Positions 1 through 64,000 of a stretch of DNA of 64,000 nt are shown piece by piece (position 1 is the stretch's first letter; each line of letters begins with the position of its first letter). Both the position numbers and the translations under genes were made by a program. The notes beneath the pieces are model-generated. The model had not been told where the DNA came from. It searched no databases and saw only the letters and a list, made by a program, of their open reading frames with translations. Source of the stretch: Stutzerimonas stutzeri (GTDB lineage Bacteria; Pseudomonadota; Gammaproteobacteria; Pseudomonadales; Pseudomonadaceae). The stretch is from the NCBI RefSeq assembly GCF_024448895.1, contig NZ_JAMOIC010000021.1, forward strand, positions 1 to 64,000, in the 5' to 3' direction.

Positions 1-42
1 GAGTGGGAATGATCTGCAAGCGGTTGTCGTGAAAGAGAACGA

Positions 43-69
43 AGCCCCGGTCGGTCCGGGGCTTTTTTT
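43..69 (+). terminator. Rho-independent terminator of a gene left of the window
   Basis: An 8-bp perfect stem (43-50 with 56-63, loop TCGGT) is followed by a run of seven T. It reads as a terminator on the plus strand, so a plus-strand gene probably ends just left of the window. It also lies just past the 3' end of the minus-strand DUF1206 gene. Confidence 0.75.
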
Positions 70-78
70 GACTGCTAA

Positions 79-921
79 CTAACTCATGACGGCAGCTGTA
101 TCGATGCGGCGCCAGATGGCTTCGGAGATGCTGTACAGGGCGAACGCGACCAGTCCGAGGCCCACCACCGACAACCAGAATGCACCGAACGGCAGGCTCT
201 GGAGTGCGTTTAGCGCATCTTCCAGCCCTGGTGGGTCAGTGGGTTCATACCGGGTGCCGCCGCTGAAGAGCATTCCAGCCACAATGAGGAATGCGACGCC
301 ACGTGCTATCAGGCCCGCGCGAGATACCGGGCGCACCCAGCGCATGACATCTTCAGAGGCATAGAAGTACTTTTCGAACTTGGCCTTCCACCCTTTGATG
401 ATATGAGCGATGCCTACGCCAAGTGGTATCAGCGCTACGGCATAGACCAGATAGTTCGAGTACTTCCAGCCGAGTAGGCCGGACAGAAAATCGCTACCGC
501 CACTCGAGCCTCCACTGCCGCCACCTGTTGACTCACCAATGGATGTGCCGAGCAAACCAAGGGTGAATAAGGCCAGCAGGCTGTAGGTAACCGCACCACC
601 CACTAGCCCGGCTCGAATTGCCAGGCCTTTCGCGTCGGTGCCGTGCCCCTCCGGATCGGTGATGGCTTGCGTGATTCGCCAGGCTGCGTAGGCCAGGAGG
701 CCGACAACCATGATCCAGAGCAAGACCGTACCGAAGGGTTGACTCAACAATTGCTGGATCGCGCCTTTGGTGCCCACGGTTTCGCCGCTGCCGATACCTG
801 CCATGAATGCGAACGCGCCGACAATGACGTAGACGATCCCTCGTGCGGCGTACCCGCTGCGTGCGAGCCAGGTGATTCCGCGGCTGACTTCGCCTTTGGC
901 GTGGGCTGCGGTGGTATGCAT
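79..921 (-). CDS. DUF1206 family integral membrane protein
   Basis: The 280-residue protein has about six hydrophobic segments arranged as three two-helix repeats, each starting with a conserved stretch of the type G-x2-ARG-x-VY/AF-x3-G (near residues 20, 100 and 205). This repeat layout is that of the DUF1206 family, whose function is unknown. A glycine/serine-rich linker sits near residues 130-145. The ATG start is preceded by a strong AGGAGG ribosome binding site. The gene stands alone and diverges from the multicopper oxidase gene with about 190 bp between them. Family assignment is firm; the role is not known. Confidence 0.8.
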   Translation of the reverse strand: MHTTAAHAKGEVSRGITWLARSGYAARGIVYVIVGAFAFMAGIGSGETVGTKGAIQQLLSQPFGTVLLWIMVVGLLAYAAWRITQAITDPEGHGTDAKGLAIRAGLVGGAVTYSLLALFTLGLLGTSIGESTGGGSGGSSGGSDFLSGLLGWKYSNYLVYAVALIPLGVGIAHIIKGWKAKFEKYFYASEDVMRWVRPVSRAGLIARGVAFLIVAGMLFSGGTRYEPTDPPGLEDALNALQSLPFGAFWLSVVGLGLVAFALYSISEAIWRRIDTAAVMS

Positions 922-1112
922 GGCGCCTCCTCTATGTGAATTGATGTCGTCGTAATAGACGCCTGATCAGACGCAAGGGTTCGCGGCAGGCGGTAATGAG
1001 GTGGGTGTTGATCAGCCTGAGGGCTGCGAGGCGGAGCGCGACGATGTAGCATGACGCAAATGCGAGCTATTCCAATCTGGCGCTAGCTCGCGCAGTTTTT
1101 GATGGGATCAAG

Positions 1113-2483
1113 ATGACTTTTACCCGTAGAAAGATGTTGGCCGGCATGGCTGGGCTCGTGGCGCTGGGCGTCGTCGGTGGAGGCGCGCGCTATTGGCTGG
1201 GTCGCCCCGCAGATCCCGTCACCCATGACTATGAATTGATTGCAGCGCCTGCGGACATCGAGCTGGTGGCTGGTGCCCGGACACCGGCCTGGTGCTACGG
1301 TGGTCAGGCGCCAGGGGTCGAACTACGCGCCCGGCAAGGCGACTGGCTCCGAGTGCGTTTCATCAATCATCTACCGCAACCCACCACCATTCATTGGCAT
1401 GGCATACGTCTGCCGTTGAACATGGATGGCGTGCCTTATGTGTCGCAGTTGCCTGTGATGCCAGGGGAGTCTTTCGATTACCTCTTCCAGGTGCACGATG
1501 CGGGCAGCTTCTGGTACCACCCGCACACGACCAGCGCCGAGCAGCTCGGGCGCGGCCTGGTAGGACCGTTGATTATCGAGGAGCGTGAGCCGAGCGGCTT
1601 TCGCCACGAGCGCACGCTGAGCCTCAAGAGCTGGCATGTCGACAAGCAGGGGGCCTTCACCGACTTTAGCGTGCCGCGTGAGGCTGCTCGAGGCGGCACG
1701 CCGGGGGTTCTGTCGACCGTCAATGGCGTCCATGCTCCGACCCTGGAGCTGCCGGCAGGTCAGGTGGTGCGCTTGCGCATCATCAATGTGACCAACACCC
1801 TTACATATCGGCTGAATCTGTCCGATGGCGAAGCGCGCATTTACGCGATAGATGGCCACCCGGTCGCGCCGCGTTCGCTTGGCAAGGAGTATTGGCTCGG
1901 CCCCGGCATGCGCATCGATCTGGCTCTCAAGGTCCCAGCTGCAGGCAAGAAAATATCCCTGCGTAACGGCCCGTTGCGTCTGGCGACGCTCGCCTCGGTA
2001 CCCTCTGTCGAAACCGAGGGTGACTGGCCGGCGCCCCTGCCCACCAATCCTGTCGCTGAACCTGACCTGCAGAAGGCCGAAACGCTGCGTTTCAATTTCG
2101 AATGGGCCGGCACGCTATCTGCCGATACGGGGCAGGGCGGTGTGTTCACATTCTGGCAAATCAACGGGCAGGCCTGGGACATCAACGACAAGACCTGTGC
2201 GGATCGGCCAATCGCCACGCTCAAGCGAGATGGTCACTACATTTTCGAACTGCGCAATCTCAGCCAGTACCAGCATCCGATTCACTTGCACGGCATGACC
2301 TTCAAGGTGATCTCGTCTAATCGCAAGCGGATCGACCCCTGGTTTACTGATACCTATCTGCTCGGCAAGAACGAGACTGCGCGAATTGCTCTGGTCGCGG
2401 ATAATCCCGGCGTGTGGATGTTCCATTGCCACGTCATCGATCATATGGAAACGGGCCTGATGGCGGCCATTGAAGTTGTTTGA
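1113..2483 (+). CDS. Tat-exported multicopper oxidase
   Basis: This 456-residue protein begins with a twin-arginine signal (RRKMLAG at residues 5-11, then a hydrophobic stretch), so it is expected to be exported folded to the periplasm. It carries all four copper motifs of the multicopper oxidase family: HWHG (94-97), WYHPH (134-138), HPIHLHG (388-394) and HCHVIDHMETGLM (438-450). The last places Met450 as the axial type 1 copper ligand. Three cupredoxin domains are expected. The family couples one-electron oxidation of metals (Cu, Fe, Mn) or phenols to reduction of oxygen to water. No methionine-rich insert typical of CueO is seen, and no copper efflux or chaperone gene is adjacent, so the substrate is open. 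tadA follows 23 bp downstream. Confidence 0.9.
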   Translation: MTFTRRKMLAGMAGLVALGVVGGGARYWLGRPADPVTHDYELIAAPADIELVAGARTPAWCYGGQAPGVELRARQGDWLRVRFINHLPQPTTIHWHGIRLPLNMDGVPYVSQLPVMPGESFDYLFQVHDAGSFWYHPHTTSAEQLGRGLVGPLIIEEREPSGFRHERTLSLKSWHVDKQGAFTDFSVPREAARGGTPGVLSTVNGVHAPTLELPAGQVVRLRIINVTNTLTYRLNLSDGEARIYAIDGHPVAPRSLGKEYWLGPGMRIDLALKVPAAGKKISLRNGPLRLATLASVPSVETEGDWPAPLPTNPVAEPDLQKAETLRFNFEWAGTLSADTGQGGVFTFWQINGQAWDINDKTCADRPIATLKRDGHYIFELRNLSQYQHPIHLHGMTFKVISSNRKRIDPWFTDTYLLGKNETARIALVADNPGVWMFHCHVIDHMETGLMAAIEVV

Positions 2484-2506
2484 AGAAGCGGCAGCTGGAC
2501 TGATAA

Positions 2507-3016
2507 ATGAAAAGACCGATGATCATCGACCGTTCTCATGATGAGTTCTTCATGCGTGAGGCGCTGGCGCTTGCTGCCCAGGGAGCACTGCTTGGCGAGG
2601 TGCCGGTAGGGGCGGTAGTCGTACAGGATGGCAAGGTCATCGGGCGTGGCTTCAATTGCCCGATTTCGAGCCATGATCCCAGCGCGCATGCGGAGATGGT
2701 GGCTATCCGCGATGCCGCAACGAGGCTGGAGAACTACCGGTTGCCGGGCATTACGCTCTACGTGACGCTCGAGCCCTGCAGCATGTGTGCGGGGCTAATC
2801 GTCCACTCTCGCATTCAGCGTGTAGTTTATGGCGCTACAGAGCCGAAGGCTGGTGTTGCGATCAGTCGCGGTGAGTTCTTTGCCCAGGATTTCCTCAATC
2901 ACCGCGTGCTGATTGAGGGCGGCCTATTGGCTGAAGCGTGCAGCGATGTGCTGAGTTCTTTCTTCCGAGAGCGTCGTCTGCGGGCTCGAGGCGGTGAGGC
3001 AGCGCAAAACTCTTAG
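2507..3016 (+). CDS. tadA: tRNA-specific adenosine deaminase TadA
   Basis: TadA deaminates adenosine 34 of tRNA-Arg(ACG) to inosine, widening decoding of arginine codons. The 169-residue protein has the cytidine/deoxycytidylate deaminase zinc site: HAE at 61-63 (His ligand and catalytic Glu) and PCSMC at 90-94 (Cys91 and Cys94 ligands). The PVGAVVV stretch near 33-39 and the C-terminal FFRERR are typical of TadA. The gene is essential in many bacteria. It follows the multicopper oxidase gene by 23 bp and converges on the ABC ATPase gene. Confidence 0.93.
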   Translation: MKRPMIIDRSHDEFFMREALALAAQGALLGEVPVGAVVVQDGKVIGRGFNCPISSHDPSAHAEMVAIRDAATRLENYRLPGITLYVTLEPCSMCAGLIVHSRIQRVVYGATEPKAGVAISRGEFFAQDFLNHRVLIEGGLLAEACSDVLSSFFRERRLRARGGEAAQNS

Positions 3017-3033
3017 CCCGTGCCGCCCGGGGA

Positions 3034-4139
<1,106 letters not shown>

Positions 4140-4143
<4 letters not shown>

Positions 4144-5060
4144 GCGTGGTGGTAGGCCGGCTCGACCAGAAACTCGAGCAACGCCTTTTGTACATGCAGA
4201 CGATTCTCTGCTTGCTGCCAGGCGACCGAACGCTTGTCGTCGAGCAGGTCGTGGCTGATTTCTTCACCGCGGTGTGCGGGCAGGCAGTGCATGAACAGCA
4301 CGTCTTCTGCGGCAGCGTCGAGTAGAGCGCGATCGACCTGGTAAGGACGGAAGGTGGCGATACGCGCCGCTACTTCGTCTTCCTGACCCATCGAGGCCCA
4401 TACATCGGTGCTGACCAGATGAGCACCGCTCACGGCCTCTCGCGGATCCCGGAAGACCTGCACCCGGTCGCCGGCCTGCGCCAACAGCTGGCCCTTAGGC
4501 TCGTACCCTTCAGGGCAGGCAATTCGCAGCTGGAAATCGAACTGAAGCGCAGCTTCCATGTAAGAGTTGCACATATTGTTGCCGTCACCGACCCAGGCCA
4601 CGGTCTTGCCTGCAATGTTGCCGCGTAGCTCATGGAAGGTTTGCATGTCCGCCATGAGCTGGCAGGGGTGGAGATCGTCTGACAGGCCGTTGATTACCGG
4701 AACCGCAGAGTTCGCCGCAAACTCGGTCAGCGTCGAATGAGCGAAGGTGCGGATCATGATTGCATCGAGCATGCTCGACATGACGATGGCCGAATCGCTG
4801 ATCGGCTCACCGCGCCCCAGTTGCGTATCGCGGGGAGAAAGAAAGATTGCCTGGCCGCCGAGCTGGATCATTCCTGCCTCGAATGACAGGCGAGTCCGGG
4901 TCGAGGCCTTTTCGAAGATCATCCCCAGAACACGGTTTTTCAGCGGCTCGAACAGAATGCCGCGCTCGCGCAGATCCTTCAGCTCGATGCCGCGACGGAC
5001 CAGGCTGATTAGCTCCTGGGGCGTGCAATCCATCAGTGAGAGAAAGTGCCTTGCGCTCAT
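4140..5060 (-). CDS. argF: Ornithine carbamoyltransferase, anabolic (ArgF)
   Basis: ArgF makes citrulline from ornithine and carbamoyl phosphate in arginine biosynthesis. The 306-residue protein shows the carbamoyl phosphate site STRTR (53-57), the HPCQLMAD motif in the middle, and the ornithine-binding HCLPAHRG near the C-terminus. The frame stays open for 80 more codons upstream, but the ATG at 5060 is chosen because an AGGTAG ribosome binding site precedes it and homologues start with MSARHFLS. Three 21-bp-spaced ArgR-like half sites lie upstream at 5100-5147. The gene is coupled to the downstream ABC ATPase gene. Confidence 0.95.
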
Positions 5061-5099
5061 ATCAACTACCTTTATTGCCGCAGTCGAGGCCGGGGGTTT

Positions 5100-5147
5100 T
5101 CGACAGGAAAAGAGGGGCCTGCGACAGGGGTCGCATATAGAGCGACG
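5100..5147 (-). promoter_or_regulatory. Putative ArgR operator upstream of argF
   Basis: Read on the minus strand, three hexamers resembling the Pseudomonas ArgR half site TGTCGC stand in the same orientation exactly 21 bp apart: 5147-5142 (CGTCGC), 5126-5121 (TGTCGC) and 5105-5100 (TGTCGA). As I recall it, the P. aeruginosa ArgR half site has a 21-bp period with direct repeats. The AA dinucleotide that normally follows eight bases later is missing, which lowers confidence. The sites sit 40-87 bp upstream of the argF start, where a repressor would act. Confidence 0.5.
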
Positions 5148-5253
5148 AAACGGGAAAGGCGCGATCTTATCCAGAAAGTCTTGGCCGGCGCAAATCGGCC
5201 TCGGCGTGCCATAAATCGGCGCTACAGAGGGGCAGCGCTCAGTGTCGGAATAT

Positions 5254-5280
5254 AAAAGCCGAGTCCTCGACTCGGCTTTT
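5254..5280. terminator. Perfect 12-bp hairpin between divergent argF and grxD
   Basis: Arms 5254-5265 and 5269-5280 pair perfectly around a 3-nt loop, with four A on the left side and four T on the right, giving a terminator-like structure in both directions. It is unusual because both flanking genes point away from it. A TACAAT sequence at 5296-5301 could be the -10 element for grxD. The hairpin may end a short leftward or rightward transcript, act as an attenuator, or be the remnant of a lost gene. Confidence 0.6.
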
Positions 5281-5332
5281 AAAGCGGTGTTCCTGTACAA
5301 TGCGCCGCAACCGAGACTAGCCGAGGTGCCCC

Positions 5333-5659
5333 ATGGATATCATCGAAACCATCAAAGAGCAGATCGAAAAGAATCCGGTGCTGCTTTATATGAAAGGCTC
5401 GCCCAATGCTCCGCAGTGCGGCTTTTCGGCCCGCGCTACCCAGGCGATCATGGGCTGCGGCGAAAAATTCGCCTATGTCGACATCCTGCAGAATCCTGAA
5501 ATCCGTACCAACCTGCCCAAGTATGCCAACTGGCCGACGTTCCCCCAGCTCTGGGTTGATGGTGAACTGGTAGGCGGCAGCGACATCATTCTCGAGATGT
5601 TCGAGAAAGGTGAGTTGCAACCGCTGATCAAGCAGGCCGTGCAGAAAGCCGGCGCCTGA
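5333..5659 (+). CDS. grxD: Monothiol glutaredoxin Grx4/GrxD
   Basis: A 108-residue protein with the CGFS active site at 29-32 in the context PQCGFS, the hallmark of class II monothiol glutaredoxins. These bind a 2Fe-2S cluster with glutathione and hand it on in iron-sulfur protein assembly and iron homeostasis. The WPTFPQLW and GGSDI motifs, which form the glutathione site, are present. The ATG follows a CGAGGTG ribosome binding site. A strong terminator follows. The next genes (bfr, bfd) are also iron genes but lie on the other strand. Confidence 0.95.
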
Positions 5660-5710
5660 TTGCGTTGATCTGAAAGCCCGCTGGTGCGGGTTGATTAAGA
5701 TGGTCGCCGA

Positions 5711-5752
5711 CACCCTGCGAAAGGCTTGCTTTCGCAGGGTGTTTTTGTTTTG
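5711..5752 (+). terminator. Rho-independent terminator of grxD
   Basis: A 13-bp perfect stem (5711-5723 with 5729-5741, 5-nt loop) is followed by a T-rich tract to 5752. It lies 52 bp after the grxD stop. Confidence 0.9.
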
Positions 5753-5861
5753 GATGCCCGCTGAACGGCCTTGCCGTTGGGCGTACCCTGAAAAGCCTTA
5801 GCTATTTGGCGATCTATATCGCCAGTGAGTAGTTGGGTTTGGCCGTAGTGTTTTACAGCAC

Positions 5862-5890
5862 AAAAAAAGGGAGCCTAGGCTCCCGTTTTT
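5862..5890 (-). terminator. Rho-independent terminator of bfr
   Basis: The perfect 16-bp palindrome GGGAGCCTAGGCTCCC (5869-5884) is flanked by seven A on the left, giving a T run for minus-strand transcription, and by GTTTTT on the right. It lies 12 bp past the bfr stop and could stop transcription from either side. Confidence 0.88.
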
Positions 5891-5901
5891 AGCATCAATC
5901 C

Positions 5902-6372
5902 TTATTCATCCATCTGCGATTGCAGATAATTCTCCATCCCGACCTTATCGATCAGGCTCAGCTGGGTCTCCAGCCAGTCGATGTGTTCTTCTTCGGACTC
6001 AAGAATCTCTTCGAGCATTTCACGCGTACCGTAGTCGCCAATGCTTTCACAGTAGGCAATCGCAACTTTCAGGTCCTGCATGCCGCCCTGTTCCAGCTTC
6101 AGATCGCAATCGAGCATTTCGCGCGTATTCTCGCCAATCAGCAGCTTGCCGAGGTCCTGCAGATTGGGCAGACCTTCGAGAAAGAGGATGCGCTTGATCA
6201 ACTTGTCCGCATGCTTCATCTCATCGATGGATTCTTTGTACTCGTGCTTGCCAAGCTTGCCGAGACCCCAATCTTCGTACATGCGCGCATGCAAGAAGTA
6301 CTGGTTGATGGCGACCAGTTCATTGCCAAGGATCTTGTTGAGATGCTGAATAACTAGCTTGTCGCCTTTCAT
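5902..6372 (-). CDS. bfr: Bacterioferritin
   Basis: A 156-residue, 24-mer-forming iron storage protein. All ferroxidase ligands are in place (Glu18, Glu51, His54, Glu94, Glu127, His130), and Met52, the haem ligand at the subunit interface, is present, so this is a haem-binding catalytic subunit of the BfrB kind. It oxidises and stores iron as ferric mineral in the cytoplasm. The gene lies downstream of bfd on the same strand with a terminator between them, so it probably has its own promoter; an inverted repeat at 6422-6448 lies in that promoter region. Confidence 0.96.
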
Positions 6373-6421
6373 GTCATTGCCCTGCGTCGAATCGAGTTCG
6401 TAATGGGCGCAGTCTGGCCAC

Positions 6422-6448
6422 GACTTAGGTCTCTGTCAAACCTAAGTC
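6422..6448. repeat. 9-bp inverted repeat upstream of bfr
   Basis: GACTTAGGT (6422-6430) and ACCTAAGTC (6440-6448) form a perfect inverted repeat with a 9-nt spacer, 50-76 bp upstream of the bfr start. There is no T tract, so it looks more like an operator than a terminator. It does not resemble a Fur box; the binding protein is unknown. Confidence 0.45.
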
Positions 6449-6525
6449 CTTGAATATAAAAGGGTAAACCGGAATAAGAATAAGTCTGTTCCGCGACTTG
6501 CCGGCAAGGCCTTGATTTGCGGGCA

Positions 6526-6553
6526 GAAAAAAGCCGGGCAAGTGCCCGGCTTT
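6526..6553 (-). terminator. Rho-independent terminator of bfd
   Basis: The GC-rich arms (6530-6540 with 6543-6553) pair perfectly, and the A run at 6526-6532 gives a T tract for minus-strand transcription. It lies 14 bp after the bfd stop and separates bfd from bfr. Confidence 0.88.
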
Positions 6554-6567
6554 CGCAAAACTATTTA

Positions 6568-6786
6568 TCAGGCTGGCGCGAAACCCGCTGGGTAAGCGAG
6601 GGCGGCATTGGCGCCTTGTAGATCGCTCAAGGTCTCGCGAACAACCTGCTTGGCTACGCAGGCGCATTTTCCGCACTGGGTGGCCACGCCTGTAGTCTCG
6701 CGAACTTCGCGATAGCTGCAGCAACCTTCGTAAATGGCATCACGAATCTGGCCGTCGGTCACACCTTGGCAGAGGCACACGTACAT
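6568..6786 (-). CDS. bfd: Bacterioferritin-associated ferredoxin
   Basis: A 72-residue 2Fe-2S protein with cysteine ligands Cys4, Cys6, Cys38 and Cys41 in the arrangement CxC ... CxxC of the BFD-like fold. Bfd docks on bacterioferritin and passes electrons through the haem to the mineral core, releasing ferrous iron during iron starvation. Length and motif match the family. A Fur box lies 44-62 bp upstream, in line with the low-iron induction known for bfd in Pseudomonas. Confidence 0.95.
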   Translation of the reverse strand: MYVCLCQGVTDGQIRDAIYEGCCSYREVRETTGVATQCGKCACVAKQVVRETLSDLQGANAALAYPAGFAPA

Positions 6787-6829
6787 TAGAAAACTACCCG
6801 TTGGGTCTGCGAATGAAACAGATGCTAAA

Positions 6830-6848
6830 TATAATGAGAATGATTGTC
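6830..6848 (-). promoter_or_regulatory. Fur box upstream of bfd
   Basis: The 19 bases TATAATGAGAATGATTGTC match the Fur consensus GATAATGATAATCATTATC at 15 of 19 positions. The site lies 44-62 bp upstream of the bfd start, where it would cover the promoter. The region is shared with the divergent YaeQ gene, but the placement fits bfd. Confidence 0.8.
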
Positions 6849-6945
6849 AAAGCTCGCTCGTCGGTTTCTGCGAGAAACGGTAACGAGGCCTGTTTGCCAT
6901 TACCGATGGGGTAAACTGCCCACCCATTTTCCAACGGGAGCCGTC

Positions 6946-7488
6946 ATGGCCCTCCAAGCCACGCCCTATAAGGTTGAAATCAATCTCACCGATCTCGATC
7001 GTCATGTTTATCAGGATCTGCGCTTCACCGTGGCCCGTCATCCATCCGAGACTGAAGAACGGATGGTCGCGCGGCTGATCGCCTACATACTCTGGTATGG
7101 CGAGCAGTTGGCATTTGGCCGCGGTCTGTCGGACGTCGATGAGCCGGCGTTGTGGGAGAAGAGTCTGGACGATCGTGTGCTGCACTGGATCGAAGTGGGC
7201 CAGCCGGATGCTGAGCGGATTACCTGGTGTTCGCGCCGTGCCGAGCGTTTCAGTCTGGTGGCCTACGGCAACCTTCGCGTCTGGCAGACGAAGGTGCTCG
7301 ACAGCGTGCGCAGTCTCAAGAAGATCAATGTTGTCGGCGTTGGGCAGGAAGCGCTGGAGACCGTGGCTCGAGACTTGCCGCGCTCGATCAACTGGAGCGT
7401 GATGGTCAGCGAGGGCGCACTGTTCATCACCGACGAGCGCGGTCAGCACGAAGTGCCACTGGAGTGGCTGATCGGCGAGCGCGGCTAA
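6946..7488 (+). CDS. yaeQ: YaeQ family protein
   Basis: A 180-residue soluble protein with the sequence pattern of the YaeQ family (N-terminal Y-K-x-E-I-N-L-T-D-L-D-R, then LIAYILWYGEQLAFGRGLSDVDEPALWEK in the middle part). YaeQ has a fold related to PD-(D/E)XK nucleases, but its biochemical role is not settled. The frame is open upstream to 6844, but the ATG at 6946 (after ACGGGAGCC) is the start used by homologues and avoids the Fur box. It stands alone. Confidence 0.88.
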   Translation: MALQATPYKVEINLTDLDRHVYQDLRFTVARHPSETEERMVARLIAYILWYGEQLAFGRGLSDVDEPALWEKSLDDRVLHWIEVGQPDAERITWCSRRAERFSLVAYGNLRVWQTKVLDSVRSLKKINVVGVGQEALETVARDLPRSINWSVMVSEGALFITDERGQHEVPLEWLIGERG

Positions 7489-7506
7489 GCGCTCAGCGAT
7501 GGTAAA

Positions 7507-7535
7507 GGAGGGCGCCAAGGCCCTCCGCTGTTTGT
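7507..7535 (+). terminator. Terminator between yaeQ and the pxp operon
   Basis: Arms GGAGGGC (7507-7513) and GCCCTCC (7520-7526) with a 6-nt loop lie 18 bp after the yaeQ stop, followed by a weak T-rich stretch. Convergent genes meet here. Confidence 0.6.
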
Positions 7536-7536
7536 G

Positions 7537-8754
7537 TCAGGACTGCCAGAACTGTACGAACGCGTTGAACGACATCACCACGCCCACCGCTGTGGCCACC
7601 ATGGCCAACAGGCCGAACACCAGCATCCAGGTCGGGTGACGGTACTCATTACCGACGATGCTCGGCTTCTTGGCCGCCCAGAGAATGCAGGCCAGCGCAA
7701 GCGGCAGTACCAGCGCGTTGAGCGTTCCGGCCACGACCAGCACCTTTACCGGTTGCCCCACCAGACTGTAGATCAGCGTCGAGCAGGCGATGAAAGCGAT
7801 GACCACCCGCTGATTGTGGCGCTGGATGCTTTCATGCAGTGAATACATGAAGCTCACGCTGGTGTAGGCAGCGCCGATCACTGAAGACACCGAAGCGGCC
7901 AGCAACACGATGCCGAACATCTTGTAGCCGATATTGCCCATGGAGTGCGAGAACACCGACGCTGCCGGATTGGCTGGGTCCAGGCTCAAGCCTTGGCTGA
8001 CGACCCCGAGCGCGGCGAGGAAAAGGCAGATGCGCACCACGCCAGTGGTGGCAATACCGATCACCGCTGCGCGTGTTACCACGCCAACATTCTGTACGCC
8101 GGTGATCCCCGCTTCGACCAGTCGATGCCCGCCGGAAAAGGAGATGTAGCCGCCTACCGTTCCGCCGACCAGCGTCACGATCGGGAGCAGCAGAATCAGT
8201 GGATCGTCCGGATTGAAGCTGCGGCTGACCGCCTCCATCAGCGGTGGGCTGGATTGCAGCATGGCGTAGCCGATCATGCACAGCATCACCAGGCCAAGGA
8301 CTTGCATTACCGAGTCCATCACGCCCTTGGCGTTGCGCAGCAAGAAGATGCCGATGATCAGCACGGCGGCGATCAACGAGCCGATCACCGGAGGCACTCC
8401 GAAAATCACGTTCATTGCCAGGCCGGCGCCACCGATATTGCCGATATTGAAGGCAATGCCGCCGAGGACGATGAACGCGGAGATCAGGTGGCCCATGCCG
8501 GGAATCACCCGGTTTGCCACATCCTGGCCGCGCAGGTTTGCCACGGTAATGACTCGCCAGATATTGAGCTGAGCGCCGATGTCGATTAGTAGCGATATGA
8601 CGATGGCGAAAGCGAAGCTCGCCAGGTACTTCTCGGTAAACAGAGATGTCTGGGTCAGAAAAGCCGGGCCGATCGACGACGTCGCCATGATGAAGATGGC
8701 GCCGCGCAGGACGTTGCGTTGTGACGCTGGAGTAGCACTGGGGGTGGAGTGCAT
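7537..8754 (-). CDS. NRAMP-related transporter of the 5-oxoproline operon
   Basis: A 405-residue polytopic membrane protein (about 11 helices) of the NRAMP superfamily, similar to B. subtilis YcsG, which sits in the equivalent kip/pxp operon. The first helix keeps a GPAFL stretch (residues 29-33), but the canonical metal-binding DPGN is absent; TEKY appears nearby. The helix 6 MPH motif is replaced by a SFSGGHRLVE stretch. Metal transport is therefore unlikely, and an organic substrate such as 5-oxoproline is an inference from context. A good ribosome binding site (AAAAAAGGT) precedes the ATG. It is the last gene of the operon, 109 bp after the DUF1445 gene. Confidence 0.82.
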   Translation of the reverse strand: MHSTPSATPASQRNVLRGAIFIMATSSIGPAFLTQTSLFTEKYLASFAFAIVISLLIDIGAQLNIWRVITVANLRGQDVANRVIPGMGHLISAFIVLGGIAFNIGNIGGAGLAMNVIFGVPPVIGSLIAAVLIIGIFLLRNAKGVMDSVMQVLGLVMLCMIGYAMLQSSPPLMEAVSRSFNPDDPLILLLPIVTLVGGTVGGYISFSGGHRLVEAGITGVQNVGVVTRAAVIGIATTGVVRICLFLAALGVVSQGLSLDPANPAASVFSHSMGNIGYKMFGIVLLAASVSSVIGAAYTSVSFMYSLHESIQRHNQRVVIAFIACSTLIYSLVGQPVKVLVVAGTLNALVLPLALACILWAAKKPSIVGNEYRHPTWMLVFGLLAMVATAVGVVMSFNAFVQFWQS

Positions 8755-8863
8755 CGGGATACCTTTTTTCTTGATGTTGGGGCAGGTAGGGAATGCAGCC
8801 GGGTGCGAGCCGGACTCTCGATGTAATTTTTGTTATGAGGTGCCGCGAGATCGATATGAATGG

Positions 8864-9661
8864 TCAGAGCACCCCCATTTGTTCGTCACGGATGTCGGTG
8901 ATGAACATGTGGCCGGGGGAATGGGTAATGACCAGTTCGGGTTTGGCTTGCATCGCTACCGCTTGCGGCGTTACTCCGCAGGCCCAGAACACCGGGATCT
9001 CGTTCTCACGGAGGATTGATGGTTCACCGAAATCAGGCTTGTTCAGCTCCTGGATACCGATTTGACGCGGGTCGCCAATGTGCACCGGTGCGCCGTGCAC
9101 CGCCGGAAAGCGAGACGTGACTTGCACCGCGCGCACGACCTTGTCTGCCGGCATCGGTCGCATGCTGACCACCATCGGGCCACTCAGGGAGCCGGCGCTC
9201 TGGCAAGGGATGTTGGTTCGATACATCGGCACGTTATGGCCGTCCTCGATGTGCCGCACCGGAACGTCGTTTGCCAGCAATGCGCCCTCGAAACTGAAGC
9301 TGCAGCCGATCAGGAAGCCGACCATGTCGTCTTCCCAGAACCTCGTGATATCGCTTACTTCCTGCTCAAGGTTTCCATGGCGATAGATCCGGTATTTCGG
9401 AAAGTCACTGCGAATGTCGGCTCCAGGCGCGGCGCGCAGCGGCTCGGTGCAGCCTGGATCGGTCACGTCGAGCAAAGGGCAGGGCTTGGGATTGCGCTGG
9501 CAGAACAGCAGGAAGTCGTAAGCGAGGTCCCGGCGAACGATCATCAGGTTCGCCTGGGCAAAGCCATTGGCCAGCCCTGCGGTTGGTCCGTTCAGCTCAC
9601 CACTGCGGATCAACTGGCGTAGTTCGGAGGGAGGCAGATGGCGATGGGGGCTCGTATTCAT
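8864..9661 (-). CDS. DUF1445 family putative hydro-lyase (YcsI-like)
   Basis: A 265-residue protein of the DUF1445 family, formerly UPF0317 and often called putative hydro-lyase. Conserved stretches include the N-terminal T-x-G-x-A-x-G-x-x-Q-x-N and FLIGCSFSFE in the centre. The same domain forms part of the human mitochondrial D-glutamate cyclase DGLUCY, which links it to 5-oxoproline chemistry; the exact reaction of the bacterial protein is not established. The frame is open 112 codons further upstream, but the ATG at 9661 lies just after the pxpC stop (26 bp) and fits the family start. Its place next to pxpABC supports a role in 5-oxoproline or glutamate metabolism. Confidence 0.85.
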   Translation of the reverse strand: MNTSPHRHLPPSELRQLIRSGELNGPTAGLANGFAQANLMIVRRDLAYDFLLFCQRNPKPCPLLDVTDPGCTEPLRAAPGADIRSDFPKYRIYRHGNLEQEVSDITRFWEDDMVGFLIGCSFSFEGALLANDVPVRHIEDGHNVPMYRTNIPCQSAGSLSGPMVVSMRPMPADKVVRAVQVTSRFPAVHGAPVHIGDPRQIGIQELNKPDFGEPSILRENEIPVFWACGVTPQAVAMQAKPELVITHSPGHMFITDIRDEQMGVL

Positions 9662-9687
9662 GGGCTTCGCTCCGGGGGTGAATGGGG

Positions 9688-10602
9688 TTATCGCCAAGTG
9701 GCGAGCAGCCGGCTTTGCTGACGTTGGGCCGCTTCCAAGGCTATCGGCTTCAACCGCAGGACTGTGCCCGGCATGCCTTGCGCCAGACGAGCAACTGCCA
9801 ATGGCGTCAGGGCGCCAAGCCGGGGATAACCGCCGATGGTTTGCCGGTCGTTGAGCAGGACGATGGGCTGCCCATCCGGCGGCACTTGAATCGCCCCTAA
9901 TGGCACGCCTTCGGAAATCATCGACTGTCGTGAACTGCGCAGCACTGGACCGAGCAGGCGGATGCCCATGCGATCGGCGCGCTGGTCCAGCGTCCATTCG
10001 CTATTGAATGCATCGAACAGGCTTTGCCCGCTGAAGTCGCCGATCTGTGCGCCAAGCACCACCTGCAGCGGTTCTGACGATGACAACGGAGTGATCAGAT
10101 CGGCATCCAGGTCACGTGGCCTGGGCGCCGCGCCGCTCCACTGCAGTCGATCACCCTGGGCCAGCGGCTTGCCATCGCCGTGCAGGCCGCCAAGCGCCTC
10201 GCGGCGTACCGTCGCGCAACTGTCCAGAGTCAAAGGTGCAGCAAAGCCGCCCGGGGCGGCGAGATAGGCGCGCACACCTCGGCGCGGCTGGGCAAAGGTC
10301 AGGCGTTGACCCTTGCGAATGTTGAAGCTGCGTCCCGGTTCAAGCGGTTGGCCATCCAGCGTGGCCGCAAGGTCCGCGCCGCACAGCGCGAGGCAGCTGT
10401 CAGCTTCGGCCAGCAGGGCGAAATTCCCCAAGGTGATTTCGATGGTTGCGGCGTGCAGCGGATTGCCCAACAACCAGTTGGCCCATGCCTGAGAAATCCA
10501 GTCCGCCGCGCCGCCCTGGGTCACGCCGAGATGACGGACACCGAACCGACCGCCGTCCTGCAGGCTGGCCATGGCGCCGCTGCGCTCGATCAACAGACTC
10601 AT
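9688..10602 (-). CDS. pxpC: 5-oxoprolinase subunit PxpC (carboxyltransferase-like)
   Basis: A 304-residue protein of the biotin-dependent carboxyltransferase / allophanate hydrolase subunit 2 family (KipA type). With PxpA and PxpB it forms the ATP-dependent enzyme that opens 5-oxo-L-proline to L-glutamate. Typical stretches are the N-terminal ASLQDGGRFGVRHLGV (12-27), GGYPRLG near the C-terminus, and a length usual for separate PxpC. A GAGGTTA ribosome binding site precedes the ATG, and the start overlaps the pxpB stop by 4 bp, so translation is coupled. Confidence 0.93.
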   Translation of the reverse strand: MSLLIERSGAMASLQDGGRFGVRHLGVTQGGAADWISQAWANWLLGNPLHAATIEITLGNFALLAEADSCLALCGADLAATLDGQPLEPGRSFNIRKGQRLTFAQPRRGVRAYLAAPGGFAAPLTLDSCATVRREALGGLHGDGKPLAQGDRLQWSGAAPRPRDLDADLITPLSSSEPLQVVLGAQIGDFSGQSLFDAFNSEWTLDQRADRMGIRLLGPVLRSSRQSMISEGVPLGAIQVPPDGQPIVLLNDRQTIGGYPRLGALTPLAVARLAQGMPGTVLRLKPIALEAAQRQQSRLLATWR

Positions 10603-11303
10603 GGTGTAACCTCGAAAGGACTGTCGTCTCCGCCAAGCCGAACGAACTCGGCGCGTTCGATGGGCTGGAAACGCACGCGGTCACCGGGTTGCCAGATGCT
10701 GTAGCCGTCCAGCTCCCGGTCGAACAGCCGCGTCGGGCTGCGGCCGATGAGATTCCAGCCCCCGGGTGATACCAGCGGATAGATAGCGGTCTGACGATCA
10801 GCGATACCCAAACTGCCAGCCGGAACCTGCTTGCGTGGCGTTTGCAGGCGCGGGCTGGCGAGGGATTCGTCGACCAGCCCCATGAAGGCGAAACCCGGCG
10901 CGAAGCCCAGCGCAAAAACCTGATAGGTCCGGGCGCTATGACGCTCGATCACGCCGGAAACGCCGAGCCCGCTGCGCTGCCCCAATGCTTCGAGTTCCGG
11001 ACCGACGCTTGGGTCGTACCAGACCGGGATGTCCAGCTCGCGCGCCTGAGCCCCCGCATCCGGCTGCAGGTCATGCAGCGCATTCGCTACCCGACGACGC
11101 GCCTGGTCGTCGTCCAGTTGTGCCAGGTCGTAATGAATTAAAAGGGTGGTGTAGGACGGCACTAGATCGATCAGGGCGGCGCCGAAACTTTCGCGCAGGC
11201 GCCGTGCAGCGGCCAGTAGCCAGGGCATGTGAGCTTCGTCGATTTCGTCGAACAGGCGCAGCATCAGGCAGTCGATGCCGACGACTTCGATACGGGCCTT
11301 CAT
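10599..11303 (-). CDS. pxpB: 5-oxoprolinase subunit PxpB
   Basis: A 234-residue protein of the allophanate hydrolase subunit 1 (KipI) family. Conserved stretches include [15 protein letters not shown] and the [21 protein letters not shown] segment, all diagnostic of PxpB/KipI. In B. subtilis KipI was first named for inhibiting the sporulation kinase KinA, but the conserved role is a 5-oxoprolinase subunit. Both ends overlap their neighbours by 4 bp (ATGA), which suggests equimolar synthesis of the three subunits. Confidence 0.93.
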
Positions 11304-12049
11304 GCCGCCAGCTTCTCGAGCGCCTGGCGGATGCGCTGCACGGCGGCGACCGAACCGGCGTTGTCACCGTGAACGCAAAGCGTATCGGCCCGCAGTACCA
11401 GAGGGCTGCCGTCGCTGGCGGTCAGCGCTTCGCCTTTGGCCAGGCATAGCGCCTGGGCTGCGACCGTTTCGGGATCGTGGTGTACCGCCCCGGGCAGGGC
11501 TCTGGAAACCAGCATGCCGGCCGCGTCATAGGCACGATCAGCGAACACTTCGAACCACAGCATCACACCCAGTTCGTCCGCCAGCGCTTGCGCAGCGCTG
11601 TTGTCGCGGGTCGACATCAGCATCAGGGGGAGCGACGGGGAATAGGCGATAACCGCGCGCATCACAGCTCGGAGCAGTTCGGGTTTGCGCATCATGTCGT
11701 TGTAAAGGGCCCCGTGCGGCTTGACGTAGCGGACCTGAGTGCCCTCGGCGCGACAGATGCCATCCAGCGCGCCAATCTGATAAAGCAGCATGTTCTCCAC
11801 TTCGTCCGGCGTGCACGCCATGGAGCGGCGGCCGAAGCCGACCAGATCTGGGTAGGCCGGATGGGCGCCGATCTTCACGTCATGCTGCGTTGCCAGCGCG
11901 ACGGTGCGTCGCATGATCTGTGGGTCAGAGGCGTGGAAACCACACGCCACGTTGGCGCAATCAATGAAGGGCATGACTTCGGCATCCAGGCCCATGGTCC
12001 AGGCCCCGAAGCTCTCGCCGATGTCGCAGTTGAGAAGTAGACGTTTCAT
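11300..12049 (-). CDS. pxpA: 5-oxoprolinase subunit PxpA (LamB/YcsF family)
   Basis: A 249-residue protein of the LamB/YcsF family with the diagnostic start [14 protein letters not shown] (4-17) and the segments [14 protein letters not shown] and [17 protein letters not shown], which carry conserved His and Asp residues of the barrel active site. The frame opens 18 codons earlier, but the ATG at 12049 has a GAGGAATGG ribosome binding site and gives the usual N-terminus. As first gene of the operon it is probably controlled by the divergent MarR-type regulator through the palindromes at 12110-12146. Confidence 0.94.
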
Positions 12050-12109
12050 ACCATTCCTCGCTGAACTGCTGGCCCGACCGGCGTGCCGGCAGGTGAGTGA
12101 CATTACGAT

Positions 12110-12146
12110 GATAAATTATCGATGATTTATCAATAAAAATTTATTG
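12110..12146. promoter_or_regulatory. Two adjacent palindromes, putative MarR-type operator
   Basis: GATAAAT (12110-12116) and ATTTATC (12125-12131) form one inverted repeat; CAATAAA (12131-12137) and TTTATTG (12140-12146) form a second that shares base 12131. The AT-rich block sits between the divergent pxpA and MarR-type genes, unlike the surrounding GC-rich sequence, and arms of this length suit a dimeric winged-helix regulator. It probably serves both promoters. Confidence 0.65.
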
Positions 12147-12234
12147 TCAGCCTTCGCAGCGGTCGCTCCAAGCTCATTGCTGTATGCTTGCCGACCCGAT
12201 TCATCGGGCGAAATCACGTTTCGCCCCTCAGGTC

Positions 12235-12774
12235 ATGGTCCACAAGATGGTTGACGCTAAATCCCCTCGCCCGTTGCGATCGTCCATCGTTGCGTCGGCG
12301 CATCTCGCCGAACAATCGCAGGAACTCTCCGAGCTCGAGTACGGCATCATCGTTGCCAGCGCCGCGCTGATGCGCTGGATGGAGCGCTGCATGAAAGCCT
12401 CTGGTGCCGTTGAAATGAACGCGCTGGACGTCATGGTGCTGCACAATCTGGCGAGCCGCGGCCGTGCCAAGCGACAAGCGGATATCTGCCTGCTGCTCAA
12501 TATCGAAGACACTCACACCGTGACTTACGCTTTGAAGAAACTCGGCAAGCTCGGTCTGGTGGAAGGCGAGAAACAGGGCAAGGAAATGTTCTATCGGCCC
12601 ACTGAAAAGGGCGGCGCGCTGTGCCGGGAGTACGCCGACATCCGACGTGAATGCCTGATCGCCTCCTTCGAAAACCTGAACATCGACCCGGACGATATTC
12701 ACCGTCTTGCAGGGCTGCTGCGCGCCATGTCCGGCCTCTACGACCAGGCCGCACGCGCCGCTACATCGCTCTGA
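12235..12774 (+). CDS. MarR-type winged-helix regulator of the pxp operon
   Basis: A protein of about 179 residues with a winged-helix DNA-binding domain: the helix-turn-helix is in the stretch RAKRQADICLLLNIEDTHTVTYALKKLGKLGLVEGEKQGKEMFYRPTE region, followed by the beta wing, which resembles MarR-family proteins. It is transcribed away from pxpA and is the obvious local regulator; a ligand such as 5-oxoproline is an inference. The start is uncertain: ATG codons at 12184, 12235 and 12247 are in frame, and none has a strong ribosome binding site; 12235 is chosen for the CAGG just upstream. Confidence 0.8.
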   Translation: MVHKMVDAKSPRPLRSSIVASAHLAEQSQELSELEYGIIVASAALMRWMERCMKASGAVEMNALDVMVLHNLASRGRAKRQADICLLLNIEDTHTVTYALKKLGKLGLVEGEKQGKEMFYRPTEKGGALCREYADIRRECLIASFENLNIDPDDIHRLAGLLRAMSGLYDQAARAATSL

Positions 12775-12807
12775 CCCACTTCACGCTGCACGCCGGATAA
12801 TCAATAG

Positions 12808-14523
12808 ATGCGCATCGAACCTCGCCCGCTCCCCGAAAGGCTTCCCGATCTGGGCGACCTGCCGCCGTTGCTGACGCGCCTGTACGCGTCGCGTGGTGTG
12901 CAGTCGATCAGTGAACTGGACAAGGGGCTGGCGCGGCTGATTCCTTATGGCCAGCTCAGTGGGATGGATGCAGCCGTGGCGTTGCTGGTCGAAGCGCTGG
13001 AGAAGCGGCAGCGCATTCTCATCGTTGGTGACTTCGATGCCGATGGCGCCACGGCCAGCACCGTCGGAGTGCTGGGCCTGCGTCAACTGGGCGCCGCGCA
13101 TGTGGATTACCTGGTCCCTAACCGATTCGAATATGGCTATGGGCTGACGCCTGAAATCGTCGCCGTAGCGCTCGAACGTCAGCCTGATCTGCTGGTTACG
13201 GTCGACAACGGCATTTCCAGCGTGGACGGCGTAGCGACGGCCAAGGCCGCAGGGCTCAAGGTCCTGGTGACCGATCACCATCTGCCAGGTCCGCTGCTGC
13301 CGGACGCGGACGCCATCGTCAATCCCAACCAGCCCGAGTGCGCCTTTCCGAGCAAATGCATCGCCGGCGTCGGGGTGATCTTTTACGTACTGCTGGCCCT
13401 GCGCGCGGCATTGCGTGAGTCGGGTTGGTTCACTCGCAATGGCTGGTCGGAGCCGAATCTGGCTGAGCTGCTGGATCTGGTCGCGCTGGGCAGTGTCGCC
13501 GACGTAGTGCCGCTTGATGCGAACAACCGAATCCTCGTGCATCAGGGGCTGGCTCGTATCCGCGCCGGCAGGGCGCGGCCTGGGTTGCGTGCCATTCTGG
13601 AAGTTGCCGGGCGCGATCACAGTCGCATCACCTCAACGGACCTCGGTTTCATTCTTGGCCCGCGACTGAACGCGGCGGGGCGCCTCGATGACATGGCGCT
13701 GGGTATTGAGTGCCTGCTCTGTGAAGACGAGGCGCTCGCGCGGGACATGGCCGTTCAGCTCGATCAGCTCAACCAAGACCGAAAGGGCATCGAACAGGGC
13801 ATGCAGCGCGAGGCACTGGCTCAGCTCAAGGATCTTCCGCTTGAAGACATGCCGTTCGGCCTGTGCTTGTTCGAGCCGGACTGGCACCAAGGCGTGATCG
13901 GCATCCTCGCGTCGCGCCTCAAGGAGCGTTACCACCGTCCCACCATCGCCTTCGCCGATGCGGGCGATGGGATGCTCAAGGGGTCGGCGCGTTCGGTGCC
14001 AGGTTTTCACATTCGCGATGCATTAGACGCCGTCGCGGCGCGCCATCCCGGCTTGATCAGCAAGTTTGGGGGCCATGCGATGGCAGCTGGCCTGTCGCTA
14101 CCGGAAAGCAACTTCGGCACCTTTGCGACTGCCTTCGATGCCGAAGTACGCCGCCAGCTGTGCGAGGACGACCTGACCGGGCGCCTGCTCACCGATGGTC
14201 AGTTGAGCATCGAGGAGTTCCATCTGGAACTGGCCAAGGCGCTACGCAATGCCGGTCCTTGGGGGCAGCATTTCCCCGAGCCGGTCTTCCACGGCGTGTT
14301 CCAGCTGGTGCAGCAACGACTGGTGGGCGAAAAACATCTCAAGATGGTGCTCAAGAGTGAATGCGGTTCGCTGACCCTTGACGGGATCGCCTTCAACATT
14401 GATCGCGAACTCTGGCCCAATCCCAACGTGCGCTGGGCCGATCTGGCCTACAAGCTTGACGTGAACGAGTTTCGCGGCCGGGAAAGCGTACAGTTGCTGG
14501 TAGCGCATATCGCGGCGCGTTGA
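12808..14523 (+). CDS. recJ: Single-stranded-DNA-specific exonuclease RecJ
   Basis: RecJ degrades single-stranded DNA 5' to 3' in RecF-pathway recombination, mismatch repair and base excision repair. The 571-residue protein has the DHH phosphoesterase motifs: DFDADG (75-80), TVDNG (131-135) and DHH (156-158), then the DHHA1 domain with GGHAMAAGLSL and a C-terminal OB-like domain. Length fits the family. It starts 33 bp after the MarR-type gene, with a modest CGGA ribosome binding site, and may be co-transcribed with it. Confidence 0.96.
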   Translation: MRIEPRPLPERLPDLGDLPPLLTRLYASRGVQSISELDKGLARLIPYGQLSGMDAAVALLVEALEKRQRILIVGDFDADGATASTVGVLGLRQLGAAHVDYLVPNRFEYGYGLTPEIVAVALERQPDLLVTVDNGISSVDGVATAKAAGLKVLVTDHHLPGPLLPDADAIVNPNQPECAFPSKCIAGVGVIFYVLLALRAALRESGWFTRNGWSEPNLAELLDLVALGSVADVVPLDANNRILVHQGLARIRAGRARPGLRAILEVAGRDHSRITSTDLGFILGPRLNAAGRLDDMALGIECLLCEDEALARDMAVQLDQLNQDRKGIEQGMQREALAQLKDLPLEDMPFGLCLFEPDWHQGVIGILASRLKERYHRPTIAFADAGDGMLKGSARSVPGFHIRDALDAVAARHPGLISKFGGHAMAAGLSLPESNFGTFATAFDAEVRRQLCEDDLTGRLLTDGQLSIEEFHLELAKALRNAGPWGQHFPEPVFHGVFQLVQQRLVGEKHLKMVLKSECGSLTLDGIAFNIDRELWPNPNVRWADLAYKLDVNEFRGRESVQLLVAHIAAR

Positions 14524-14610
14524 TCGCCTGGATTTAGGCATAGCCAAAAAGAGCGGGGCGACTTTCAGCCTGACGGCCTGTATGGCAAGGCATTGCCCTC
14601 GCAAGATCGG

Positions 14611-14627
14611 TCCTCTGAATCAGAGGA
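14611..14627. repeat. Short inverted repeat between recJ and the molybdoenzyme gene
   Basis: TCCTCTG (14611-14617) and CAGAGGA (14621-14627) pair around AAT. No T tract follows directly, so it is either a weak recJ terminator or an operator 86-102 bp upstream of the molybdopterin oxidoreductase gene. Confidence 0.35.
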
Positions 14628-14712
14628 TATTTGCCGCTACGCGATTGATTGTTGCCGGCCCGGCGGGCGCCTAGAGTGATTGGATTACAAGAACAATCCC
14701 TCGGAGCCTGCG

Positions 14713-16809
14713 ATGAGCGAAACGACCCGGCATCACCGTGCGTGCCACCTGTGCGAGGCCATTTGTGGCCTGACCATCGAAACCCGTGATCAGGAGATTC
14801 TGTCCATCAGGGGCGACGCTCAGGACAGCTTCAGCCGCGGCCACATCTGCCCCAAGGCCGTGGCGTTGCAGGACATCCAGAACGACCCGGACCGCCTGCG
14901 CCACCCCATGCGTCGTGTCGGCAACGAGTGGCAGGCGATCGAATGGGACGAGGCGTTTGCGCTGGTCGCCGAGCGCCTGGCCGAGATCCGCGAGCGGCAT
15001 GGCAATAACGCCGTGGCGGTCTACCAGGGAAACCCCAGCGTGCACAACTACGGGCTGATGACCCACAGCAACTATTTCCTCGGTCAGCTGAAAACCCGCA
15101 ATCGATTCTCCGCCACCTCGGTCGACCAACTCCCGCATCATTTGACCAGCCTGATGATGTACGGCCACGGCCTGCTGATTCCGATTCCAGACATCGACCA
15201 TACTGATTTCATGCTGATCCTTGGCGGCAATCCGCTGGCCTCCAACGGCAGCATCATGACCGTCCCTGACGTGGAAAAGCGCCTCAAGGCTATGCAGGCG
15301 CGTGGCGGCAAGCTGGTGGTGGTCGACCCGCGGCGCAGCGAAACGGCGGCGATCGCCGACCAGCATCTGTTCGTGCGCCCTGGTGAAGATGCTGCGCTGC
15401 TCTTTGGCTTGCTCAATACCTTGTTCGACGAGGAGCTGACCCGCACCAGCCACCTGCCAATCGACGGCCTGGAAGAACTCCGCGCGGCTGTGGCGCCGTT
15501 CTCGGCGGAATCCATGGGCCCGCGCTGCGGCGTGCCGGCCGAACAGATTCGACAGCTGGCACGCGACTTCGCTGCCGCGGACAGCGCTGTTTGCTACGGA
15601 CGCATGGGGGTATCGACGCAGGCCTTTGGCACGCTGTGCCAGTGGCTGGTGCAATCGATCAATCTGGTCACTGGCAATCTGGATCGCGCGGGCGGCGCTC
15701 TCTGTACCGAGCCGGCCGTCGATCTGGTGGCCAATACATCAGGCGGGCATTTCAACCGCTGGCAGAGTCGTGTTTCGGGCTTGCCGGAATATGGTGGGGA
15801 GCTGCCGGTATCGGCACTGGCTGAGGAAATGCTGACCGAGGGAGAGGGGCAGATACGCGCATTGGTCACGGTGGCGGGCAATCCGGCGTTGTCCACGCCC
15901 AACGGCCGTCAACTTGAGCAGGCATTGGATGGGCTGGAGTTCATGCTCAGCGTCGATTTCTACATCAATGAAACCACCCGTTACGCCGACCTGATCCTGC
16001 CGCCCACGGCTCCTCTGGAGCATGACCACTACGACACCACCTTCAACGTCTTTGCGGTACGCAACGTGACTCGCTTCAACGAGGCGGTGCTCGACAAGCC
16101 GGCGGGTGCGCTGCATGACTGGGAGATCTTTGTGGGTCTCGCCCGCGCATTTGCGGCGCGCACCGGGGCTGAGCTCAAGCCCACCATGGCGCCCGATCAG
16201 ATGATTGATCGCAGCCTGCGGGCGGGACCTTACGGTGACAAGAGCGAGCTGACCTTGAGTGTCGACAGGCTGCGCGACTATCCCCACGGGCTTGACCTCG
16301 GTGCGCTCAAACCGAACCTGGCGGGGCGTTTGAAAACGGCGAATCAGCGGGTCCAGGCCGCCCCGTCATTGTTCGTTGGCGACGTGGCGCGCTTTGCCGC
16401 AGCGGCTGCGGTACAGGCCGACCAATTGGTGTTGATCGGTCGTCGGCATGTGCGCAGCAATAATTCCTGGATGCACAACTACCATCGCCTGGTGAAGGGC
16501 AAGCCGCGCCATCAGCTGCTGATGAATTCCGCCGATCTGGATCGCCTGGGACTGCTCGACGGACAGCGTGTGCGGGTGCGTTCGCGGGTCGGGATGATCG
16601 AGGTCGAGGTGGCCGTAAGCGACGAGATGATGCGCGGCGTGGTGAGCCTGCCGCACGGTTGGGGGCACGGACGGCCAGGCGTGCAGCTGGAAATCGCCAA
16701 TCGACAGCCAGGTGCGAGTGCGAACGACCTGACTGATGAGCGTGCGTTGGACGCTTTGTCCGGGAACGCAGCGCTTAATGGTGTGCCTGTATGGGTGGAG
16801 GCGGCCTAG
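14713..16809 (+). CDS. Orphan molybdopterin oxidoreductase
   Basis: A 698-residue protein of the DMSO reductase/formate dehydrogenase family. The N-terminal 4Fe-4S ligands are Cys11, Cys14, Cys18 and Cys46 (CHLCEAICG ... CPK), followed by the molybdopterin core and, from about residue 570, the molydopterin dinucleotide-binding domain (MNSADLDRLGLLDGQRVRV region). There is no signal peptide, so it should be cytoplasmic. The position where formate dehydrogenases have Cys or selenocysteine lies in the stretch SVDQLPHH (136-143), with only Ser136 or Asp138 as a possible molybdenum ligand, so formate oxidation is not expected. No partner subunit or cofactor gene is adjacent. An alternative start 33 bp upstream exists. 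Substrate unknown. Confidence 0.85.
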   Translation: MSETTRHHRACHLCEAICGLTIETRDQEILSIRGDAQDSFSRGHICPKAVALQDIQNDPDRLRHPMRRVGNEWQAIEWDEAFALVAERLAEIRERHGNNAVAVYQGNPSVHNYGLMTHSNYFLGQLKTRNRFSATSVDQLPHHLTSLMMYGHGLLIPIPDIDHTDFMLILGGNPLASNGSIMTVPDVEKRLKAMQARGGKLVVVDPRRSETAAIADQHLFVRPGEDAALLFGLLNTLFDEELTRTSHLPIDGLEELRAAVAPFSAESMGPRCGVPAEQIRQLARDFAAADSAVCYGRMGVSTQAFGTLCQWLVQSINLVTGNLDRAGGALCTEPAVDLVANTSGGHFNRWQSRVSGLPEYGGELPVSALAEEMLTEGEGQIRALVTVAGNPALSTPNGRQLEQALDGLEFMLSVDFYINETTRYADLILPPTAPLEHDHYDTTFNVFAVRNVTRFNEAVLDKPAGALHDWEIFVGLARAFAARTGAELKPTMAPDQMIDRSLRAGPYGDKSELTLSVDRLRDYPHGLDLGALKPNLAGRLKTANQRVQAAPSLFVGDVARFAAAAAVQADQLVLIGRRHVRSNNSWMHNYHRLVKGKPRHQLLMNSADLDRLGLLDGQRVRVRSRVGMIEVEVAVSDEMMRGVVSLPHGWGHGRPGVQLEIANRQPGASANDLTDERALDALSGNAALNGVPVWVEAA

Positions 16810-16857
16810 TGTTCAGGTGCAGTGAAAGAGTGATGCCTCTATCGGGTTTGACGGTAT

Positions 16858-16887
16858 CCCCCTCACCCTAACCCTGAGGGAGAGGGG
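16858..16887 (+). repeat. REP-like repeat, left copy
   Basis: The sequence CCCCTCACCCTAACCCTGAGGGAGAGGGG is a shorter, slightly degraded form of the right-hand copy read on the other strand. Repeats of the form CCCTCACCCCAGCCCTCTCCC with a complementary tail are scattered in many proteobacterial genomes. Confidence 0.7.
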
Positions 16888-17059
16888 ACTGGATCGAGTG
16901 TGGCTCGGTCGTCCGGAGGTATTCAGGTAGTCGGCTGCATGAGTTGGTTAGGTGGAAGGCTAGCGGACTTAAGCCGTGCCTCGCTGATCAACGAAGCGGT
17001 GCAAGGGCATTCCATTCGTTCGGTATATCAGCGCAGTTAAGGCAGATGCACGGAGCAAG

Positions 17060-17095
17060 CCCCCTCTCCCTCCGGGAGAGGGCTGGGGTGAGGGG
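17060..17095 (-). repeat. REP-like repeat, right copy
   Basis: Inverted relative to the left copy. It contains the stem CCCTCTCCC/GGGAGAGGG (17062-17082 region) followed by the CTGGGGTGAGGGG tail. The pair may form a long hairpin in RNA or mark a mobile element carried by a RAYT transposase elsewhere. Confidence 0.7.
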
Positions 17096-17262
17096 CGGGG
17101 ACTCTCAGCTACCGACATATCGGTGAAGCTGTTCACTGACTCCGTTGCGCTGCAACAACTGGTCACCGATTCGCCCGTAAACGCGGCCTGACCAGGCAAA
17201 GTTGTCGAAACAGTCTGTACTCAAGGGTGTCCAAAAATGCATCCATTGCAGTCGAGGTTTTC

Positions 17263-18372
17263 ATGACACAGCTCTTCCAGCCGCTCACCCTGCGCCAGCT
17301 GACCTTGCCGAACCGTATCGCGGTCTCCCCGATGTGCCAGTACTCGGCCCAGGGCGGAATGGCCAACGACTGGCATCTTGTTCACCTGGGCAGCCGCGCC
17401 GTCGGCGGGGCAGGGCTGGTCATCATCGAAGCTACTGCTGTTACGGCCGATGGGCGCATCTCGCCGGAGGATCTGGGTATCTGGACCGACGAGCATGTCG
17501 AGCCCCTGCGACGCATCACGCGGTTCATCGAATCTCAAGGATCTGTCGCAGGCATCCAGTTGGCCCATGCTGGCCGTAAAGGCAGCACCTGGCAGCCCTG
17601 GCTCGGCCGGCACGGCAGCGTACCTATCGCGGCGGGTGGCTGGACGCCGGTTGGTCCTTCGACCATCGCTTTCGATCCTGAGCATGCAGTGCCCACCGCG
17701 CTGGATGAAACCGGCATAAAGGACATCATCCAGGCATTCGTTCGTGCCGCCGAGCGATCACTGGCGGCGGGCTTCAAGATTGCCGAGGTGCATGCCGCGC
17801 ACGGCTACCTGCTGCACCAGTTCTTGTCGCCGCTTTCAAATCAGCGTCAGGACGCCTATGGCGGCTCCTTCGACAACCGAGTTCGGTTATTGCTGGAAGT
17901 GACCGAGGCGGTGCGGGCCGTTTGGCCTGAAGAGCTACCGTTGTTCGTCCGTTTGTCCGCCACCGACTGGGTTCAGGACGGCTGGAATGCCGAAGAGACG
18001 GTCGAGCTGGCGCGCCGGCTGAAAGCCCTCGGCGTCGACCTGATCGACGTCTCCTCGGGCGGAACAGCGGCAAATGCCGAGATTCCAGTCGGTCCCGGTT
18101 ACCAGACTCAATTTGCCGAGCAGGTGCGTCGCGGAGCAGGCATCGCGACGGGCACGGTCGGCATGATCACCGAAGCGGTGCAGGCCGAGCACATCCTGCG
18201 CACAGGGCAGGCGGATCTGATTCTACTGGCCCGCGAGCTGCTGCGTGATCCCTACTGGCCATTGCATGCCGCCGAGGATCTGCGCGACAACTCCGTGCCC
18301 TGGCCCGCTCAGTACGTGCGCGCGGCGCACCGCGACACGCCCATCCGCAAGCTTCCCGATTCGCTCAATTGA
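17263..18372 (+). CDS. Old yellow enzyme family NADH:flavin oxidoreductase (YqjM/XenA-like)
   Basis: A 369-residue FMN protein of the YqjM/XenA class that reduces activated C=C bonds of enones and can reduce xenobiotics. It has the class-specific Cys in PMCQYSA (about residue 25), the substrate-binding His pair in the stretch HAAHGYLLHQFLSP, and the DAYGGSFDNR motif. Length is typical. The frame is open for 12 codons upstream, but the ATG at 17263 follows a GAGG sequence and gives the usual family start. No regulator gene is adjacent. Confidence 0.9.
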   Translation: MTQLFQPLTLRQLTLPNRIAVSPMCQYSAQGGMANDWHLVHLGSRAVGGAGLVIIEATAVTADGRISPEDLGIWTDEHVEPLRRITRFIESQGSVAGIQLAHAGRKGSTWQPWLGRHGSVPIAAGGWTPVGPSTIAFDPEHAVPTALDETGIKDIIQAFVRAAERSLAAGFKIAEVHAAHGYLLHQFLSPLSNQRQDAYGGSFDNRVRLLLEVTEAVRAVWPEELPLFVRLSATDWVQDGWNAEETVELARRLKALGVDLIDVSSGGTAANAEIPVGPGYQTQFAEQVRRGAGIATGTVGMITEAVQAEHILRTGQADLILLARELLRDPYWPLHAAEDLRDNSVPWPAQYVRAAHRDTPIRKLPDSLN

Positions 18373-18402
18373 TCCCCACACAGACTCGTTGCAGGTACCT
18401 AC

Positions 18403-19161
18403 ATGAAAACCAGTGGTTTGCTCGATCAGCTACTCAAATCCGGCCAGGATCTTCTACAGAAGCAACAGGGATCGGCCTCCCGTTCACCTGCCGCCAAAGG
18501 CACGGGTTCGCTTGGTGACATGCTCTCCGGCGCCGGAGGCCCGCTCGGCAGCATACTCGGCGGAGTGGGTGGCGCCGGAAAAGGAGCGCTGGCAACCGGC
18601 GCGCTTGGCATGTTGCTAGGTAGCAGGAGCGGGCGCCGACTCGGCGGTAAGGCCGTCACTTATGGTGGTCTGGCCGCGCTCGGCATGCTGGCCTACAAGG
18701 CCTACGGCAACTGGCAGGCGAAACAAGCCCAGCAGGGCGGAGCGGCGCAGGCGGGTGCTACTCAGGCTGAACCGAAGACGGTCGATCGCCTTCCACCTGC
18801 GCAGGTCGAGGAGCACAGCCGCGGGATTCTCAAGGCGCTGGTCGCCGCTGCCAAGGCTGATGGTCACGTCGACGATCAGGAGCGCAAGATGATCGAGGGC
18901 GAACTTGCCCAACTCACCGACGATCCGGAGCTGCAGCGCTGGCTGGAAGCCGAGCTGAACAAGCCACTGGATCCTGTGGAAGTTGCCGCCGCCGCCACCA
19001 CGCCTGAAATGGCGTCGGAGATGTACCTCGCCAGCGTATTGATGGTGGACGAGGAGCAGTACATGGAACGCGCCTATCTGGATGAACTGGCTCGACAGCT
19101 GAAGCTGGACGATCAGTTGAAGGCCGAGCTGGAAAGCCAGGTGCGGGGCGTTTCCGCCTGA
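18403..19161 (+). CDS. DUF533 (YebE-like, TerB-fold) membrane protein
   Basis: The 252-residue protein has a glycine-rich N-terminal third, a single hydrophobic segment near residues 85-100 (VTYGGLAALGMLAYKAY) and a C-terminal acidic helical domain of the TerB/tellurite-resistance-like fold. This layout is that of DUF533, exemplified by E. coli YebE, an inner membrane protein of unknown function linked to envelope stress. It starts 30 bp after the oxidoreductase gene and may share its transcript. Confidence 0.85.
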   Translation: MKTSGLLDQLLKSGQDLLQKQQGSASRSPAAKGTGSLGDMLSGAGGPLGSILGGVGGAGKGALATGALGMLLGSRSGRRLGGKAVTYGGLAALGMLAYKAYGNWQAKQAQQGGAAQAGATQAEPKTVDRLPPAQVEEHSRGILKALVAAAKADGHVDDQERKMIEGELAQLTDDPELQRWLEAELNKPLDPVEVAAAATTPEMASEMYLASVLMVDEEQYMERAYLDELARQLKLDDQLKAELESQVRGVSA

Positions 19162-19167
19162 GCCGAA

Positions 19168-19189
19168 GAGGCGGCCATGTCGCCGCCTC
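19168..19189 (+). terminator. Hairpin after the DUF533 gene
   Basis: GAGGCGGC (19168-19175) pairs with GCCGCCTC (19182-19189) just 6 bp after the stop. The downstream sequence is only mildly T-rich, so termination may be partial. Confidence 0.5.
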
Positions 19190-19319
19190 GTCCCGTTGCT
19201 ACCGACAGTTCAATCACTTGACATAAGCTGTGCCGATGGTCCTTTACGGGCTGTCAGCGTCTGCCTGCTGCGCTATAATCGCCGGCTTTTCGCATCGTCC
19301 GATTGAGAGCTGCCTACCT

Positions 19320-20415
19320 ATGGAAATCAACCCGATCCTCAACAGCATCAAGGACCTGTCCGAGCGCACCCAGTCAATTCGGGGGTATCTTTGACTACGA
19401 TCAGAAGCATGATCGTCTCGTCGAAGTAAACCGCGAACTCGAAGACCCCAACGTCTGGAACAAACCTGAGTACGCCCAGAACCTGGGCCGCGAGCGCGCC
19501 ACCCTGGCGCAGATCGTCGAGACCATCGACGACCTCGAGGGCGGCCTGGCCGATTCCCGCGACCTGCTCGACATGGCTGTCGAAGAAGACGACCAGAGCG
19601 CCGTGGACGATGTCGCCGCCGAACTCGACCGCCTGCGCGGCATCCTCGAAGGGCTGGAATTCCGTCGCATGTTCAGCGGCGAGATGGACCCCAACAACGC
19701 CTACCTCGACATCCAGGCCGGCTCCGGCGGTACCGAGGCCCAGGACTGGGCCAATATCCTGTTGCGCATGTACCTGCGCTGGGCCGACAAGCGCGGTTTC
19801 AGCGCCGAGATCGTCGAGCTGTCCGAGGGCGAAGTCGCCGGTATCAAGGGCGCGACCGTACACATCAAAGGCGAGTACGCCTTTGGTTGGTTGCGCACCG
19901 AGATCGGCGTTCACCGCCTGGTGCGCAAGAGCCCGTTCGACTCTGGCGCCCGCCGCCATACCTCATTCTCGGCAGTGTTCGTCTCGCCCGAGATCGACGA
20001 CAGGGTCGAGATCGACATCAATCCGGCGGACCTGCGCATCGACACCTACCGGTCCTCCGGTGCCGGTGGTCAGCACGTCAACACCACCGACTCGGCGGTA
20101 CGTATCACCCACGTACCAACCAACACGGTGGTGGCCTGCCAGAACGAGCGTTCCCAGCACGCCAACAAGGACACCGCCATGAAAATGCTGCGGGCCCGGT
20201 TGTACGAGCAGGAAATGCAGAAGCGCAACGCGGCCTCCCAGGCGCTGGAAGACACCAAGTCCGATATCGGCTGGGGTCATCAGATTCGCTCCTATGTGCT
20301 CGACGACTCGCGCATCAAGGATTTGCGTACCAGCGTGGAACGTAGCGACTGCCAGAAGGTTCTGGATGGCGACATCGACCAGTACCTCGAAGCTAGTTTG
20401 AAACAGGGGCTGTAA
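19320..20415 (+). CDS. prfB: Peptide chain release factor 2 with programmed +1 frameshift
   Basis: RF2 reads UGA and UAA stop codons. Translation starts at the ATG at 19320 ([11 protein letters not shown]) and meets an in-frame TGA at codon 25 (19392-19394). A +1 shift on the CTT codon lets the ribosome continue at GAC (19393), giving a 364-residue protein. The SPF stop-codon recognition tripeptide and the GGQ catalytic loop ([12 protein letters not shown]) are both present, and length is typical. Low RF2 activity favours the shift, so the gene regulates itself. lysS follows 193 bp downstream, the usual prfB-lysS order. Confidence 0.96.
19381..19395 (+). promoter_or_regulatory. prfB programmed +1 frameshift site
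   Basis: The sequence GGGGGTATCTTTGAC contains an internal Shine-Dalgarno-like GGGGG three bases before the slippery CTT and the stop TGA followed by C. This is the classic RF2 autoregulatory signal found in most bacteria. Confidence 0.95.
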
Positions 20416-20608
20416 GCTACTGCGCTTGGCCAGCGTCGGTGGGCTGAAGCGGAACGCCGCCCGGCCCACCTAACCCGAGTTCCAAGCGTCCAGATGTAGG
20501 GTGGGTTTCAGCCAACCAAAACAGGGGCAGGTACGTGATGGAATGAAGCGAAACGCCTTCCAGCACCCTCCCCAGGATTCATCCATTCGATCCAGGCATT
20601 TTTAAACC

Positions 20609-22111
20609 ATGAGCGAACAACCGCTGAACCAGCACGCCACCCAAGAGGAAGAAAACAGCCTGATCCTTCAGCGTAAGGAAAAACTGGCCGCCGAGCGCGC
20701 CAAGGGCAACGTTTTCCCCAATGACTTCCGTCGCGACAGCTACTGCAATGATCTGCAGTTGAAATACGCCGACAAGACCAAGGAAGAGCTGGCTGAAGCG
20801 GCGATCCCGGTAAAGGTTGCCGGGCGCATCATGCTCAACCGTGGCGCGTTCATGGTGCTGCAGGACATGACCGGGCGCCTTCAGGTGTACGTCAACCGCA
20901 AGACGCTGCCGGCCGAGACCCTCGAAGCCATCAAGCATTGGGATCTGGGCGACATCATTGCTGCCGAAGGCACCCTGGCGCGTTCCGGCAAGGGCGATCT
21001 GTATGTCGAGATGACCGATGTGCGCCTGCTGACCAAGTCGCTGCGCCCGCTGCCGGACAAGCACCACGGCCTGACCGACACCGAACAACGGTATCGCCAG
21101 CGCTACGTCGACCTGATTGTCAACGAGGAAACCCGGCATACCTTCCGCGTGCGTTCTCAGGTGATCAGCCATATCCGCAAGTTCCTCAACGAGCGCGACT
21201 TCCTCGAAGTCGAGACGCCAATGCTGCAGACCATTCCCGGCGGCGCCGCGGCCAAGCCGTTCGAGACTCATCACAACGCGTTGGATCTGCCGATGTTCCT
21301 GCGTATCGCGCCGGAGCTCTATCTCAAGCGTCTGGTTGTTGGCGGTTTCGAGCGCGTGTTCGAGATCAACCGCAACTTCCGTAACGAAGGTGTTTCGACC
21401 CGGCACAATCCCGAGTTCACCATGCTCGAGTTCTACCAGGCCTACGCCGACTACGAAGACAACATGGACCTGACCGAGGAGCTGTTCCGCGAGCTGGCGC
21501 AGCTGGTCCTGGGCAGCACCGACGTGCCCTACGGCGACAAGCTGTTCCACTTCGGCGAGCCCTTCGCACGGCTTTCGGTGTTCGACGCCATCCTCAAGTT
21601 CAATCCTGAGATCAGCGCCGCCGACCTGCATGACATCGACACCGCCCGTGCCATTGCGAAGAAAGCCGGGGCCAAGGTGCTCGGCTTCGAAGGGCTGGGC
21701 AAGCTGCAGGTGATGATTTTCGAGGAACTGGTCGAGCACAAGCTGGAGCAGCCCACTTTCATCACCCGCTATCCCTTCGAAGTGTCGCCGCTGGCGCGTC
21801 GTAGCAACGACGACCCAAGCGTCACCGACCGCTTCGAGCTGTTCATCGGTGGCCGCGAGATCGCCAACGCCTATTCCGAGCTGAACGACGCCGAAGATCA
21901 GGCCGAGCGGTTCCAGGCTCAGGTTCGGGACAAGGATGCCGGTGACGACGAAGCCATGCATTTCGATGCTGATTTCGTCCGCGCACTGGAATACGGCATG
22001 CCGCCCACTGCGGGAGAGGGCATCGGTATCGACCGTCTGGTGATGCTGCTGACCAACTCGCCGTCGATCCGCGACGTGATCCTTTTCCCGCACATGCGCC
22101 CCGAAGCCTGA
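20609..22111 (+). CDS. lysS: Lysyl-tRNA synthetase, class II
   Basis: A 500-residue class II synthetase that charges tRNA-Lys. An N-terminal OB-fold anticodon-binding domain (about residues 65-150) precedes the catalytic core, which shows motif 2 ([18 protein letters not shown]) and motif 3 ([10 protein letters not shown]) near the C-terminus. Length is as expected. It lies downstream of prfB, as in most gammaproteobacteria. A GC-rich hairpin follows the stop. Confidence 0.97.
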
Positions 22112-22120
22112 CAAGGCGAG

Positions 22121-22153
22121 TCCGGCCGCTCGGAAACGCGCCGAGCGGCCGGA
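22121..22153 (+). terminator. GC-rich hairpin after lysS
   Basis: Thirteen perfectly paired bases (22121-22133 with 22141-22153, 7-nt loop) lie 10 bp after the lysS stop. There is no T tract, so it may act as an mRNA-stabilising 3' hairpin or a weak terminator. Confidence 0.55.
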
Positions 22154-22350
22154 CGTTGAGAGCCGTCGCGACAGTGGTAAGACACGACGGCAGATTTTCC
22201 CTTTCGGCACGCTTCGGATCAGAGGCTACAGATCGCCTAGCGGCGGCCGACATGCTCTCGTGATAGCGGCCTTTGGCGAACCGGGCACGGATCAGCGTGG
22301 TCCGCTGGTGTATAAGTTGAAGGCTACGGATCATCACTGACGAGGTACGG

Positions 22351-23646
22351 ATGAATTCCCGTAACAACCTGGACGAATACCAACTAACGGTGCGCGGCCT
22401 GTCCGACCGCATCGTCGATGCGCAGACCCCGGTGCGGGTACTCGATGCGGTCAAGTGGGATGACAGCATCCGTCAGGGCTTTTTCGCCGCCGGCGGACGT
22501 GAGTTGCCAAAAATCGACCGTGCCTATTACGAAAACCGCCCGCTCGGCTTCGATTCCAGCGCAAAGAAAGAAGAATTCCAGAACATCGAGCGCGATATCA
22601 CCCGCCAACTGGGCCAGTTCAACCCGGTCGGGCAGATCATGCGACGCATGTGCAAGGAATACCGCATGGTGATCCGCATGCTCGAAGCACGCGGCACTGC
22701 CGATTTCGGATTGATCTCCCAGGAACTCTATGGCGCCGCCTCAGATGCGTTCCACGCCGGCGACCCGACCCTGGCCGACCTCGGGCTGATGCTGTCCGAT
22801 TACCTGAACAACATTGCCGACCGCGGCGACCTGAAAGACGAAGCCAAGATCCTGACCGCACCGCAGGCGGTGGACATGCTGCAACGTCGCCTGGACCTGG
22901 TGTTCGGCGAGGGTGAAGGTGTGATCCGCGTCTTCGAGTCCGATGGCATCCTCGCCGATGCCGCAGCCGGCGCCGACTACATCAAGATTCGCAGCGATGC
23001 GATGTTCAACGAACGCGACGTGCGTGCCCTGGAAGTCCATGAAGGGCTGGTACACGTCGGCACCACGCTCAACGGTCAGAACCAGCCAATCTGTACCTTT
23101 CTTGCCAAGGGTCCGCCGTCCTCGACGGTGACCCAAGAAGGCCTGGCGATCCTGATGGAAGTAATCGCCTTCGCCTCTTACCCGACGCGCCTGCGCAAGC
23201 TCACCAACCGCACCCGTGCGATCCACATGGCCGAGGAGGGCGCCGACTTTCTTGACGTATTCGCCTTCTTCCACGACCAGGGTTATGCCCAGGATGAGTG
23301 CTACAGCAATGCCAGCCGGGTCTTCCGTGGCTCGACGCCCGATGGCTTGCCCTTCACCAAGGACCTGTCCTACCTGAAGGGCTTCATCATGATCTACAAC
23401 TACATCCAGCTCGCGGTGCGCAAAGGCAAGCTGGAACATATCCCGCTGCTGTTCTGTGGCAAGACCACGCTGGAGGACATGCGCACCCTGCGTCAGCTGG
23501 TCGAGGAGGGTATGGTGGTCCCGCCCAAATACCTGCCGCAGCAATTTCAGGACCTCAATGCGCTTTCGGCTTGGATGTGCTTTTCCAACTTCCTCAATCA
23601 CCTGAGTCTGGATCGGATCGAAGCGGACTACGCCAACATCATTTGA
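22351..23646 (+). CDS. DUF1704 / QEGLA-motif protein
   Basis: A 431-residue soluble protein annotated in related genomes as flavohemoglobin expression-modulating QEGLA motif protein. The name-giving QEGLA occurs in TQEGLAILMEV, and an upstream EVHEGLVHVG stretch carries a conserved His-Glu pair, together suggesting a gluzincin-like metal site (tyrosine carboxypeptidase-like domain). The family includes vasohibin-related and MATCAP-type tyrosine carboxypeptidases in eukaryotes, but the bacterial substrate is not established. A GAGG ribosome binding site precedes the ATG, and it is a single gene ending in a strong terminator. Confidence 0.82.
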   Translation: MNSRNNLDEYQLTVRGLSDRIVDAQTPVRVLDAVKWDDSIRQGFFAAGGRELPKIDRAYYENRPLGFDSSAKKEEFQNIERDITRQLGQFNPVGQIMRRMCKEYRMVIRMLEARGTADFGLISQELYGAASDAFHAGDPTLADLGLMLSDYLNNIADRGDLKDEAKILTAPQAVDMLQRRLDLVFGEGEGVIRVFESDGILADAAAGADYIKIRSDAMFNERDVRALEVHEGLVHVGTTLNGQNQPICTFLAKGPPSSTVTQEGLAILMEVIAFASYPTRLRKLTNRTRAIHMAEEGADFLDVFAFFHDQGYAQDECYSNASRVFRGSTPDGLPFTKDLSYLKGFIMIYNYIQLAVRKGKLEHIPLLFCGKTTLEDMRTLRQLVEEGMVVPPKYLPQQFQDLNALSAWMCFSNFLNHLSLDRIEADYANII

Positions 23647-23657
23647 TTAATCGAAAC

Positions 23658-23688
23658 AAAAAAGCCGGAGCATCTGCTCCGGCTTTTT
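23658..23688. terminator. Bidirectional terminator between DUF1704 and TRAP genes
   Basis: The arms AAAAAAGCCGGAGCA and TGCTCCGGCTTTTT pair almost end to end around a 2-nt loop. A and T runs on both sides suit both convergent transcripts. Confidence 0.92.
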
Positions 23689-23703
23689 CATTCTGCGTCA
23701 ATC

Positions 23704-25014
23704 TCAGAACAGCAGGTTTGGCAGATACGTCGCGATCTCGGGGAAGACCATGATGATGCCCAGCCCGATGATGTTGACGATCACGAAGGGGATGACCGAC
23801 CAGTAGATGTCGCGCATGGTGATGCCTGGCGGCACGATGCCCTTCAGATAAAACAGGTTGAACCCGAACGGCGGCGTCATATAGCCGATCTCCATGTTGA
23901 TCACGAAGAGAATGCCGAACCAGATCGGGTCGAATCCCAGCGACGCCACGATGGGCAAGAACACCGGCAGCGTGATCAACATGATGCCCACCGGGTCGAG
24001 CAGCATGCCCATCAGGAACACTATGGCCATCATCGTGATGATGATGCCCCAGCGACCTCCGGGCAGATCCATCATCAACCCCTCGATCAGCGACTGCGCA
24101 CCCATGCCTTGATAGGCCGAGCTGAAGGCGTGGGCTGCGAACAGGATCCAGGCGATCATGCCCGTCAGTTTGAAGGTGCGGATAGCCGCTTCCTGAACGA
24201 TCTCCCAATTGAGCTTGCGATAAACGGCTGCCGAGATCAGCGCACCGAGCACGCCCATGGCTGCGGCTTCGGTAGGCGTCGTCATGCCGCCGATGATCGA
24301 GCCAAGCACCATCACCACGATGCCGATGGGCAGTATTACCGCACGGATCGCTCGTAGTTTGTCGCCCCAGCTGCCGCGTTCCTCTTTCGGCAGCGCGGGT
24401 GCCAGGTGTGGCTGGAAGAAGCAACGACCCAGTACATAGATAACCGTCAGCGCGACCAGCAAGATGCCCGGCAGAACGCCCGCAGCGAACATCTTGCCGA
24501 CAGAGACGCCACTGATCATCGCGTAGAGGATCATCATGATGCTTGGCGGAATCAGGATGCCCCAGCCGCCGCCCGTATTGATGCAGCCAAGCACCATGCG
24601 TTTGTCATAGCCACGCTCCAGCATTGCCGGCAGCGCGATGGTGCCCATGGCCACCACCGCAGCCCCGCTGATGCCGACCATCGCGCCGAAAATCGCGCAG
24701 ATGCCCAAGGTGCCGACCGCCAGACCGCCGCGCATGCCGCCACACCAGAGGTGCATCATTCGATAGAGGTCGCGGGCTACCCCGGTGCGCTCCAGCAGCA
24801 TGGCCATGAATACGAACAGCGGAATGGCCACCAGGGTGAAGCTTCCCATGGTGCCCCACATCTGCGAGGCCACCATGTAGAAAGCGTCGGCGCCCCAGGT
24901 GAAGTACAGAAACAGCACCGAGACGCCACCAAGCACGAAAGCCAGCGGCAGACCGAGTACCAGGAAAAAGATCAGCGATAGAAAGAACAGCAGCGTCGTG
25001 ATCTCGATGCTCAT
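23704..25014 (-). CDS. TRAP transporter large permease subunit (DctM family)
   Basis: A 436-residue membrane protein with about 12 helices and typical DctM sequence (ISGAAVVAMGTIALPAMLERGYDK and GILIPPSI motifs). It forms the ion-driven translocation channel of a tripartite ATP-independent periplasmic transporter for carboxylates or other small acids. The frame is open far upstream, but the ATG at 25014 overlaps the small-subunit stop by 4 bp and gives the normal N-terminus. It works with the two upstream genes. The substrate is not known; the neighbouring catabolic operon suggests an organic acid. Confidence 0.93.
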   Translation of the reverse strand: MSIEITTLLFFLSLIFFLVLGLPLAFVLGGVSVLFLYFTWGADAFYMVASQMWGTMGSFTLVAIPLFVFMAMLLERTGVARDLYRMMHLWCGGMRGGLAVGTLGICAIFGAMVGISGAAVVAMGTIALPAMLERGYDKRMVLGCINTGGGWGILIPPSIMMILYAMISGVSVGKMFAAGVLPGILLVALTVIYVLGRCFFQPHLAPALPKEERGSWGDKLRAIRAVILPIGIVVMVLGSIIGGMTTPTEAAAMGVLGALISAAVYRKLNWEIVQEAAIRTFKLTGMIAWILFAAHAFSSAYQGMGAQSLIEGLMMDLPGGRWGIIITMMAIVFLMGMLLDPVGIMLITLPVFLPIVASLGFDPIWFGILFVINMEIGYMTPPFGFNLFYLKGIVPPGITMRDIYWSVIPFVIVNIIGLGIIMVFPEIATYLPNLLF

Positions 25015-25556
25015 TTGTTCCCCTCCATGGAAGACTCGGGCAGATCCTTGCCGGGTTCCAGGTTCAGCGCCACGAGGATGTCTTGCAGCAGCTTTGCCAC
25101 GCCCTGCAGAAGCAACAGGGCCGTGCCTATGGGAATGGCTAACTTGATCGGCCAGATCGGCGGGTTCCAGGCTGAGTAGGAGGTTTCCATGCTCTGAACC
25201 GACTCCCACGCCATGGAGCTACCGAAGTAAAGCAACGCGGCCATGAACAGAAAGAACATCGAGGAGGTAAAGATATCGACCCAGGCCTGAGTGCGGCGCG
25301 AGAGCGAGCTGTAAAGCAGGTCGACGTTGACGTGACCGCGTTGGGCCATCACATAGCCGCCGGAGAGGACGATATAGACGCCGAACAGCAATTGCCCGAG
25401 TTCGTTGGTCCACGAAGTCGGCGCAGAGAGTAGGTAGCGCATGAACACTTCGGCTATCAGCAGCAGGAAGATGACGAAGATCAGATACGCCGCCCAACGA
25501 CCAATCAGGTTGTTCAGCCGCGTGATGCCGTTGATGTACGCATGAATGAGGCGCAT
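25011..25556 (-). CDS. TRAP transporter small permease subunit (DctQ family)
   Basis: A 181-residue protein with four membrane helices of the DctQ type, including the conserved second-helix stretch ending in E-x-F-x-RYL and the W-T-N-E-L-G-Q-L segment. It holds the large permease to the binding protein. An ATG 42 bp further upstream is also in frame; 25556 is preferred because a GGAG sits eight bases before it. Coupled to the large-subunit gene by ATGA overlap. Confidence 0.9.
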   Translation of the reverse strand: MRLIHAYINGITRLNNLIGRWAAYLIFVIFLLLIAEVFMRYLLSAPTSWTNELGQLLFGVYIVLSGGYVMAQRGHVNVDLLYSSLSRRTQAWVDIFTSSMFFLFMAALLYFGSSMAWESVQSMETSYSAWNPPIWPIKLAIPIGTALLLLQGVAKLLQDILVALNLEPGKDLPESSMEGNK

Positions 25557-25634
25557 CGCTAACTCCAGGGCAGCATGGCGAATCGGGAGCGAATTCACAC
25601 CGGCGGCGCTCGCGCTGGCAGGCCTAGAGACCTG

Positions 25635-25661
25635 GCCAGTGCGAACGTCTGGTGCGCTGGC
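25635..25661 (-). terminator. Intercistronic hairpin between TRAP binding protein and permease genes
   Basis: GCCAGTGC (25635-25642) pairs with GCGCTGGC (25654-25661), with one G-T wobble, 11 bp after the binding-protein stop. There is no T run. Such a hairpin could stabilise or partly terminate the transcript so that the binding protein is made in excess over the permeases. Confidence 0.4.
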
Positions 25662-25672
25662 GAGCCGTCAGG

Positions 25673-26707
25673 TCAGAGGTAGCCGAGATCACCAAGCATG
25701 GTCTTGAGCATCTGCAGCGCCTTTGCGGCGTTGTCGCTGCGCTTGCCTTCGGCGTCCCAGGTCTTTTGCGCAATTTCCGTCAGACGCTTCTGCACATCCT
25801 CGGGCAAGGTATTGACCTCGACGCCGTGCTCCTTGATGGCGTTGGAAAGAGCTATCTGCTCCTGATACAGGTACTCGTTGGTGCGGTACCAGAACTGCTC
25901 ATCCAGGACCTGCTTGACTGTCTCCTGGTCCTTCTCGGACAGGCCATCGAGCGCTTTCTGGCTGACGATGATCACATCGGTACCGGCGATATTGAGTGCC
26001 GGCTTGACGTGGTACTTGGTCACTTCATAGAAACTCATGCTCGCCGCGCCTTGTGCGGCACCCCAATGCGCGGCATCGACCACGCCGGTGTCCAGCGCGG
26101 GGTAGAGCTCACTGCCGGGCAGGAACGTGGTCGATGCGCCGGCTTCGCTCAAAAACTTCTGCAGCGCGCCGGAAGAGCGAATCTTCAGCTTGGTGAAATC
26201 TTCCCAGCTGTTGATCGGCTTCTTCACCACCATCTCGGTGGGGTAGACCTTGTCAGTGGACCAGTAGACGTTGTGCTTGGCAGCTTCCTCGCGAAGCATG
26301 TCTTCGAAGCCCATGTGTTTGTGGAAGTACGCGGCTTCCCAGACGTTGCGGAATGCGAAGGGCAGACCGGAGGCGATACCGGCCAAGCTTATTTTGTCCT
26401 GGGCGTAACCGGGCGAAATCGTGCCCATCTGCAAGATGCCGCGGCTGACAGCGTTGAACGTTTCCGTATCTTTGAACAGAGCACCGGCCTCGAATAGCTG
26501 CAATTGCAAGCGGCCTTCGGTACGCCGTTCAAGCTCGGTCTTCAACCGAACAAGACTGTCTTTATAGGAACTGCTGGCGCTCGGCCAGTGGGACTGGACG
26601 CGCCACTTGGTGACGTCCTGCGCGACGGCCAGCGGTGATGTCACCGCCGCCACTGCGAAAGCGACCAGGCTGGCCGGTACGAGTAGCTTCTTGAGCATGG
26701 ATTTCAT
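25673..26707 (-). CDS. TRAP transporter periplasmic substrate-binding protein (DctP family)
   Basis: A 344-residue protein with a cleavable signal peptide (KKLLVPASLVAFAVAAVTSPLAVA, residues about 5-28, then QDV). The mature part is a DctP-type solute receptor: TKLKIRSSG carries the conserved arginine that usually binds the substrate carboxylate. The ATG at 26707 follows AAGAGGACG, and the longer frame upstream is rejected because it would bury the signal peptide. First gene of the TRAP operon, divergent from the thioesterase-ACAD operon with 442 bp between. Confidence 0.92.
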   Translation of the reverse strand: MKSMLKKLLVPASLVAFAVAAVTSPLAVAQDVTKWRVQSHWPSASSSYKDSLVRLKTELERRTEGRLQLQLFEAGALFKDTETFNAVSRGILQMGTISPGYAQDKISLAGIASGLPFAFRNVWEAAYFHKHMGFEDMLREEAAKHNVYWSTDKVYPTEMVVKKPINSWEDFTKLKIRSSGALQKFLSEAGASTTFLPGSELYPALDTGVVDAAHWGAAQGAASMSFYEVTKYHVKPALNIAGTDVIIVSQKALDGLSEKDQETVKQVLDEQFWYRTNEYLYQEQIALSNAIKEHGVEVNTLPEDVQKRLTEIAQKTWDAEGKRSDNAAKALQMLKTMLGDLGYL

Positions 26708-27149
26708 AACGCGTCCTCTTGTTGTAATTGTCTGGCTGCGGGCCATCTTTTGTATCACGTGTGTCGCATGCTTGTTTCGCACAGCAGAACTGACTTTTGC
26801 AAAGCTGATCGAAAGCTAACATAGCTCGGGGCTTTTTCAAGCGCTAGCAGATAGCTATCGCTGCTTCTCTTGTCTTTCAGGTTGTGTCGGTTCGCTGGCT
26901 GCATGATGCCTTCCGGGCTCGCGGTTGAGCTTAGACGGTTCTGTTTGTGGGTCGTCATAATTCTGCCTGATGGAACTGGATTTCGAATTGACGCATGGTT
27001 TCAAGCGTGCCAGCTTCAAAAGGGAGAGGACTCGCCACAAAAACAATCGAGAGACTCGCTATGCATTCAGGCATCCGCATCACTGACAGGACGGCACGGG
27101 TCCGCTTGCGCGACCTTCTCCGTCTTCTCCGGGCGGGGTAGGGCTGGCT
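26708..27149. other. Divergent promoter region of the catabolic island
   Basis: These 442 bp separate the divergent TRAP and catabolic operons, so both promoters should lie here. I see a 10-bp perfect palindrome GATAGCTATC at 26850-26859 near the middle, a possible regulator site, and no convincing -35/-10 pair, sigma-54 site or gene. Open frames across it have neither ribosome binding sites nor recognisable protein sequence. Confidence 0.5.
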
Positions 27150-27653
27150 ATGGATCAACCCACAAGCGCAAACCCTTCTGAGGAACTACCGATCAGCGGC
27201 GGCAAGGACCTTCCCGGTTTCCATCAGGTGCTTGGCTATCGTCAGGTGTCCTGGACGGAAAACGAGGCGGTGATCGAGCTCGACGTGCAGGCCTGTCACC
27301 TGAACATGGGCGGCGTGCTTCACGGCGGAGTGATTACATCGCTGCTTGATGTGGTGCTGGCCGAAGCCGGCACCTACTGCCCTTATTCCGGCCGGGTGCG
27401 CAAAGCGATCACGCTGGTGCTCAACACCACCTTCACCGGGCAGTGCTCCGGTGGAGTGATCCGCGCCATCGGCAGGCGCCGCGCCGGGGGAAGCCGCATC
27501 TTCAACAGCTCGGGTGAAGTCCGTGACGCCGACGACCGGCTGCTTGCCATCGGCGAAGCGACGTTTCGTCTGCGTTCCGGCAGCGAGCAAGCGCAAGGCG
27601 TGCCCCTGGATTTCCTTACCCATAACAACAACAAGGAACACGGCGATGTATGA
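27150..27653 (+). CDS. PaaI-type hotdog thioesterase
   Basis: A 167-residue single hotdog-domain protein of the PaaI/acyl-CoA thioesterase family. The active-site region [25 protein letters not shown] (about residues 50-74) has the HGG core and the acidic residue in helix 1. These enzymes hydrolyse acyl- or aryl-CoA and can rescue CoA from dead-end intermediates. It is the first gene of the plus-strand catabolic operon, and its 3' end overlaps the acyl-CoA dehydrogenase start by 8 bp. Confidence 0.87.
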
Positions 27654-28857
27654 ACTGACCGGTAAAGCGCTGGAGCTCCAGCAACAGCTCACGGCATTCA
27701 TGGACGAGCATATCTACCCCAACGAGCACGTTTTCCATGAGCAGGTCGCCACGGCCAGCAATCGCTGGGCGCCACCGCCGATTCTTGAAGAGCTGAAGCT
27801 CAAGGCCCGGGCGCAGGGCTTGTGGAACCTGTTTCTCCCGGAAAGTGAACATGGCGCCGGACTGTCCAATTTCGAGTACGCCCATCTCTGCGAAATCATG
27901 GGCCGCTCCCATGTTGCGTCCGAAGTCTTCAACTGCTCCGCACCGGATACCGGCAACATGGAAGTGCTCGCGCGCTACGGCACCCCGGAGCAGCAGGAAC
28001 AATGGCTCAAGCCGTTGCTTGAGGGCGAAATACGCTCCTGCTTTTCAATGACCGAACCCGAGGTGGCTTCGTCCGATGCCACCAATATCGCCTGCGAAAT
28101 CCGTCGCGACGGTGATGAATACGTCATCAACGGGCGCAAATGGTGGTCGTCCGGAGCGATGACCACGACCTGCAAGATCGCCATCGTCATGGGCAAGACC
28201 GACCCCGGCGCGGAACGGCATCGCCAGCAATCGATGATCCTCGTTCCGCTGGACACCCCAGGCGTCGAGATCATTCGGGCGCTCAACGTGTTCGGTTACG
28301 ACCACGCACCCCACGGGCACGCCGAAATCCACTACGACAACGTTCGCGTACCGGCCAGCAACATGCTGCTCGGTGAAGGCCGTGGTTTCGAAATCGCACA
28401 GGGGCGTCTTGGCCCGGGCCGTATCCACCATTGCATGCGCACCATCGGCGTGGCCGAGCGGGCCTTGCAGGCCATGTGTGAGCGCGTACATGAGCGGGTT
28501 GCTTTCGGCAAACCGCTGTCGGACTTCGACTCGATCCGCAAAGACATCGCCCGCTCGCGCATCGAGATCGAACAGACACGCCTGCTGACGCTGAAAGCCG
28601 CGCGGATGATGGACACCGTCGGCAACAAGGTGGCGCGGCAGGAGATCGCCATGATCAAGGCTGCGGCCCCGAGCATGGCGCTGCGCGTGCTGGACCGTGC
28701 GATCCAGGTCCATGGCGCCAAGGGCGTCTCTCAGGACAGCTTTCTCGCTGCTGCCTGGGCCCACCAACGGACGCTGCGACTGGCCGACGGCCCGGACGAA
28801 GTGCATCTGGACACCATCGCCAAGCTCGAATTGAAGAACTATTCCAGCAAGCGCTGA
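27646..28857 (+). CDS. ACAD10/11-type acyl-CoA dehydrogenase
   Basis: A 403-residue flavoprotein of the acyl-CoA dehydrogenase family. The segments [31 protein letters not shown] and [12 protein letters not shown] match the mammalian ACAD10/ACAD11 subgroup and LvaC of P. putida rather than classical beta-oxidation dehydrogenases. The C-terminal segment that in classical enzymes reads YEGT with the catalytic Glu is here LADGPDEVH, as in the ACAD11 group, so simple alpha-beta dehydrogenation is doubtful. The known members act with a kinase on 4-hydroxyacyl-CoA to move it toward 3-hydroxyacyl-CoA. The partner kinase is encoded two genes downstream. Start 27646 lies inside the thioesterase 3' end; the longer frame upstream has no family sequence. 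Confidence 0.9.
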
Positions 28858-28892
28858 GCGCCTGATAACACCAACAAGAAGGACGAAGCCAG

Positions 28893-29660
28893 ATGACCAA
28901 TCCGCTGTTCGATCTGACCGGAAAGGTGGCACTGATTACCGGCTCCACCCGCGGCATCGGCCGCTCCATTGCCGAGGAAATGGCCAAATGCGGCGCGCGG
29001 GTCGTGATTTCCAGCCGCAAAGCTGACGCCTGCGACGCCGTTGCCGCTGAGCTGAATGCCGCTGGCTACGAGGCCATCGCAGTGCCTTGCCATGTGGGTC
29101 GCAAGGAAGACCTGCAGCGGCTGGTAGACACGACCCTGCAAACCTGGGGACGCATCGACGTGCTGGTCTGTAACGCGGCCACCAATCCGGTATACGGCCC
29201 CACCGGCGAGCTGACCGACGACGCCTGGGACAAGATCATGGACACCAACGTCAAGGGCACCTTCTGGCTCTCGAACATGGTGTTGCCGCAGATGGCCGAG
29301 CGTGGCGAGGGGGTGGTGATCATGCTTTCCAGCATTGCCGGATTGCGCGGCAACACTGTGATCGGCACCTATGGTGTATCCAAGGCGGCCGAGGCGGCGC
29401 TGGCCCGCAATCTCGCGGCCGAGTGGGGCCCCAAGGGCATCCGCGTCAATGCTATTGCACCGGGGCTCGTACGTACCGATTTCGCCAAAGCGTTGCTGGA
29501 TGATCCGGAGCGGGTCCGCCGCGCCGCAGAAAAAACGCCGTTGCGCCGGATTGGTGAACCGGTGGATATCGCCGGCCTTGCTGTATTTCTGGCAGCGCCC
29601 GCCAGCGCCTATATCACCGGCCAGGTGATCGTTGCAGACGGCGGTGAAACTGCATGCTGA
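28893..29660 (+). CDS. SDR family oxidoreductase
   Basis: A 255-residue classical short-chain dehydrogenase: cofactor motif TGSTRGIG (17-24), NAAT in the centre (residues about 93-96), catalytic Ser in SSIAG and YGVSK for the Tyr-Lys pair, and a C-terminal VADGGETAC. The cofactor could be NAD or NADP. In the levulinate pathway an SDR (LvaD) reduces 4-oxoacyl-CoA to 4-hydroxyacyl-CoA, which would fit the place between dehydrogenase and kinase genes; other hydroxy/oxo pairs are possible. AAGGACG ribosome binding site. Confidence 0.88.
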   Translation: MTNPLFDLTGKVALITGSTRGIGRSIAEEMAKCGARVVISSRKADACDAVAAELNAAGYEAIAVPCHVGRKEDLQRLVDTTLQTWGRIDVLVCNAATNPVYGPTGELTDDAWDKIMDTNVKGTFWLSNMVLPQMAERGEGVVIMLSSIAGLRGNTVIGTYGVSKAAEAALARNLAAEWGPKGIRVNAIAPGLVRTDFAKALLDDPERVRRAAEKTPLRRIGEPVDIAGLAVFLAAPASAYITGQVIVADGGETAC

Positions 29661-29670
29661 GGGCGTGGCA

Positions 29671-30741
29671 ATGAACGAACCCGAGCTGATCGACGTACTG
29701 CCGGCGCATCGGTTAGATGAACCGGCGCTGGCGCGATACCTGCGCAACCACCTGCCAGGCATTGGCGACGAACTGAATGTTCGCCAGTTTCAGGGCGGGC
29801 AGTCCAACCCCACTTATTTGTTGGAAAGCGCCGGGCGGCGTTACGTGTTGCGCAAGAAACCGCCGGGCAAGGTGCTGCCGTCGGCGCACATGGTCGAGCG
29901 CGAATACAAGGTGATCCGCGCGCTTTCGGAACACAGCCGCGTGCCGGTGCCCTCGGTGCATCTCTTATGCGAAGACGAAACCGTAATCGGCACCGCTTTC
30001 TATGTCATGGATCACGTCGAAGGGCGGATCTTCAGCCATCCGGCGCTGGACGAGTTGGCTGTTGCCGAGCGCGAGCCGATTCACATGGCAGCCATCGATA
30101 CGCTGGCCGCATTGCATCAGGTCGACGTAGAGGCCGTGGGGCTGGGTGATTTCGGCAAGGCCCAAGGGTATTTCGCCCGTCAGGTAAAGCGCTGGTCCGG
30201 TCAGTATCAGGCGTCCCGCACCGACGACATGCCGTCGATGGAAAGTCTCATGCAATGGCTGCCGGAGCAGATCCCGCAGCGTGACGAATGCGCCATCGCC
30301 CATGGAGATTACCGACTAGGCAATCTGATCTTCGATCCAGCCGAGCCAAGGGTAGCGGCGATTCTCGACTGGGAGCTTTCCACCATCGGTCATCCACTGG
30401 CGGACCTTGCTTACTTCTGCCTGCCGTATCACTTGCCTGCTGGCGTGGAGGGCTTGCGCGGCTTGGTCGGGCTCGATCTGCAGGCGTTGGGTATTCCGTC
30501 CGAGCAGCAGGTGCTGGCGCGTTACTGCCAGCAGAGCGGACGCGGTTCCATTGCTGACTGGCATGTCTTCGTCGCGTTTTCGCTGTTCCGGCTCGCGGCG
30601 ATTCTTCAGGGTGTGTACGCGCGGGCCTTGCAGGGCAATGCCAGTAATGCCGATGCGTTGCAGGTCGGGCAGCGCGCCGGTCTGCTTGCCGACGCCGGTT
30701 GGCGGATCGCCCAGAGCGGCGGCAGCGGGGTGACCCCATGA
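29671..30741 (+). CDS. APH-type phosphotransferase (ACAD11 kinase-domain-like, LvaA-like)
   Basis: A 356-residue kinase of the aminoglycoside phosphotransferase/choline kinase fold. The catalytic loop HGDYRLGN (211-218) has Asp213 and Asn218, and the metal-binding Asp233 lies in ILDWELS. The N-terminal nucleotide loop is GGQSNPTY (42-49). It is closest in pattern to the kinase domain of mammalian ACAD10/11 and to LvaA, which phosphorylate the 4-hydroxyl of 4-hydroxyacyl-CoA, not to antibiotic kinases. The stop overlaps the surE start by 4 bp. No LvaB-like small subunit gene is present. Confidence 0.87.
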   Translation: MNEPELIDVLPAHRLDEPALARYLRNHLPGIGDELNVRQFQGGQSNPTYLLESAGRRYVLRKKPPGKVLPSAHMVEREYKVIRALSEHSRVPVPSVHLLCEDETVIGTAFYVMDHVEGRIFSHPALDELAVAEREPIHMAAIDTLAALHQVDVEAVGLGDFGKAQGYFARQVKRWSGQYQASRTDDMPSMESLMQWLPEQIPQRDECAIAHGDYRLGNLIFDPAEPRVAAILDWELSTIGHPLADLAYFCLPYHLPAGVEGLRGLVGLDLQALGIPSEQQVLARYCQQSGRGSIADWHVFVAFSLFRLAAILQGVYARALQGNASNADALQVGQRAGLLADAGWRIAQSGGSGVTP

Positions 30742-31541
30742 ATGCGCCGTTGCTGCGTCGTGTCCTGCTGACCAACGATGACGGCATTGCCGCGCCGGGT
30801 CTGGCATTGCTCGAACGAATCGCCGCGCAACTGGCAGAGGAAGTCTGGGTAGTCGCGCCCGAGCACGACCAGAGCGGCACAGGACAGGGCATCTCGGTGC
30901 ATGCGCCGTTGCGCGTGTATCACCATGGCGAGCGGCGCTTCGCCGTTTCCGGCACACCGTCCGACTGCGTGATGTTCGCAATGGCCGAATGGCTGCAGGA
31001 CTCGCCGCCTGACTTGGTGCTGTCCGGCGTCAACAGCGGAGCGAATATCGGCGACTCGGTGCCTTACTCGGGCACCCTCGGTGCGGTTCTCAGCGCCGAC
31101 CTGCTCGGTGTGCCGGCCATCGGTCTTAGCCAGGCCTTTCTGGACCGCACACTGATCGACTGGTCCTGCGTAGAAACCTACGCCGCCGTCACGATCCGCG
31201 CGCTCTGGGCGCGTCGTGAAGAAAACGGTTGTTGCTGGAATGTGAATTTCCCGGCTTGCCCGGCTGGCGCCGTCAGCCATCTGCGGATGACCCGGCAATC
31301 CCGCGGTTCGATCACCCGACCGCGTTTGCAGGCCGGCCACGATGGTCGCGGTCTGCCGTACTGGTGGCTTGGGTTCGAACACTCATCCGCCCATATCACC
31401 GACCCCGAACTCGACGTTACGGCGTTGCGCGCGAAACGCATCGCCATCACGCCGCTGCGCGATACCCGGTGCTGGCTCGAGTGGGGCGAAGAGCGGGCAC
31501 TGGCCGATCTGGCCGTCAATTGTGATTCAGGAGCTCAGTAA
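30738..31541 (+). CDS. surE: SurE family phosphatase within a catabolic operon
   Basis: A 267-residue phosphatase with the SurE metal-binding start VLLTNDDGIAAPGL (9-22) and the conserved segments VVAPEHDQSGTGQ, SGTPSDCV and SGVNSGANIG. SurE hydrolyses nucleoside 5'/3' monophosphates and other phosphomonoesters. The usual surE lies with pcm and rpoS; this copy instead overlaps the kinase gene upstream (ATGA) and the ligase gene downstream (1 bp), so it is built into the pathway. It may remove a dead-end phosphoester or act on a phosphorylated intermediate; this is inference. Confidence 0.87.
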   Translation: MNAPLLRRVLLTNDDGIAAPGLALLERIAAQLAEEVWVVAPEHDQSGTGQGISVHAPLRVYHHGERRFAVSGTPSDCVMFAMAEWLQDSPPDLVLSGVNSGANIGDSVPYSGTLGAVLSADLLGVPAIGLSQAFLDRTLIDWSCVETYAAVTIRALWARREENGCCWNVNFPACPAGAVSHLRMTRQSRGSITRPRLQAGHDGRGLPYWWLGFEHSSAHITDPELDVTALRAKRIAITPLRDTRCWLEWGEERALADLAVNCDSGAQ

Positions 31542-33223
31542 TGTTCACTCGTCATCATGGGGTCTGGCCTGAAGATCTGCCCAAGCACCTGACCGTTCCG
31601 GAAACCAGCCTGTTCAACAATCTCGAAGTCTCCGCGCGCCGCTATCCGGACAAGACGGCGATCATCTTCTACGACACCCTGATCACCTACACCGAGCTGT
31701 TGCGCGAGGTTGAAGCGCTGGCCGGTTACCTGCAACACCTGGGCGTGGCCAAGGGTGATCGGGTGTTGCTGTACATGCAGAACTCGCCGCAGTTCACCAT
31801 CGCCTACTACGCGATCCTGCGCGCGGATGCCGTGGTGATCCCGGTCAACCCGATGAACCACAGCGCCGAGCTGGAGCACTACCTGCACGACACTGGCGCG
31901 GCCCTGTGCCTCTGTGGGCAGGAGCTCACCGGCTTTATCTCGCCCCTGGTCGGCACAGCGCAGTTGCGCCATGTCGTCGTTGCGGCTTACTCGGAATACC
32001 TTCGCCAGCCCACCGATCTTGCGCTGCCAGCCGAGGTGCGGGCACCAGCCGTAGCGCCGGCTTTCACTGGCGGCATCGCCTGGAGCGAAGCCCTGCGCGC
32101 CGGTCACAAGGCGGGATCGCACACGGCTGGTCCGGACGACCTGTGCGTGTTCCCTTACAGCTCAGGCACCACGGGCGCGCCGAAAGGCTGCATGCATACC
32201 CACCGCTCCGCCATGGCAACCATCATCCATCGCGTGGTCTGGACCAACAGCACCAGCGAATCGGTGATCCTCGCGACGCTGCCGTACTTTCACGTCACCG
32301 GCATGCAAGGCGCCATGAGCGGGCCGATCTACAACGGTGGCACCGCGGTCATCATGACCCGCTGGGACCGCACGGTCGCGGCCCAGCTGATCGAGCGACA
32401 CAAGGTGACCGGCTGGGTGAACATCGCCACCATGGCCATCGATTTCCTCTCCGATCCCGATGTCGAGCGCTACGACCTGTCCAGCCTGGTCAGTGTGGGT
32501 GGCGGTGGTGCCGCGATGCCCAAGGCCGTGGAGGAGAAGCTGCATCGGCTCACTGGTCTTCGTTATATCGAAGGCTATGGGCTGTCGGAAACCATTGCGG
32601 CCACCCACATCAACCCAGTGCCGCGACCCAAAGCGCAATGCCTCGGCATCCCGGTATTCGATGTTGACAGCCGCGTCATCGACCTGAGTGACCAGCGGGA
32701 GCTCGGCCCCAATGAAGTAGGCGAGATCGTCAGCCGCGGCCCGCAGCTGTTCCAGGGTTACTGGAACCGTCCGGAAGAGACCGAGCGCGCCTTCATCGAA
32801 CTGGACGGCCACAGGTTTTTCCGCACCGGCGATATGGGCTACTACGATGAAGAGGGCTATTTCTTCCTCGTCGACCGGGTCAAGCGGATGATCAACGCCT
32901 CCGGTTTCAAGGTCTGGCCATCGGAAGTCGAAAGCCTGATGTACCGCCACCCGGCGATTCAGGAGTGCTGCGTCATTTCCTGCCCCGATCCCAAGCGCGG
33001 CGAGACGGTTAAGGCCTGTGTGGTATTGCGCAACGGCCAGGCTGGGCTGGTCAGCGAGCAGGACATCATCGACTGGTGCAAGGCGGAAATGGCTGCCTAC
33101 AAGGCGCCGGTATACGTGGAGTTCGTCGCGTCGTTGCCACGTTCGTCAACCGGCAAGTTGATGTGGCGCACCTTGCAGGAAGAGGAGAACCGCAAACACG
33201 CCAGTCGCGCTCAAGAGGCCTGA
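31541..33223 (+). CDS. Acyl-CoA ligase (AMP-binding family)
   Basis: A 560-residue ANL-superfamily enzyme that activates a carboxylic acid with ATP and CoA. It shows the P-loop SSGTTGAPKGCMHTH (about 206-220), the YGLSE motif, the TGD core (FFRTGDMGYYDEEG) and the C-terminal catalytic Lys in SSTGKLMWR. It is similar in length and pattern to medium/long-chain fatty acid CoA ligases. Its start overlaps the surE stop by one base, so it belongs to the operon and probably carries out the first step, loading the substrate on CoA. Confidence 0.9.
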   Translation: MFTRHHGVWPEDLPKHLTVPETSLFNNLEVSARRYPDKTAIIFYDTLITYTELLREVEALAGYLQHLGVAKGDRVLLYMQNSPQFTIAYYAILRADAVVIPVNPMNHSAELEHYLHDTGAALCLCGQELTGFISPLVGTAQLRHVVVAAYSEYLRQPTDLALPAEVRAPAVAPAFTGGIAWSEALRAGHKAGSHTAGPDDLCVFPYSSGTTGAPKGCMHTHRSAMATIIHRVVWTNSTSESVILATLPYFHVTGMQGAMSGPIYNGGTAVIMTRWDRTVAAQLIERHKVTGWVNIATMAIDFLSDPDVERYDLSSLVSVGGGGAAMPKAVEEKLHRLTGLRYIEGYGLSETIAATHINPVPRPKAQCLGIPVFDVDSRVIDLSDQRELGPNEVGEIVSRGPQLFQGYWNRPEETERAFIELDGHRFFRTGDMGYYDEEGYFFLVDRVKRMINASGFKVWPSEVESLMYRHPAIQECCVISCPDPKRGETVKACVVLRNGQAGLVSEQDIIDWCKAEMAAYKAPVYVEFVASLPRSSTGKLMWRTLQEEENRKHASRAQEA

Positions 33224-33284
33224 GGACAGCGAATGAACGAGTGCCATGCGCCACGGGCACCTACGTAACCACTGGAGCAAAGCT

Positions 33285-34031
33285 ATGCAAGATTCAACTT
33301 CAACGAATCGGGAAGCGGAATGGCAGGTGCGCAAGGACCTCGCTGCAGCCTATCGCCTGGTGGCGCATTTCGGCTGGGACGATCTGGTGTTCACTCACCT
33401 GTCGGCACGCGTGCCGGGCCCAGAGCATCATTTCCTGATCAACCCCTACGGCCTGCTGTTTCAGGAGATCACGGCCTCGTCCCTGGTGAAAGTGGATCGC
33501 GAGGGTCAGATCGTCCAGAGCGGCAGCCTGCATCGTGTCAATCCGGCGGGCTTTACCATCCACAGCGCCATTCACATGGGGCGTGAAGATGCCGGCGCGG
33601 TGATGCATCTGCACGCCGCGGACGGTACGGCGGTTTCCGCCCACCGCGACGGCCTGCTGCCACTGAGTCAGACGGCGATGCTCTGTCTCGATCACATCAG
33701 TTACCACGAATACGAAGGCGTCGCGCTGGATCTGACCGAGCGCGAGCGGTTGATCCGCGACCTGGGCAGCAAGCAAATGATGATCTTGCGCAATCATGGT
33801 GTGCTCACCGCTGGTAGCACCGTCGCCGAAGCCTTCACCTACCTGTATTTCCTGATGAAGGCCTGTGAGATCCAGGTGCGCGCCCAGTCGTGCGGGCCGA
33901 CGCACATGCCCTCGGCTGCAGCCATCGAAACGACCCGTCAGCAATCGGCTGAACTCGGCATGGCCGCCAAGCTCACCTGGCCAGCCCTGTTGCGTCTGCT
34001 GGAGGCCAACGGCCACGTCTATGCGATTTAG
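33285..34031 (+). CDS. Class II aldolase/adducin family protein
   Basis: A 248-residue protein with the zinc site of class II aldolases: the segment VMHLHAADGTAVSAH carries two His ligands and RNHGVLTAG the third. The N-terminal GWDDLVFTHLSAR and FLINPYGLLFQEI stretches are typical of the adducin-like subgroup, in which aldolase activity is often unproven. The frame opens 13 codons earlier, but the ATG at 33285 has a GGAG at suitable distance. It lies 61 bp after the ligase gene and is probably co-transcribed. Confidence 0.85.
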   Translation: MQDSTSTNREAEWQVRKDLAAAYRLVAHFGWDDLVFTHLSARVPGPEHHFLINPYGLLFQEITASSLVKVDREGQIVQSGSLHRVNPAGFTIHSAIHMGREDAGAVMHLHAADGTAVSAHRDGLLPLSQTAMLCLDHISYHEYEGVALDLTERERLIRDLGSKQMMILRNHGVLTAGSTVAEAFTYLYFLMKACEIQVRAQSCGPTHMPSAAAIETTRQQSAELGMAAKLTWPALLRLLEANGHVYAI

Positions 34032-34103
34032 CGGTAGGCTGAGGCGATCACTTGTCCGCCCCCGAGGCGGACGGTCATTCATCCGAGCAAAAGCAGAACG
34101 CCC

Positions 34104-35033
34104 ATGAAAATCCTCTTTGGTGCCGCCGATCCCAAGCCCGAGCGCTGGACCAGTCTGATCCAGCAGCATCTGCCTGAGGCTGACATTCAGGTCTGGCATT
34201 CGGACATGCCGAGCTGCGGGGCCGACTACGCCATCGTCTGGCATCCGCCGGCCGCGCTGTTCGACAAGGAGCCTCATCTCAAAGCCGTGTTCAACCTGGG
34301 CGCGGGCGTCGATGCGTTGGTCCAGGTGCCCAACCTGCCGCGCGACATTCCGGTGGTGCGTCTTGAGGACGCTGGTATGTCCGTGCAGATGGCTGAGTAC
34401 GTCGCTTATCACGCAATCGGCATCAGCCGGGACATGGATTTTTACCGTGAGCAACAAGCCGAGAAGCAATGGAAACTGCGACGCCCCATCGAACGCAGCG
34501 AGTGGCCCATCGGCGTGCTCGGCCTCGGCCAGATCGGCCAGCGTGTCGCCCGCACACTGGCCGGGCTGGATTACCCGGTGAGCGGCTGGGCTCGCTCCGC
34601 GCATGCTCTGGACGGCGTACGCAGCTTTGCCGGCGCTGCCGAACTCGACGGCTTTCTTGGCGAGACACGCGTGCTGGTCAACATGCTGCCCTTGACCGAG
34701 AGCACGCGAGACCTCATCGACTATTCATTGCTCGCGAAGCTCAGGCCCGACGCCGTGGTGATCAATGTCGGTCGCGGCGAACATCTGGTAGACGAGGATC
34801 TTTGCCGAGCTATTGAAGAGGGGCGAGTCGCGCGCGCCGTGCTCGATGTGTTTCGTGAGGAGCCGCTGCCTACGTCGCACCCGTTCTGGCAGATGCCGCA
34901 GGTCACCATCACGCCCCACGTCTCGGCGCGCACCTTGCGCGAGGCCACCATTGCTCAGATCACCGACAAGATTCTCGCCCTGGAACAAGGGCAGTCCATC
35001 AGCGGCATCGTCGACGTCCAGCGCGGCTATTGA
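34104..35033 (+). CDS. D-2-hydroxyacid dehydrogenase, GhrA-like
   Basis: A 309-residue dehydrogenase of the D-isomer 2-hydroxyacid family. The NAD(P)-binding motif GLGQIGQRVA is near residues 139-148; the catalytic Arg, Glu and His appear in NVGRGEH, DVFREEPLP and TPHVSA. The pattern is that of GhrA, the glyoxylate/hydroxypyruvate reductase A. It could remove glyoxylate, pyruvate-like or other 2-oxo acids made by the pathway. Last gene of the plus-strand series; it converges on a second ligase gene. Confidence 0.87.
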   Translation: MKILFGAADPKPERWTSLIQQHLPEADIQVWHSDMPSCGADYAIVWHPPAALFDKEPHLKAVFNLGAGVDALVQVPNLPRDIPVVRLEDAGMSVQMAEYVAYHAIGISRDMDFYREQQAEKQWKLRRPIERSEWPIGVLGLGQIGQRVARTLAGLDYPVSGWARSAHALDGVRSFAGAAELDGFLGETRVLVNMLPLTESTRDLIDYSLLAKLRPDAVVINVGRGEHLVDEDLCRAIEEGRVARAVLDVFREEPLPTSHPFWQMPQVTITPHVSARTLREATIAQITDKILALEQGQSISGIVDVQRGY

Positions 35034-35064
35034 TCCATTCCGTCACGGCGCAGGCGGGCGTCCT

Positions 35065-36618
35065 TCAGTCCGCCGCGCCGTCCTCAGAAAGATACCGATC
35101 CCGTAACTCGCGCTTGAGCACCTTGCCAATGGCGCTTCGTGGCAGCTCATCGATTAATTCAAGGCGGGCCAAGCGCTGGGTTTTGCCGACACGGTCGTTG
35201 AACCAGCTCAGCAGCGCTTCGGGTGCGTGGGTTGCGTCAGACGCGAGGACGACAAAAGCTACCGGCGTTTCTCCCCAGCGCGTCGAAGCCACGCCGACCA
35301 CGGCCACGTCCCCGATGGCCGGATGCTCCCGCAGGATGGCTTCGAGATCGCTCGGGTACAGGTTGAAGCCGCCGGAGATGATCATGTCCTTCTTGCGATC
35401 GAGCAGCGTGAGGAAGCCCTCGGCATCGAAGCGGCCGACGTCGCCGGTGCGGATGAAGCGCTTGCCGCTCGGGTCGAACCACTCGGCTTCGGCGGTCTTC
35501 TCGGGTTTGTTCAGGTAGCCGGTCATCATCGCCGGGGAATGCCCGACGATCTCGCCGATAGCGCCTTCAGGCAGCTCGTTACCGGCATCGTCGATCACAC
35601 GGATGTCATGTCCCTCGGCTGGCTTGCCGACGGTGTGCAATTTGTCCGGATGCTCATGGGCTGCAAGGATGCAGGTGCCGCCGCCTTCGGTCATGCCATA
35701 GGTGTCGATCAACCCGCCCGGCCAGCGCGCCAGAACATCCGCCTTCAGCGCTGCACTGAACGGCGCGCTGGTGCACATCTTGTAGCGGAAGTGGCTGAGG
35801 TCGTATTGATCGAAGTCGTCGTGGGCCATGATCCGCTGGTACTGCACCGGCACCAGCATGGTGTGCGTGACCGCGTGCCGCTGCGCCAGGCTCAGATATT
35901 CCCCGGCGTCGAACTTGGGCATCAGCACTACGGTGCCGCCGAGGGCCAGCGTCGGCAGAAAGGCCACCAGCGTGGTATTCGAGTACAACGGCGTGGAGAT
36001 CAGCGTCGTGGCGTTGTCGCCGTACCCGTAGGCAGCGCTGCGCCGCAGGTGCGCCCAGCGCATGGCATGGGATTGCACGATGCCCTTGGGCTCGCCTGTG
36101 GTGCCCGAGGAATAGATGATGTTGAACGCCCATTCCGGCTGGATCTCGACCGGCTCCGGTGCGGAATCGCTGAGCCAGTCCGCCAGTGTCGACGACTGAT
36201 CCAGGCGCAGGAAAGGGCAGGGTAGTCGGCTGGAGACCCGCTTCAGATGCTCCGCTGCGTTCGCGTCGAGGAAGACCAGCCGAGGCGAGGCGTCGGCCAG
36301 CATCGTCAGCAGACTTTCGGGACTTGCCGAAGGGGCCAGTGGCGCGACGGCGACACCGGCCCGCAAAGCGCCGAGAAACACCGCGGCGTACTCAATGGAG
36401 TTGTACGCACAGATAGCAAGCACGTCGTCCGGCTTCGCGCCGTCACGTTGCAGCGCCGCCGCAACGCGGCTCATGTAACGGTCGAGTTGGGCAAAACTCA
36501 GCGTGCGGTCGTCCTGGATCAGCGCGGGATGATCTGGCTGATGCTTTGCCCAGTATGCGATCAGATCGGGAACTGCAGCGAAGGGTTGATCCAGATCGAC
36601 GGCGTCGTAGGTTTCCAT
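35065..36618 (-). CDS. Second acyl-CoA synthetase (AMP-binding family)
   Basis: A 517-residue ANL-superfamily enzyme with P-loop YSSGTTGEPKGIVQSH, the YGMTEGGG motif, RTGDVGRFDAEGF and the catalytic Lys near the C-terminus in SAIGKVLKRELR. It activates an acid as acyl-adenylate and then acyl-CoA; the chain type cannot be told. The ATG at 36618 is chosen over a 49-codon longer frame that shows no family sequence. It is transcribed toward the catabolic operon from its own promoter, so the island has two CoA-loading enzymes. Confidence 0.88.
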   Translation of the reverse strand: METYDAVDLDQPFAAVPDLIAYWAKHQPDHPALIQDDRTLSFAQLDRYMSRVAAALQRDGAKPDDVLAICAYNSIEYAAVFLGALRAGVAVAPLAPSASPESLLTMLADASPRLVFLDANAAEHLKRVSSRLPCPFLRLDQSSTLADWLSDSAPEPVEIQPEWAFNIIYSSGTTGEPKGIVQSHAMRWAHLRRSAAYGYGDNATTLISTPLYSNTTLVAFLPTLALGGTVVLMPKFDAGEYLSLAQRHAVTHTMLVPVQYQRIMAHDDFDQYDLSHFRYKMCTSAPFSAALKADVLARWPGGLIDTYGMTEGGGTCILAAHEHPDKLHTVGKPAEGHDIRVIDDAGNELPEGAIGEIVGHSPAMMTGYLNKPEKTAEAEWFDPSGKRFIRTGDVGRFDAEGFLTLLDRKKDMIISGGFNLYPSDLEAILREHPAIGDVAVVGVASTRWGETPVAFVVLASDATHAPEALLSWFNDRVGKTQRLARLELIDELPRSAIGKVLKRELRDRYLSEDGAAD

Positions 36619-36902
36619 CACGGGCTCATCCTGTCGGCGTTGGAAGGCGTGTTGTATGCGGGCAGTCTGACGGGCAACCAGGCATGCTCCGAGCCTAGCA
36701 ACCATCAGGGCTAACGGTGGCTGCGTGAAGCGATATTTGCTGCGGCGATGTCGGCCGATCAGCAAGGCGAAACGTTGGAGGCAGATCGCTACTGCTTTTG
36801 GCGTTCAGGCACAGTCAGGCCCGACATGCGCAAACGTATCCTTTCGCCTTGGTCGCCTTAATTTTGCGACAATGCCGGCTCTTAGATCAGACGAGCCCGT
36901 CC
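36619..36902. other. Divergent intergenic region, no gene seen
   Basis: These 284 bp separate the second ligase gene from a small plus-strand gene. They should hold both promoters. I see no repeat, operator-like palindrome or coding sequence worth reporting. Confidence 0.5.
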
Positions 36903-37232
36903 ATGTCCGAACGCAACCCCATCCCCCTGATCCTGACTGCCATAGGCAGCGTCATAGGCACCGTCGCGGTATTGACCTACTACGGTTATGTGCATATCGC
37001 AAAACCCGAGGACGCGCTGCTGCTTGCCGACTACACCATGCTCAAGACTATTCCAGGCGAGGACTATCGCGTCTCGCTGAAGCCGGCCCCACAGGTAGCT
37101 GAATGCATCGATGGTGTGCTGGTGCTTTTCGATACCGAGCAGAAGGGACTGACAGGCGTGCTGGTAGATAATCGCAAGCGTGCGATCCGTTGCATGGGTC
37201 AGCAGGTGCCCGCGCAACCGGCTAATCCCTAA
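36903..37232 (+). CDS. Small single-pass membrane protein of unknown function
   Basis: A 109-residue protein with one hydrophobic helix near the N-terminus (LILTAIGSVIGTVAVLTYYGYV, about 9-30) and a soluble tail with two cysteines (CIDG and RCMG), which could form a disulfide if the tail is periplasmic. I do not recognise a family. The longer frame upstream is rejected; the ATG at 36903 is the first that leaves the helix at the N-terminus. A strong terminator follows 26 bp after the stop, which supports a real gene. Confidence 0.7.
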   Translation: MSERNPIPLILTAIGSVIGTVAVLTYYGYVHIAKPEDALLLADYTMLKTIPGEDYRVSLKPAPQVAECIDGVLVLFDTEQKGLTGVLVDNRKRAIRCMGQQVPAQPANP

Positions 37233-37256
37233 TACCCACGCACTGCGTCACGGGCA

Positions 37257-37288
37257 ATAAAAAGCCCGCCATGATGGCGGGCTTTTTT
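37257..37288 (+). terminator. Rho-independent terminator
   Basis: The 12-bp arms 37259-37270 and 37276-37287 pair perfectly around ATGAT, with A run before and six T after. It ends the small membrane protein gene and may also stop lptF transcripts from the other side. Confidence 0.92.
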
Positions 37289-37328
37289 ACTTTCCCGCAT
37301 ACCGCCGGGACCGTTCAGCCGAGCTGAA

Positions 37329-38132
37329 TCACTGCATCGACGAACGGGGTGCTACGCGCTGATCATCGTTCGAAATTGTCACTTCCACTCGACGGTTCAT
37401 GGCGCGGCTGGAAGGCGAGTCATTGCTCGCTACCGGATACTCTTCGCCATAGCCGACTGCCTGGATACGCTGTGGATCAACGCCAGCACGGGTCAGGGCA
37501 CGACGCACGGATTCTGCGCGGCGCTCGGACAGTTGCTGGTTGTATGAATCCGAACCAGTGCTGTCGGTGTAACCCTCGACTACCACCTTGCGCTCAGGGT
37601 TCTCTTGCAGGAATTGCGCAAGCTTCTGCACGCCGCGCATGCCCGACGGCTTCAATTCAGACTTGTTTAGATCGAACAGCACGTCGCCGAAGGTCACCAG
37701 CGTGCCACGTTCAGTCTGCTTGGCTTGCAGGTCCTGCTGCAGCTGGCGGATCTCATCCTGCTGACGCTTGAGCTGCTGCTCGCGGGATTCCAGGCGGGCT
37801 TCGGCGCGTTTTGCCGATGCCTTCTCGATGTCCTGCTCGGCAGTACGCAGGGCGATGGTCTGCTCAGCCAGCTCGATCCGGCGCTTGGCCAGATACGACA
37901 GCTGATCGACGGTGTTCTCGTCTGCATCCTTCTGGAACGCCTGGTTGGCCTTTTCCAGTGACTTGCCGGCATCTTCGGTTTCCAACGCGGCGAGCTTGCT
38001 GGAGCGCGCATCAGCTTGCAGCTGCGAATATTGGCTGCGCGCCTGTTCCAGATTCTGGTTCGGCTGCGACGAGCAGGCCGCGAGACCGATAGTCATGGCC
38101 AGCAGGGTTGGGAGGGCGAGTAATTTATTCAT
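37329..38132 (-). CDS. lptF: OmpA-family outer membrane lipoprotein, LptF-like
   Basis: A 267-residue lipoprotein: signal peptide with lipobox GLAAC, so Cys20 is lipidated. Residues about 30-140 are a helical, coiled-coil-rich DUF4398-type region, and residues about 150-255 are an OmpA C-terminal peptidoglycan-binding domain (FDLNKSELK, EGYTDSTGSDSYNQQLSERRAESV). It matches P. aeruginosa LptF (lipotoxin F), a stress-induced outer membrane protein under AlgU control there. The gene lies 45 bp downstream of a DUF4398 lipoprotein gene, the same pairing as in P. aeruginosa. Confidence 0.88.
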   Translation of the reverse strand: MNKLLALPTLLAMTIGLAACSSQPNQNLEQARSQYSQLQADARSSKLAALETEDAGKSLEKANQAFQKDADENTVDQLSYLAKRRIELAEQTIALRTAEQDIEKASAKRAEARLESREQQLKRQQDEIRQLQQDLQAKQTERGTLVTFGDVLFDLNKSELKPSGMRGVQKLAQFLQENPERKVVVEGYTDSTGSDSYNQQLSERRAESVRRALTRAGVDPQRIQAVGYGEEYPVASNDSPSSRAMNRRVEVTISNDDQRVAPRSSMQ

Positions 38133-38177
38133 ATCGAATCATCCTGTGTTCAAGGCGTTGAGAGTCGAGCGGGGTGA

Positions 38178-38573
38178 TCACTGCATGCCGCGCATGCTTT
38201 CCTCGCGCAGTTCCTGGATCCCCTGATTGGCGTCCTCTACGGCCTTTTGCGCCTTGGCGGCCTGGGCCTTGCGCTCCGCTACGCGGGCGTCCCACTCGGC
38301 CTGCTCGGCCAGTTTGCGTGCTTCGTCGTAATTTTCTTTCTGCATGGCCATTTCAGCCTGCTTCCACTTTTCCTGCGCTGCGCGCATTTCGACAGCGGCG
38401 TATTCGGTGCCGCCTGCACTCACGGCGCTACGTACCGCGGATTCGGTGACGGCGAACTGCTCGTTCGGTGGATTGCCGGCACAACCAACCAGCAGCAGGC
38501 CTCCCAGTGCAACGGCCGCCAGCTTGGGTAGCTGGAATCGCGGAAGGGGGCTTTCGATGGTGTTCATTTTCAT
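38178..38573 (-). CDS. DUF4398 lipoprotein
   Basis: A 131-residue lipoprotein with lipobox LLVGC (lipidated Cys31), followed by a charged helical region with alternating Ala, Glu and Lys typical of DUF4398. This is the same kind of region seen in the N-terminal part of LptF next door, so the two probably arose by duplication or work together in the outer membrane/periplasm. The ATG at 38573 follows a GGAG eight bases upstream; the longer frame is ignored. Probably co-transcribed with lptF. Confidence 0.83.
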   Translation of the reverse strand: MKMNTIESPLPRFQLPKLAAVALGGLLLVGCAGNPPNEQFAVTESAVRSAVSAGGTEYAAVEMRAAQEKWKQAEMAMQKENYDEARKLAEQAEWDARVAERKAQAAKAQKAVEDANQGIQELREESMRGMQ

Positions 38574-38783
38574 GGCCAGTCTCCAATGAGGTTTCGAGAA
38601 CAGTGCCCGCAAGCCTCGTGCTTGGCCGTCTTCGATGGTCAAGCAATCAGAACGGGCATGTTTTTGTGAGGCCATCTGAGCGTAATCGTTCCGGATTATT
38701 ACCAAACGAAACGTCTGGACGTGGCTCCGTAGACGTGTTTTGGGCGCCAGAATCATGCTTTCGGTGATGATCGGATACCCGCG

Positions 38784-38807
38784 GAGCGGCCGATTTACGG
38801 GCCGCTC
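38784..38807. terminator. Hairpin downstream of the 114-residue protein gene
   Basis: GAGCGGCC (38784-38791) and GGCCGCTC (38800-38807) pair around 8 nt, 14 bp beyond the stop of the minus-strand gene. There is no clear T run. Confidence 0.45.
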
Positions 38808-38820
38808 TGCCGGGTTGGGG

Positions 38821-39165
38821 TCAGGAATCCGCGGCTGATTGCTCGGCTAGCAACCGCTCCAGGTGTTTGCGCGAAAGTGCCAGAAACCGGGGGGTCGGGC
38901 CGACATCTTCGTAAATGGGGTCGCCCTGCTCATCGGTCGAGATCACCTTGGTACCGCGCTGGTAGGGAAGGCTGGTCTCGATGCCTTCCAGTGCTGCGCC
39001 TACCAACTCACCGAGCAGCTCCTCTGTGCTTCGCTTCGGATACATCTCGGCCAGCGCTGCCAGTCGTGCGGCGCTCTCGACGTCCAGCGGAATGGTGTAT
39101 TGCGTGCTGCTCATGCGGCCGGTGGCACTGCTTTCCCACTCTTGAACCAACTCTGTGATTTTCAT
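38821..39165 (-). CDS. Conserved small protein with RHH-like N-terminal half
   Basis: A 114-residue soluble protein. Residues about 20-62 run [20 protein letters not shown]... [16 protein letters not shown], a short beta strand plus two helices like a ribbon-helix-helix DNA-binding motif; the C-terminal half ends in a helical [11 protein letters not shown]. It corresponds by position to a conserved Pseudomonas gene beside ppc (the PA3688 position), called a type 1 pili tip component in some annotations without evidence I can see here. GGAGC ribosome binding site. It diverges from ppc with about 200 bp between. Confidence 0.72.
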
Positions 39166-39363
39166 CTAGCTCCATCCTTAGCCCGCGTGAGCGAGCACTA
39201 TTGGCGGGTATTGCGGACGAACAACGAACAGGCTCGCTCCGCTATGCCTTGTCTTCGACGTAGACGCTGGGCACTCTGTTTGGACGGTTCATACAGCGTA
39301 GCCGTTCAGCCTCGGTTGCATTTCGGTTGCGAGCTTTTGTTGGTGCGGTCTGGGAGACAGAAC

Positions 39364-41997
39364 ATGGCGCAAATCGACGCGCGACTGCGCGAGAACGTTC
39401 ATCTGCTCGGCGAACTGCTGGGCAATACCATTCGTGAACAACTCGGCGATGCCTTCTTCGACAAGATCGAGCGCATCCGCAAAGGGGCCAAAGGCGCACG
39501 ACGCGGGTCGGCCGACGGGGCCCGGCTGCTGCAGGAGACGCTCGATGGGTTGGCAGACGACGAGCTGTTGCCGATGACGCGTGCGTTCAACCAATTCCTC
39601 AATCTGGCCAATATCGCCGAGCAGTACCATCAGGTGCGTCGACGCCGGCCGGGTGAGCCCGCGCCCTTTGAATTCAGTGCCCTGGGAGGGCTGCTTGAGC
39701 GGCTCAAGGGCGAAGGTTTCGCTCAGGAATTCCTCGCGCGGCAGGTGGGCCGACTGGAAATCGAGCTGGTGCTGACGGCGCACCCGACTGAAGTGTCGCG
39801 ACGAACCCTGATCCAGAAGTACGACGCCATCGCTGCGCAGCTGGCGGCGCGTGACCACACCGACCTCGGCGCGGCGGAGCTGTCGAAGATCGAGCTGCGG
39901 CTGCAGCGCCTGGTCGCCGAAGCCTGGCACACCGAAGAGATCCGTCGCAGCCGTCCGACGCCGGTAGAAGAGGCCAAGTGGGGCTTCGCGGTAATCGAGA
40001 ATTCATTGTGGCAAGCGCTGCCGAATGTGCTGCGTCAGACCGACCTGGCGCTCAAGCGCAGCACCGGGCTGCATCTGCCGCTGGACGCCTCACCGATCCG
40101 TTTCGCCTCCTGGATGGGGGGCGACCGCGACGGCAACCCGAACGTGACCGCTGAAGTCTCCCGCGAAGTGCTGCTGGCGCGTTGGGTCGCGGCTGACCTT
40201 TTCCTGCGTGACATCGAAGGGCTGATTGCGGCGCTTTCGATGCAGACCGCCAGCGACGAGCTGCTGCAACACAGTGGCGAGTCGGCCGAACCTTACCGTG
40301 CCTTGCTCAAGCGGTTGCGCGATCGTCTGGTGGCCACGCGCGACTGGTCGATCAACGCGATCGAACATGGCCAACCAGCGCCGACTGAGGTACTGCAGGA
40401 CAACGCCGACCTCCGTGAGCCGCTTGAGCTCTGCTACCACTCGCTGCACGCTTGCGGCATGGGAATGATCGCCGACGGGGACTTGCTTGACACCCTGCGG
40501 CGCGTCGCGGCGTTCGGCCTGTTCCTTGTGCGACTGGATATCCGTCAGGACTCGGCTCGGCATGTCGCTGCGCTGGCCGAGATAACCGACTACCTGGGGA
40601 TCGGTCATTACGATCAGTGGGACGAGCAGAAGCGTTTGGATTTTCTCCAGGGCGAACTGAACAACCGCCGGCCGCTGCTGCCATCGCACTTTCAGCCTTC
40701 TGCCGAAACGGCCGAGGTGCTCGAAACCTGTCGCGTCGTCGCTCAGGCGCCCGGTGCATCGCTGGGCTCCTATGTCATCTCCATGGCCAAGGGTGCGTCG
40801 GACGTGCTGGCGGTCCAGCTGCTGCTCAAAGAGGCGGGACTGCAACGGCCGATGCGAGTGGTGCCGCTGTTCGAGACGCTCGACGATCTCAACAATGCAG
40901 GGCCGGCCATCGAACAGCTGCTGGGTCTGCCCGGCTACCGCCAGCGCCTGCATGGCCCGCAAGAGGTGATGATTGGTTACTCGGATTCGGCCAAGGATGC
41001 CGGCACCACGGCCGCTGCCTGGGCGCAATACCGCGCGCAAGAGAGCCTGGTCGATATCTGCCGCGAACATCAGGTCGAACTGCTGCTATTCCATGGCCGT
41101 GGCGGCACAGTGGGCCGAGGCGGCGGTCCGGCCCACGCGGCGATCCTTTCCCAGCCGCCGGGATCCGTAGCGGGGCGTTTCCGTACCACCGAGCAGGGCG
41201 AGATGATTCGCTTCAAGTTCGGCCTGCCGGACATTGCCGAGCAGAATCTCAGCCTGTATCTCGCAGCGGTGCTGGAAGCAACCCTGCTACCGCCGCCGAT
41301 GCCCGAGCCGGACTGGCGTGAAACCATGGAGCAGCTGGCCAAGGACGGGGTGGCCGGATACCGCAGCGTGGTGCGCGACCACCCGCAATTCGTCGAGTAC
41401 TTCCGCCAGGCAACGCCGGAGCAGGAGCTTGGCCGCCTACCATTGGGTAGCCGGCCGTCCAAGCGCCGCGAAGGGGGCGTTGAAAGCTTGCGTGCGATTC
41501 CGTGGATTTTTGCCTGGACCCAGACACGGCTGATGCTGCCGGCCTGGTTGGGCTGGGAACAGGCACTACGCGCTGCGCTGGAGCGCGGCGAAGGCGAGCG
41601 GTTGAAGCAGATGCGCCAGCGTTGGCCATTCTTCAGCACCCGGATAGACATGCTGGAAATGGTGTTGGCGAAGGCTGACGCAGATATCGCCGAGGGCTAC
41701 GACGAGCGGCTGGTCACCGATGAACTGCAGCCGCTGGGGCGCGATTTACGTGACAGATTGTCGCAGGCCGTAGCGGCGATACTGCAGTTGACCAATCAGT
41801 CGGAGTTGCTGGCGCATAGCCCGGCCACATTGGAAGCCTTCAGTCTGCGCAACACCTATCTGGACCCGTTGCATCTGATGCAAACCGAGCTTTTGGCGCG
41901 CTCGCGGCAACAGCAGAGCCCAGCGGCAAGCCCTCTGGAGCAAGCTTTGTTGGTCAGTGTCGCGGGTATCGCGGCAGGGTTGCGCAACACGGGTTGA
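39364..41997 (+). CDS. ppc: Phosphoenolpyruvate carboxylase
   Basis: Ppc makes oxaloacetate from phosphoenolpyruvate and bicarbonate to refill the citric acid cycle. The 877-residue protein has the catalytic His140 in [24 protein letters not shown], the [14 protein letters not shown] loop and [17 protein letters not shown]. The frame stays open 167 codons upstream, but the ATG at 39364 starts the usual [12 protein letters not shown] sequence. Allosteric control by acetyl-CoA and aspartate is known for the family. Its neighbours match the P. aeruginosa ppc region. Confidence 0.97.
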
Positions 41998-42050
41998 TGC
42001 TTCCCAGCCTGGTTCATGGGGCGTCTGGCAAACGTCACCATGTGCGGCTG

Positions 42051-42068
42051 GCGGCATTTTTATGCCGC
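42051..42068 (+). terminator. Short hairpin between ppc and adk
   Basis: GCGGCAT (42051-42057) and ATGCCGC (42062-42068) pair around TTTT about 55 bp after the ppc stop. No T run follows, so termination is doubtful. Confidence 0.4.
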
Positions 42069-42183
42069 ATTGGGCTGCCTGAATGCCGCTACTGAAGGTG
42101 CCGTGGCCGCCGCTTGTCTGCATTCTGTGCGCTGTGTATCGTGTTCAACCTTTTGTCGCATGGCGGCAAACCAGAATTTTTGA

Positions 42184-42900
<717 letters not shown>

Positions 42901-42916
42901 TATCGCTTTGCTAAGT

Positions 42917-42945
42917 AAACGGCCCGCTTGCGGGCCGTTTTCGTT
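42917..42945 (+). terminator. Rho-independent terminator of adk
   Basis: Arms 42917-42927 and 42930-42940 (AAACGGCCCGC with GCGGGCCGTTT) pair around a 2-nt loop, followed by TTCGTTT. It lies 16 bp after the adk stop. Confidence 0.88.
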
Positions 42946-43042
42946 TCCGGCACACCCCGCATTGATGGCGCGTTCGATATTCAATCGCCGCAAGTGCTAC
43001 TGCTACAATCGCCGCCCTTTTTCCCGCTGACCGGAACCTCTA

Positions 43043-43720
43043 ATGACCACGCTGCTGGCCCTGGACACTGCCACCGAAGCCTGCTCCGTCGCGCTGTTGC
43101 ATGACGGCCGCGTGCTGAGTCATTACGAGGTGATCCCGCGGCTGCACGCGCAACGTCTTCTGCCCATGATCCAGACCCTTCTGAGCGAGGCGGGCATCGC
43201 ACTCACGGCAGTCGATGCCCTGGCCTTCGGTCGCGGCCCTGGTGCGTTCACCGGTGTTCGCATCGCGGTTGGCGTGATTCAGGGATTGGCGTTCGCGCTG
43301 GAGCGTCCCGTGCTGCCGGTCTCGACCCTGGCGACCATCGCCCAGCGCGCGCATCGCGAACAGAGTGCGGAGCAGGTTGCCGTGGCGATCGATGCCCGCA
43401 TGGACGAGGTGTATTGGGGCTGTTACCGAGCCCAGCAGGGCGAAATGCAACTGGCCGGCAGTGAGGCTGTATTGCCGCCGGAACAGGTCCAGCTACCGCT
43501 TGGAAACAGCGGCGAGTGGTTCGGCGCAGGTACTGGCTGGGGGTACGGTTCGCGCCTGGCCGTCCAGCCTGCAGCAGCTGATTCCACACTGCTGCCGCAC
43601 GCCGAAGACCTGCTTACATTGGCAGGTTTTGCCTGGCGCCGTGGCGAAGCGGTAGATGCCGATCAGGCCCAGCCGATCTACCTGCGTGACAACGTCGCAA
43701 CACCGAAGGCCGCTCGCTGA
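43043..43720 (+). CDS. tsaB: tRNA threonylcarbamoyladenosine biosynthesis protein TsaB
   Basis: TsaB is the scaffold partner of TsaD in making t6A37 on ANN-decoding tRNAs. The 225-residue protein has the ASKHA-fold start LLALDTATEACSVAL (3-17) and the conserved FGRGPGAFTGVRIAVGVIQGLAF segment (about 62-84). Length fits. A TACAAT sequence at 43004-43009 could be its -10 element. The position after ppc and adk is as in P. aeruginosa. Confidence 0.94.
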   Translation: MTTLLALDTATEACSVALLHDGRVLSHYEVIPRLHAQRLLPMIQTLLSEAGIALTAVDALAFGRGPGAFTGVRIAVGVIQGLAFALERPVLPVSTLATIAQRAHREQSAEQVAVAIDARMDEVYWGCYRAQQGEMQLAGSEAVLPPEQVQLPLGNSGEWFGAGTGWGYGSRLAVQPAAADSTLLPHAEDLLTLAGFAWRRGEAVDADQAQPIYLRDNVATPKAAR

Positions 43721-43781
43721 CAAGCGGCATTGCCAATTGTCAGGCAGCTCGCTAGAGTCGGCGCACTCGAACAGGTGAATG

Positions 43782-44141
43782 ATGCGCCTAAACGGTCTCG
43801 CCCCCTCAGCCTATCCCATTGAACGTCCTGCCCAGCCCGGCAGCGCGCCGGTCCCTTATCGCGAGAGCGAAAGGGCTGCGGAACAGGCTCGCGAGTCCAT
43901 CGTCACCCCGGTCAGCCAGCCCGATTCCACCTACGAGCACCTTTCCCGACCCAGCAAAAGCGAATCGACCGACTATGGTTCGGTCATTTCCGGTGATTTC
44001 ATGCCGGCTCGCTTCGAAGCCATGATGGAGCGGCCCCTGACCAGTCGGGCCACCCAGGCGCTGCAGAGCTATGGCAGCACCGCCAGCTTCACGGCCGACG
44101 TAGACGCTCACGAAGTGCTCGGTCTGGATCTCTATGCCTGA
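43782..44141 (+). CDS. Conserved Pseudomonas hypothetical protein
   Basis: A 119-residue hydrophilic protein rich in Pro, Ser and Glu in its first half, with a C-terminal DAHEVLGLDLYA. No motif, membrane segment or signal is seen and I do not recognise a family. The second of two adjacent ATG codons is chosen because AGG lies six bases before it. It sits between tsaB and the DUF72 gene and may be co-transcribed with both. Confidence 0.6.
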   Translation: MRLNGLAPSAYPIERPAQPGSAPVPYRESERAAEQARESIVTPVSQPDSTYEHLSRPSKSESTDYGSVISGDFMPARFEAMMERPLTSRATQALQSYGSTASFTADVDAHEVLGLDLYA

Positions 44142-44158
44142 GGCGTAGTGAACCGCGT

Positions 44159-45028
44159 TTGAATCTTCCCTATTTCCTTGGTTGCCCGTCCTGGAATGAT
44201 GCCGCATGGCGCGGTGCGCTCTATGCCCCAGGCTTGCCGGCAAGCGAATTCCTGTCGAGCTATTGCTCGGTTTTCAATACCGTCGAGGGCAATACCACGC
44301 TTTATGCCTGGCCATCGGCGCAGAAGATCGCGCGCTGGGCGGCGTTGATGCCAGAAGGCTTTCGCTTTTGCGCCAAGCTGCCACGTGAGATCAGTCAGGC
44401 GCCGGATCTGCGAGATGTGGTCGATCTGGTCGTTTCGTTCCGCAATCTGCTTGCCCCCCTCGGCACACGGGTGACGCCATTCTGGTTACAGCTGCCGGCA
44501 TCCTTTGGTCCTGCTCGACTTGATGAGGTGTCGCAGCTGATCGAGGCTCTGAACCGGCCGCTCGCTGTGGAGGTCCGGCACGCCGCCTTCTTCGCCCGCG
44601 GCGAGGAGGAGCGGGCGCTGAACCGGATGCTGCACGAGCGGGGTGTGGAGCGAATCTGCATGGACACCCGCGCGCTGTTCAGCTGTCAGTCTCGCGATCC
44701 GGCACTGATTCACGCTCAGAGCAAGAAGCCGCGGTTGCCGGTGCGGCCAACGGCGTTCAGCGATTCCCCGCAGCTGCGTTTTGTCGGGCATCCCGAACTG
44801 GAAGCGAACGACCAATTTCTGCTGCCGTGGCTGGAAAAAGTGGCCGGATGGATCGAGGAGGGCAAGCGCCCGCATGTTTATCTGCACACGCCTGACAACC
44901 GGCTCGCGCCAGAACTGGCCATGCGTTTCCATGATCAGCTCAGCAAGCGACTGCCAGGCCTGCCGCCCTTACCGGTAGCGCCCATGCAGAGCGAGTCGCA
45001 GTTATCTCTGCTCGGCAGCGAACGATGA
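44159..45028 (+). CDS. DUF72 family protein
   Basis: A 289-residue protein of the DUF72 (YecE) family, a TIM-barrel-like fold of unknown function: GCPSWNDAAWRGALYAP (8-24), the FNTVEGNTTLY segment with the family's conserved N and Y residues, the PREISQ stretch and the C-terminal YLHTPDN. The family start is reached only with a TTG at 44159; no ATG or GTG is available in frame upstream before a stop. Translation may therefore be weak or coupled to the previous gene, 17 bp away. Confidence 0.83.
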   Translation: MNLPYFLGCPSWNDAAWRGALYAPGLPASEFLSSYCSVFNTVEGNTTLYAWPSAQKIARWAALMPEGFRFCAKLPREISQAPDLRDVVDLVVSFRNLLAPLGTRVTPFWLQLPASFGPARLDEVSQLIEALNRPLAVEVRHAAFFARGEEERALNRMLHERGVERICMDTRALFSCQSRDPALIHAQSKKPRLPVRPTAFSDSPQLRFVGHPELEANDQFLLPWLEKVAGWIEEGKRPHVYLHTPDNRLAPELAMRFHDQLSKRLPGLPPLPVAPMQSESQLSLLGSER

Positions 45029-45086
45029 TCGCCCTTGCACCGGCAAGGTGCTGCAACCTTGAAGCACCGCCGTTGCCGAAAACTGC

Positions 45087-45779
45087 ATGACGTTCGGCCG
45101 TTTCTTTCTCCTTCTACTGCTCGCGCTGGGCGGTTTCGTTTACGCAGTCTGGCGTGGGCATGTCGACGTCCCGCCAAAGTGGAATCCCTGGGCGCCGCTG
45201 GACATTCGCGAGGCGCCCAATCTGCTGACCTCATACAAGCTCCGCCGGCTGCAGGAGGACCGAAAGCTGTGCGAGATGGCGCTGGCTACGTCCGATCTTA
45301 AATACGTTGCCGTGCCCGACAGTACGCCGCAGGCGGGCTGTCCGGTTGAAAACGCCGTGCGAGTCACTGGCTCGGCGGTGAAATTCAATAGCGCCTGGTT
45401 GGCGACCTGCCCACTGGCCGCGGCCTATGCGATGTTCGAGCGCCACGGCCTGCAGCCTGCCGCACAGCAGGTGTTCGGGCAGCCGGTGGCGCGGATCGAT
45501 CATTTCGGCAGCTTCGCTTGTCGCAATATTGCGCGCAGCAATCGGCGTAGTCAGCATGCCTCCGCTAATGCGCTGGACCTCGCCGGTTTCAGGCTGCAGG
45601 ACGGAACCCGCATTACCGTGGCGCGCGACTGGAAGGGCGACGACGACAAGGCGCGCTTCCTTCGCCAGGTCAAGACTGCTGCCTGCAACGCTTTCAAGAT
45701 CACCCTGAGTCCTGAATACAACGCTGCGCATCACGATCATTTCCACGTGGATATGGGCGGCTTTGGCATGTGCCGCTGA
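45087..45779 (+). CDS. Extensin-like C-terminal domain protein (putative peptidoglycan enzyme)
   Basis: A 230-residue protein with an N-terminal membrane anchor or signal ([17 protein letters not shown], 6-22) and an extensin-like C-terminal domain related to M15 peptidases. The metal-binding pattern is visible: [14 protein letters not shown] in the middle and [12 protein letters not shown] near the end. Several cysteines point to an envelope location. A role in cell wall peptide cleavage is inferred from the M15 relation. No clear ribosome binding site precedes the ATG. Confidence 0.8.
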
Positions 45780-45834
45780 GGCATGCTGGGGCTCGCTCTG
45801 GCAAAATGCGGCGTTTTCCGCTCACGAGCCCCGT

Positions 45835-46617
45835 ATGACTTCTTCCCCCTTGGTCCGTATCGAAGTTCTTGCGCCGCAGTATGCCGAGCAGGCGATTGCC
45901 TGGGCGTCCCGGCTGGGTTTGCCGTTGCAGGTGGACGACGCCGAGTTCGCGCTGCAACTGGGCGAAACGGGACTGCAGCTGCAGTTGCTCGGTCCGCTGG
46001 CGCCTGGTCCTGTGCGTGTGGATTTCCTGGAAGGGGGCGCTGCGCACCGGCGGCAATTCGGCGGCGGCAGCGGGCAGATGATCGCCAAGGCTGTCGGCAT
46101 TCAGCCTGGCATCCGCCCCAGCGTGCTGGATGCCACAGCTGGGCTCGGGCGTGATGCGTTCGTGCTGGCAACGCTGGGCTGTGAGATGGTGCTGATCGAG
46201 CGTCAGCCGCTGATCGCCGCATTGCTGGAGGATGGACTGGCGCGCGCTCAGGGCGATAGGGACGTGCGACCAATCGTGCAGCGCATGCAACTCAGGCAGG
46301 GCAATGCCATCGAGCTGATGACGGCGTGGGAGGGCGAAGCACCGCAGGTCATCTACCTCGATCCGATGTTTCCTCACCGTGAAAAAAGCGCGCTGGTAAA
46401 AAAGGAAATGCGCCTGTTCCGTCCGTTCGTGGGCGATGACCTGGATGCAGGCGCATTGCTGGAGCAGGCGTTGGCGCTGGCGAGTCATCGCGTGGTGGTC
46501 AAACGGCCGCGCAAGGCGCCGACCATCGAGGGTGCCAAGCCTGGCTATAGCCTCGAAGGTAAATCCAGTCGGTACGACATCTACCCGAAGAAGAAGCTCG
46601 CCTCAAATCCGGGATAG
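45835..46617 (+). CDS. rsmJ: 16S rRNA (guanine-1516-N2) methyltransferase RsmJ
   Basis: A 260-residue SAM-dependent methyltransferase. Motif [16 protein letters not shown] (about 99-113), the acidic loop VLIERQP and the catalytic [20 protein letters not shown] segment are those of RsmJ, which methylates G1516 of 16S rRNA. The frame is open 24 codons upstream into the previous gene; the ATG at 45835 gives the usual length. Confidence 0.93.
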
Positions 46618-46794
46618 GCCGGGGCCCCTGTATATCCGCGTTGCTCTACCCAGTCTGAACGGCATCCGCACTGGCAATTGGTCTTCGTTACCTGTGGTTT
46701 CGTTGCTTGCTTAATCATCTCAATAGTGGCATTCCTAGCTCAGGCCGTTTGAGGCTGAACGGTGGTTACCCAGATCGTGTAGAAGGAAGAGCAT

Positions 46795-47214
46795 ATGCAG
46801 ATCCAAGTACATAGCGATAACCACATCGAAGGAAGCGCCCGCCTGGTTGAGTGGGTGAGCGCTAGCGTTGCAGACAAGCTGGACCGCTTCGACGACGAGG
46901 TCACCCGTGTCGTGGTCCATCTGAACGACGAAAATGGCATCAAGGCCGGCGCGCAGGACAAACGCTGCCAGATCGAAGCACGGCCCAAGGGCCAGCAGCC
47001 TGTATCCGTCACGCACAAGGCAGCTTCGCTTGAGCTGGCCGTCGACGGCGCCATCGGCAAGCTCAATAACGCTCTCAACCATCAGTTCGGCAAGCTGCGC
47101 AGCAAGCGCGCCTCAGCGCCGACGCTAATCGAAGGCGAAACCCTCGAAGTAGAGGGTCGGGATGCGTTGCTGGAAGAAGACTTCCTTGCTGACGAGCAAC
47201 TGCGTAGCTCCTGA
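46795..47214 (+). CDS. HPF/RaiA-type ribosome-associated protein with acidic tail
   Basis: A 139-residue protein. The first ~100 residues form an S30AE-type domain (MQIQVHSDNHIEG start, then VVVHLNDENG and the KAASLELAVDGAIGKL helix), the domain that binds the 30S decoding centre and inactivates or stores ribosomes. The remaining ~35 residues form an acidic tail (LIEGETLEVEGRDALLEEDFLADEQ) unlike short Hpf. It has an excellent AAGGAAGAG ribosome binding site. The canonical hpf of Pseudomonas lies beside rpoN, so this is probably a second paralogue. Confidence 0.82.
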   Translation: MQIQVHSDNHIEGSARLVEWVSASVADKLDRFDDEVTRVVVHLNDENGIKAGAQDKRCQIEARPKGQQPVSVTHKAASLELAVDGAIGKLNNALNHQFGKLRSKRASAPTLIEGETLEVEGRDALLEEDFLADEQLRSS

Positions 47215-47547
47215 TACTTCTCCCCCGACCGTGACGGCGGCCCCGTAAGCCGGCCGTCACGGTGCTGATCCCCTCGTTTCATCTGATCGCACGACCGCAT
47301 TCCACCGCCGTCTGCGCTGACACTCATCGCCTCGCATCGCATCGCCCCGACATGTCCTCGTAACAGGTCCTTACGACGCCGGGCCAGCGTAACGCCGAGC
47401 CTGTGCTATACCCAATAGAGGCACCGCATGGGGAGCGCTTGTACCGGCGCGCTAGGCTCATGCCGGGCCGTGACGAAAAGGGGGATCGACCTGCTGCGTG
47501 GCATCGCATCGGTGCCATCCGCAGCCAAAGCGCAGAGAGGTAGCACC
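47215..47547. other. Intergenic region with hairpin, no gene
   Basis: These 333 bp between the HPF-like gene and a small conserved gene contain a perfect 11-bp hairpin near the left end and then unremarkable GC-rich sequence. The promoter of the small gene should lie between 47400 and 47547. Short open frames here have no ribosome binding sites or recognisable protein sequence. Confidence 0.5.
47228..47263 (+). terminator. Hairpin after the HPF-like gene
   Basis: ACCGTGACGGC (47228-47238) pairs with GCCGTCACGGT (47253-47263), 14 bp after the stop. There is no T run, so it is either a weak terminator or a 3' stabiliser. Confidence 0.5.
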
Positions 47548-47808
47548 ATGACCATGATGCAATGTGAATACCGCGATCACGTCATTACCGCCGAGGTAAT
47601 GGAACACCCTGGTACACCGACGCCGTGGGCGGGTGGGTGCCGAATCAGCAATCATCAGGGCCAGACCACCCGGCGCATGGCGCTTCCCGTGGGCCATGCC
47701 TTCATGGCAGAGCTGGAACAGGCGCAACGGGCGTCCATCGCTCACGGTAAATGGCTGGTTGATCAGTGCCTGGACAACGGCCGACAGCTATTCGACAAAG
47801 CTGCTTGA
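47548..47808 (+). CDS. Small conserved protein of unknown function
   Basis: An 86-residue soluble protein, MTMMQCEYRDH start, with a GGCRISNHQGQ stretch and a helical C-terminus. No family is recognised. The ATG at 47548 follows AGAGAGGTAG, a good ribosome binding site, and a strong terminator lies 7 bp after the stop, so the gene looks real and monocistronic. The longer frame upstream is rejected. Confidence 0.65.
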   Translation: MTMMQCEYRDHVITAEVMEHPGTPTPWAGGCRISNHQGQTTRRMALPVGHAFMAELEQAQRASIAHGKWLVDQCLDNGRQLFDKAA

Positions 47809-47814
47809 GTTTCT

Positions 47815-47847
47815 GCGGGCCGCGCCTGTTGCGGGGCCCGCTTTTTT
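47815..47847 (+). terminator. Rho-independent terminator
   Basis: GCGGGCC (47815-47821) pairs with GGCCCGC (47835-47841), followed by six T. Confidence 0.88.
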
Positions 47848-47969
47848 AGCCCCATCTCGCCGGAACGGTACGTCCCCTCTGTTGAACTGTTCCCCTCGCC
47901 TAAGCCTCTATTGGAGGCATCGTCCGTTTCTGACGGACACCACACCGATCCAGGCTGAGGAGCTGTTTG

Positions 47970-48215
47970 ATGGAACTTCCAAATAAAGACATGACCACAC
48001 TGTTCGAGCAGCTGGGCCTGCCTTCAGACCCGGCCAGCATCGACAATTTCATCGCCGACCACGCGCCACTTCCCAATCATGTGAAGCTCACCGAAGCGCC
48101 GTTCTGGAGCGACTCGCAGCGGGCGTTTCTCAAGGATGAATTGATGGAAGACGCCGAATGGGCGCCTATCGTGGACGAGTTGAACGTCCGCATCCATGAG
48201 CAGACGACGCCCTGA
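47970..48215 (+). CDS. DUF2789 family protein
   Basis: An 81-residue protein of the DUF2789 family: helical, with LFEQLGLPSD, the H-x4-H... KLTEAPFWSDSQRAFLKDEL segment and an acidic WAPIVDELN end. Function unknown. A GAGGAG ribosome binding site six bases before the ATG decides the start; a TTG one codon earlier is ignored. A weak hairpin (AGACGGC/GCCGTCT) follows about 25 bp downstream. Confidence 0.8.
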   Translation: MELPNKDMTTLFEQLGLPSDPASIDNFIADHAPLPNHVKLTEAPFWSDSQRAFLKDELMEDAEWAPIVDELNVRIHEQTTP

Positions 48216-48402
48216 CTTCTGCGCCTTGGCGCTTGAACGAGACGGCTGAGAAGGCCGTCTCCGCTGACATCTGGCTCCGCGCACGCCAACAAGCGCTGCT
48301 GCGTTATGTGCATTCCATCGTCGTGCTCGGTATGCCGGCAACCGTTGATTCACTAGAATCCCCGCTTCCGCGCAGTTCGCGCAGCCGCTTCATAGGATGA
48401 CC

Positions 48403-49215
48403 ATGAGTTCCGAGCACTCCCTCGATATCGACGCTCGCCTGGCATGCGCCAAAGCTCTTGCCCTCGAGGCAGCTGAGCTTGGGATGGACTTCTACCGCAA
48501 GCGCGAGGCGTTGACCGTCGAACACAAAGGCAATGACCTGCAGGATGTGGTGAGCATCGCTGACAAGCAGATCGAAGCCTTTATCCGCGAGAAACTGAGC
48601 CAGCGTTTCCCTGAAGATGGCTTTCTCGGTGAGGAAAGCGGCTCGGCTGACCTCACCGCGCGCTGCGTCTGGGTCATCGACCCGATTGACGGTACGGCGT
48701 GCTTCGTCAACGGCTTGCACAACTGGTGCGTGTCGATCGGCCTGTTGATCGATGGCGAGCCGCATCTGGGCGCGATCGCCGACCCGAATCACAACGAATT
48801 GTTTTATGGCTGCCTGGGCCGTGGCGCATTCGTCAACGACAAACCGTTGAAGGTCAGCTCAGCCACTCACGTTGGCCAGGGCGTAACCGCAACCGGCACG
48901 TTTCACCCACGCGGCAAGGAGCACTTCATTCCGTTCATGGAAAAGCTGCTCGGCGAAGGCGGGATGTTTTTCCGCAACGGCTCTGGCGCGCTGATGACCG
49001 CGTACGTCGCTGCCGGGCGCTTGCTCGGTTACTACGAGACCGAGCTGAAGAGCTGGGATTGCATGGCCGGGCTGGTGCTGGTGAAAGAGGCGGGTGGCCT
49101 GGTCAATGACTTCTTCCGCAATGACGGCTTGCTGCTCGGCAATCCGTATCTGGTCGCCTGCCCCGGCGTGTATCCGCAGCTAGCTGAAATGATTGGTCCG
49201 TCGCTGGACGGCTGA
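48403..49215 (+). CDS. Inositol monophosphatase family phosphatase
   Basis: A protein of about 270 residues with the metal-dependent IMPase/FBPase motifs: GEESG (residues about 77-81), WVIDPIDGTACFVNG (about 89-103, metal-binding Asp residues) and SWDCMAGLVLVKEAGG (about 210-225). The family includes inositol monophosphatase, SuhB, CysQ and histidinol phosphatase; the exact substrate cannot be read here. Two ATG codons two apart are possible; the second is chosen because AGGA lies five bases before it. A REP array follows the gene. Confidence 0.87.
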   Translation: MSSEHSLDIDARLACAKALALEAAELGMDFYRKREALTVEHKGNDLQDVVSIADKQIEAFIREKLSQRFPEDGFLGEESGSADLTARCVWVIDPIDGTACFVNGLHNWCVSIGLLIDGEPHLGAIADPNHNELFYGCLGRGAFVNDKPLKVSSATHVGQGVTATGTFHPRGKEHFIPFMEKLLGEGGMFFRNGSGALMTAYVAAGRLLGYYETELKSWDCMAGLVLVKEAGGLVNDFFRNDGLLLGNPYLVACPGVYPQLAEMIGPSLDG

Positions 49216-49238
49216 TCTATAGAAAGACCCTCACTGCT

Positions 49239-49523
49239 CGGATCGCGAGCAAGCTCGCTCCTACAGCGGCCAGGGTGAGTCATGCTTTTTTAGAAGCCAG
49301 CGGGTAGGCGTGGTGGTCCGACTTTCGTGGGACGCAATCCGTCAAAACGGATTGCGAGCAAGCTCGCTCCTACAGTGGCCACTACTTAAAAACCAGCTCG
49401 GTGGCGAAGCGTTTTGAGTCTCGTAGGGTCGCTCAGCTGATGAATACGGTTCGCGTGCAAGCTCGCTCCTACACCCACGCAAGGTGAGTCAGGCTTTGTA
49501 GGAGCCAGCTTGCTGGCGATCAG
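49239..49523. repeat. Tandem array of Pseudomonas REP/REPIN elements
   Basis: Three forward copies of GCGAGCAAGCTCGCTCCTAC-type REP (49245-49264, 49354-49373, 49453-49472) alternate with inverted copies: one good (49498-49519) and two degraded (about 49291-49310 and 49388-49408). Forward copies are 109 and 99 bp apart. Each forward/inverted pair forms a REPIN. The sequence between them (GGTGAGTCATGCTTT / GGTGAGTCAGGCTTT) is also repeated in the first and third units, so the array arose by tandem duplication. The 345 bp between the flanking genes contain nothing else. Confidence 0.88.
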
Positions 49524-49560
49524 CGTCCTGCTTAGCTGGGCTCGCAAGCCCAGCCTCCGA

Positions 49561-50028
49561 TCAGGTCCGCAGTTCAGGCGGTACGGTGCCGCCATGCTCG
49601 GCGAGCTTGTGCATCACGGTGCGGTGCAGCCAGGTATTCATCTGTGCCGAATCGGCCATCATTTCCTGGGGGCAGCCGAGTTCAGTTGCCAGTTCCTTGC
49701 GCGATTCCAGGCTGCTATCCAGACCCAGAAGCTTGAGCAGGTCGACGATGGAGGTGCGCCAGTTCAACTTCTCGGCGTGAGTGGCGGCCATGCCATCGAG
49801 CTTGGCAGGCACATCAACCGCGGAGCCGGCAGTCAGGCCGTTTTCATTGCTTGGTGCAGCACCTGGCGGCGTAGTGGTGGCGTTGTGTGCAGCGGTCGGG
49901 CGTTCCGAATCTATAACGGTGCCCGTCGCGTGCTGGTTCGGTGTGTTGCTGGGGTCGACAGGCTTGTGTGCTTCGTTGCTGACGCCGCCCATGCCGAGCT
50001 TTTCTTTGATGGTGTCGAACAGGCCCAT
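49561..50028 (-). CDS. DUF3597 family protein
   Basis: A 155-residue protein: N-terminal helix MGLFDTIKEKLGMG, a flexible Pro/Thr/Asn-rich linker (about 30-75), and a C-terminal helical domain LDGMAATHAEKLNWRTSIVDLLKLLGLDSSLESRKELATELG of the DUF3597 type, which looks LysM-independent and has no catalytic motif. Function unknown. The longer upstream frame is rejected; ATG at 50028 follows GAGGAAAATGC. Confidence 0.82.
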   Translation of the reverse strand: MGLFDTIKEKLGMGGVSNEAHKPVDPSNTPNQHATGTVIDSERPTAAHNATTTPPGAAPSNENGLTAGSAVDVPAKLDGMAATHAEKLNWRTSIVDLLKLLGLDSSLESRKELATELGCPQEMMADSAQMNTWLHRTVMHKLAEHGGTVPPELRT

Positions 50029-50122
50029 TGCATTTTCCTCAAGTGATTGCGTGTGTAAATGGGACCACTCCAAGCGGCCAGTGATCGCCGCCGCAGGTCG
50101 GGAGAGGCCCGATGTTCCTGGC

Positions 50123-51625
50123 TTAGCGACCAGAGGTCGGGACCGATCCGCCGTCATCAGGTTGCAGCTCGGTTGCCTGCACCGCAGTTCCGCCACCCAG
50201 CGCGATATAGAGGCTCACAAGATTTTGCACCTGGGCCCGCTGGACCTCGATAAAGGCTTGCTCGGCATCGAACAGGTTGCGCTCGGCATCGAGCACCTGA
50301 AGGTAATTCACGACGCCCTCGGCGTAGCGGTCACGTGCCAGCTCCGCAATGCGCTGCAGCGTGGCGACGTTCTCCTGCTGTGCGTCGACCTGTTCTGCCA
50401 GATAACGGCGCCCGGCGAGTGCGTCGGCGACCTCGCGAAAAGCCGTCTCGATGGCGCTTTCGTACTCGGCCACCGCCACGTTCTCGCGTGCCTGTGCGAC
50501 TGTCAGGTTGCCGCGGTTACGGCCGAAATCGAACAACGGCAGCGAAATGCTGGGGCCGATGCTCCATGTGCGATTGTCGCGGCTGACCAGCCCGCTTAGC
50601 TCGTCGGAGATATAGCCGAAGCTGCCGGTCAGCGAGATTTGTGGGAAGAACGCTGCCCGCGCGACACCGATATTGGCGCGCGCCGCACGCAGGTCCTGTT
50701 CGGCGCCGAGGATGTCCGGCCGTACCAGCAGCAGTTCGGATGGGAGCCCCGCATCCAGTCGTAACGGCTCGATCTGCCGGTCCAGCGGCAACGATTCCGG
50801 CAGCGGCTGCTGCAGTGGACCGCCCGCCAGTTGCGTAAGGTAGTTGACCTGCTCGGCGCGCGTCAGGCGCAAGCTGGCCAGCTCGGTCTTGGCTTGCGTC
50901 AGCAGGGCTTGTGCCTGGTTGTAGTCAAGCGCCGAAGTGATGCCGGCATCGAAGCGCGTCTGGGCGATGCGCAGGCCATCGCGGCGACTCTGCAGCGTCG
51001 CTTCGGCACGATCAATCCGCGCCTCGGCGCTGCGGATGGCCAGATAGGTCGACGACACGTCGGCGATCAACGACAGTCGAAAAGCGCGTTGCGCCTCGAT
51101 CGTCGACAGGTATTGCGCGCGCGCCGCTTCGGTGAGGTTACGCACGCGTCCCCAGAAATCCAGCTCGAACGCCGAGATCCCGAGCCCGACCGAAAAGCGC
51201 TCGCTGATCTGGCCACCCGCACCACCGGACGCGCCAGTCGTGCCAGCGCCTGCCCCTGCAGAGCCGGCACCGGTTGCGCCCGCACCGCTGGCCGGGAAAC
51301 GGCCGCGACTGGCGTCGGCATTGGCGGCCAAAGTGGGATAGCGGTCCGCACCCTGTACCCCGAACTGGCCTCTTGCTTCTTCGATTCGTGCCACGGCGAT
51401 CTGTAGATCGCGATTTCGTAGCAGGGCGGTTTCGATATAGCGCTGCAGCCGCGGGTCCTTAAGAAACGCGCGCCAGTCGATTTCACTGGCCGCCGCTTCG
51501 CCCTGACTCGGCTGATACTCGGCCGGATACTGCGCGGCGCTGGGTGAGGGCGGCTGTTCATGGGGCGGGGCGAGCTGGCAGCCGCTTAGCGCGGCGATCA
51601 GCAGCAGGGGTGCGAATTTAGGCAT
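50123..51625 (-). CDS. Outer membrane efflux lipoprotein (OprM/NodT type)
   Basis: A 500-residue TolC-family channel. The signal peptide ends in lipobox LSGC (lipidated Cys16). Two repeated OEP domains of long helices follow; the segments WRAFLKDPRLQRYIETALLRNRDLQIA and GLRIAQTRFDAG are typical of OprM-like proteins. An unusual Gly/Ala/Ser-rich insert (near 110-140) sits in the first repeat. It forms the exit duct of the efflux pump encoded just upstream, with an 8-bp overlap of the genes. Confidence 0.92.
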   Translation of the reverse strand: MPKFAPLLLIAALSGCQLAPPHEQPPSPSAAQYPAEYQPSQGEAAASEIDWRAFLKDPRLQRYIETALLRNRDLQIAVARIEEARGQFGVQGADRYPTLAANADASRGRFPASGAGATGAGSAGAGAGTTGASGGAGGQISERFSVGLGISAFELDFWGRVRNLTEAARAQYLSTIEAQRAFRLSLIADVSSTYLAIRSAEARIDRAEATLQSRRDGLRIAQTRFDAGITSALDYNQAQALLTQAKTELASLRLTRAEQVNYLTQLAGGPLQQPLPESLPLDRQIEPLRLDAGLPSELLLVRPDILGAEQDLRAARANIGVARAAFFPQISLTGSFGYISDELSGLVSRDNRTWSIGPSISLPLFDFGRNRGNLTVAQARENVAVAEYESAIETAFREVADALAGRRYLAEQVDAQQENVATLQRIAELARDRYAEGVVNYLQVLDAERNLFDAEQAFIEVQRAQVQNLVSLYIALGGGTAVQATELQPDDGGSVPTSGR

Positions 51626-54600
51626 TGTTCGATGCCCCCTGATCGTCCGCCGGGTGCGCCTTGTCTTCGGCGGTCGGTGGTCGGCGCTTGGTTAGCCAGC
51701 GGCGTACCGAAAGGTAGAACAGCGGGATATAGAACAGCCCGAGCAGCGTGGCGACGATCATGCCGCCCATGACGCCGGTGCCTACCGCGATCCGGCCAGC
51801 TGCGCCCGCCCCGGTGGATAGAACCAGCGGCAGCATGCCTAGGATGAATGTCAGCGAGGTCATCAGGATCGGGCGGAAACGCAGACGCACCGCATTCATC
51901 ACCGCGTCGGTGAGGCTCTTGCCTTTGCCTTCTTCTTCGATGGCGAACTCGACGATTAGAATGGCGTTCTTGGCCGAAAGACCAATGATGGTCACTAGAC
52001 CAACGTTGAAGTACACGTCCGCCGGAAGGTCGCGGATCATCGCGAACAGCACAGCACCCAGCGCGCCGAAGGGCACTACGAGCAGCACCGCGATAGGCAC
52101 CGTCCAGCTCTCATACAGCGCCGCCAGCACCATCAGCACCACCAGCAGAGAAAGGCCCAGCAGCATCCCGACTTGTCCCGATGCCTGTTGCTCTTCCAGC
52201 GAGGCGCCGGTCCACTCGTAGCTGAATCCACCTGGCAGTTCGGCCGCCAGTCGCTCCATCTCGGTCATCGCTTCGCCGGTAGTCCAGCCCGGCGCGGCGC
52301 TGCCGGAGATCGTCAAGGCCGGGTAGCTGTTGTAGCGCTGCGATTGCGTTGGCCCCTTTGTCCACGCCACCGAAGTGAAGGCGCCGAAGGGCACGCTTTC
52401 GCCCTGGTCATTGATCACCTTCAAGTCGAGTACGTCCTGCGGCGTCATGCGATAGGGTGCATCGGCCTGCAGCAACACCTGCAGCACCCGTCCGTCGCGG
52501 TTGAAGTCGTTGGCGTAGGCGCTGCCGAAGGCTATCGCCAGTGTCGCGTTGACCTCGTTGATGGAAAGCCCGAGTGCCCGCGCCTTGATGCGGTCGATAT
52601 CGACCCGCAGGCGCGGAGCATCATCGGCCCCTTCGGGGCGTACGCTCTCCAGCACGGCGCTTTCGCCGGCCTTGCCCAGCAGCTGGTTGCGCGCGTCGAG
52701 CAGTGCGGCATAGCCCATTCCGCCACGGTCCTCGAGCTTGAAGGTAAAGCCGCCCGCCACACCCAGTCCCGGAATCGACGGCGGATTCAAGGCAAATACG
52801 CGTGCTTCCTTGATCTGCGAGAAGCGACCCATGGCTTCGCCTACCAGCGCCTGAGCCGAACTGCCGTCCTCGGTACGCTGGTCCCAGGGGATCAAGCGCA
52901 CGAAAGACATGGCATGGGCCTGTCCCTGGCCGAAGAAGCTGAAGCCGTAGACGGTGATGGCGTCCTCGACAAGCGGGTGATCCGCGTAGAACGCTTTGAC
53001 CTGCTCGATGGCTTCCTCGGTGCGTTCGACCGTCGCGCCGGGTGGCGCCTGGATCACGGTCATGAGTGAGCCCTGATCCTCATCCGGCAGGAAAGCGCTG
53101 GGCATGCGCATGTAGAGGAATGCGGTGAGCAGCAGGAGCCCAACAAAGGCCAGCAAGAACCAGAGCGGACGCGCGAGCATGCCGCCCACGGCTTGGTGAT
53201 AGTGATTGGTAGTGCGGTCCATCCAGCGGTTGAACGGGCCGAAGACACGCTGACCGAGGCCGGGCTTTTCCTCCTCGGGGCGCGGTTTGAGCAGGGATGC
53301 GCAGAGTGCCGGCGTCAGCACCAAAGCCAACAGCGTTGACGTGCCCACGGCAATCGACAGGGTGATCGCGAACTGCCGATAGATGCCGCCCGTAGAGCCC
53401 GGGAAAAACGCCAGCGGCACGAATACCGCAATCAACGCCAAGGTCGTGCCGATGATGGGTGCGGTGACCTGCCCCATTGCCTTGACCGTGGCTTCATACG
53501 GCGGGAGGCGCTCCTCATCCATGATTCGCTTGACGTTTTCCACCACCACGATGGCGTCATCCACCAGGGTGCCGATAGCCAGCACCATGCCGAACAGGCT
53601 CAGCAGGTTGATCGAGAACCCGGCAATCCACAGCCCGAGGCAGGTGCCCGCCAGGGTGATAGGAATCACGATGGTGGGGATCACCGTGGTGCGCCAGCTC
53701 TGCAGGAACAGCAGCATCACCAGCACCACCAGTCCCATCGCCTGGAGTAGAGTAACCACCACCTGCTGGATCGATGACGAAATGAATGGCGTCGAGTCGA
53801 ACGGGACCGTCCAGGCGACATCTTCGGGAAAGCCTTCGGCCAGGTCGCGCATCCGTTGCTTGACCGCGTCTGCCGTGTCCAGGGCATTGGCGCCAGGAGA
53901 TAGCTGCACGGCCAGACCGGCAGCAGGTTGGCCGTTGAGTTCGCTGCGTGAGGTGTAGTTCTGTGCGCCCAACTCGACCCGGGCGACATCGCTCAGGCGG
54001 ATTGCCGAGCCATCGGGCGTGGCGCGCAGGATGATCGCCCCGAACTCCTCAGGCGTGCTGAACCGGCCGCGTGTTTCCAGCGGTGCGTTGATCTCGATGC
54101 CGTCGGCCAGGGGTAGATCGCCCAGCGCCCCGCCCGCGGACTGGCTGTTCTGTTCTTGCACTGCAGACAGCACATCCGCAGCTGACAGACCAAAGCTCGC
54201 CAGGCGATCCGGATTGAGCCAGATCCGCATGGCATAGGCGGTGTAGAACTCACGGATATCGCCCACGCCCTCCACGCGCCGCAATTCATCGAGTACGCGC
54301 GTGGTGGCGAAATGACCGAGCTCCAGGGTGCTCATGGTGCCGTTCTCGGAGAACATCGAGATGATCAGCAGGAAGTCCCGTGACGCCTGGAAAACCTGAA
54401 TGCCCTGACGGCGGACTTCTTCCGGCAATCGCTGCTCAACGCGACTCAGGCGGTTCTGCACTTCCATCTGAGCGATGTCGATATCAGTGCCCGACTCGAA
54501 CGTCAGCTCGATCGAGGCGCTGCCGTTGGAGCGGCTCGAGGAGTCCATGTAGAGAAAACCTTCAACGCCGTTGAGCTCTTGCTCGATCACCTGGGTGACG

Positions 54601-54782
54601 TTGGTTTCCAGCACAGAGGCATCGGCACCAGGGTAGGTGACGCTGATGCGCAACGTCGGCGGCGCGATGCTTGGGTATTGCTCGATGGGCAGCGAGCGCA
54701 CCGAAAGCATGCCGCCGAGCAGAATCCCCAGCGCGATGACCCAGGCGAAGACCGGGCGCCGGATAAAAAACGCAGGCGTCAT
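51618..54782 (-). CDS. RND multidrug efflux pump inner membrane subunit (HAE1)
   Basis: A 1054-residue proton-driven transporter with 12 membrane helices and two large periplasmic loops, of the hydrophobe/amphiphile efflux family (AcrB, MexB, MexF). The proton relay pair is visible in GTLVDDAIVVVENV of helix 4, and the start MTPAFFIRRPVFAWVIALGI is typical. The gene overlaps the membrane fusion gene by 4 bp and the channel gene by 8 bp, so all three are co-translated. Which drugs it exports cannot be told, and no regulator gene lies beside the operon. Confidence 0.95.
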   Translation of the reverse strand: MTPAFFIRRPVFAWVIALGILLGGMLSVRSLPIEQYPSIAPPTLRISVTYPGADASVLETNVTQVIEQELNGVEGFLYMDSSSRSNGSASIELTFESGTDIDIAQMEVQNRLSRVEQRLPEEVRRQGIQVFQASRDFLLIISMFSENGTMSTLELGHFATTRVLDELRRVEGVGDIREFYTAYAMRIWLNPDRLASFGLSAADVLSAVQEQNSQSAGGALGDLPLADGIEINAPLETRGRFSTPEEFGAIILRATPDGSAIRLSDVARVELGAQNYTSRSELNGQPAAGLAVQLSPGANALDTADAVKQRMRDLAEGFPEDVAWTVPFDSTPFISSSIQQVVVTLLQAMGLVVLVMLLFLQSWRTTVIPTIVIPITLAGTCLGLWIAGFSINLLSLFGMVLAIGTLVDDAIVVVENVKRIMDEERLPPYEATVKAMGQVTAPIIGTTLALIAVFVPLAFFPGSTGGIYRQFAITLSIAVGTSTLLALVLTPALCASLLKPRPEEEKPGLGQRVFGPFNRWMDRTTNHYHQAVGGMLARPLWFLLAFVGLLLLTAFLYMRMPSAFLPDEDQGSLMTVIQAPPGATVERTEEAIEQVKAFYADHPLVEDAITVYGFSFFGQGQAHAMSFVRLIPWDQRTEDGSSAQALVGEAMGRFSQIKEARVFALNPPSIPGLGVAGGFTFKLEDRGGMGYAALLDARNQLLGKAGESAVLESVRPEGADDAPRLRVDIDRIKARALGLSINEVNATLAIAFGSAYANDFNRDGRVLQVLLQADAPYRMTPQDVLDLKVINDQGESVPFGAFTSVAWTKGPTQSQRYNSYPALTISGSAAPGWTTGEAMTEMERLAAELPGGFSYEWTGASLEEQQASGQVGMLLGLSLLVVLMVLAALYESWTVPIAVLLVVPFGALGAVLFAMIRDLPADVYFNVGLVTIIGLSAKNAILIVEFAIEEEGKGKSLTDAVMNAVRLRFRPILMTSLTFILGMLPLVLSTGAGAAGRIAVGTGVMGGMIVATLLGLFYIPLFYLSVRRWLTKRRPPTAEDKAHPADDQGASNNA

Positions 54783-55954
54783 TGGCTCTGCTCGGAAGAG
54801 GGCGATGCTTGCGGCGGTGCTTCGGGTTCATAGGGAATGGTGCGTACCGCCGCACCACTGCGTACGCTGCCGCCGCCCTCGACGATCACTACGTCGCCCG
54901 CTTTCAGCCCTTCGCGGATGAGCCACTGGCTGCCTTGCAGCTCGCCGAGCTCCACTTCCAGCGAGGCGACCTTGTTCTCTTCGCCCACCAGCAGCACGCG
55001 AGCGCCTTGATCATTGACCATCACCGCGCGCTGCGGAATCAGCACACCGTTGGGTCGCGTGCCCGCATTGACCCTTGCGCGAACGAACTGTCCGGGCAGG
55101 AGCAGTCGGTCAGAATTCGGAAATTGGGCGCGTACGGCCACGGTGCCGGTGGTTTCATCGATGCTCATGGCGTAGAAGTCGATGTAGCCGGGATGCTGGT
55201 ATTCGCTGCCATTCTCCAGAATCAGCTTAACCTCGACCCGCCCGTCTTCTGACAGCTCCAGCTCCCCCGAAGCGAGCTGTGCGCGGATACGTAGCAGGTC
55301 CGAACTGGACTGAGCGAAATTGACGTAAACCGGATCGAACTGTTCGACCGTGGTCAGCAGAGTGCCTTCACTGCCATTGACCAGCGCGCCTTCGGTTACT
55401 TGGGCGCGACCGGCGCGGCCCTCGATCGGAGACTCCACGGTGGTGTATTCCAGATTAAGCTCAGCCGACTGCACGCTGGCTTCGGCTTGTGACACATTAG
55501 CCCGAGCCGTGCGCAGCGTGGCGAGTGCGGTGTCGTATTCCTGTTGGCTGATTGCCTGTTTCGCCACAAGCCCCTTATAGCGCCTGACGTCCTGCGCGGC
55601 GTTCTGAGCAGTGGCCTGTGCGCCTTCCAGCGATGCCTTGGCGGCCTTGAGGTTAGCGCGCATTTCCCGTGGGTCGATCTGGAACAGCGGCGTGCCAACG
55701 TGGACGTCGCTGCCTTCCTCGTAAAGACGCTTCTGGATGATGCCGTTGACCCGGGCACGAATCTCGGCGATACGCACGGCCTGGACGCGGCCGGGGAGTT
55801 CGATGATGTTGGCGATCGGTCGTGGTTCGACCGTCATGACCTCCACCTCGGACGGTGGCGGAGCGGATTGTTCGGTTTTTTCTTCGTTGGAGCAGGCTAC
55901 CAATAACAGCGCCGTGGCGCTCATCAGCACCGCGTTTTGCAGAAACTGCCTCAT
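54779..55954 (-). CDS. RND efflux membrane fusion (adaptor) lipoprotein
   Basis: A 391-residue periplasmic adaptor. The N-terminal signal ends in a lipobox LLVAC (Cys about 21). Then come the lipoyl-like halves (QAVRIAEIRARVNGIIQKRLYEEGSDVHVGTPLFQIDP and the return strand), a helical hairpin, and a beta-barrel domain, as in AcrA/MexA. It joins the RND pump to the outer membrane channel. AAGGTC precedes the ATG. First gene of the operon; about 265 bp upstream to the MscS gene on the same strand. Confidence 0.94.
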   Translation of the reverse strand: MRQFLQNAVLMSATALLLVACSNEEKTEQSAPPPSEVEVMTVEPRPIANIIELPGRVQAVRIAEIRARVNGIIQKRLYEEGSDVHVGTPLFQIDPREMRANLKAAKASLEGAQATAQNAAQDVRRYKGLVAKQAISQQEYDTALATLRTARANVSQAEASVQSAELNLEYTTVESPIEGRAGRAQVTEGALVNGSEGTLLTTVEQFDPVYVNFAQSSSDLLRIRAQLASGELELSEDGRVEVKLILENGSEYQHPGYIDFYAMSIDETTGTVAVRAQFPNSDRLLLPGQFVRARVNAGTRPNGVLIPQRAVMVNDQGARVLLVGEENKVASLEVELGELQGSQWLIREGLKAGDVVIVEGGGSVRSGAAVRTIPYEPEAPPQASPSSEQSQ

Positions 55955-56219
55955 TCAGTAAGACCTTCTTGGCTCGTGCACCGTCTTCGCCGCGGTATAG
56001 CGCGCTGACCTACACTCGACCGCCAGTGGTAGGCACGGTTCCGGTGAAATCTCCGCTTCGGCCAGGCCGAGGCGGCCTTGATAACTCGTTGCGGAATGGG
56101 ACATGGCCGTATCCGGCCCGTACAAAACCGGTCATGAAGCGCCCTGGCAAATTTTTGTGCACCGCCGATCCTGGCAGCTGCGCTTTAGTAAGCATTTATG
56201 TCGGATCGCGATGTGTAGC
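55955..56219. other. Upstream region of the efflux operon
   Basis: These 265 bp lie between the MscS gene 3' end and the adaptor gene start and should hold the efflux promoter. I see no strong palindrome, no regulator gene and no credible small gene. Confidence 0.45.
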
Positions 56220-57506
56220 TCAGGTATTCGGCGTGTGCAGCACCACGTTCTGTCGTGCCTGATCAGGCAGCGAGACCTTTGCAGAGCGCAGTGCGGCGAT
56301 CAGGCTCTTGCGGACCTCGGAGGCGGTGGCGACAAAATCCGAGCGCCGCGAATCGCACCAGAACTGCACGTCGAAGACCAGATGTGTTTCACCCAGGTCG
56401 GCGAGGCGCACCGAAGCCTCAGGCGTGCCCAATACACCGCTGGTGCGCTGGGCTGCGTCGCGCATCAAGATGCTGATCGCCTCGATATCAACGTCATAAC
56501 CCAGCGTGCAGACCACCTTGCCGCGCCGGACCGGCGCCGCCGTGTTGTTGGTGACCCGCGAGGTGAAAGTCTCGGCATTGGGGACCAATACGCGACGGCC
56601 ATCGTAGGTTCGGATTTGCGTTGCCCGTAGTTCGATGCGTTCGACGCTGCCTTCGGTTTCACCAATGATGATCTGATCACCCAGCTGAAAGGGGCGCAGC
56701 GTCAGGATCAGCAATCCGCTAACGAAGTTAGAAAGGATGTCCTTGAGTGCGAAACCCAGTGCCAGGCTGGTCAAACCGAGGCCGGTGGCCAGGGTGCCGG
56801 GCTCCAGGCCGAAGGCGCTAGCAGCAACGATTAGCCCGATCAGCCAGACGGCGTAATAGCTAACTTGGCGTACCAGGTTTTCTACGGTCAGGTCGTTCCC
56901 CAACCGGCTAACGATGGCTCTCAACAATGCGCGCACCGCAGTGGCCAGGCCCCAGAACAACAGCAGAACCAGCAGCGCGGCGAGTATCCGCGGAATGATG
57001 TTTATGGCTGATTCGAGCAGTCTGGCGAAAGCCGTTTCGACACTCGACTGCACCGAGGTGACGAAGCGGCCGCGATCCGACTCGCGGCGCTTCACAGCGG
57101 TGACCAGCGCCCGATCGATCACCGCGGCCCACTCGCGAGCGAGCCGCTCGATGGGCTGGCCGTTGGCCTCGGCATCGGCCGGGGCCACGACCAGTAACGG
57201 GCGCCCGGCCACACTGATCTGCAGGCTTGCGTCCTCGGTTTCGGCCGGGGCGATGCGCGCACGGGTGATGCCCTGAGGAGTTTCCAGCACCGCCGCCAGC
57301 TGCCGTTCGATCTGCCGTGCTCGCGGTCGGGGCTCAAGTTCTTCACTCGGGCCGATACGGAACAGCGCGCGACCATCCAGGCGCACCGTGGCGACGCCTT
57401 CCTGTGCGGAGACATTCAGGCAAGGGACCATCAACACGCAGATAAGCGCAACTAGCGCAAAGGGGCGCCAGTTAATGCGAGAGATGTTCATGAGTCGAGC
57501 GATCAT
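56220..57506 (-). CDS. MscS-family mechanosensitive channel
   Basis: A protein of about 428 residues. A signal peptide (FALVALICVLMVPCLNVSA, then QEG) and a periplasmic domain of roughly 120 residues precede three or four membrane helices. The pore helix is in the segment GLEPGTLATGLGLTSLALGFALKDILSNFVSG, followed by the MscS beta domain (FQLGDQIIIGETEGSVERIELRATQIRTYDGRRVLVPNA). It opens under membrane tension to release solutes. The start is uncertain: in-frame ATG codons at 57515, 57506 and 57491; 57506 has GGAAG ten bases upstream. Confidence 0.88.
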   Translation of the reverse strand: MIARLMNISRINWRPFALVALICVLMVPCLNVSAQEGVATVRLDGRALFRIGPSEELEPRPRARQIERQLAAVLETPQGITRARIAPAETEDASLQISVAGRPLLVVAPADAEANGQPIERLAREWAAVIDRALVTAVKRRESDRGRFVTSVQSSVETAFARLLESAINIIPRILAALLVLLLFWGLATAVRALLRAIVSRLGNDLTVENLVRQVSYYAVWLIGLIVAASAFGLEPGTLATGLGLTSLALGFALKDILSNFVSGLLILTLRPFQLGDQIIIGETEGSVERIELRATQIRTYDGRRVLVPNAETFTSRVTNNTAAPVRRGKVVCTLGYDVDIEAISILMRDAAQRTSGVLGTPEASVRLADLGETHLVFDVQFWCDSRRSDFVATASEVRKSLIAALRSAKVSLPDQARQNVVLHTPNT

Positions 57507-57635
57507 CGCGTGCATGCTTCCAGTGAACGCGGCAGCCGGAAACGAACAGGCCGCCATGGTAGTAGCGGCCTGACGATGAAACTGTGCAACAAGCGGCTGT
57601 GCGTACCGAATGGCCGTGGTTGCTGTGCGCTTGAG

Positions 57636-57722
57636 TCAGAATACCAGCATGAACAGGCCGATCACGACCAGCAGACCAATAAGAAAAATGATGCCAATAG
57701 TGCTGCCCAGAAACTTCAGCAT
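57636..57722 (-). CDS. 28-residue single-helix membrane protein
   Basis: A very short gene in the gap between the MscS and TauE/SafE genes. It encodes MLKFLGSTIGI followed by a run of hydrophobic residues to the C-terminal LVF, with one lysine near the N-terminus, so almost the whole peptide is one membrane helix. The ATG has a good AGGAG ribosome binding site (GAAGGAGTCATCCTC before the ATG), and the frame ends in TGA. No family is named with certainty. Small single-helix proteins often tune a membrane transporter or channel; MscS next door is a candidate partner by position only. Confidence 0.65.
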   Translation of the reverse strand: MLKFLGSTIGIIFLIGLLVVIGLFMLVF

Positions 57723-57852
57723 GAGGATGACTCCTTCGCAATGGGTTCACTAAATCCGACTGAACAAGCCATGGATCGTTCAGCGAAAATTTGAAGGTCG
57801 GCGTGCGAGGGGGGCGGTGCGGCAGGGTGCTTCGGTAGCACCGGGGCCTTGC

Positions 57853-58587
57853 TCAGAGGTTCTTCCAGATCAGTTGAAGTCCAGCGATGAACATGCCCAG
57901 ACGCGCAATCCGATAGAACCAGGTGTGATCAATGCGCTTGTGTAACCAGAGTCCCGCCCAGACGCCAAACGGCACCACCGGCGCCAGCATCAGGCTGAGC
58001 AGCAGATTTTCGCGGTTGAACTGGCCGAGCGCTGCATAGGGGATGAGCTTGATGGCGTTGGTCATCAGGAAGAAAAGGTTGATGGTGGCCACATAACGCA
58101 GCTTGTCCAGCTGTTGTGGCAGCAGGTGCATCATGATTGGCGGGCCGCCGGCATGAGCGACGAAGCTGGTGAATCCTGCGATGGACGAGAGCACCGTGCC
58201 GCGCCCGCGCTGCAGAGGCCGCGGATTGTCGTTGCGCGAGAACAGTCCGAGCAGTACGAAGCCCACGGCGATGGCGCCCATCATCAGGCCAATCATGCGC
58301 TCATCGAGCATGCCGAAGGTCAGTGAGCCCAGCGCGATGCCGATCAGCGCGCCGGGCATCATGACCTTGAGGTTGGCAACGTCCCAGCGACCGACGTAGG
58401 CCTTGAGGCCGACGACATCGGCCAGGCAGAGAATGGGCAGCATCACCGCGGCGGCCTGTTTCGGGGAGATGGCGAGCGCCAGCAGCGGCACGGCGATGCC
58501 TCCGAGCGCGCCACCGAAGCCGCCTTTGGACAGGCCGGTCAGAAAGATCGCTGGCAGGGCGAACAGGAAAAAGTCGGATAGGGTCAT
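57853..58587 (-). CDS. TauE/SafE (TSUP) family permease
   Basis: A 244-residue membrane protein with seven or eight helices, of the TSUP family that exports sulfite or sulfoacetate and related anions. The paired glycine-rich segments GLSKGGFGGALGGIAVPLLAL (residues about 19-39) and SFVAHAGGPPIMMHLLP (about 145-160) are the family hallmark. No sulfur gene is nearby, so the substrate is unknown. Confidence 0.88.
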   Translation of the reverse strand: MTLSDFFLFALPAIFLTGLSKGGFGGALGGIAVPLLALAISPKQAAAVMLPILCLADVVGLKAYVGRWDVANLKVMMPGALIGIALGSLTFGMLDERMIGLMMGAIAVGFVLLGLFSRNDNPRPLQRGRGTVLSSIAGFTSFVAHAGGPPIMMHLLPQQLDKLRYVATINLFFLMTNAIKLIPYAALGQFNRENLLLSLMLAPVVPFGVWAGLWLHKRIDHTWFYRIARLGMFIAGLQLIWKNL

Positions 58588-58740
58588 GAAGGAGAGTCGG
58601 CGCGTTCGGCTTCGGCGCGCATCATCGCACCTTTAGCGTTATCCGCAGAACAGGCGCATTTACCTGGTTGCGCACGATGGGAATGGATCGCTCGGCGCGC
58701 GTCGTGGTCAGCATGACTAATCGCAAACCAATGGTGACGC

Positions 58741-59640
58741 ATGACCGCTTTCAATCCGATTCGAGATCCGGCCGTGCCTGAAGTGCGCCAGACTTCCCGG
58801 CTGGCAACCGCAGCGCTGCTGACCGTTACGATGACCGCCGCAGCTCAGGCGCAGACCCAGGAACCGCCTGAACTGGAGAGCTTGATCAATGAGTTCCGCG
58901 AGGCGACCGAAGCCTGCGGCGGCGGCGAAGGCAGTTCCGTCGGCCCTCTAGCGCCTAATGAGGCACTGGCCCTGCCGCCGGCCACCAGCGGGGCGCAGCT
59001 GCAACAGGCGTTGCAGGCATCCGGTTACCGGCCTTCCAAATTACAGGCGATCTCGGTGTCCGGCCCAGGCAGTGCGCAAAGCGCCATGCAAGCCCTCAAA
59101 CAGCGCTATTGCACAGAGCTGCGTAGCCAGCATTTCGCCGAGATCGGCGTTTCGCGAGCCGGCAACACCTGGCAAGTCCTGCTCGCAAAGCCGCTGCTCG
59201 CGCCGGATCTGGGTGACTGGCAACAGGTGGGACGAGACATTCTGGAACGGGTCAACGACGTGCGGGCGAAGCCGCGCAGCTGTGGCAAGGAGTCCTTCGA
59301 GGCCGCACAGGCGCTGAGCTGGAAAGCCGAGCTGGGCAAAACTGCTCTGGCCCATAGCAAGGACATGGCGGAGAAAGACTACTTCAGCCATCAGGGACGG
59401 GACGGTAGCCAGGTCAGTGATCGAGCCAGTCGCGCTGGCTACGGCTGGCAGCGGATCGGTGAAAACATTGCGGCGGGGCAGGGGTCGGCTGAACAGGTCA
59501 TGGCCGGCTGGCTTGCCAGTCCGGGCCACTGCAAGAACATCATGAATCCGGACTTCACCGAAATGGGTGCGGCCTACGCCACCAATCCCGAGAGCACGGC
59601 GACCAGTTACTGGACGCAGGTGTTCGGCACCCCGCGTTAA
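58741..59640 (+). CDS. CAP-domain (SCP/PR1-like) secreted protein
   Basis: A 299-residue exported protein: signal-like segment LATAALLTVTMTAAAQA (about 21-37) with cleavage before QTQ. The C-terminal half (about 165-299) is a CAP domain with the conserved histidine and glutamate positions in HSKDMAEKDYFSHQGRDG, GENIAAGQGS and SPGHCKNIMNPDFTEMGAAY. Bacterial CAP proteins are envelope or secreted proteins whose activity is mostly unknown. The N-terminal half has two cysteines and no recognised domain. Confidence 0.85.
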   Translation: MTAFNPIRDPAVPEVRQTSRLATAALLTVTMTAAAQAQTQEPPELESLINEFREATEACGGGEGSSVGPLAPNEALALPPATSGAQLQQALQASGYRPSKLQAISVSGPGSAQSAMQALKQRYCTELRSQHFAEIGVSRAGNTWQVLLAKPLLAPDLGDWQQVGRDILERVNDVRAKPRSCGKESFEAAQALSWKAELGKTALAHSKDMAEKDYFSHQGRDGSQVSDRASRAGYGWQRIGENIAAGQGSAEQVMAGWLASPGHCKNIMNPDFTEMGAAYATNPESTATSYWTQVFGTPR

Positions 59641-59653
59641 CAGCTAGGGTTGC

Positions 59654-60025
59654 CTACAGGGTCGTCTCCAGCCAGTTGTGCGCCTCGGTGCCCTGATGTT
59701 CGTCGAAGGCTTTGATCGTCAGCCCCGGGATCAGCGCACCTTCTATCTCGCTAGCCTTGCGCACCCAATCCTTCGCGCAGACGACGGCGCAGCGATCGAA
59801 GCGGCGTATGAAGCGGAACAGCTGCGGCATCCGCGAAAGCTCAACGCCGACCGCGCCGAGCGTGGGCAGGTCGAAGTCACCGACGCGAAAGAGCATTTGC
59901 CCGTGGCTGATGCCATCGGACTTTCTCATCAGCTCGTCGAGCGCGAAGTGCATCTCGCTGCTGTCGAGCTTGCCGGAGAAGTCCACGTCGATACGATTGT
60001 CGCCAATTCGAGATACATGAAACAT
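59654..60025 (-). CDS. SpoIIAA-like (STAS/DUF3478) protein
   Basis: A 123-residue cytosolic protein of the SpoIIAA-like/DUF3478 family, a STAS-related alpha/beta fold: RIDVDFSGKLDSSEMHFALDELM at the start and the central FDRCAVVCAKDW strand. No serine phosphorylation site typical of anti-anti-sigma factors is clear. Function unknown; some members bind lipids. GAGGAA precedes the ATG. Converges on the CAP-domain gene. Confidence 0.8.
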   Translation of the reverse strand: MFHVSRIGDNRIDVDFSGKLDSSEMHFALDELMRKSDGISHGQMLFRVGDFDLPTLGAVGVELSRMPQLFRFIRRFDRCAVVCAKDWVRKASEIEGALIPGLTIKAFDEHQGTEAHNWLETTL

Positions 60026-60323
60026 GACGGGTTCCTCGGTTGATTTCGGGATGAGCGGTTAGCGCTACTCATAGCTGACCATAGCCGCTGGATCAGGTTC
60101 GGGCTGGTCAAATAGGCTGTCCGGTATGCGTTTTCGTTGATCTGGATCAGTGTATTTTTCAGCGTTCGGTGAGTGGCTTTGTATACCTGAAACCCTTCTG
60201 CCATGCGGCTTCCAGAAAGATGACAAGTGGTATCAAGTTGCTCCGTTTGCCGCCGAGAAGAGGGGCAAGTGCGATGCCATCCCCTGATGGCAACGCTTAT
60301 TTCCCCTGTAGTTGGATACCTCC
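60026..60323. other. Divergent intergenic region, no gene seen
   Basis: These 298 bp separate the SpoIIAA-like gene from the chemoreceptor gene and should contain both promoters. No palindrome, repeat or coding sequence stands out. Confidence 0.45.
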
Positions 60324-61919
60324 ATGACCAGCACTCTGGCGAACGTCATACAGTCCATTTTGCGTGGGCTGGGTCTGCGCACCATCAACCTGCAATTCTT
60401 CTTTTCCTACAGCCTGATTTTTCTGTGCGCGGCGCTTACGGCCGGCGTGCTGTTCATGTCCTCCAAGGACGCCGGCCAGATCGACATGGCCGGTGCCCAG
60501 CGGATGCTCAGCCAGAAGATGATCAAAGAGGCGCTCCTGGCCGCAGAGGGCATCGGCGGCCCGGCTGAGGTGGACAAGACCATCGCCCGCTTCGAGCAAT
60601 CGCACCGCCTGTTGCTCAATGGTGACCGCAGCCAGGGCATCGCACCGGTTGAGTTGGCCAGCGCCAAGCCGCACCTGCAGCGCGTGGACCAGATCTGGCA
60701 GCGCTACCGTCCGGCAGTGCAGGCTCTGGCTGCCGGTCAGAACGCCGACCTCAAGGCGGTTGCGGTTGACGCCAATGACATCCTTGCCGCCTCCAACGAG
60801 GTGGTCTCGCTGATTTCCGCCGAGGCCAACCGCAGCGCCTCGCAGCAGCTCTGGGTGGCAATGGGTTCGACCCTGTGCATCCTGCTGCTGGTCATCCTTG
60901 GACGGATCGCCGGGATGAACTGGCTGATGCTGCAGGTCGACGAACTGCGCGCCCGGCTGGAAAGGGTCAGCCAGGGCGACTTCTCCGCCCCGCTGCAAGT
61001 GCGTCATGCCGACGATGAAATGGGCATGATCACCCTGGCCTACAACCGGCTGCTGGGCCAGGTCGGCGAGATGATTCGCGGTGTACGCCAGGCCGCTGGC
61101 GACGCGGACGACCAGTGTGTGCGTATGGCCGATCTGGCCGGCGACAGCGCCCGCAACGTCGAAGCACAGCAGGCCGAGATCGATCAGGTGGCGACCGCCA
61201 TGAATGAAATGCTCGCAACCTCTCAGGAAGTCGCGCGCAGCACCGTAGAAGCTGCCAACGCCGCGGACATTGCCGAGCAGGAAACCAATGCCGGCAGCGC
61301 CGTGATGAATGAGTCGGTCGGCGCTATCCGCACCCTCAGCGGTCATGTCGATGGGCTGTCCGATGTCATGCAGCACCTGGTGCGCGACAGTCACGAGATC
61401 GGCAAGGTGCTCAATGTGATCAGTGGCATCGCCGAACAGACCAATCTGTTGGCACTGAACGCCGCTATCGAGGCAGCGCGGGCGGGCGAGCAGGGCCGGG
61501 GCTTCGCTGTGGTCGCTGACGAGGTTCGCAGCCTTGCCAGTCGCACCCAGAGCTCGGCCAAGGAAGTCAGCGTGCTGGTCGAACGCTTGCAGAGCCAGGC
61601 GACACGCGCCGGCGAGGCAATGGACGCATCCCGCACCAGCAGCACGCAAACCCTCGTTCAGATCGAAGCGGCGCAGCATGCGCTGGGTCAGATCGTCGGT
61701 GCGGTACAGACCATTCGCGGCATGACCAACCAGATCGCCACGGCTGCTGAAGAGCAGTCACAGGTCGCAGAAGACATGAATCAGTCGCTAACGCGCATCG
61801 CCCAGGTGGCCGATCAGGCAGCTGGGGCAACCCACGACACGGCCGCGTCCGGCAATACCATCATGCAAAGCATGAACGGACTCAAGGCGCTGACGGGGCG
61901 TTTTCGTCTGGAGGCGTAA
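60324..61919 (+). CDS. Methyl-accepting chemotaxis protein with PilJ-type sensor
   Basis: A 531-residue chemoreceptor: first membrane helix about 24-44, a periplasmic helical sensor, second helix about 172-196, a HAMP domain, then the coiled signalling domain with the conserved tip [32 protein letters not shown]. The periplasmic part starts with [11 protein letters not shown] ... [13 protein letters not shown], the signature of the PilJ N-terminal domain, which in P. aeruginosa McpN binds nitrate. A nitrate receptor is a reasonable guess, and denitrification is common in this group. An in-frame TTG four codons earlier is an alternative start. Confidence 0.88.
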
Positions 61920-61984
61920 CTGGATGAGGGCGGGGGTGTGGCTGAGCAGCTCACCACTCGCGGCTGGAGCAGCATAGTTGAAGA

Positions 61985-62011
61985 AAAGCCCCCGCACATG
62001 AAGTGCGGGGA
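61985..62011 (-). terminator. Rho-independent terminator of ppiC
   Basis: CCCCGCAC (61991-61998) pairs with GTGCGGGG (62004-62011) around ATGAA. The flanking AAAAGC at 61985-61990 gives a short T tract for minus-strand transcription, about 10 bp past the ppiC stop. Confidence 0.8.
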
Positions 62012-62020
62012 GCGGGAAGA

Positions 62021-62302
62021 TCAGTCCTGGCGGCTGGTCACTTCCAGCAGGTGATAGCCGAACTGGGTCTTGACCGGGCCTTGCACTTCGTTAAGCGGGG
62101 CGCTGAACACGACAGTGTCGAATTCCTTGACCATCTGGCCGGGGCCGAACGAACCCAGGTCGCCGCCCTGACGGCTGGACGGGCAGGTGGAATTGTCCTT
62201 GGCAACCTGAGCGAAATCGGCGCCGCCTTCGATGGCAGCTTTCAGCTCGGTGCACTTTTCTTCAGTGGGAACCAGGATGTGGCGGGCAGTGGCTCGGGCC
62301 AT
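62021..62302 (-). CDS. ppiC: Parvulin-type peptidyl-prolyl isomerase PpiC
   Basis: A 93-residue single-domain parvulin that accelerates proline cis-trans isomerisation in cytoplasmic proteins. The family pattern is clear: ARHILV (7-12), GADFAQVAKDNSTCPSS, GGDLGSFGPGQMVKEFDTVVF and the C-terminal TQFGYHLLEV. No signal peptide; length matches E. coli PpiC. Confidence 0.94.
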   Translation of the reverse strand: MARATARHILVPTEEKCTELKAAIEGGADFAQVAKDNSTCPSSRQGGDLGSFGPGQMVKEFDTVVFSAPLNEVQGPVKTQFGYHLLEVTSRQD

Positions 62303-62482
62303 GGGGAGTTACTCCGTCTTGAGAAGTCGCTGAGCCTACCGTAATCGGCCCTTCATTCAAACGCTGTCGCCGTGCCTGCGACGGTGTTTGCGCTCGATCA
62401 GTGCCTCTGTGAATAGGTCGGCTCGCTGACACGCTCGCCCGCGCACACCACTCGAATCGACAAAGGACTCGGGTCTGGTGAG

Positions 62483-63451
62483 TTACTGCTCCCGTTCGGC
62501 TGACTGTTGCGGTGGCGATTTCTCCCGCAAAGCTGCCAGGCTACGGCTGTAGTCCTCGGCCCTGAGCGGCATGTAGCCGGTGAAATGCACCCAGTTCGGC
62601 AGGCCCTCCAAATAGTGCTGAACGAAGGCCTGGGTGATCGGCTTGCGTTGCAGACTCTGCTCGTTGATATAGAGGAACAGCGGGCGTGTCAGTGGCTTGT
62701 AGAGGCCCTCGCCGACCGTGGCCAGCGTCGGATAGACCGGCCCGCTGCCGTTGTCGACGGCGAGCAGTTTCAGTTCGTCCCAATGCCGGTGATAGGCGCC
62801 GATGCCAAAGAAGCCGAGCGCATCCGGCTCGGCGGCAATGCCTGCCGCCAGCTGTTCTTCGTCCTCGCTTGCCTCGTAGTCCTGACGGCTGCGATGGGTC
62901 TCACCAACGATCTCGCGGGTGAATACGTCATAGGTGCCGGAATCCTGTCCGCGGCCAAACAACTTGATCGGGCGATCCGGCCAGTCGGCGCGGATATCGT
63001 TCCAGTGAGTGATGCGACCCTCTGTTTTCGGCGCCCAGAGACGCTTCAGCTCGTCTAGGGTGATGTCGTTCGCCCAGCGATTGCTCGGGTGAACGACCAC
63101 GGCGATGGAATCCATGGCGATGGGAATCTGCCGATAGCTGATCCCGTTCTTCTTGCAGGCGGCCTGCTCCTCGGCATTGATCTCCCGCGAGGCATCGTTG
63201 ATGTCCGTCTCGCCTGCGCAGAAGCGGCGGAAACCGGCGGTGGTTCCTGAAAACTTTACGTCTATGGCAAGCCCGCGTCGGGCGCGCTGGAAGCGCCGCT
63301 GGGCTTCGCGCGAGAGCGGGTAGACGGTGCTGGAGCCGTCGATCAACAGGCCTTCGGAGGCTGGCTCATCGGCCCATGCGGGCGCGACCACCGCAATAGA
63401 CAAGGTGATCGCGAGGCTCGCCAGCAGGCGCGGACCAGATAGGACAGGCAT
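62483..63451 (-). CDS. PstS-like phosphate-binding protein
   Basis: A 322-residue periplasmic protein with a signal peptide (LLASLAITLSIAVVAPAWA, then DEP). The mature part is a PstS-family phosphate receptor: DGSSTVYPLS (about 38-47), the FSGTTAGF loop and GQDSGTYDVF, which supply phosphate ligands. No PstC, PstA or PstB gene is adjacent, and I see no Pho box upstream. It follows a small coiled-coil gene and a Na/Pi cotransporter gene on the same strand, so the three may form an operon. The ATG at 63451 is used; the upstream TTG is ignored. Confidence 0.87.
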   Translation of the reverse strand: MPVLSGPRLLASLAITLSIAVVAPAWADEPASEGLLIDGSSTVYPLSREAQRRFQRARRGLAIDVKFSGTTAGFRRFCAGETDINDASREINAEEQAACKKNGISYRQIPIAMDSIAVVVHPSNRWANDITLDELKRLWAPKTEGRITHWNDIRADWPDRPIKLFGRGQDSGTYDVFTREIVGETHRSRQDYEASEDEEQLAAGIAAEPDALGFFGIGAYHRHWDELKLLAVDNGSGPVYPTLATVGEGLYKPLTRPLFLYINEQSLQRKPITQAFVQHYLEGLPNWVHFTGYMPLRAEDYSRSLAALREKSPPQQSAEREQ

Positions 63452-63508
63452 GCGGTATTCCTGTGTTTGGCTCAAGAGGATCGGCCCAAGGAGCTGGCTG
63501 AATGGCGC

Positions 63509-63736
63509 TCAGTGTTTGGCTTTCAGCCATTCCACTTTCAGGGAGTTCCAGAACAGCTGCAGGCTGTTGAAACGGGTGTCCACTGCGTTGATGTAGTCGT
63601 CCAGACGTTCGATTTCGCGGTGTTGAGCCTGTTGCTCCTGGGTGTCGATGCGTTCGAGCTGCGCTTCCAGCTCGTTGAGCGACTCACGCAGTTCACGGAT
63701 GCGATTCTCGGTCTGGATGCGGCGTTCGTTCTGCAT
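63509..63736 (-). CDS. Small coiled-coil protein in a phosphate operon
   Basis: A 75-residue, highly charged protein. Residues about 5-50 are a coiled coil with regular Leu/Ile spacing (RIRELRESLNELEAQLERID), and the end is LFWNSLKVEWLKAKH. No family or signal is recognised. GGAG lies seven bases before the ATG. It lies 18 bp after the Na/Pi cotransporter stop and 57 bp before the PstS-like start, so it is probably co-transcribed with both. Confidence 0.68.
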   Translation of the reverse strand: MQNERRIQTENRIRELRESLNELEAQLERIDTQEQQAQHREIERLDDYINAVDTRFNSLQLFWNSLKVEWLKAKH

Positions 63737-63754
63737 GGTGAGCTCCAGGTTGGG

Positions 63755-64000
63755 TCAGAGTTGGCTGCCGCCGATCAGCAGCAAGGGCAGGCCGAAGAAC
63801 ACCCCACCAATGTACGCGCCGACGTACAGCTTGCTGCGCTGTGCCAGGTCGGCCAGAAAGTTGGCGATGGCCGGTGGAACGCCGCGCAGAAACGGCAGCA
63901 CGTAGATGATGGTGATACCGAACAGGTTGAACAGCAGGTGTACCAGTGCGATCTGCATGGCCAGTTCCGCCGTAGGTCCGGCAATGGCGGTAGCGGCCAG
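63755..64000 (-). CDS. Na/Pi cotransporter family protein, 3' part
   Basis: The frame is open to the right window edge and ends at 63755, so only about 81 C-terminal residues are seen. They run AIAGPTAELAMQIALVHLLFNLFGITIIYVLPFL and end with two further hydrophobic segments, like the second half of the NptA/YjbB phosphate symporter family, in which a conserved LAHLLFN stretch follows the last repeat. The assignment rests on this fragment alone; the start lies outside the window. Confidence 0.6.
   Translation of the reverse strand: MAATAIAGPTAELAMQIALVHLLFNLFGITIIYVLPFLRGVPPAIANFLADLAQRSKLYVGAYIGGVFFGLPLLLIGGSQL

Follow-up and report, generated by a model that had tools for sequence, protein, structure and literature searches.

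A SurE-family phosphatase encoded beside a split ACAD11-type kinase/dehydrogenase pair in Stutzerimonas stutzeri

The window, a Stutzerimonas stutzeri stretch of 64,000 nucleotides, holds an operon in which a SurE-family phosphatase is encoded together with an APH-fold kinase, an acyl-CoA dehydrogenase and an acyl-CoA ligase, raising the question of what a SurE protein does in this setting. In mammals, ACAD11 serves to burn 4-hydroxy fatty acids after their prior phosphorylation, as described in PMC12440821 and PMC11342911. In the open-licence literature we found no published description of a SurE protein in an ACAD11-type kinase setting.

Gene layout and the kinase/dehydrogenase pair

Eight genes, all on the + strand, lie within 27150-35033, and six of them (TE, ACAD, SDR, KIN, SurE and LIG) are tightly packed. 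The operon and its neighbours are as follows.

23704..25017, - strand: DctM, large TRAP membrane subunit, by position and homologues
25011..25598, - strand: DctQ, small TRAP membrane subunit, by position and homologues
25673..26746, - strand: DctP, TRAP solute-binding protein (PF03480), divergent from the operon
27150..27653, + strand: TE, hotdog-fold (PaaI-like) thioesterase (PF03061, TIGR00369)
27646..28857, + strand: ACAD, ACAD10/11-LvaC type dehydrogenase, closest PDB matches ACAD11
28893..29660, + strand: SDR, short-chain dehydrogenase (PF13561/PF00106)
29671..30741, + strand: KIN, APH-fold kinase of the ACAD11 group (PF01636)
30738..31541, + strand: SurE, SurE-family phosphatase (PF01975, E 9e-54)
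31541..33223, + strand: LIG, acyl-CoA ligase of the PRK08314 subfamily (NF006181, 878 bits, cut-off 705)
33285..34031, + strand: class II aldolase/adducin family protein (PRK07044; NF005451, 357 bits, cut-off 207), accessory
34104..35033, + strand: 2-hydroxyacid dehydrogenase resembling GhrA (PF02826), accessory
35065..36615, - strand: LIG2, second acyl-CoA ligase (PF00501), convergent with the operon

The names DctQ and DctM are presumed from gene position. TE and ACAD overlap by 8 nt, KIN and SurE by 4 nt (ATGA) and SurE and LIG by 1 nt, while gaps of 35, 10, 61 and 72 nt separate ACAD from SDR, SDR from KIN, LIG from the aldolase and the aldolase from the 2-hydroxyacid dehydrogenase. The aldolase start was set at 33285, with an alternative open in-frame ATG at 33246; the 2-hydroxyacid dehydrogenase scores 274 bits against NF012013 and does not reach its cut-off of 403. 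A scan for consensus promoters and terminators gave a match count not above that of shuffled sequences. The coordinates and overlapping arrangement given in the first-pass annotation were confirmed, its family assignments held up in profile scans, and the absence of LvaB that it reported is borne out inside the operon, there being no gene-sized space from TE to LIG.

The same annotation had described KIN and ACAD as a split ACAD11-like pair, and both the PDB ranking and the catalytic residues agree. KIN matches 3dxp best (E 1.7e-108), then mouse ACAD11 (E 1e-86 to 1e-87), with the following kinase at 1e-61; its loop HGDYRLGN carries D213 and N218 (positions counted by hand), D213 being aligned with the Asp position occupied by Ala in 8v3u, and the mouse catalytic Asp being D220. 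ACAD matches the ACAD11 structures 8v3u, 8v3v and 2wbi (E 1e-146 to 1e-148) and then 4hr3 (1e-139), whereas the remaining acyl-CoA dehydrogenases in the PDB score 4e-40 or weaker. Its R254, H262, R265 and D381 (hand-counted) align with mouse ACAD11 R626, H634, R637 and D753, the catalytic roles of which are given in PMC12440821. These motifs are intact in all homologues found at 69 SurE-operon loci, 57 of 57 for ACAD and 65 of 65 for the kinase. In a FastTree tree the SurE-linked kinases form one clade; mouse ACAD11 sits among the neighbouring kinases, but its long branch leaves the exact position unsure, and LvaA lies outside the tree's sequence set. A placement outside the ACAD11/Lva group, which the earlier annotation had named as counting against its proposal, was checked, and both proteins align inside the ACAD11 group. 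By sequence comparison we assign KIN and ACAD to this group, to which they are far nearer than to ordinary kinases and dehydrogenases, and with the ACAD11-type residues conserved, phosphorylation of a 4-hydroxyacyl-CoA, as originally suggested, is kept as the best inference.

A separate SurE clade that recurs with the kinase

The operon SurE shares with the housekeeping SurE 5'/3'-nucleotidases their family profile and the motifs NDDG, SG, SGxNxGxN and SGT; two of the family motifs are present in 69 of the 69 loci and NDDG in 68. It differs from them in its metabolic operon, in residue changes beside the conserved loops (positions 49-50 in the main clade, absent from SurE of the related genus g464) and in forming a separate clade in the trees, which were built with FastTree and later with a quick IQ-TREE run (the partial rows L238, L241 and L242 entered the FastTree tree and the column counts and were excluded from IQ-TREE). 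A displaced housekeeping gene was considered and rejected, since a second SurE in the genome (G000:C4), 34% identical to that of the operon, groups inside the housekeeping clade. Lone SurE homologues had no metabolic neighbour set common to the inspected groups.

The order SDR-KIN-SurE, mostly with ACAD and LIG, was found in Stutzerimonas, Marinobacter, Alcanivorax/Alloalcanivorax, Salinicola and Vreelandella, and is thus not a chance arrangement. The genome search for the kinase-SurE-ligase order that had been proposed earlier therefore had a positive outcome in several genera: KIN was found at 65 of the 69 loci, SDR at 65 and LIG, as constant a neighbour, less than 1 kb downstream of SurE at 67, although the loci were gathered with SurE as the query and the counts of KIN beside SurE are not independent evidence. 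Several loci are truncated by contig ends, L051 has a KIN gene that one locus listing scored as missing through an ORF-boundary artefact, and the 14 loci labelled Stutzerimonas include L017 and L022, titled Pseudomonas sp. KIN and SurE overlap by 4 nt at 48 of the 64 loci measured, taking as the SurE start the first ATG or GTG up to 20 codons before NDDG (L053, with no NDDG in its ORF, was left out). At 48 of the 69 loci DctP is encoded upstream on the other strand, adjoining the operon in Stutzerimonas and 4-9 kb before SurE in Marinobacter. No TE was seen in 11 Alcanivorax-type or five g464 loci.

Among the matches listed for 398 Pseudomonadota genomes, the closest kinases and the closest SurE proteins occur in the same six: with cut-offs of E <1e-150 for KIN and E <1e-90 for SurE, chosen post hoc from a visible score gap, the two coincide in these six genomes and are adjacent in all of them. 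The g464 genomes, found through ACAD and not through SurE, carry ACAD-SDR-KIN-SurE-SDR2 in five of five genomes drawn, and in all five the fetched region was devoid of a ligase match, which suggests that SurE goes with the kinase. In L025 and L063 SurE is encoded apart from KIN, and L078 has a solitary SurE.

Phosphatases beside related kinases and the alternatives for SurE

The surroundings of other ACAD11-type kinases were surveyed at 101 loci. Of these, 94 were regions hand-picked among the kinase matches listed, mostly one per genus and deliberately enriched with some extra kinases of the histidine-phosphatase type; the other seven were chosen exceptions and second copies, from a set of 10 regions in which L098-L100 contained no kinase. 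A histidine phosphatase, unrelated to SurE, was found near the kinase in 31 of the 101 loci, always on the same strand and within 3.6 kb; none turned up on the opposite strand or at a greater distance. The S. stutzeri genome itself has a second kinase operon (G000:C6) that includes a histidine phosphatase. Scores exceeded 100 bits in 29 of these (24 of the 94 survey regions), and the two weak ones, L135 and L145, were confirmed by Pfam with 105.9 and 105.7 bits against PF00300. The profile was seeded from kinase-adjacent proteins and could have missed other histidine phosphatase types; a PF00300 search over 40 hand-chosen genomes added no match to those already found in the roughly 8 kb around the kinases listed for these genomes. 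Their background density of His_Phos_1 matches is about 1.1 per Mb (219 in about 198 Mb, split matches counted apart). On the FastTree kinase tree the histidine phosphatase label needs 8 changes, at least 6 of them forced, with L135 and L145 labelled as lacking the phosphatase; the tree thus indicates that histidine phosphatases were recruited several times by ACAD11-type kinase loci. None was found in 80 SurE loci. A scan for HAD proteins near the kinases, which used a simple motif and is a weak probe for such partners, gave two opposite-strand matches at a single locus, both more than 4 kb off. At 69 of the 101 kinase loci both SurE and a histidine phosphatase are missing from the vicinity, so the partner is not always needed or is located elsewhere.

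A published example of this kind comes from P. citronellolis LA18T, whose levulinate cluster contains, like the operon, a kinase, a phosphatase, an ACAD and an SDR; in its region, too, no LvaB homologue was found (PMC6692424). The phosphatase of this cluster, which its authors suggest may strip phosphate from 4PV-CoA, is a histidine phosphatase where the operon has SurE, and the ligase belongs to an adjacent cluster on the complementary strand (PMC6692424). Since a histidine phosphatase occupies that slot in many related operons, a role for SurE as phosphatase partner to the kinase is the better reading, rather than the extra catabolic step of a new route for which it had first been taken.

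Four other readings were weighed. SurE could be an ordinary 5'-nucleotidase that clears AMP from the adjacent acyl-CoA ligase and so pulls activation forward; the nucleotidase annotation of SurE-family models, the constancy of LIG just downstream, the relocated SurE of L025 (S. azotifigens), which directly adjoins a LIG2 homologue (872 bits), and the SurE-LIG pair retained in L063 with KIN missing all speak for it. We nevertheless judge it unlikely, because g464 retains KIN-SurE although its fetched regions hold no ligase match, the genome already carries another SurE, and a ligase match is present in only four (L157, L162, L166 and L168) of 23 same-strand runs of kinase and histidine phosphatase, where the phosphatase goes with the kinase.

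Equally unlikely, in our estimate, is an extended form of the first-pass proposal, a new route in which SurE performs an obligate dephosphorylation of a phosphorylated intermediate and the product is processed by the aldolase and the 2-hydroxyacid dehydrogenase. Both genes follow LIG in 11 of the 14 Stutzerimonas-type loci, and an aldolase is present in the fetched region of 29 of the 41 Marinobacter loci; the Marinobacter aldolase, however, lies on the opposite strand, the dehydrogenase occurs in only 4 of those 41 loci, and neither gene was found in the fetched Alcanivorax-type, Vreelandella and g464 loci. In Salinicola the aldolase follows LIG without the dehydrogenase. With 41 (29 of them Marinobacter) and 16 of the 69 loci, respectively, this patchy distribution rules the two out as core genes, where the first-pass annotation had placed them, and makes them accessory. 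Moreover, the ACAD itself takes off the phosphate in the ACAD10/11 pathway as PMC11342911 and PMC12440821 describe it.

SurE might instead regulate the kinase by binding and not by catalysis. A regulatory role has been proposed for the HAD domain in ACAD10, which lowers kinase activity and shows negligible phosphatase activity (PMC11342911). The tight KIN-SurE coupling would fit, yet the family motifs are conserved, suggesting that catalysis is used, and we regard this as improbable. That the operon genes serve unrelated substrates, with SurE retained as a passenger by translational coupling, a reading to which the orphan SurE of L078 and the relocated ones of L025 and L063 lend some colour, is very doubtful given the persistence of the SurE operon in several genera and the six genomes shared by the closest listed kinases and SurE proteins.

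A predicted pathway with its own phosphatase

We therefore favour, at slightly better than even chances, a bacterial split ACAD10/11 pathway with its own phosphatase, in which SurE would clear stalled or mistaken phosphorylations. At its core, 4-hydroxyacyl-CoA would likely enter beta-oxidation by way of a phosphate ester. A carboxylic acid would be imported, perhaps by the divergent TRAP transporter (DctP/DctQ/DctM), and activated to acyl-CoA by LIG; SDR may act as a 4-oxoacyl-CoA reductase in an LvaD-like role; KIN would put phosphate on the 4-hydroxyl of the hydroxyacyl-CoA, and ACAD would take it off the 4-phosphoacyl-CoA to give an enoyl-CoA for beta-oxidation. SurE, coupled to KIN, would hydrolyse phosphate esters that accumulate or that ACAD cannot use, candidates being stalled 4-phosphoacyl-CoA, wrongly phosphorylated isomers and free phospho-acid released by TE, so that the hydroxy acid becomes reusable and CoA is not trapped. 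With TE missing from the Alcanivorax-type and g464 loci, a TE-SurE recycling loop would be optional at best. Mammalian cells do form the free 4-phospho-acid, and their level of phospho-intermediate rises when the HAD domain of ACAD10 is mutated (PMC11342911). A safety valve comparable to that domain is by analogy our best reading of SurE, although the negligible phosphatase activity of the domain means that the likeness may be regulatory.

Mammalian ACAD10 and ACAD11 have the same kinase and ACAD groups with the same catalytic residues, ACAD10 bearing in addition a second, phosphatase-related HAD module (PMC12440821, PMC11342911); in the operon, kinase and ACAD are separate proteins and the extra protein is SurE, of a different family from HAD and with its family motifs intact. 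The lvaABCDE operon of P. putida KT2440, at the gene-family level, also combines kinase, ACAD, SDR and acyl-CoA ligase, whereas our operon core lacks an LvaB gene, adds SurE and TE, and adjoins a TRAP transporter instead of an acetate-type permease (PMC6692424, PMC12440821, PMC11342911). The P. putida operon was not recognised in the fetched regions of relatives. On these gene-family comparisons the S. stutzeri operon is regarded as a novel form of the ACAD10/11-Lva pathway. More tentatively, and at somewhat less than even chances, a proofreading phosphatase would have been recruited repeatedly from unrelated folds, a histidine phosphatase several times, SurE here and perhaps HAD in ACAD10, each stopping phospho-acyl-CoA from tying up CoA; in that case the operon's SurE would act as a phospho-acyl phosphatase dedicated to this pathway and not as a nucleotidase.

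The function of ACAD10 and ACAD11 in this pathway was assigned in papers of 2024-2025, and a bacterial system with separate kinase, ACAD and dedicated phosphatase would make the control of phospho-acyl-CoA testable in a simple host. If the proposal is true, SurE proteins gain a role beyond nucleotide metabolism. It would also aid the annotation of many operons of marine bacteria, including the oil degraders Marinobacter and Alcanivorax.

Layout and conservation of the operon

The region carries eight + strand genes encoding, in order, a thioesterase (TE), an ACAD10/11-type dehydrogenase (ACAD), a short-chain dehydrogenase (SDR), an APH-fold kinase (KIN), the SurE phosphatase, an acyl-CoA ligase (LIG), an aldolase and a 2-hydroxyacid dehydrogenase, and the first six, TE to LIG, are tightly packed, either overlapping or no more than 35 nt apart. 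TRAP transporter genes (DctP, Q, M) lie upstream and divergent, and a second acyl-CoA ligase (LIG2) lies downstream and convergent. Gene names are backed by Pfam and NCBIfam, with the GhrA-like dehydrogenase scoring under its NCBIfam cut-off. The window belongs to genome G000 (5.39 Mb, 78 contigs); it shares its gene order with named Stutzerimonas stutzeri strains, and its SurE is 89-92% identical to theirs, which points to Stutzerimonas or a very near relative. From a SurE search of named genomes, the best 80 of 233 relatives were taken as loci, and 69 of these 80 exceeded 300 bits (operon-type): 14 Stutzerimonas-type, 41 Marinobacter, 11 Alcanivorax/Alloalcanivorax and one each from Salinicola, Vreelandella and an unclassified gammaproteobacterium. 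They carry KIN (65/69), SDR (65/69), LIG (67/69), ACAD (57/69), TE (49/69), DctP (48/69), aldolase (41/69) and 2-hydroxyacid dehydrogenase (16/69); the search having started from SurE, the figures describe its companions and not its frequency among kinases. A second SDR occurs in 37 of the 69 loci; with 65-73% identity from genus to genus, it is common to Marinobacter, Vreelandella, the genus g464 of the window's family, locus L025 and others, and it was not found in G000 (best match 42%). The operon is real and conserved, and it represents a new form of the ACAD10/11-Lva pathway in which SurE is the putative phosphatase partner.

Several loci depart from the standard order. ACAD is missing beside KIN in L023, L024, L061, L070 and L077 despite the contig continuing, and KIN is lacking in four operon-type SurE loci: L025, L063, L078 and L029, the last being truncated. 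In M. piscensis (L063), SurE remains at the old site and the same contig carries the ACAD-KIN pair ~53 kb from it (L095, 4290-8929), where a same-strand histidine phosphatase gene lies 2.9 kb from that of the kinase. In S. azotifigens DSM 17556, SurE lies outside the operon, flanked by the second SDR and a LIG2 homologue (L025, 9085-12406), and the remaining operon, on a separate contig (L094), has no SurE between KIN and LIG. Alcanivorax sp. S71-1-4 holds an orphan operon-type SurE (L078, 9998-10750) in a genome without a kinase of the matching clade, and its sole kinase above threshold adjoins a histidine phosphatase.

The kinase-dehydrogenase pair and its putative phosphatase partners

KIN has its best PDB match in 3dxp (E 1.7e-108). 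Mouse ACAD11 comes next (E 1e-86 to 1e-87), followed by 9o56 (E 1e-61), with the remaining kinases far weaker. ACAD matches the ACAD11 entries (E 1e-146 to 1e-148) and 4hr3 (E 1e-139), with other acyl-CoA dehydrogenases at E 4e-40 or weaker. Residues linked to catalysis and the phosphorylated substrate in PMC12440821 are kept in both proteins. The first-pass annotation had named placement of both proteins outside the ACAD11/Lva group as its refutation, and this comparison, made against ACAD11, gave no such placement. The predicted core chemistry of the ACAD10/11-Lva type is well supported by homology.

SurE appears to track the kinase. Within a single set of 398 genomes drawn from Pseudomonadota, the same six (G000, G571, G348, G413, G449 and G468) were retrieved by KIN at E <1e-150 and by SurE at E <1e-90, cut-offs chosen after the score gaps were seen, and the two genes are adjacent in 6/6; scores then dropped from 528 to 415 bits for KIN and from 308 to 241 bits for SurE. 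An ACAD search of 59 genomes in the window's family reached g464. Each of the five g464 genomes drawn carries ACAD-SDR-KIN-SurE-SDR2 (SDR2, the second SDR), and their SurE branches as the sister group of the main operon SurE clade (support 85). SurE might instead be a nucleotidase serving LIG; this is made less likely by the g464 KIN-SurE operons, for which no ligase was matched in the fetched regions of 5/5 genomes. SurE as putative partner phosphatase of the kinase is also to be set beside a second type of neighbour, found in G000 next to another ACAD11-type kinase (35% identity to KIN):

G000:C6:153242-156425, second kinase operon (L096): histidine phosphatase, small gene, kinase, SDR

The counterpart of the small gene in a related genome (L192) encodes an SCP2-family protein.

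The survey drew on 104 fetched regions (~1.6 Mb), chosen around kinases and exceptions, of which 101 contain a kinase. A histidine phosphatase was found in 31 of these 101 loci (29 above 100 bits with the profile of this study, two weaker ones confirmed by Pfam), in every case no more than 3.6 kb from the kinase and on its strand, most regions having 7-8 kb flanks. As the His_Phos_1 background is ~1.1 matches/Mb (83 in 15 genomes and 136 in 25 genomes, ~198 Mb in total), ~2 would be expected in the fetched DNA. Pfam positions in 40 genomes, compared by eye with the listed kinases, revealed no additional histidine phosphatase within ~8 kb. Mapped on the kinase tree, linkage to a histidine phosphatase has to change state 8 times, and well-supported branches force at least 6 of these changes. 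The SurE-linked kinases fall into a single clade (21 rows, support 96), which includes two with SurE elsewhere, and the 80 SurE loci yielded no histidine phosphatase. In the HGD loop, Gly precedes the last Asn in all 19 SurE-labelled kinases of the tree, and Asp does so in 28 of 29 histidine-phosphatase-linked kinases and in ACAD11; the 71 kinases labelled without phosphatase include 55 with Asp and 9 with Gly. Neither phosphatase was found in 69 of the 101 loci, thus a phosphatase partner is frequent and not universal.

Possible function of SurE and candidate substrates

ACAD10/11 phosphorylate 4-hydroxyacyl-CoA, and the ACAD part strips the phosphate to give enoyl-CoA (PMC11342911, PMC12440821), so the forward path needs no separate phosphatase. 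A phosphatase would probably serve repair, as a stalled or wrong phospho-acyl-CoA would trap CoA. Free phospho-acid was observed in cells (PMC11342911), and TE may assist by freeing it; TE was not seen in Alcanivorax-type or g464 loci. For the HAD domain of ACAD10, a repair role was first expected and kinase restraint was found instead (PMC11342911). A histidine phosphatase of P. citronellolis was suggested by its authors to take phosphate off 4PV-CoA (PMC6692424), and it is a good inference that this idea may extend to SurE and to the repeated pattern of phosphatase partners.

In two trees, the operon SurE proteins form a single clade (support 100 and 99), separate from lone homologues and housekeeping SurE, and they retain the family motifs. 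Among the residue changes that set this clade off from the two other groups are S49 to G, N/H50 to Q, D107 to S and A117 to V, of which the change at 107 is common to g464 and those at 49-50 are absent there; we infer that these changes may alter substrate choice. Further SurE homologues, 45-52% identical to that of the window, occur in Burkholderiales, Acetobacteraceae, the window's own family and other genomes (L083-L093, L203-L216), with no common metabolic neighbour set across those inspected.

Right after LIG, five loci from Marinobacter, Vreelandella and Alcanivorax (L030, L045, L061, L063, L072) carry an apparent branched-chain-amino-acid-type ABC transporter set, named by eye, followed in some by MaoC, acyl-CoA dehydrogenase or FadB-like genes (by eye, except MaoC of L030). 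These transporters and the TRAP genes of 48/69 loci point to an imported carboxylic acid, for which 4-hydroxy, 4-oxo or lactone-derived acids are natural candidates.
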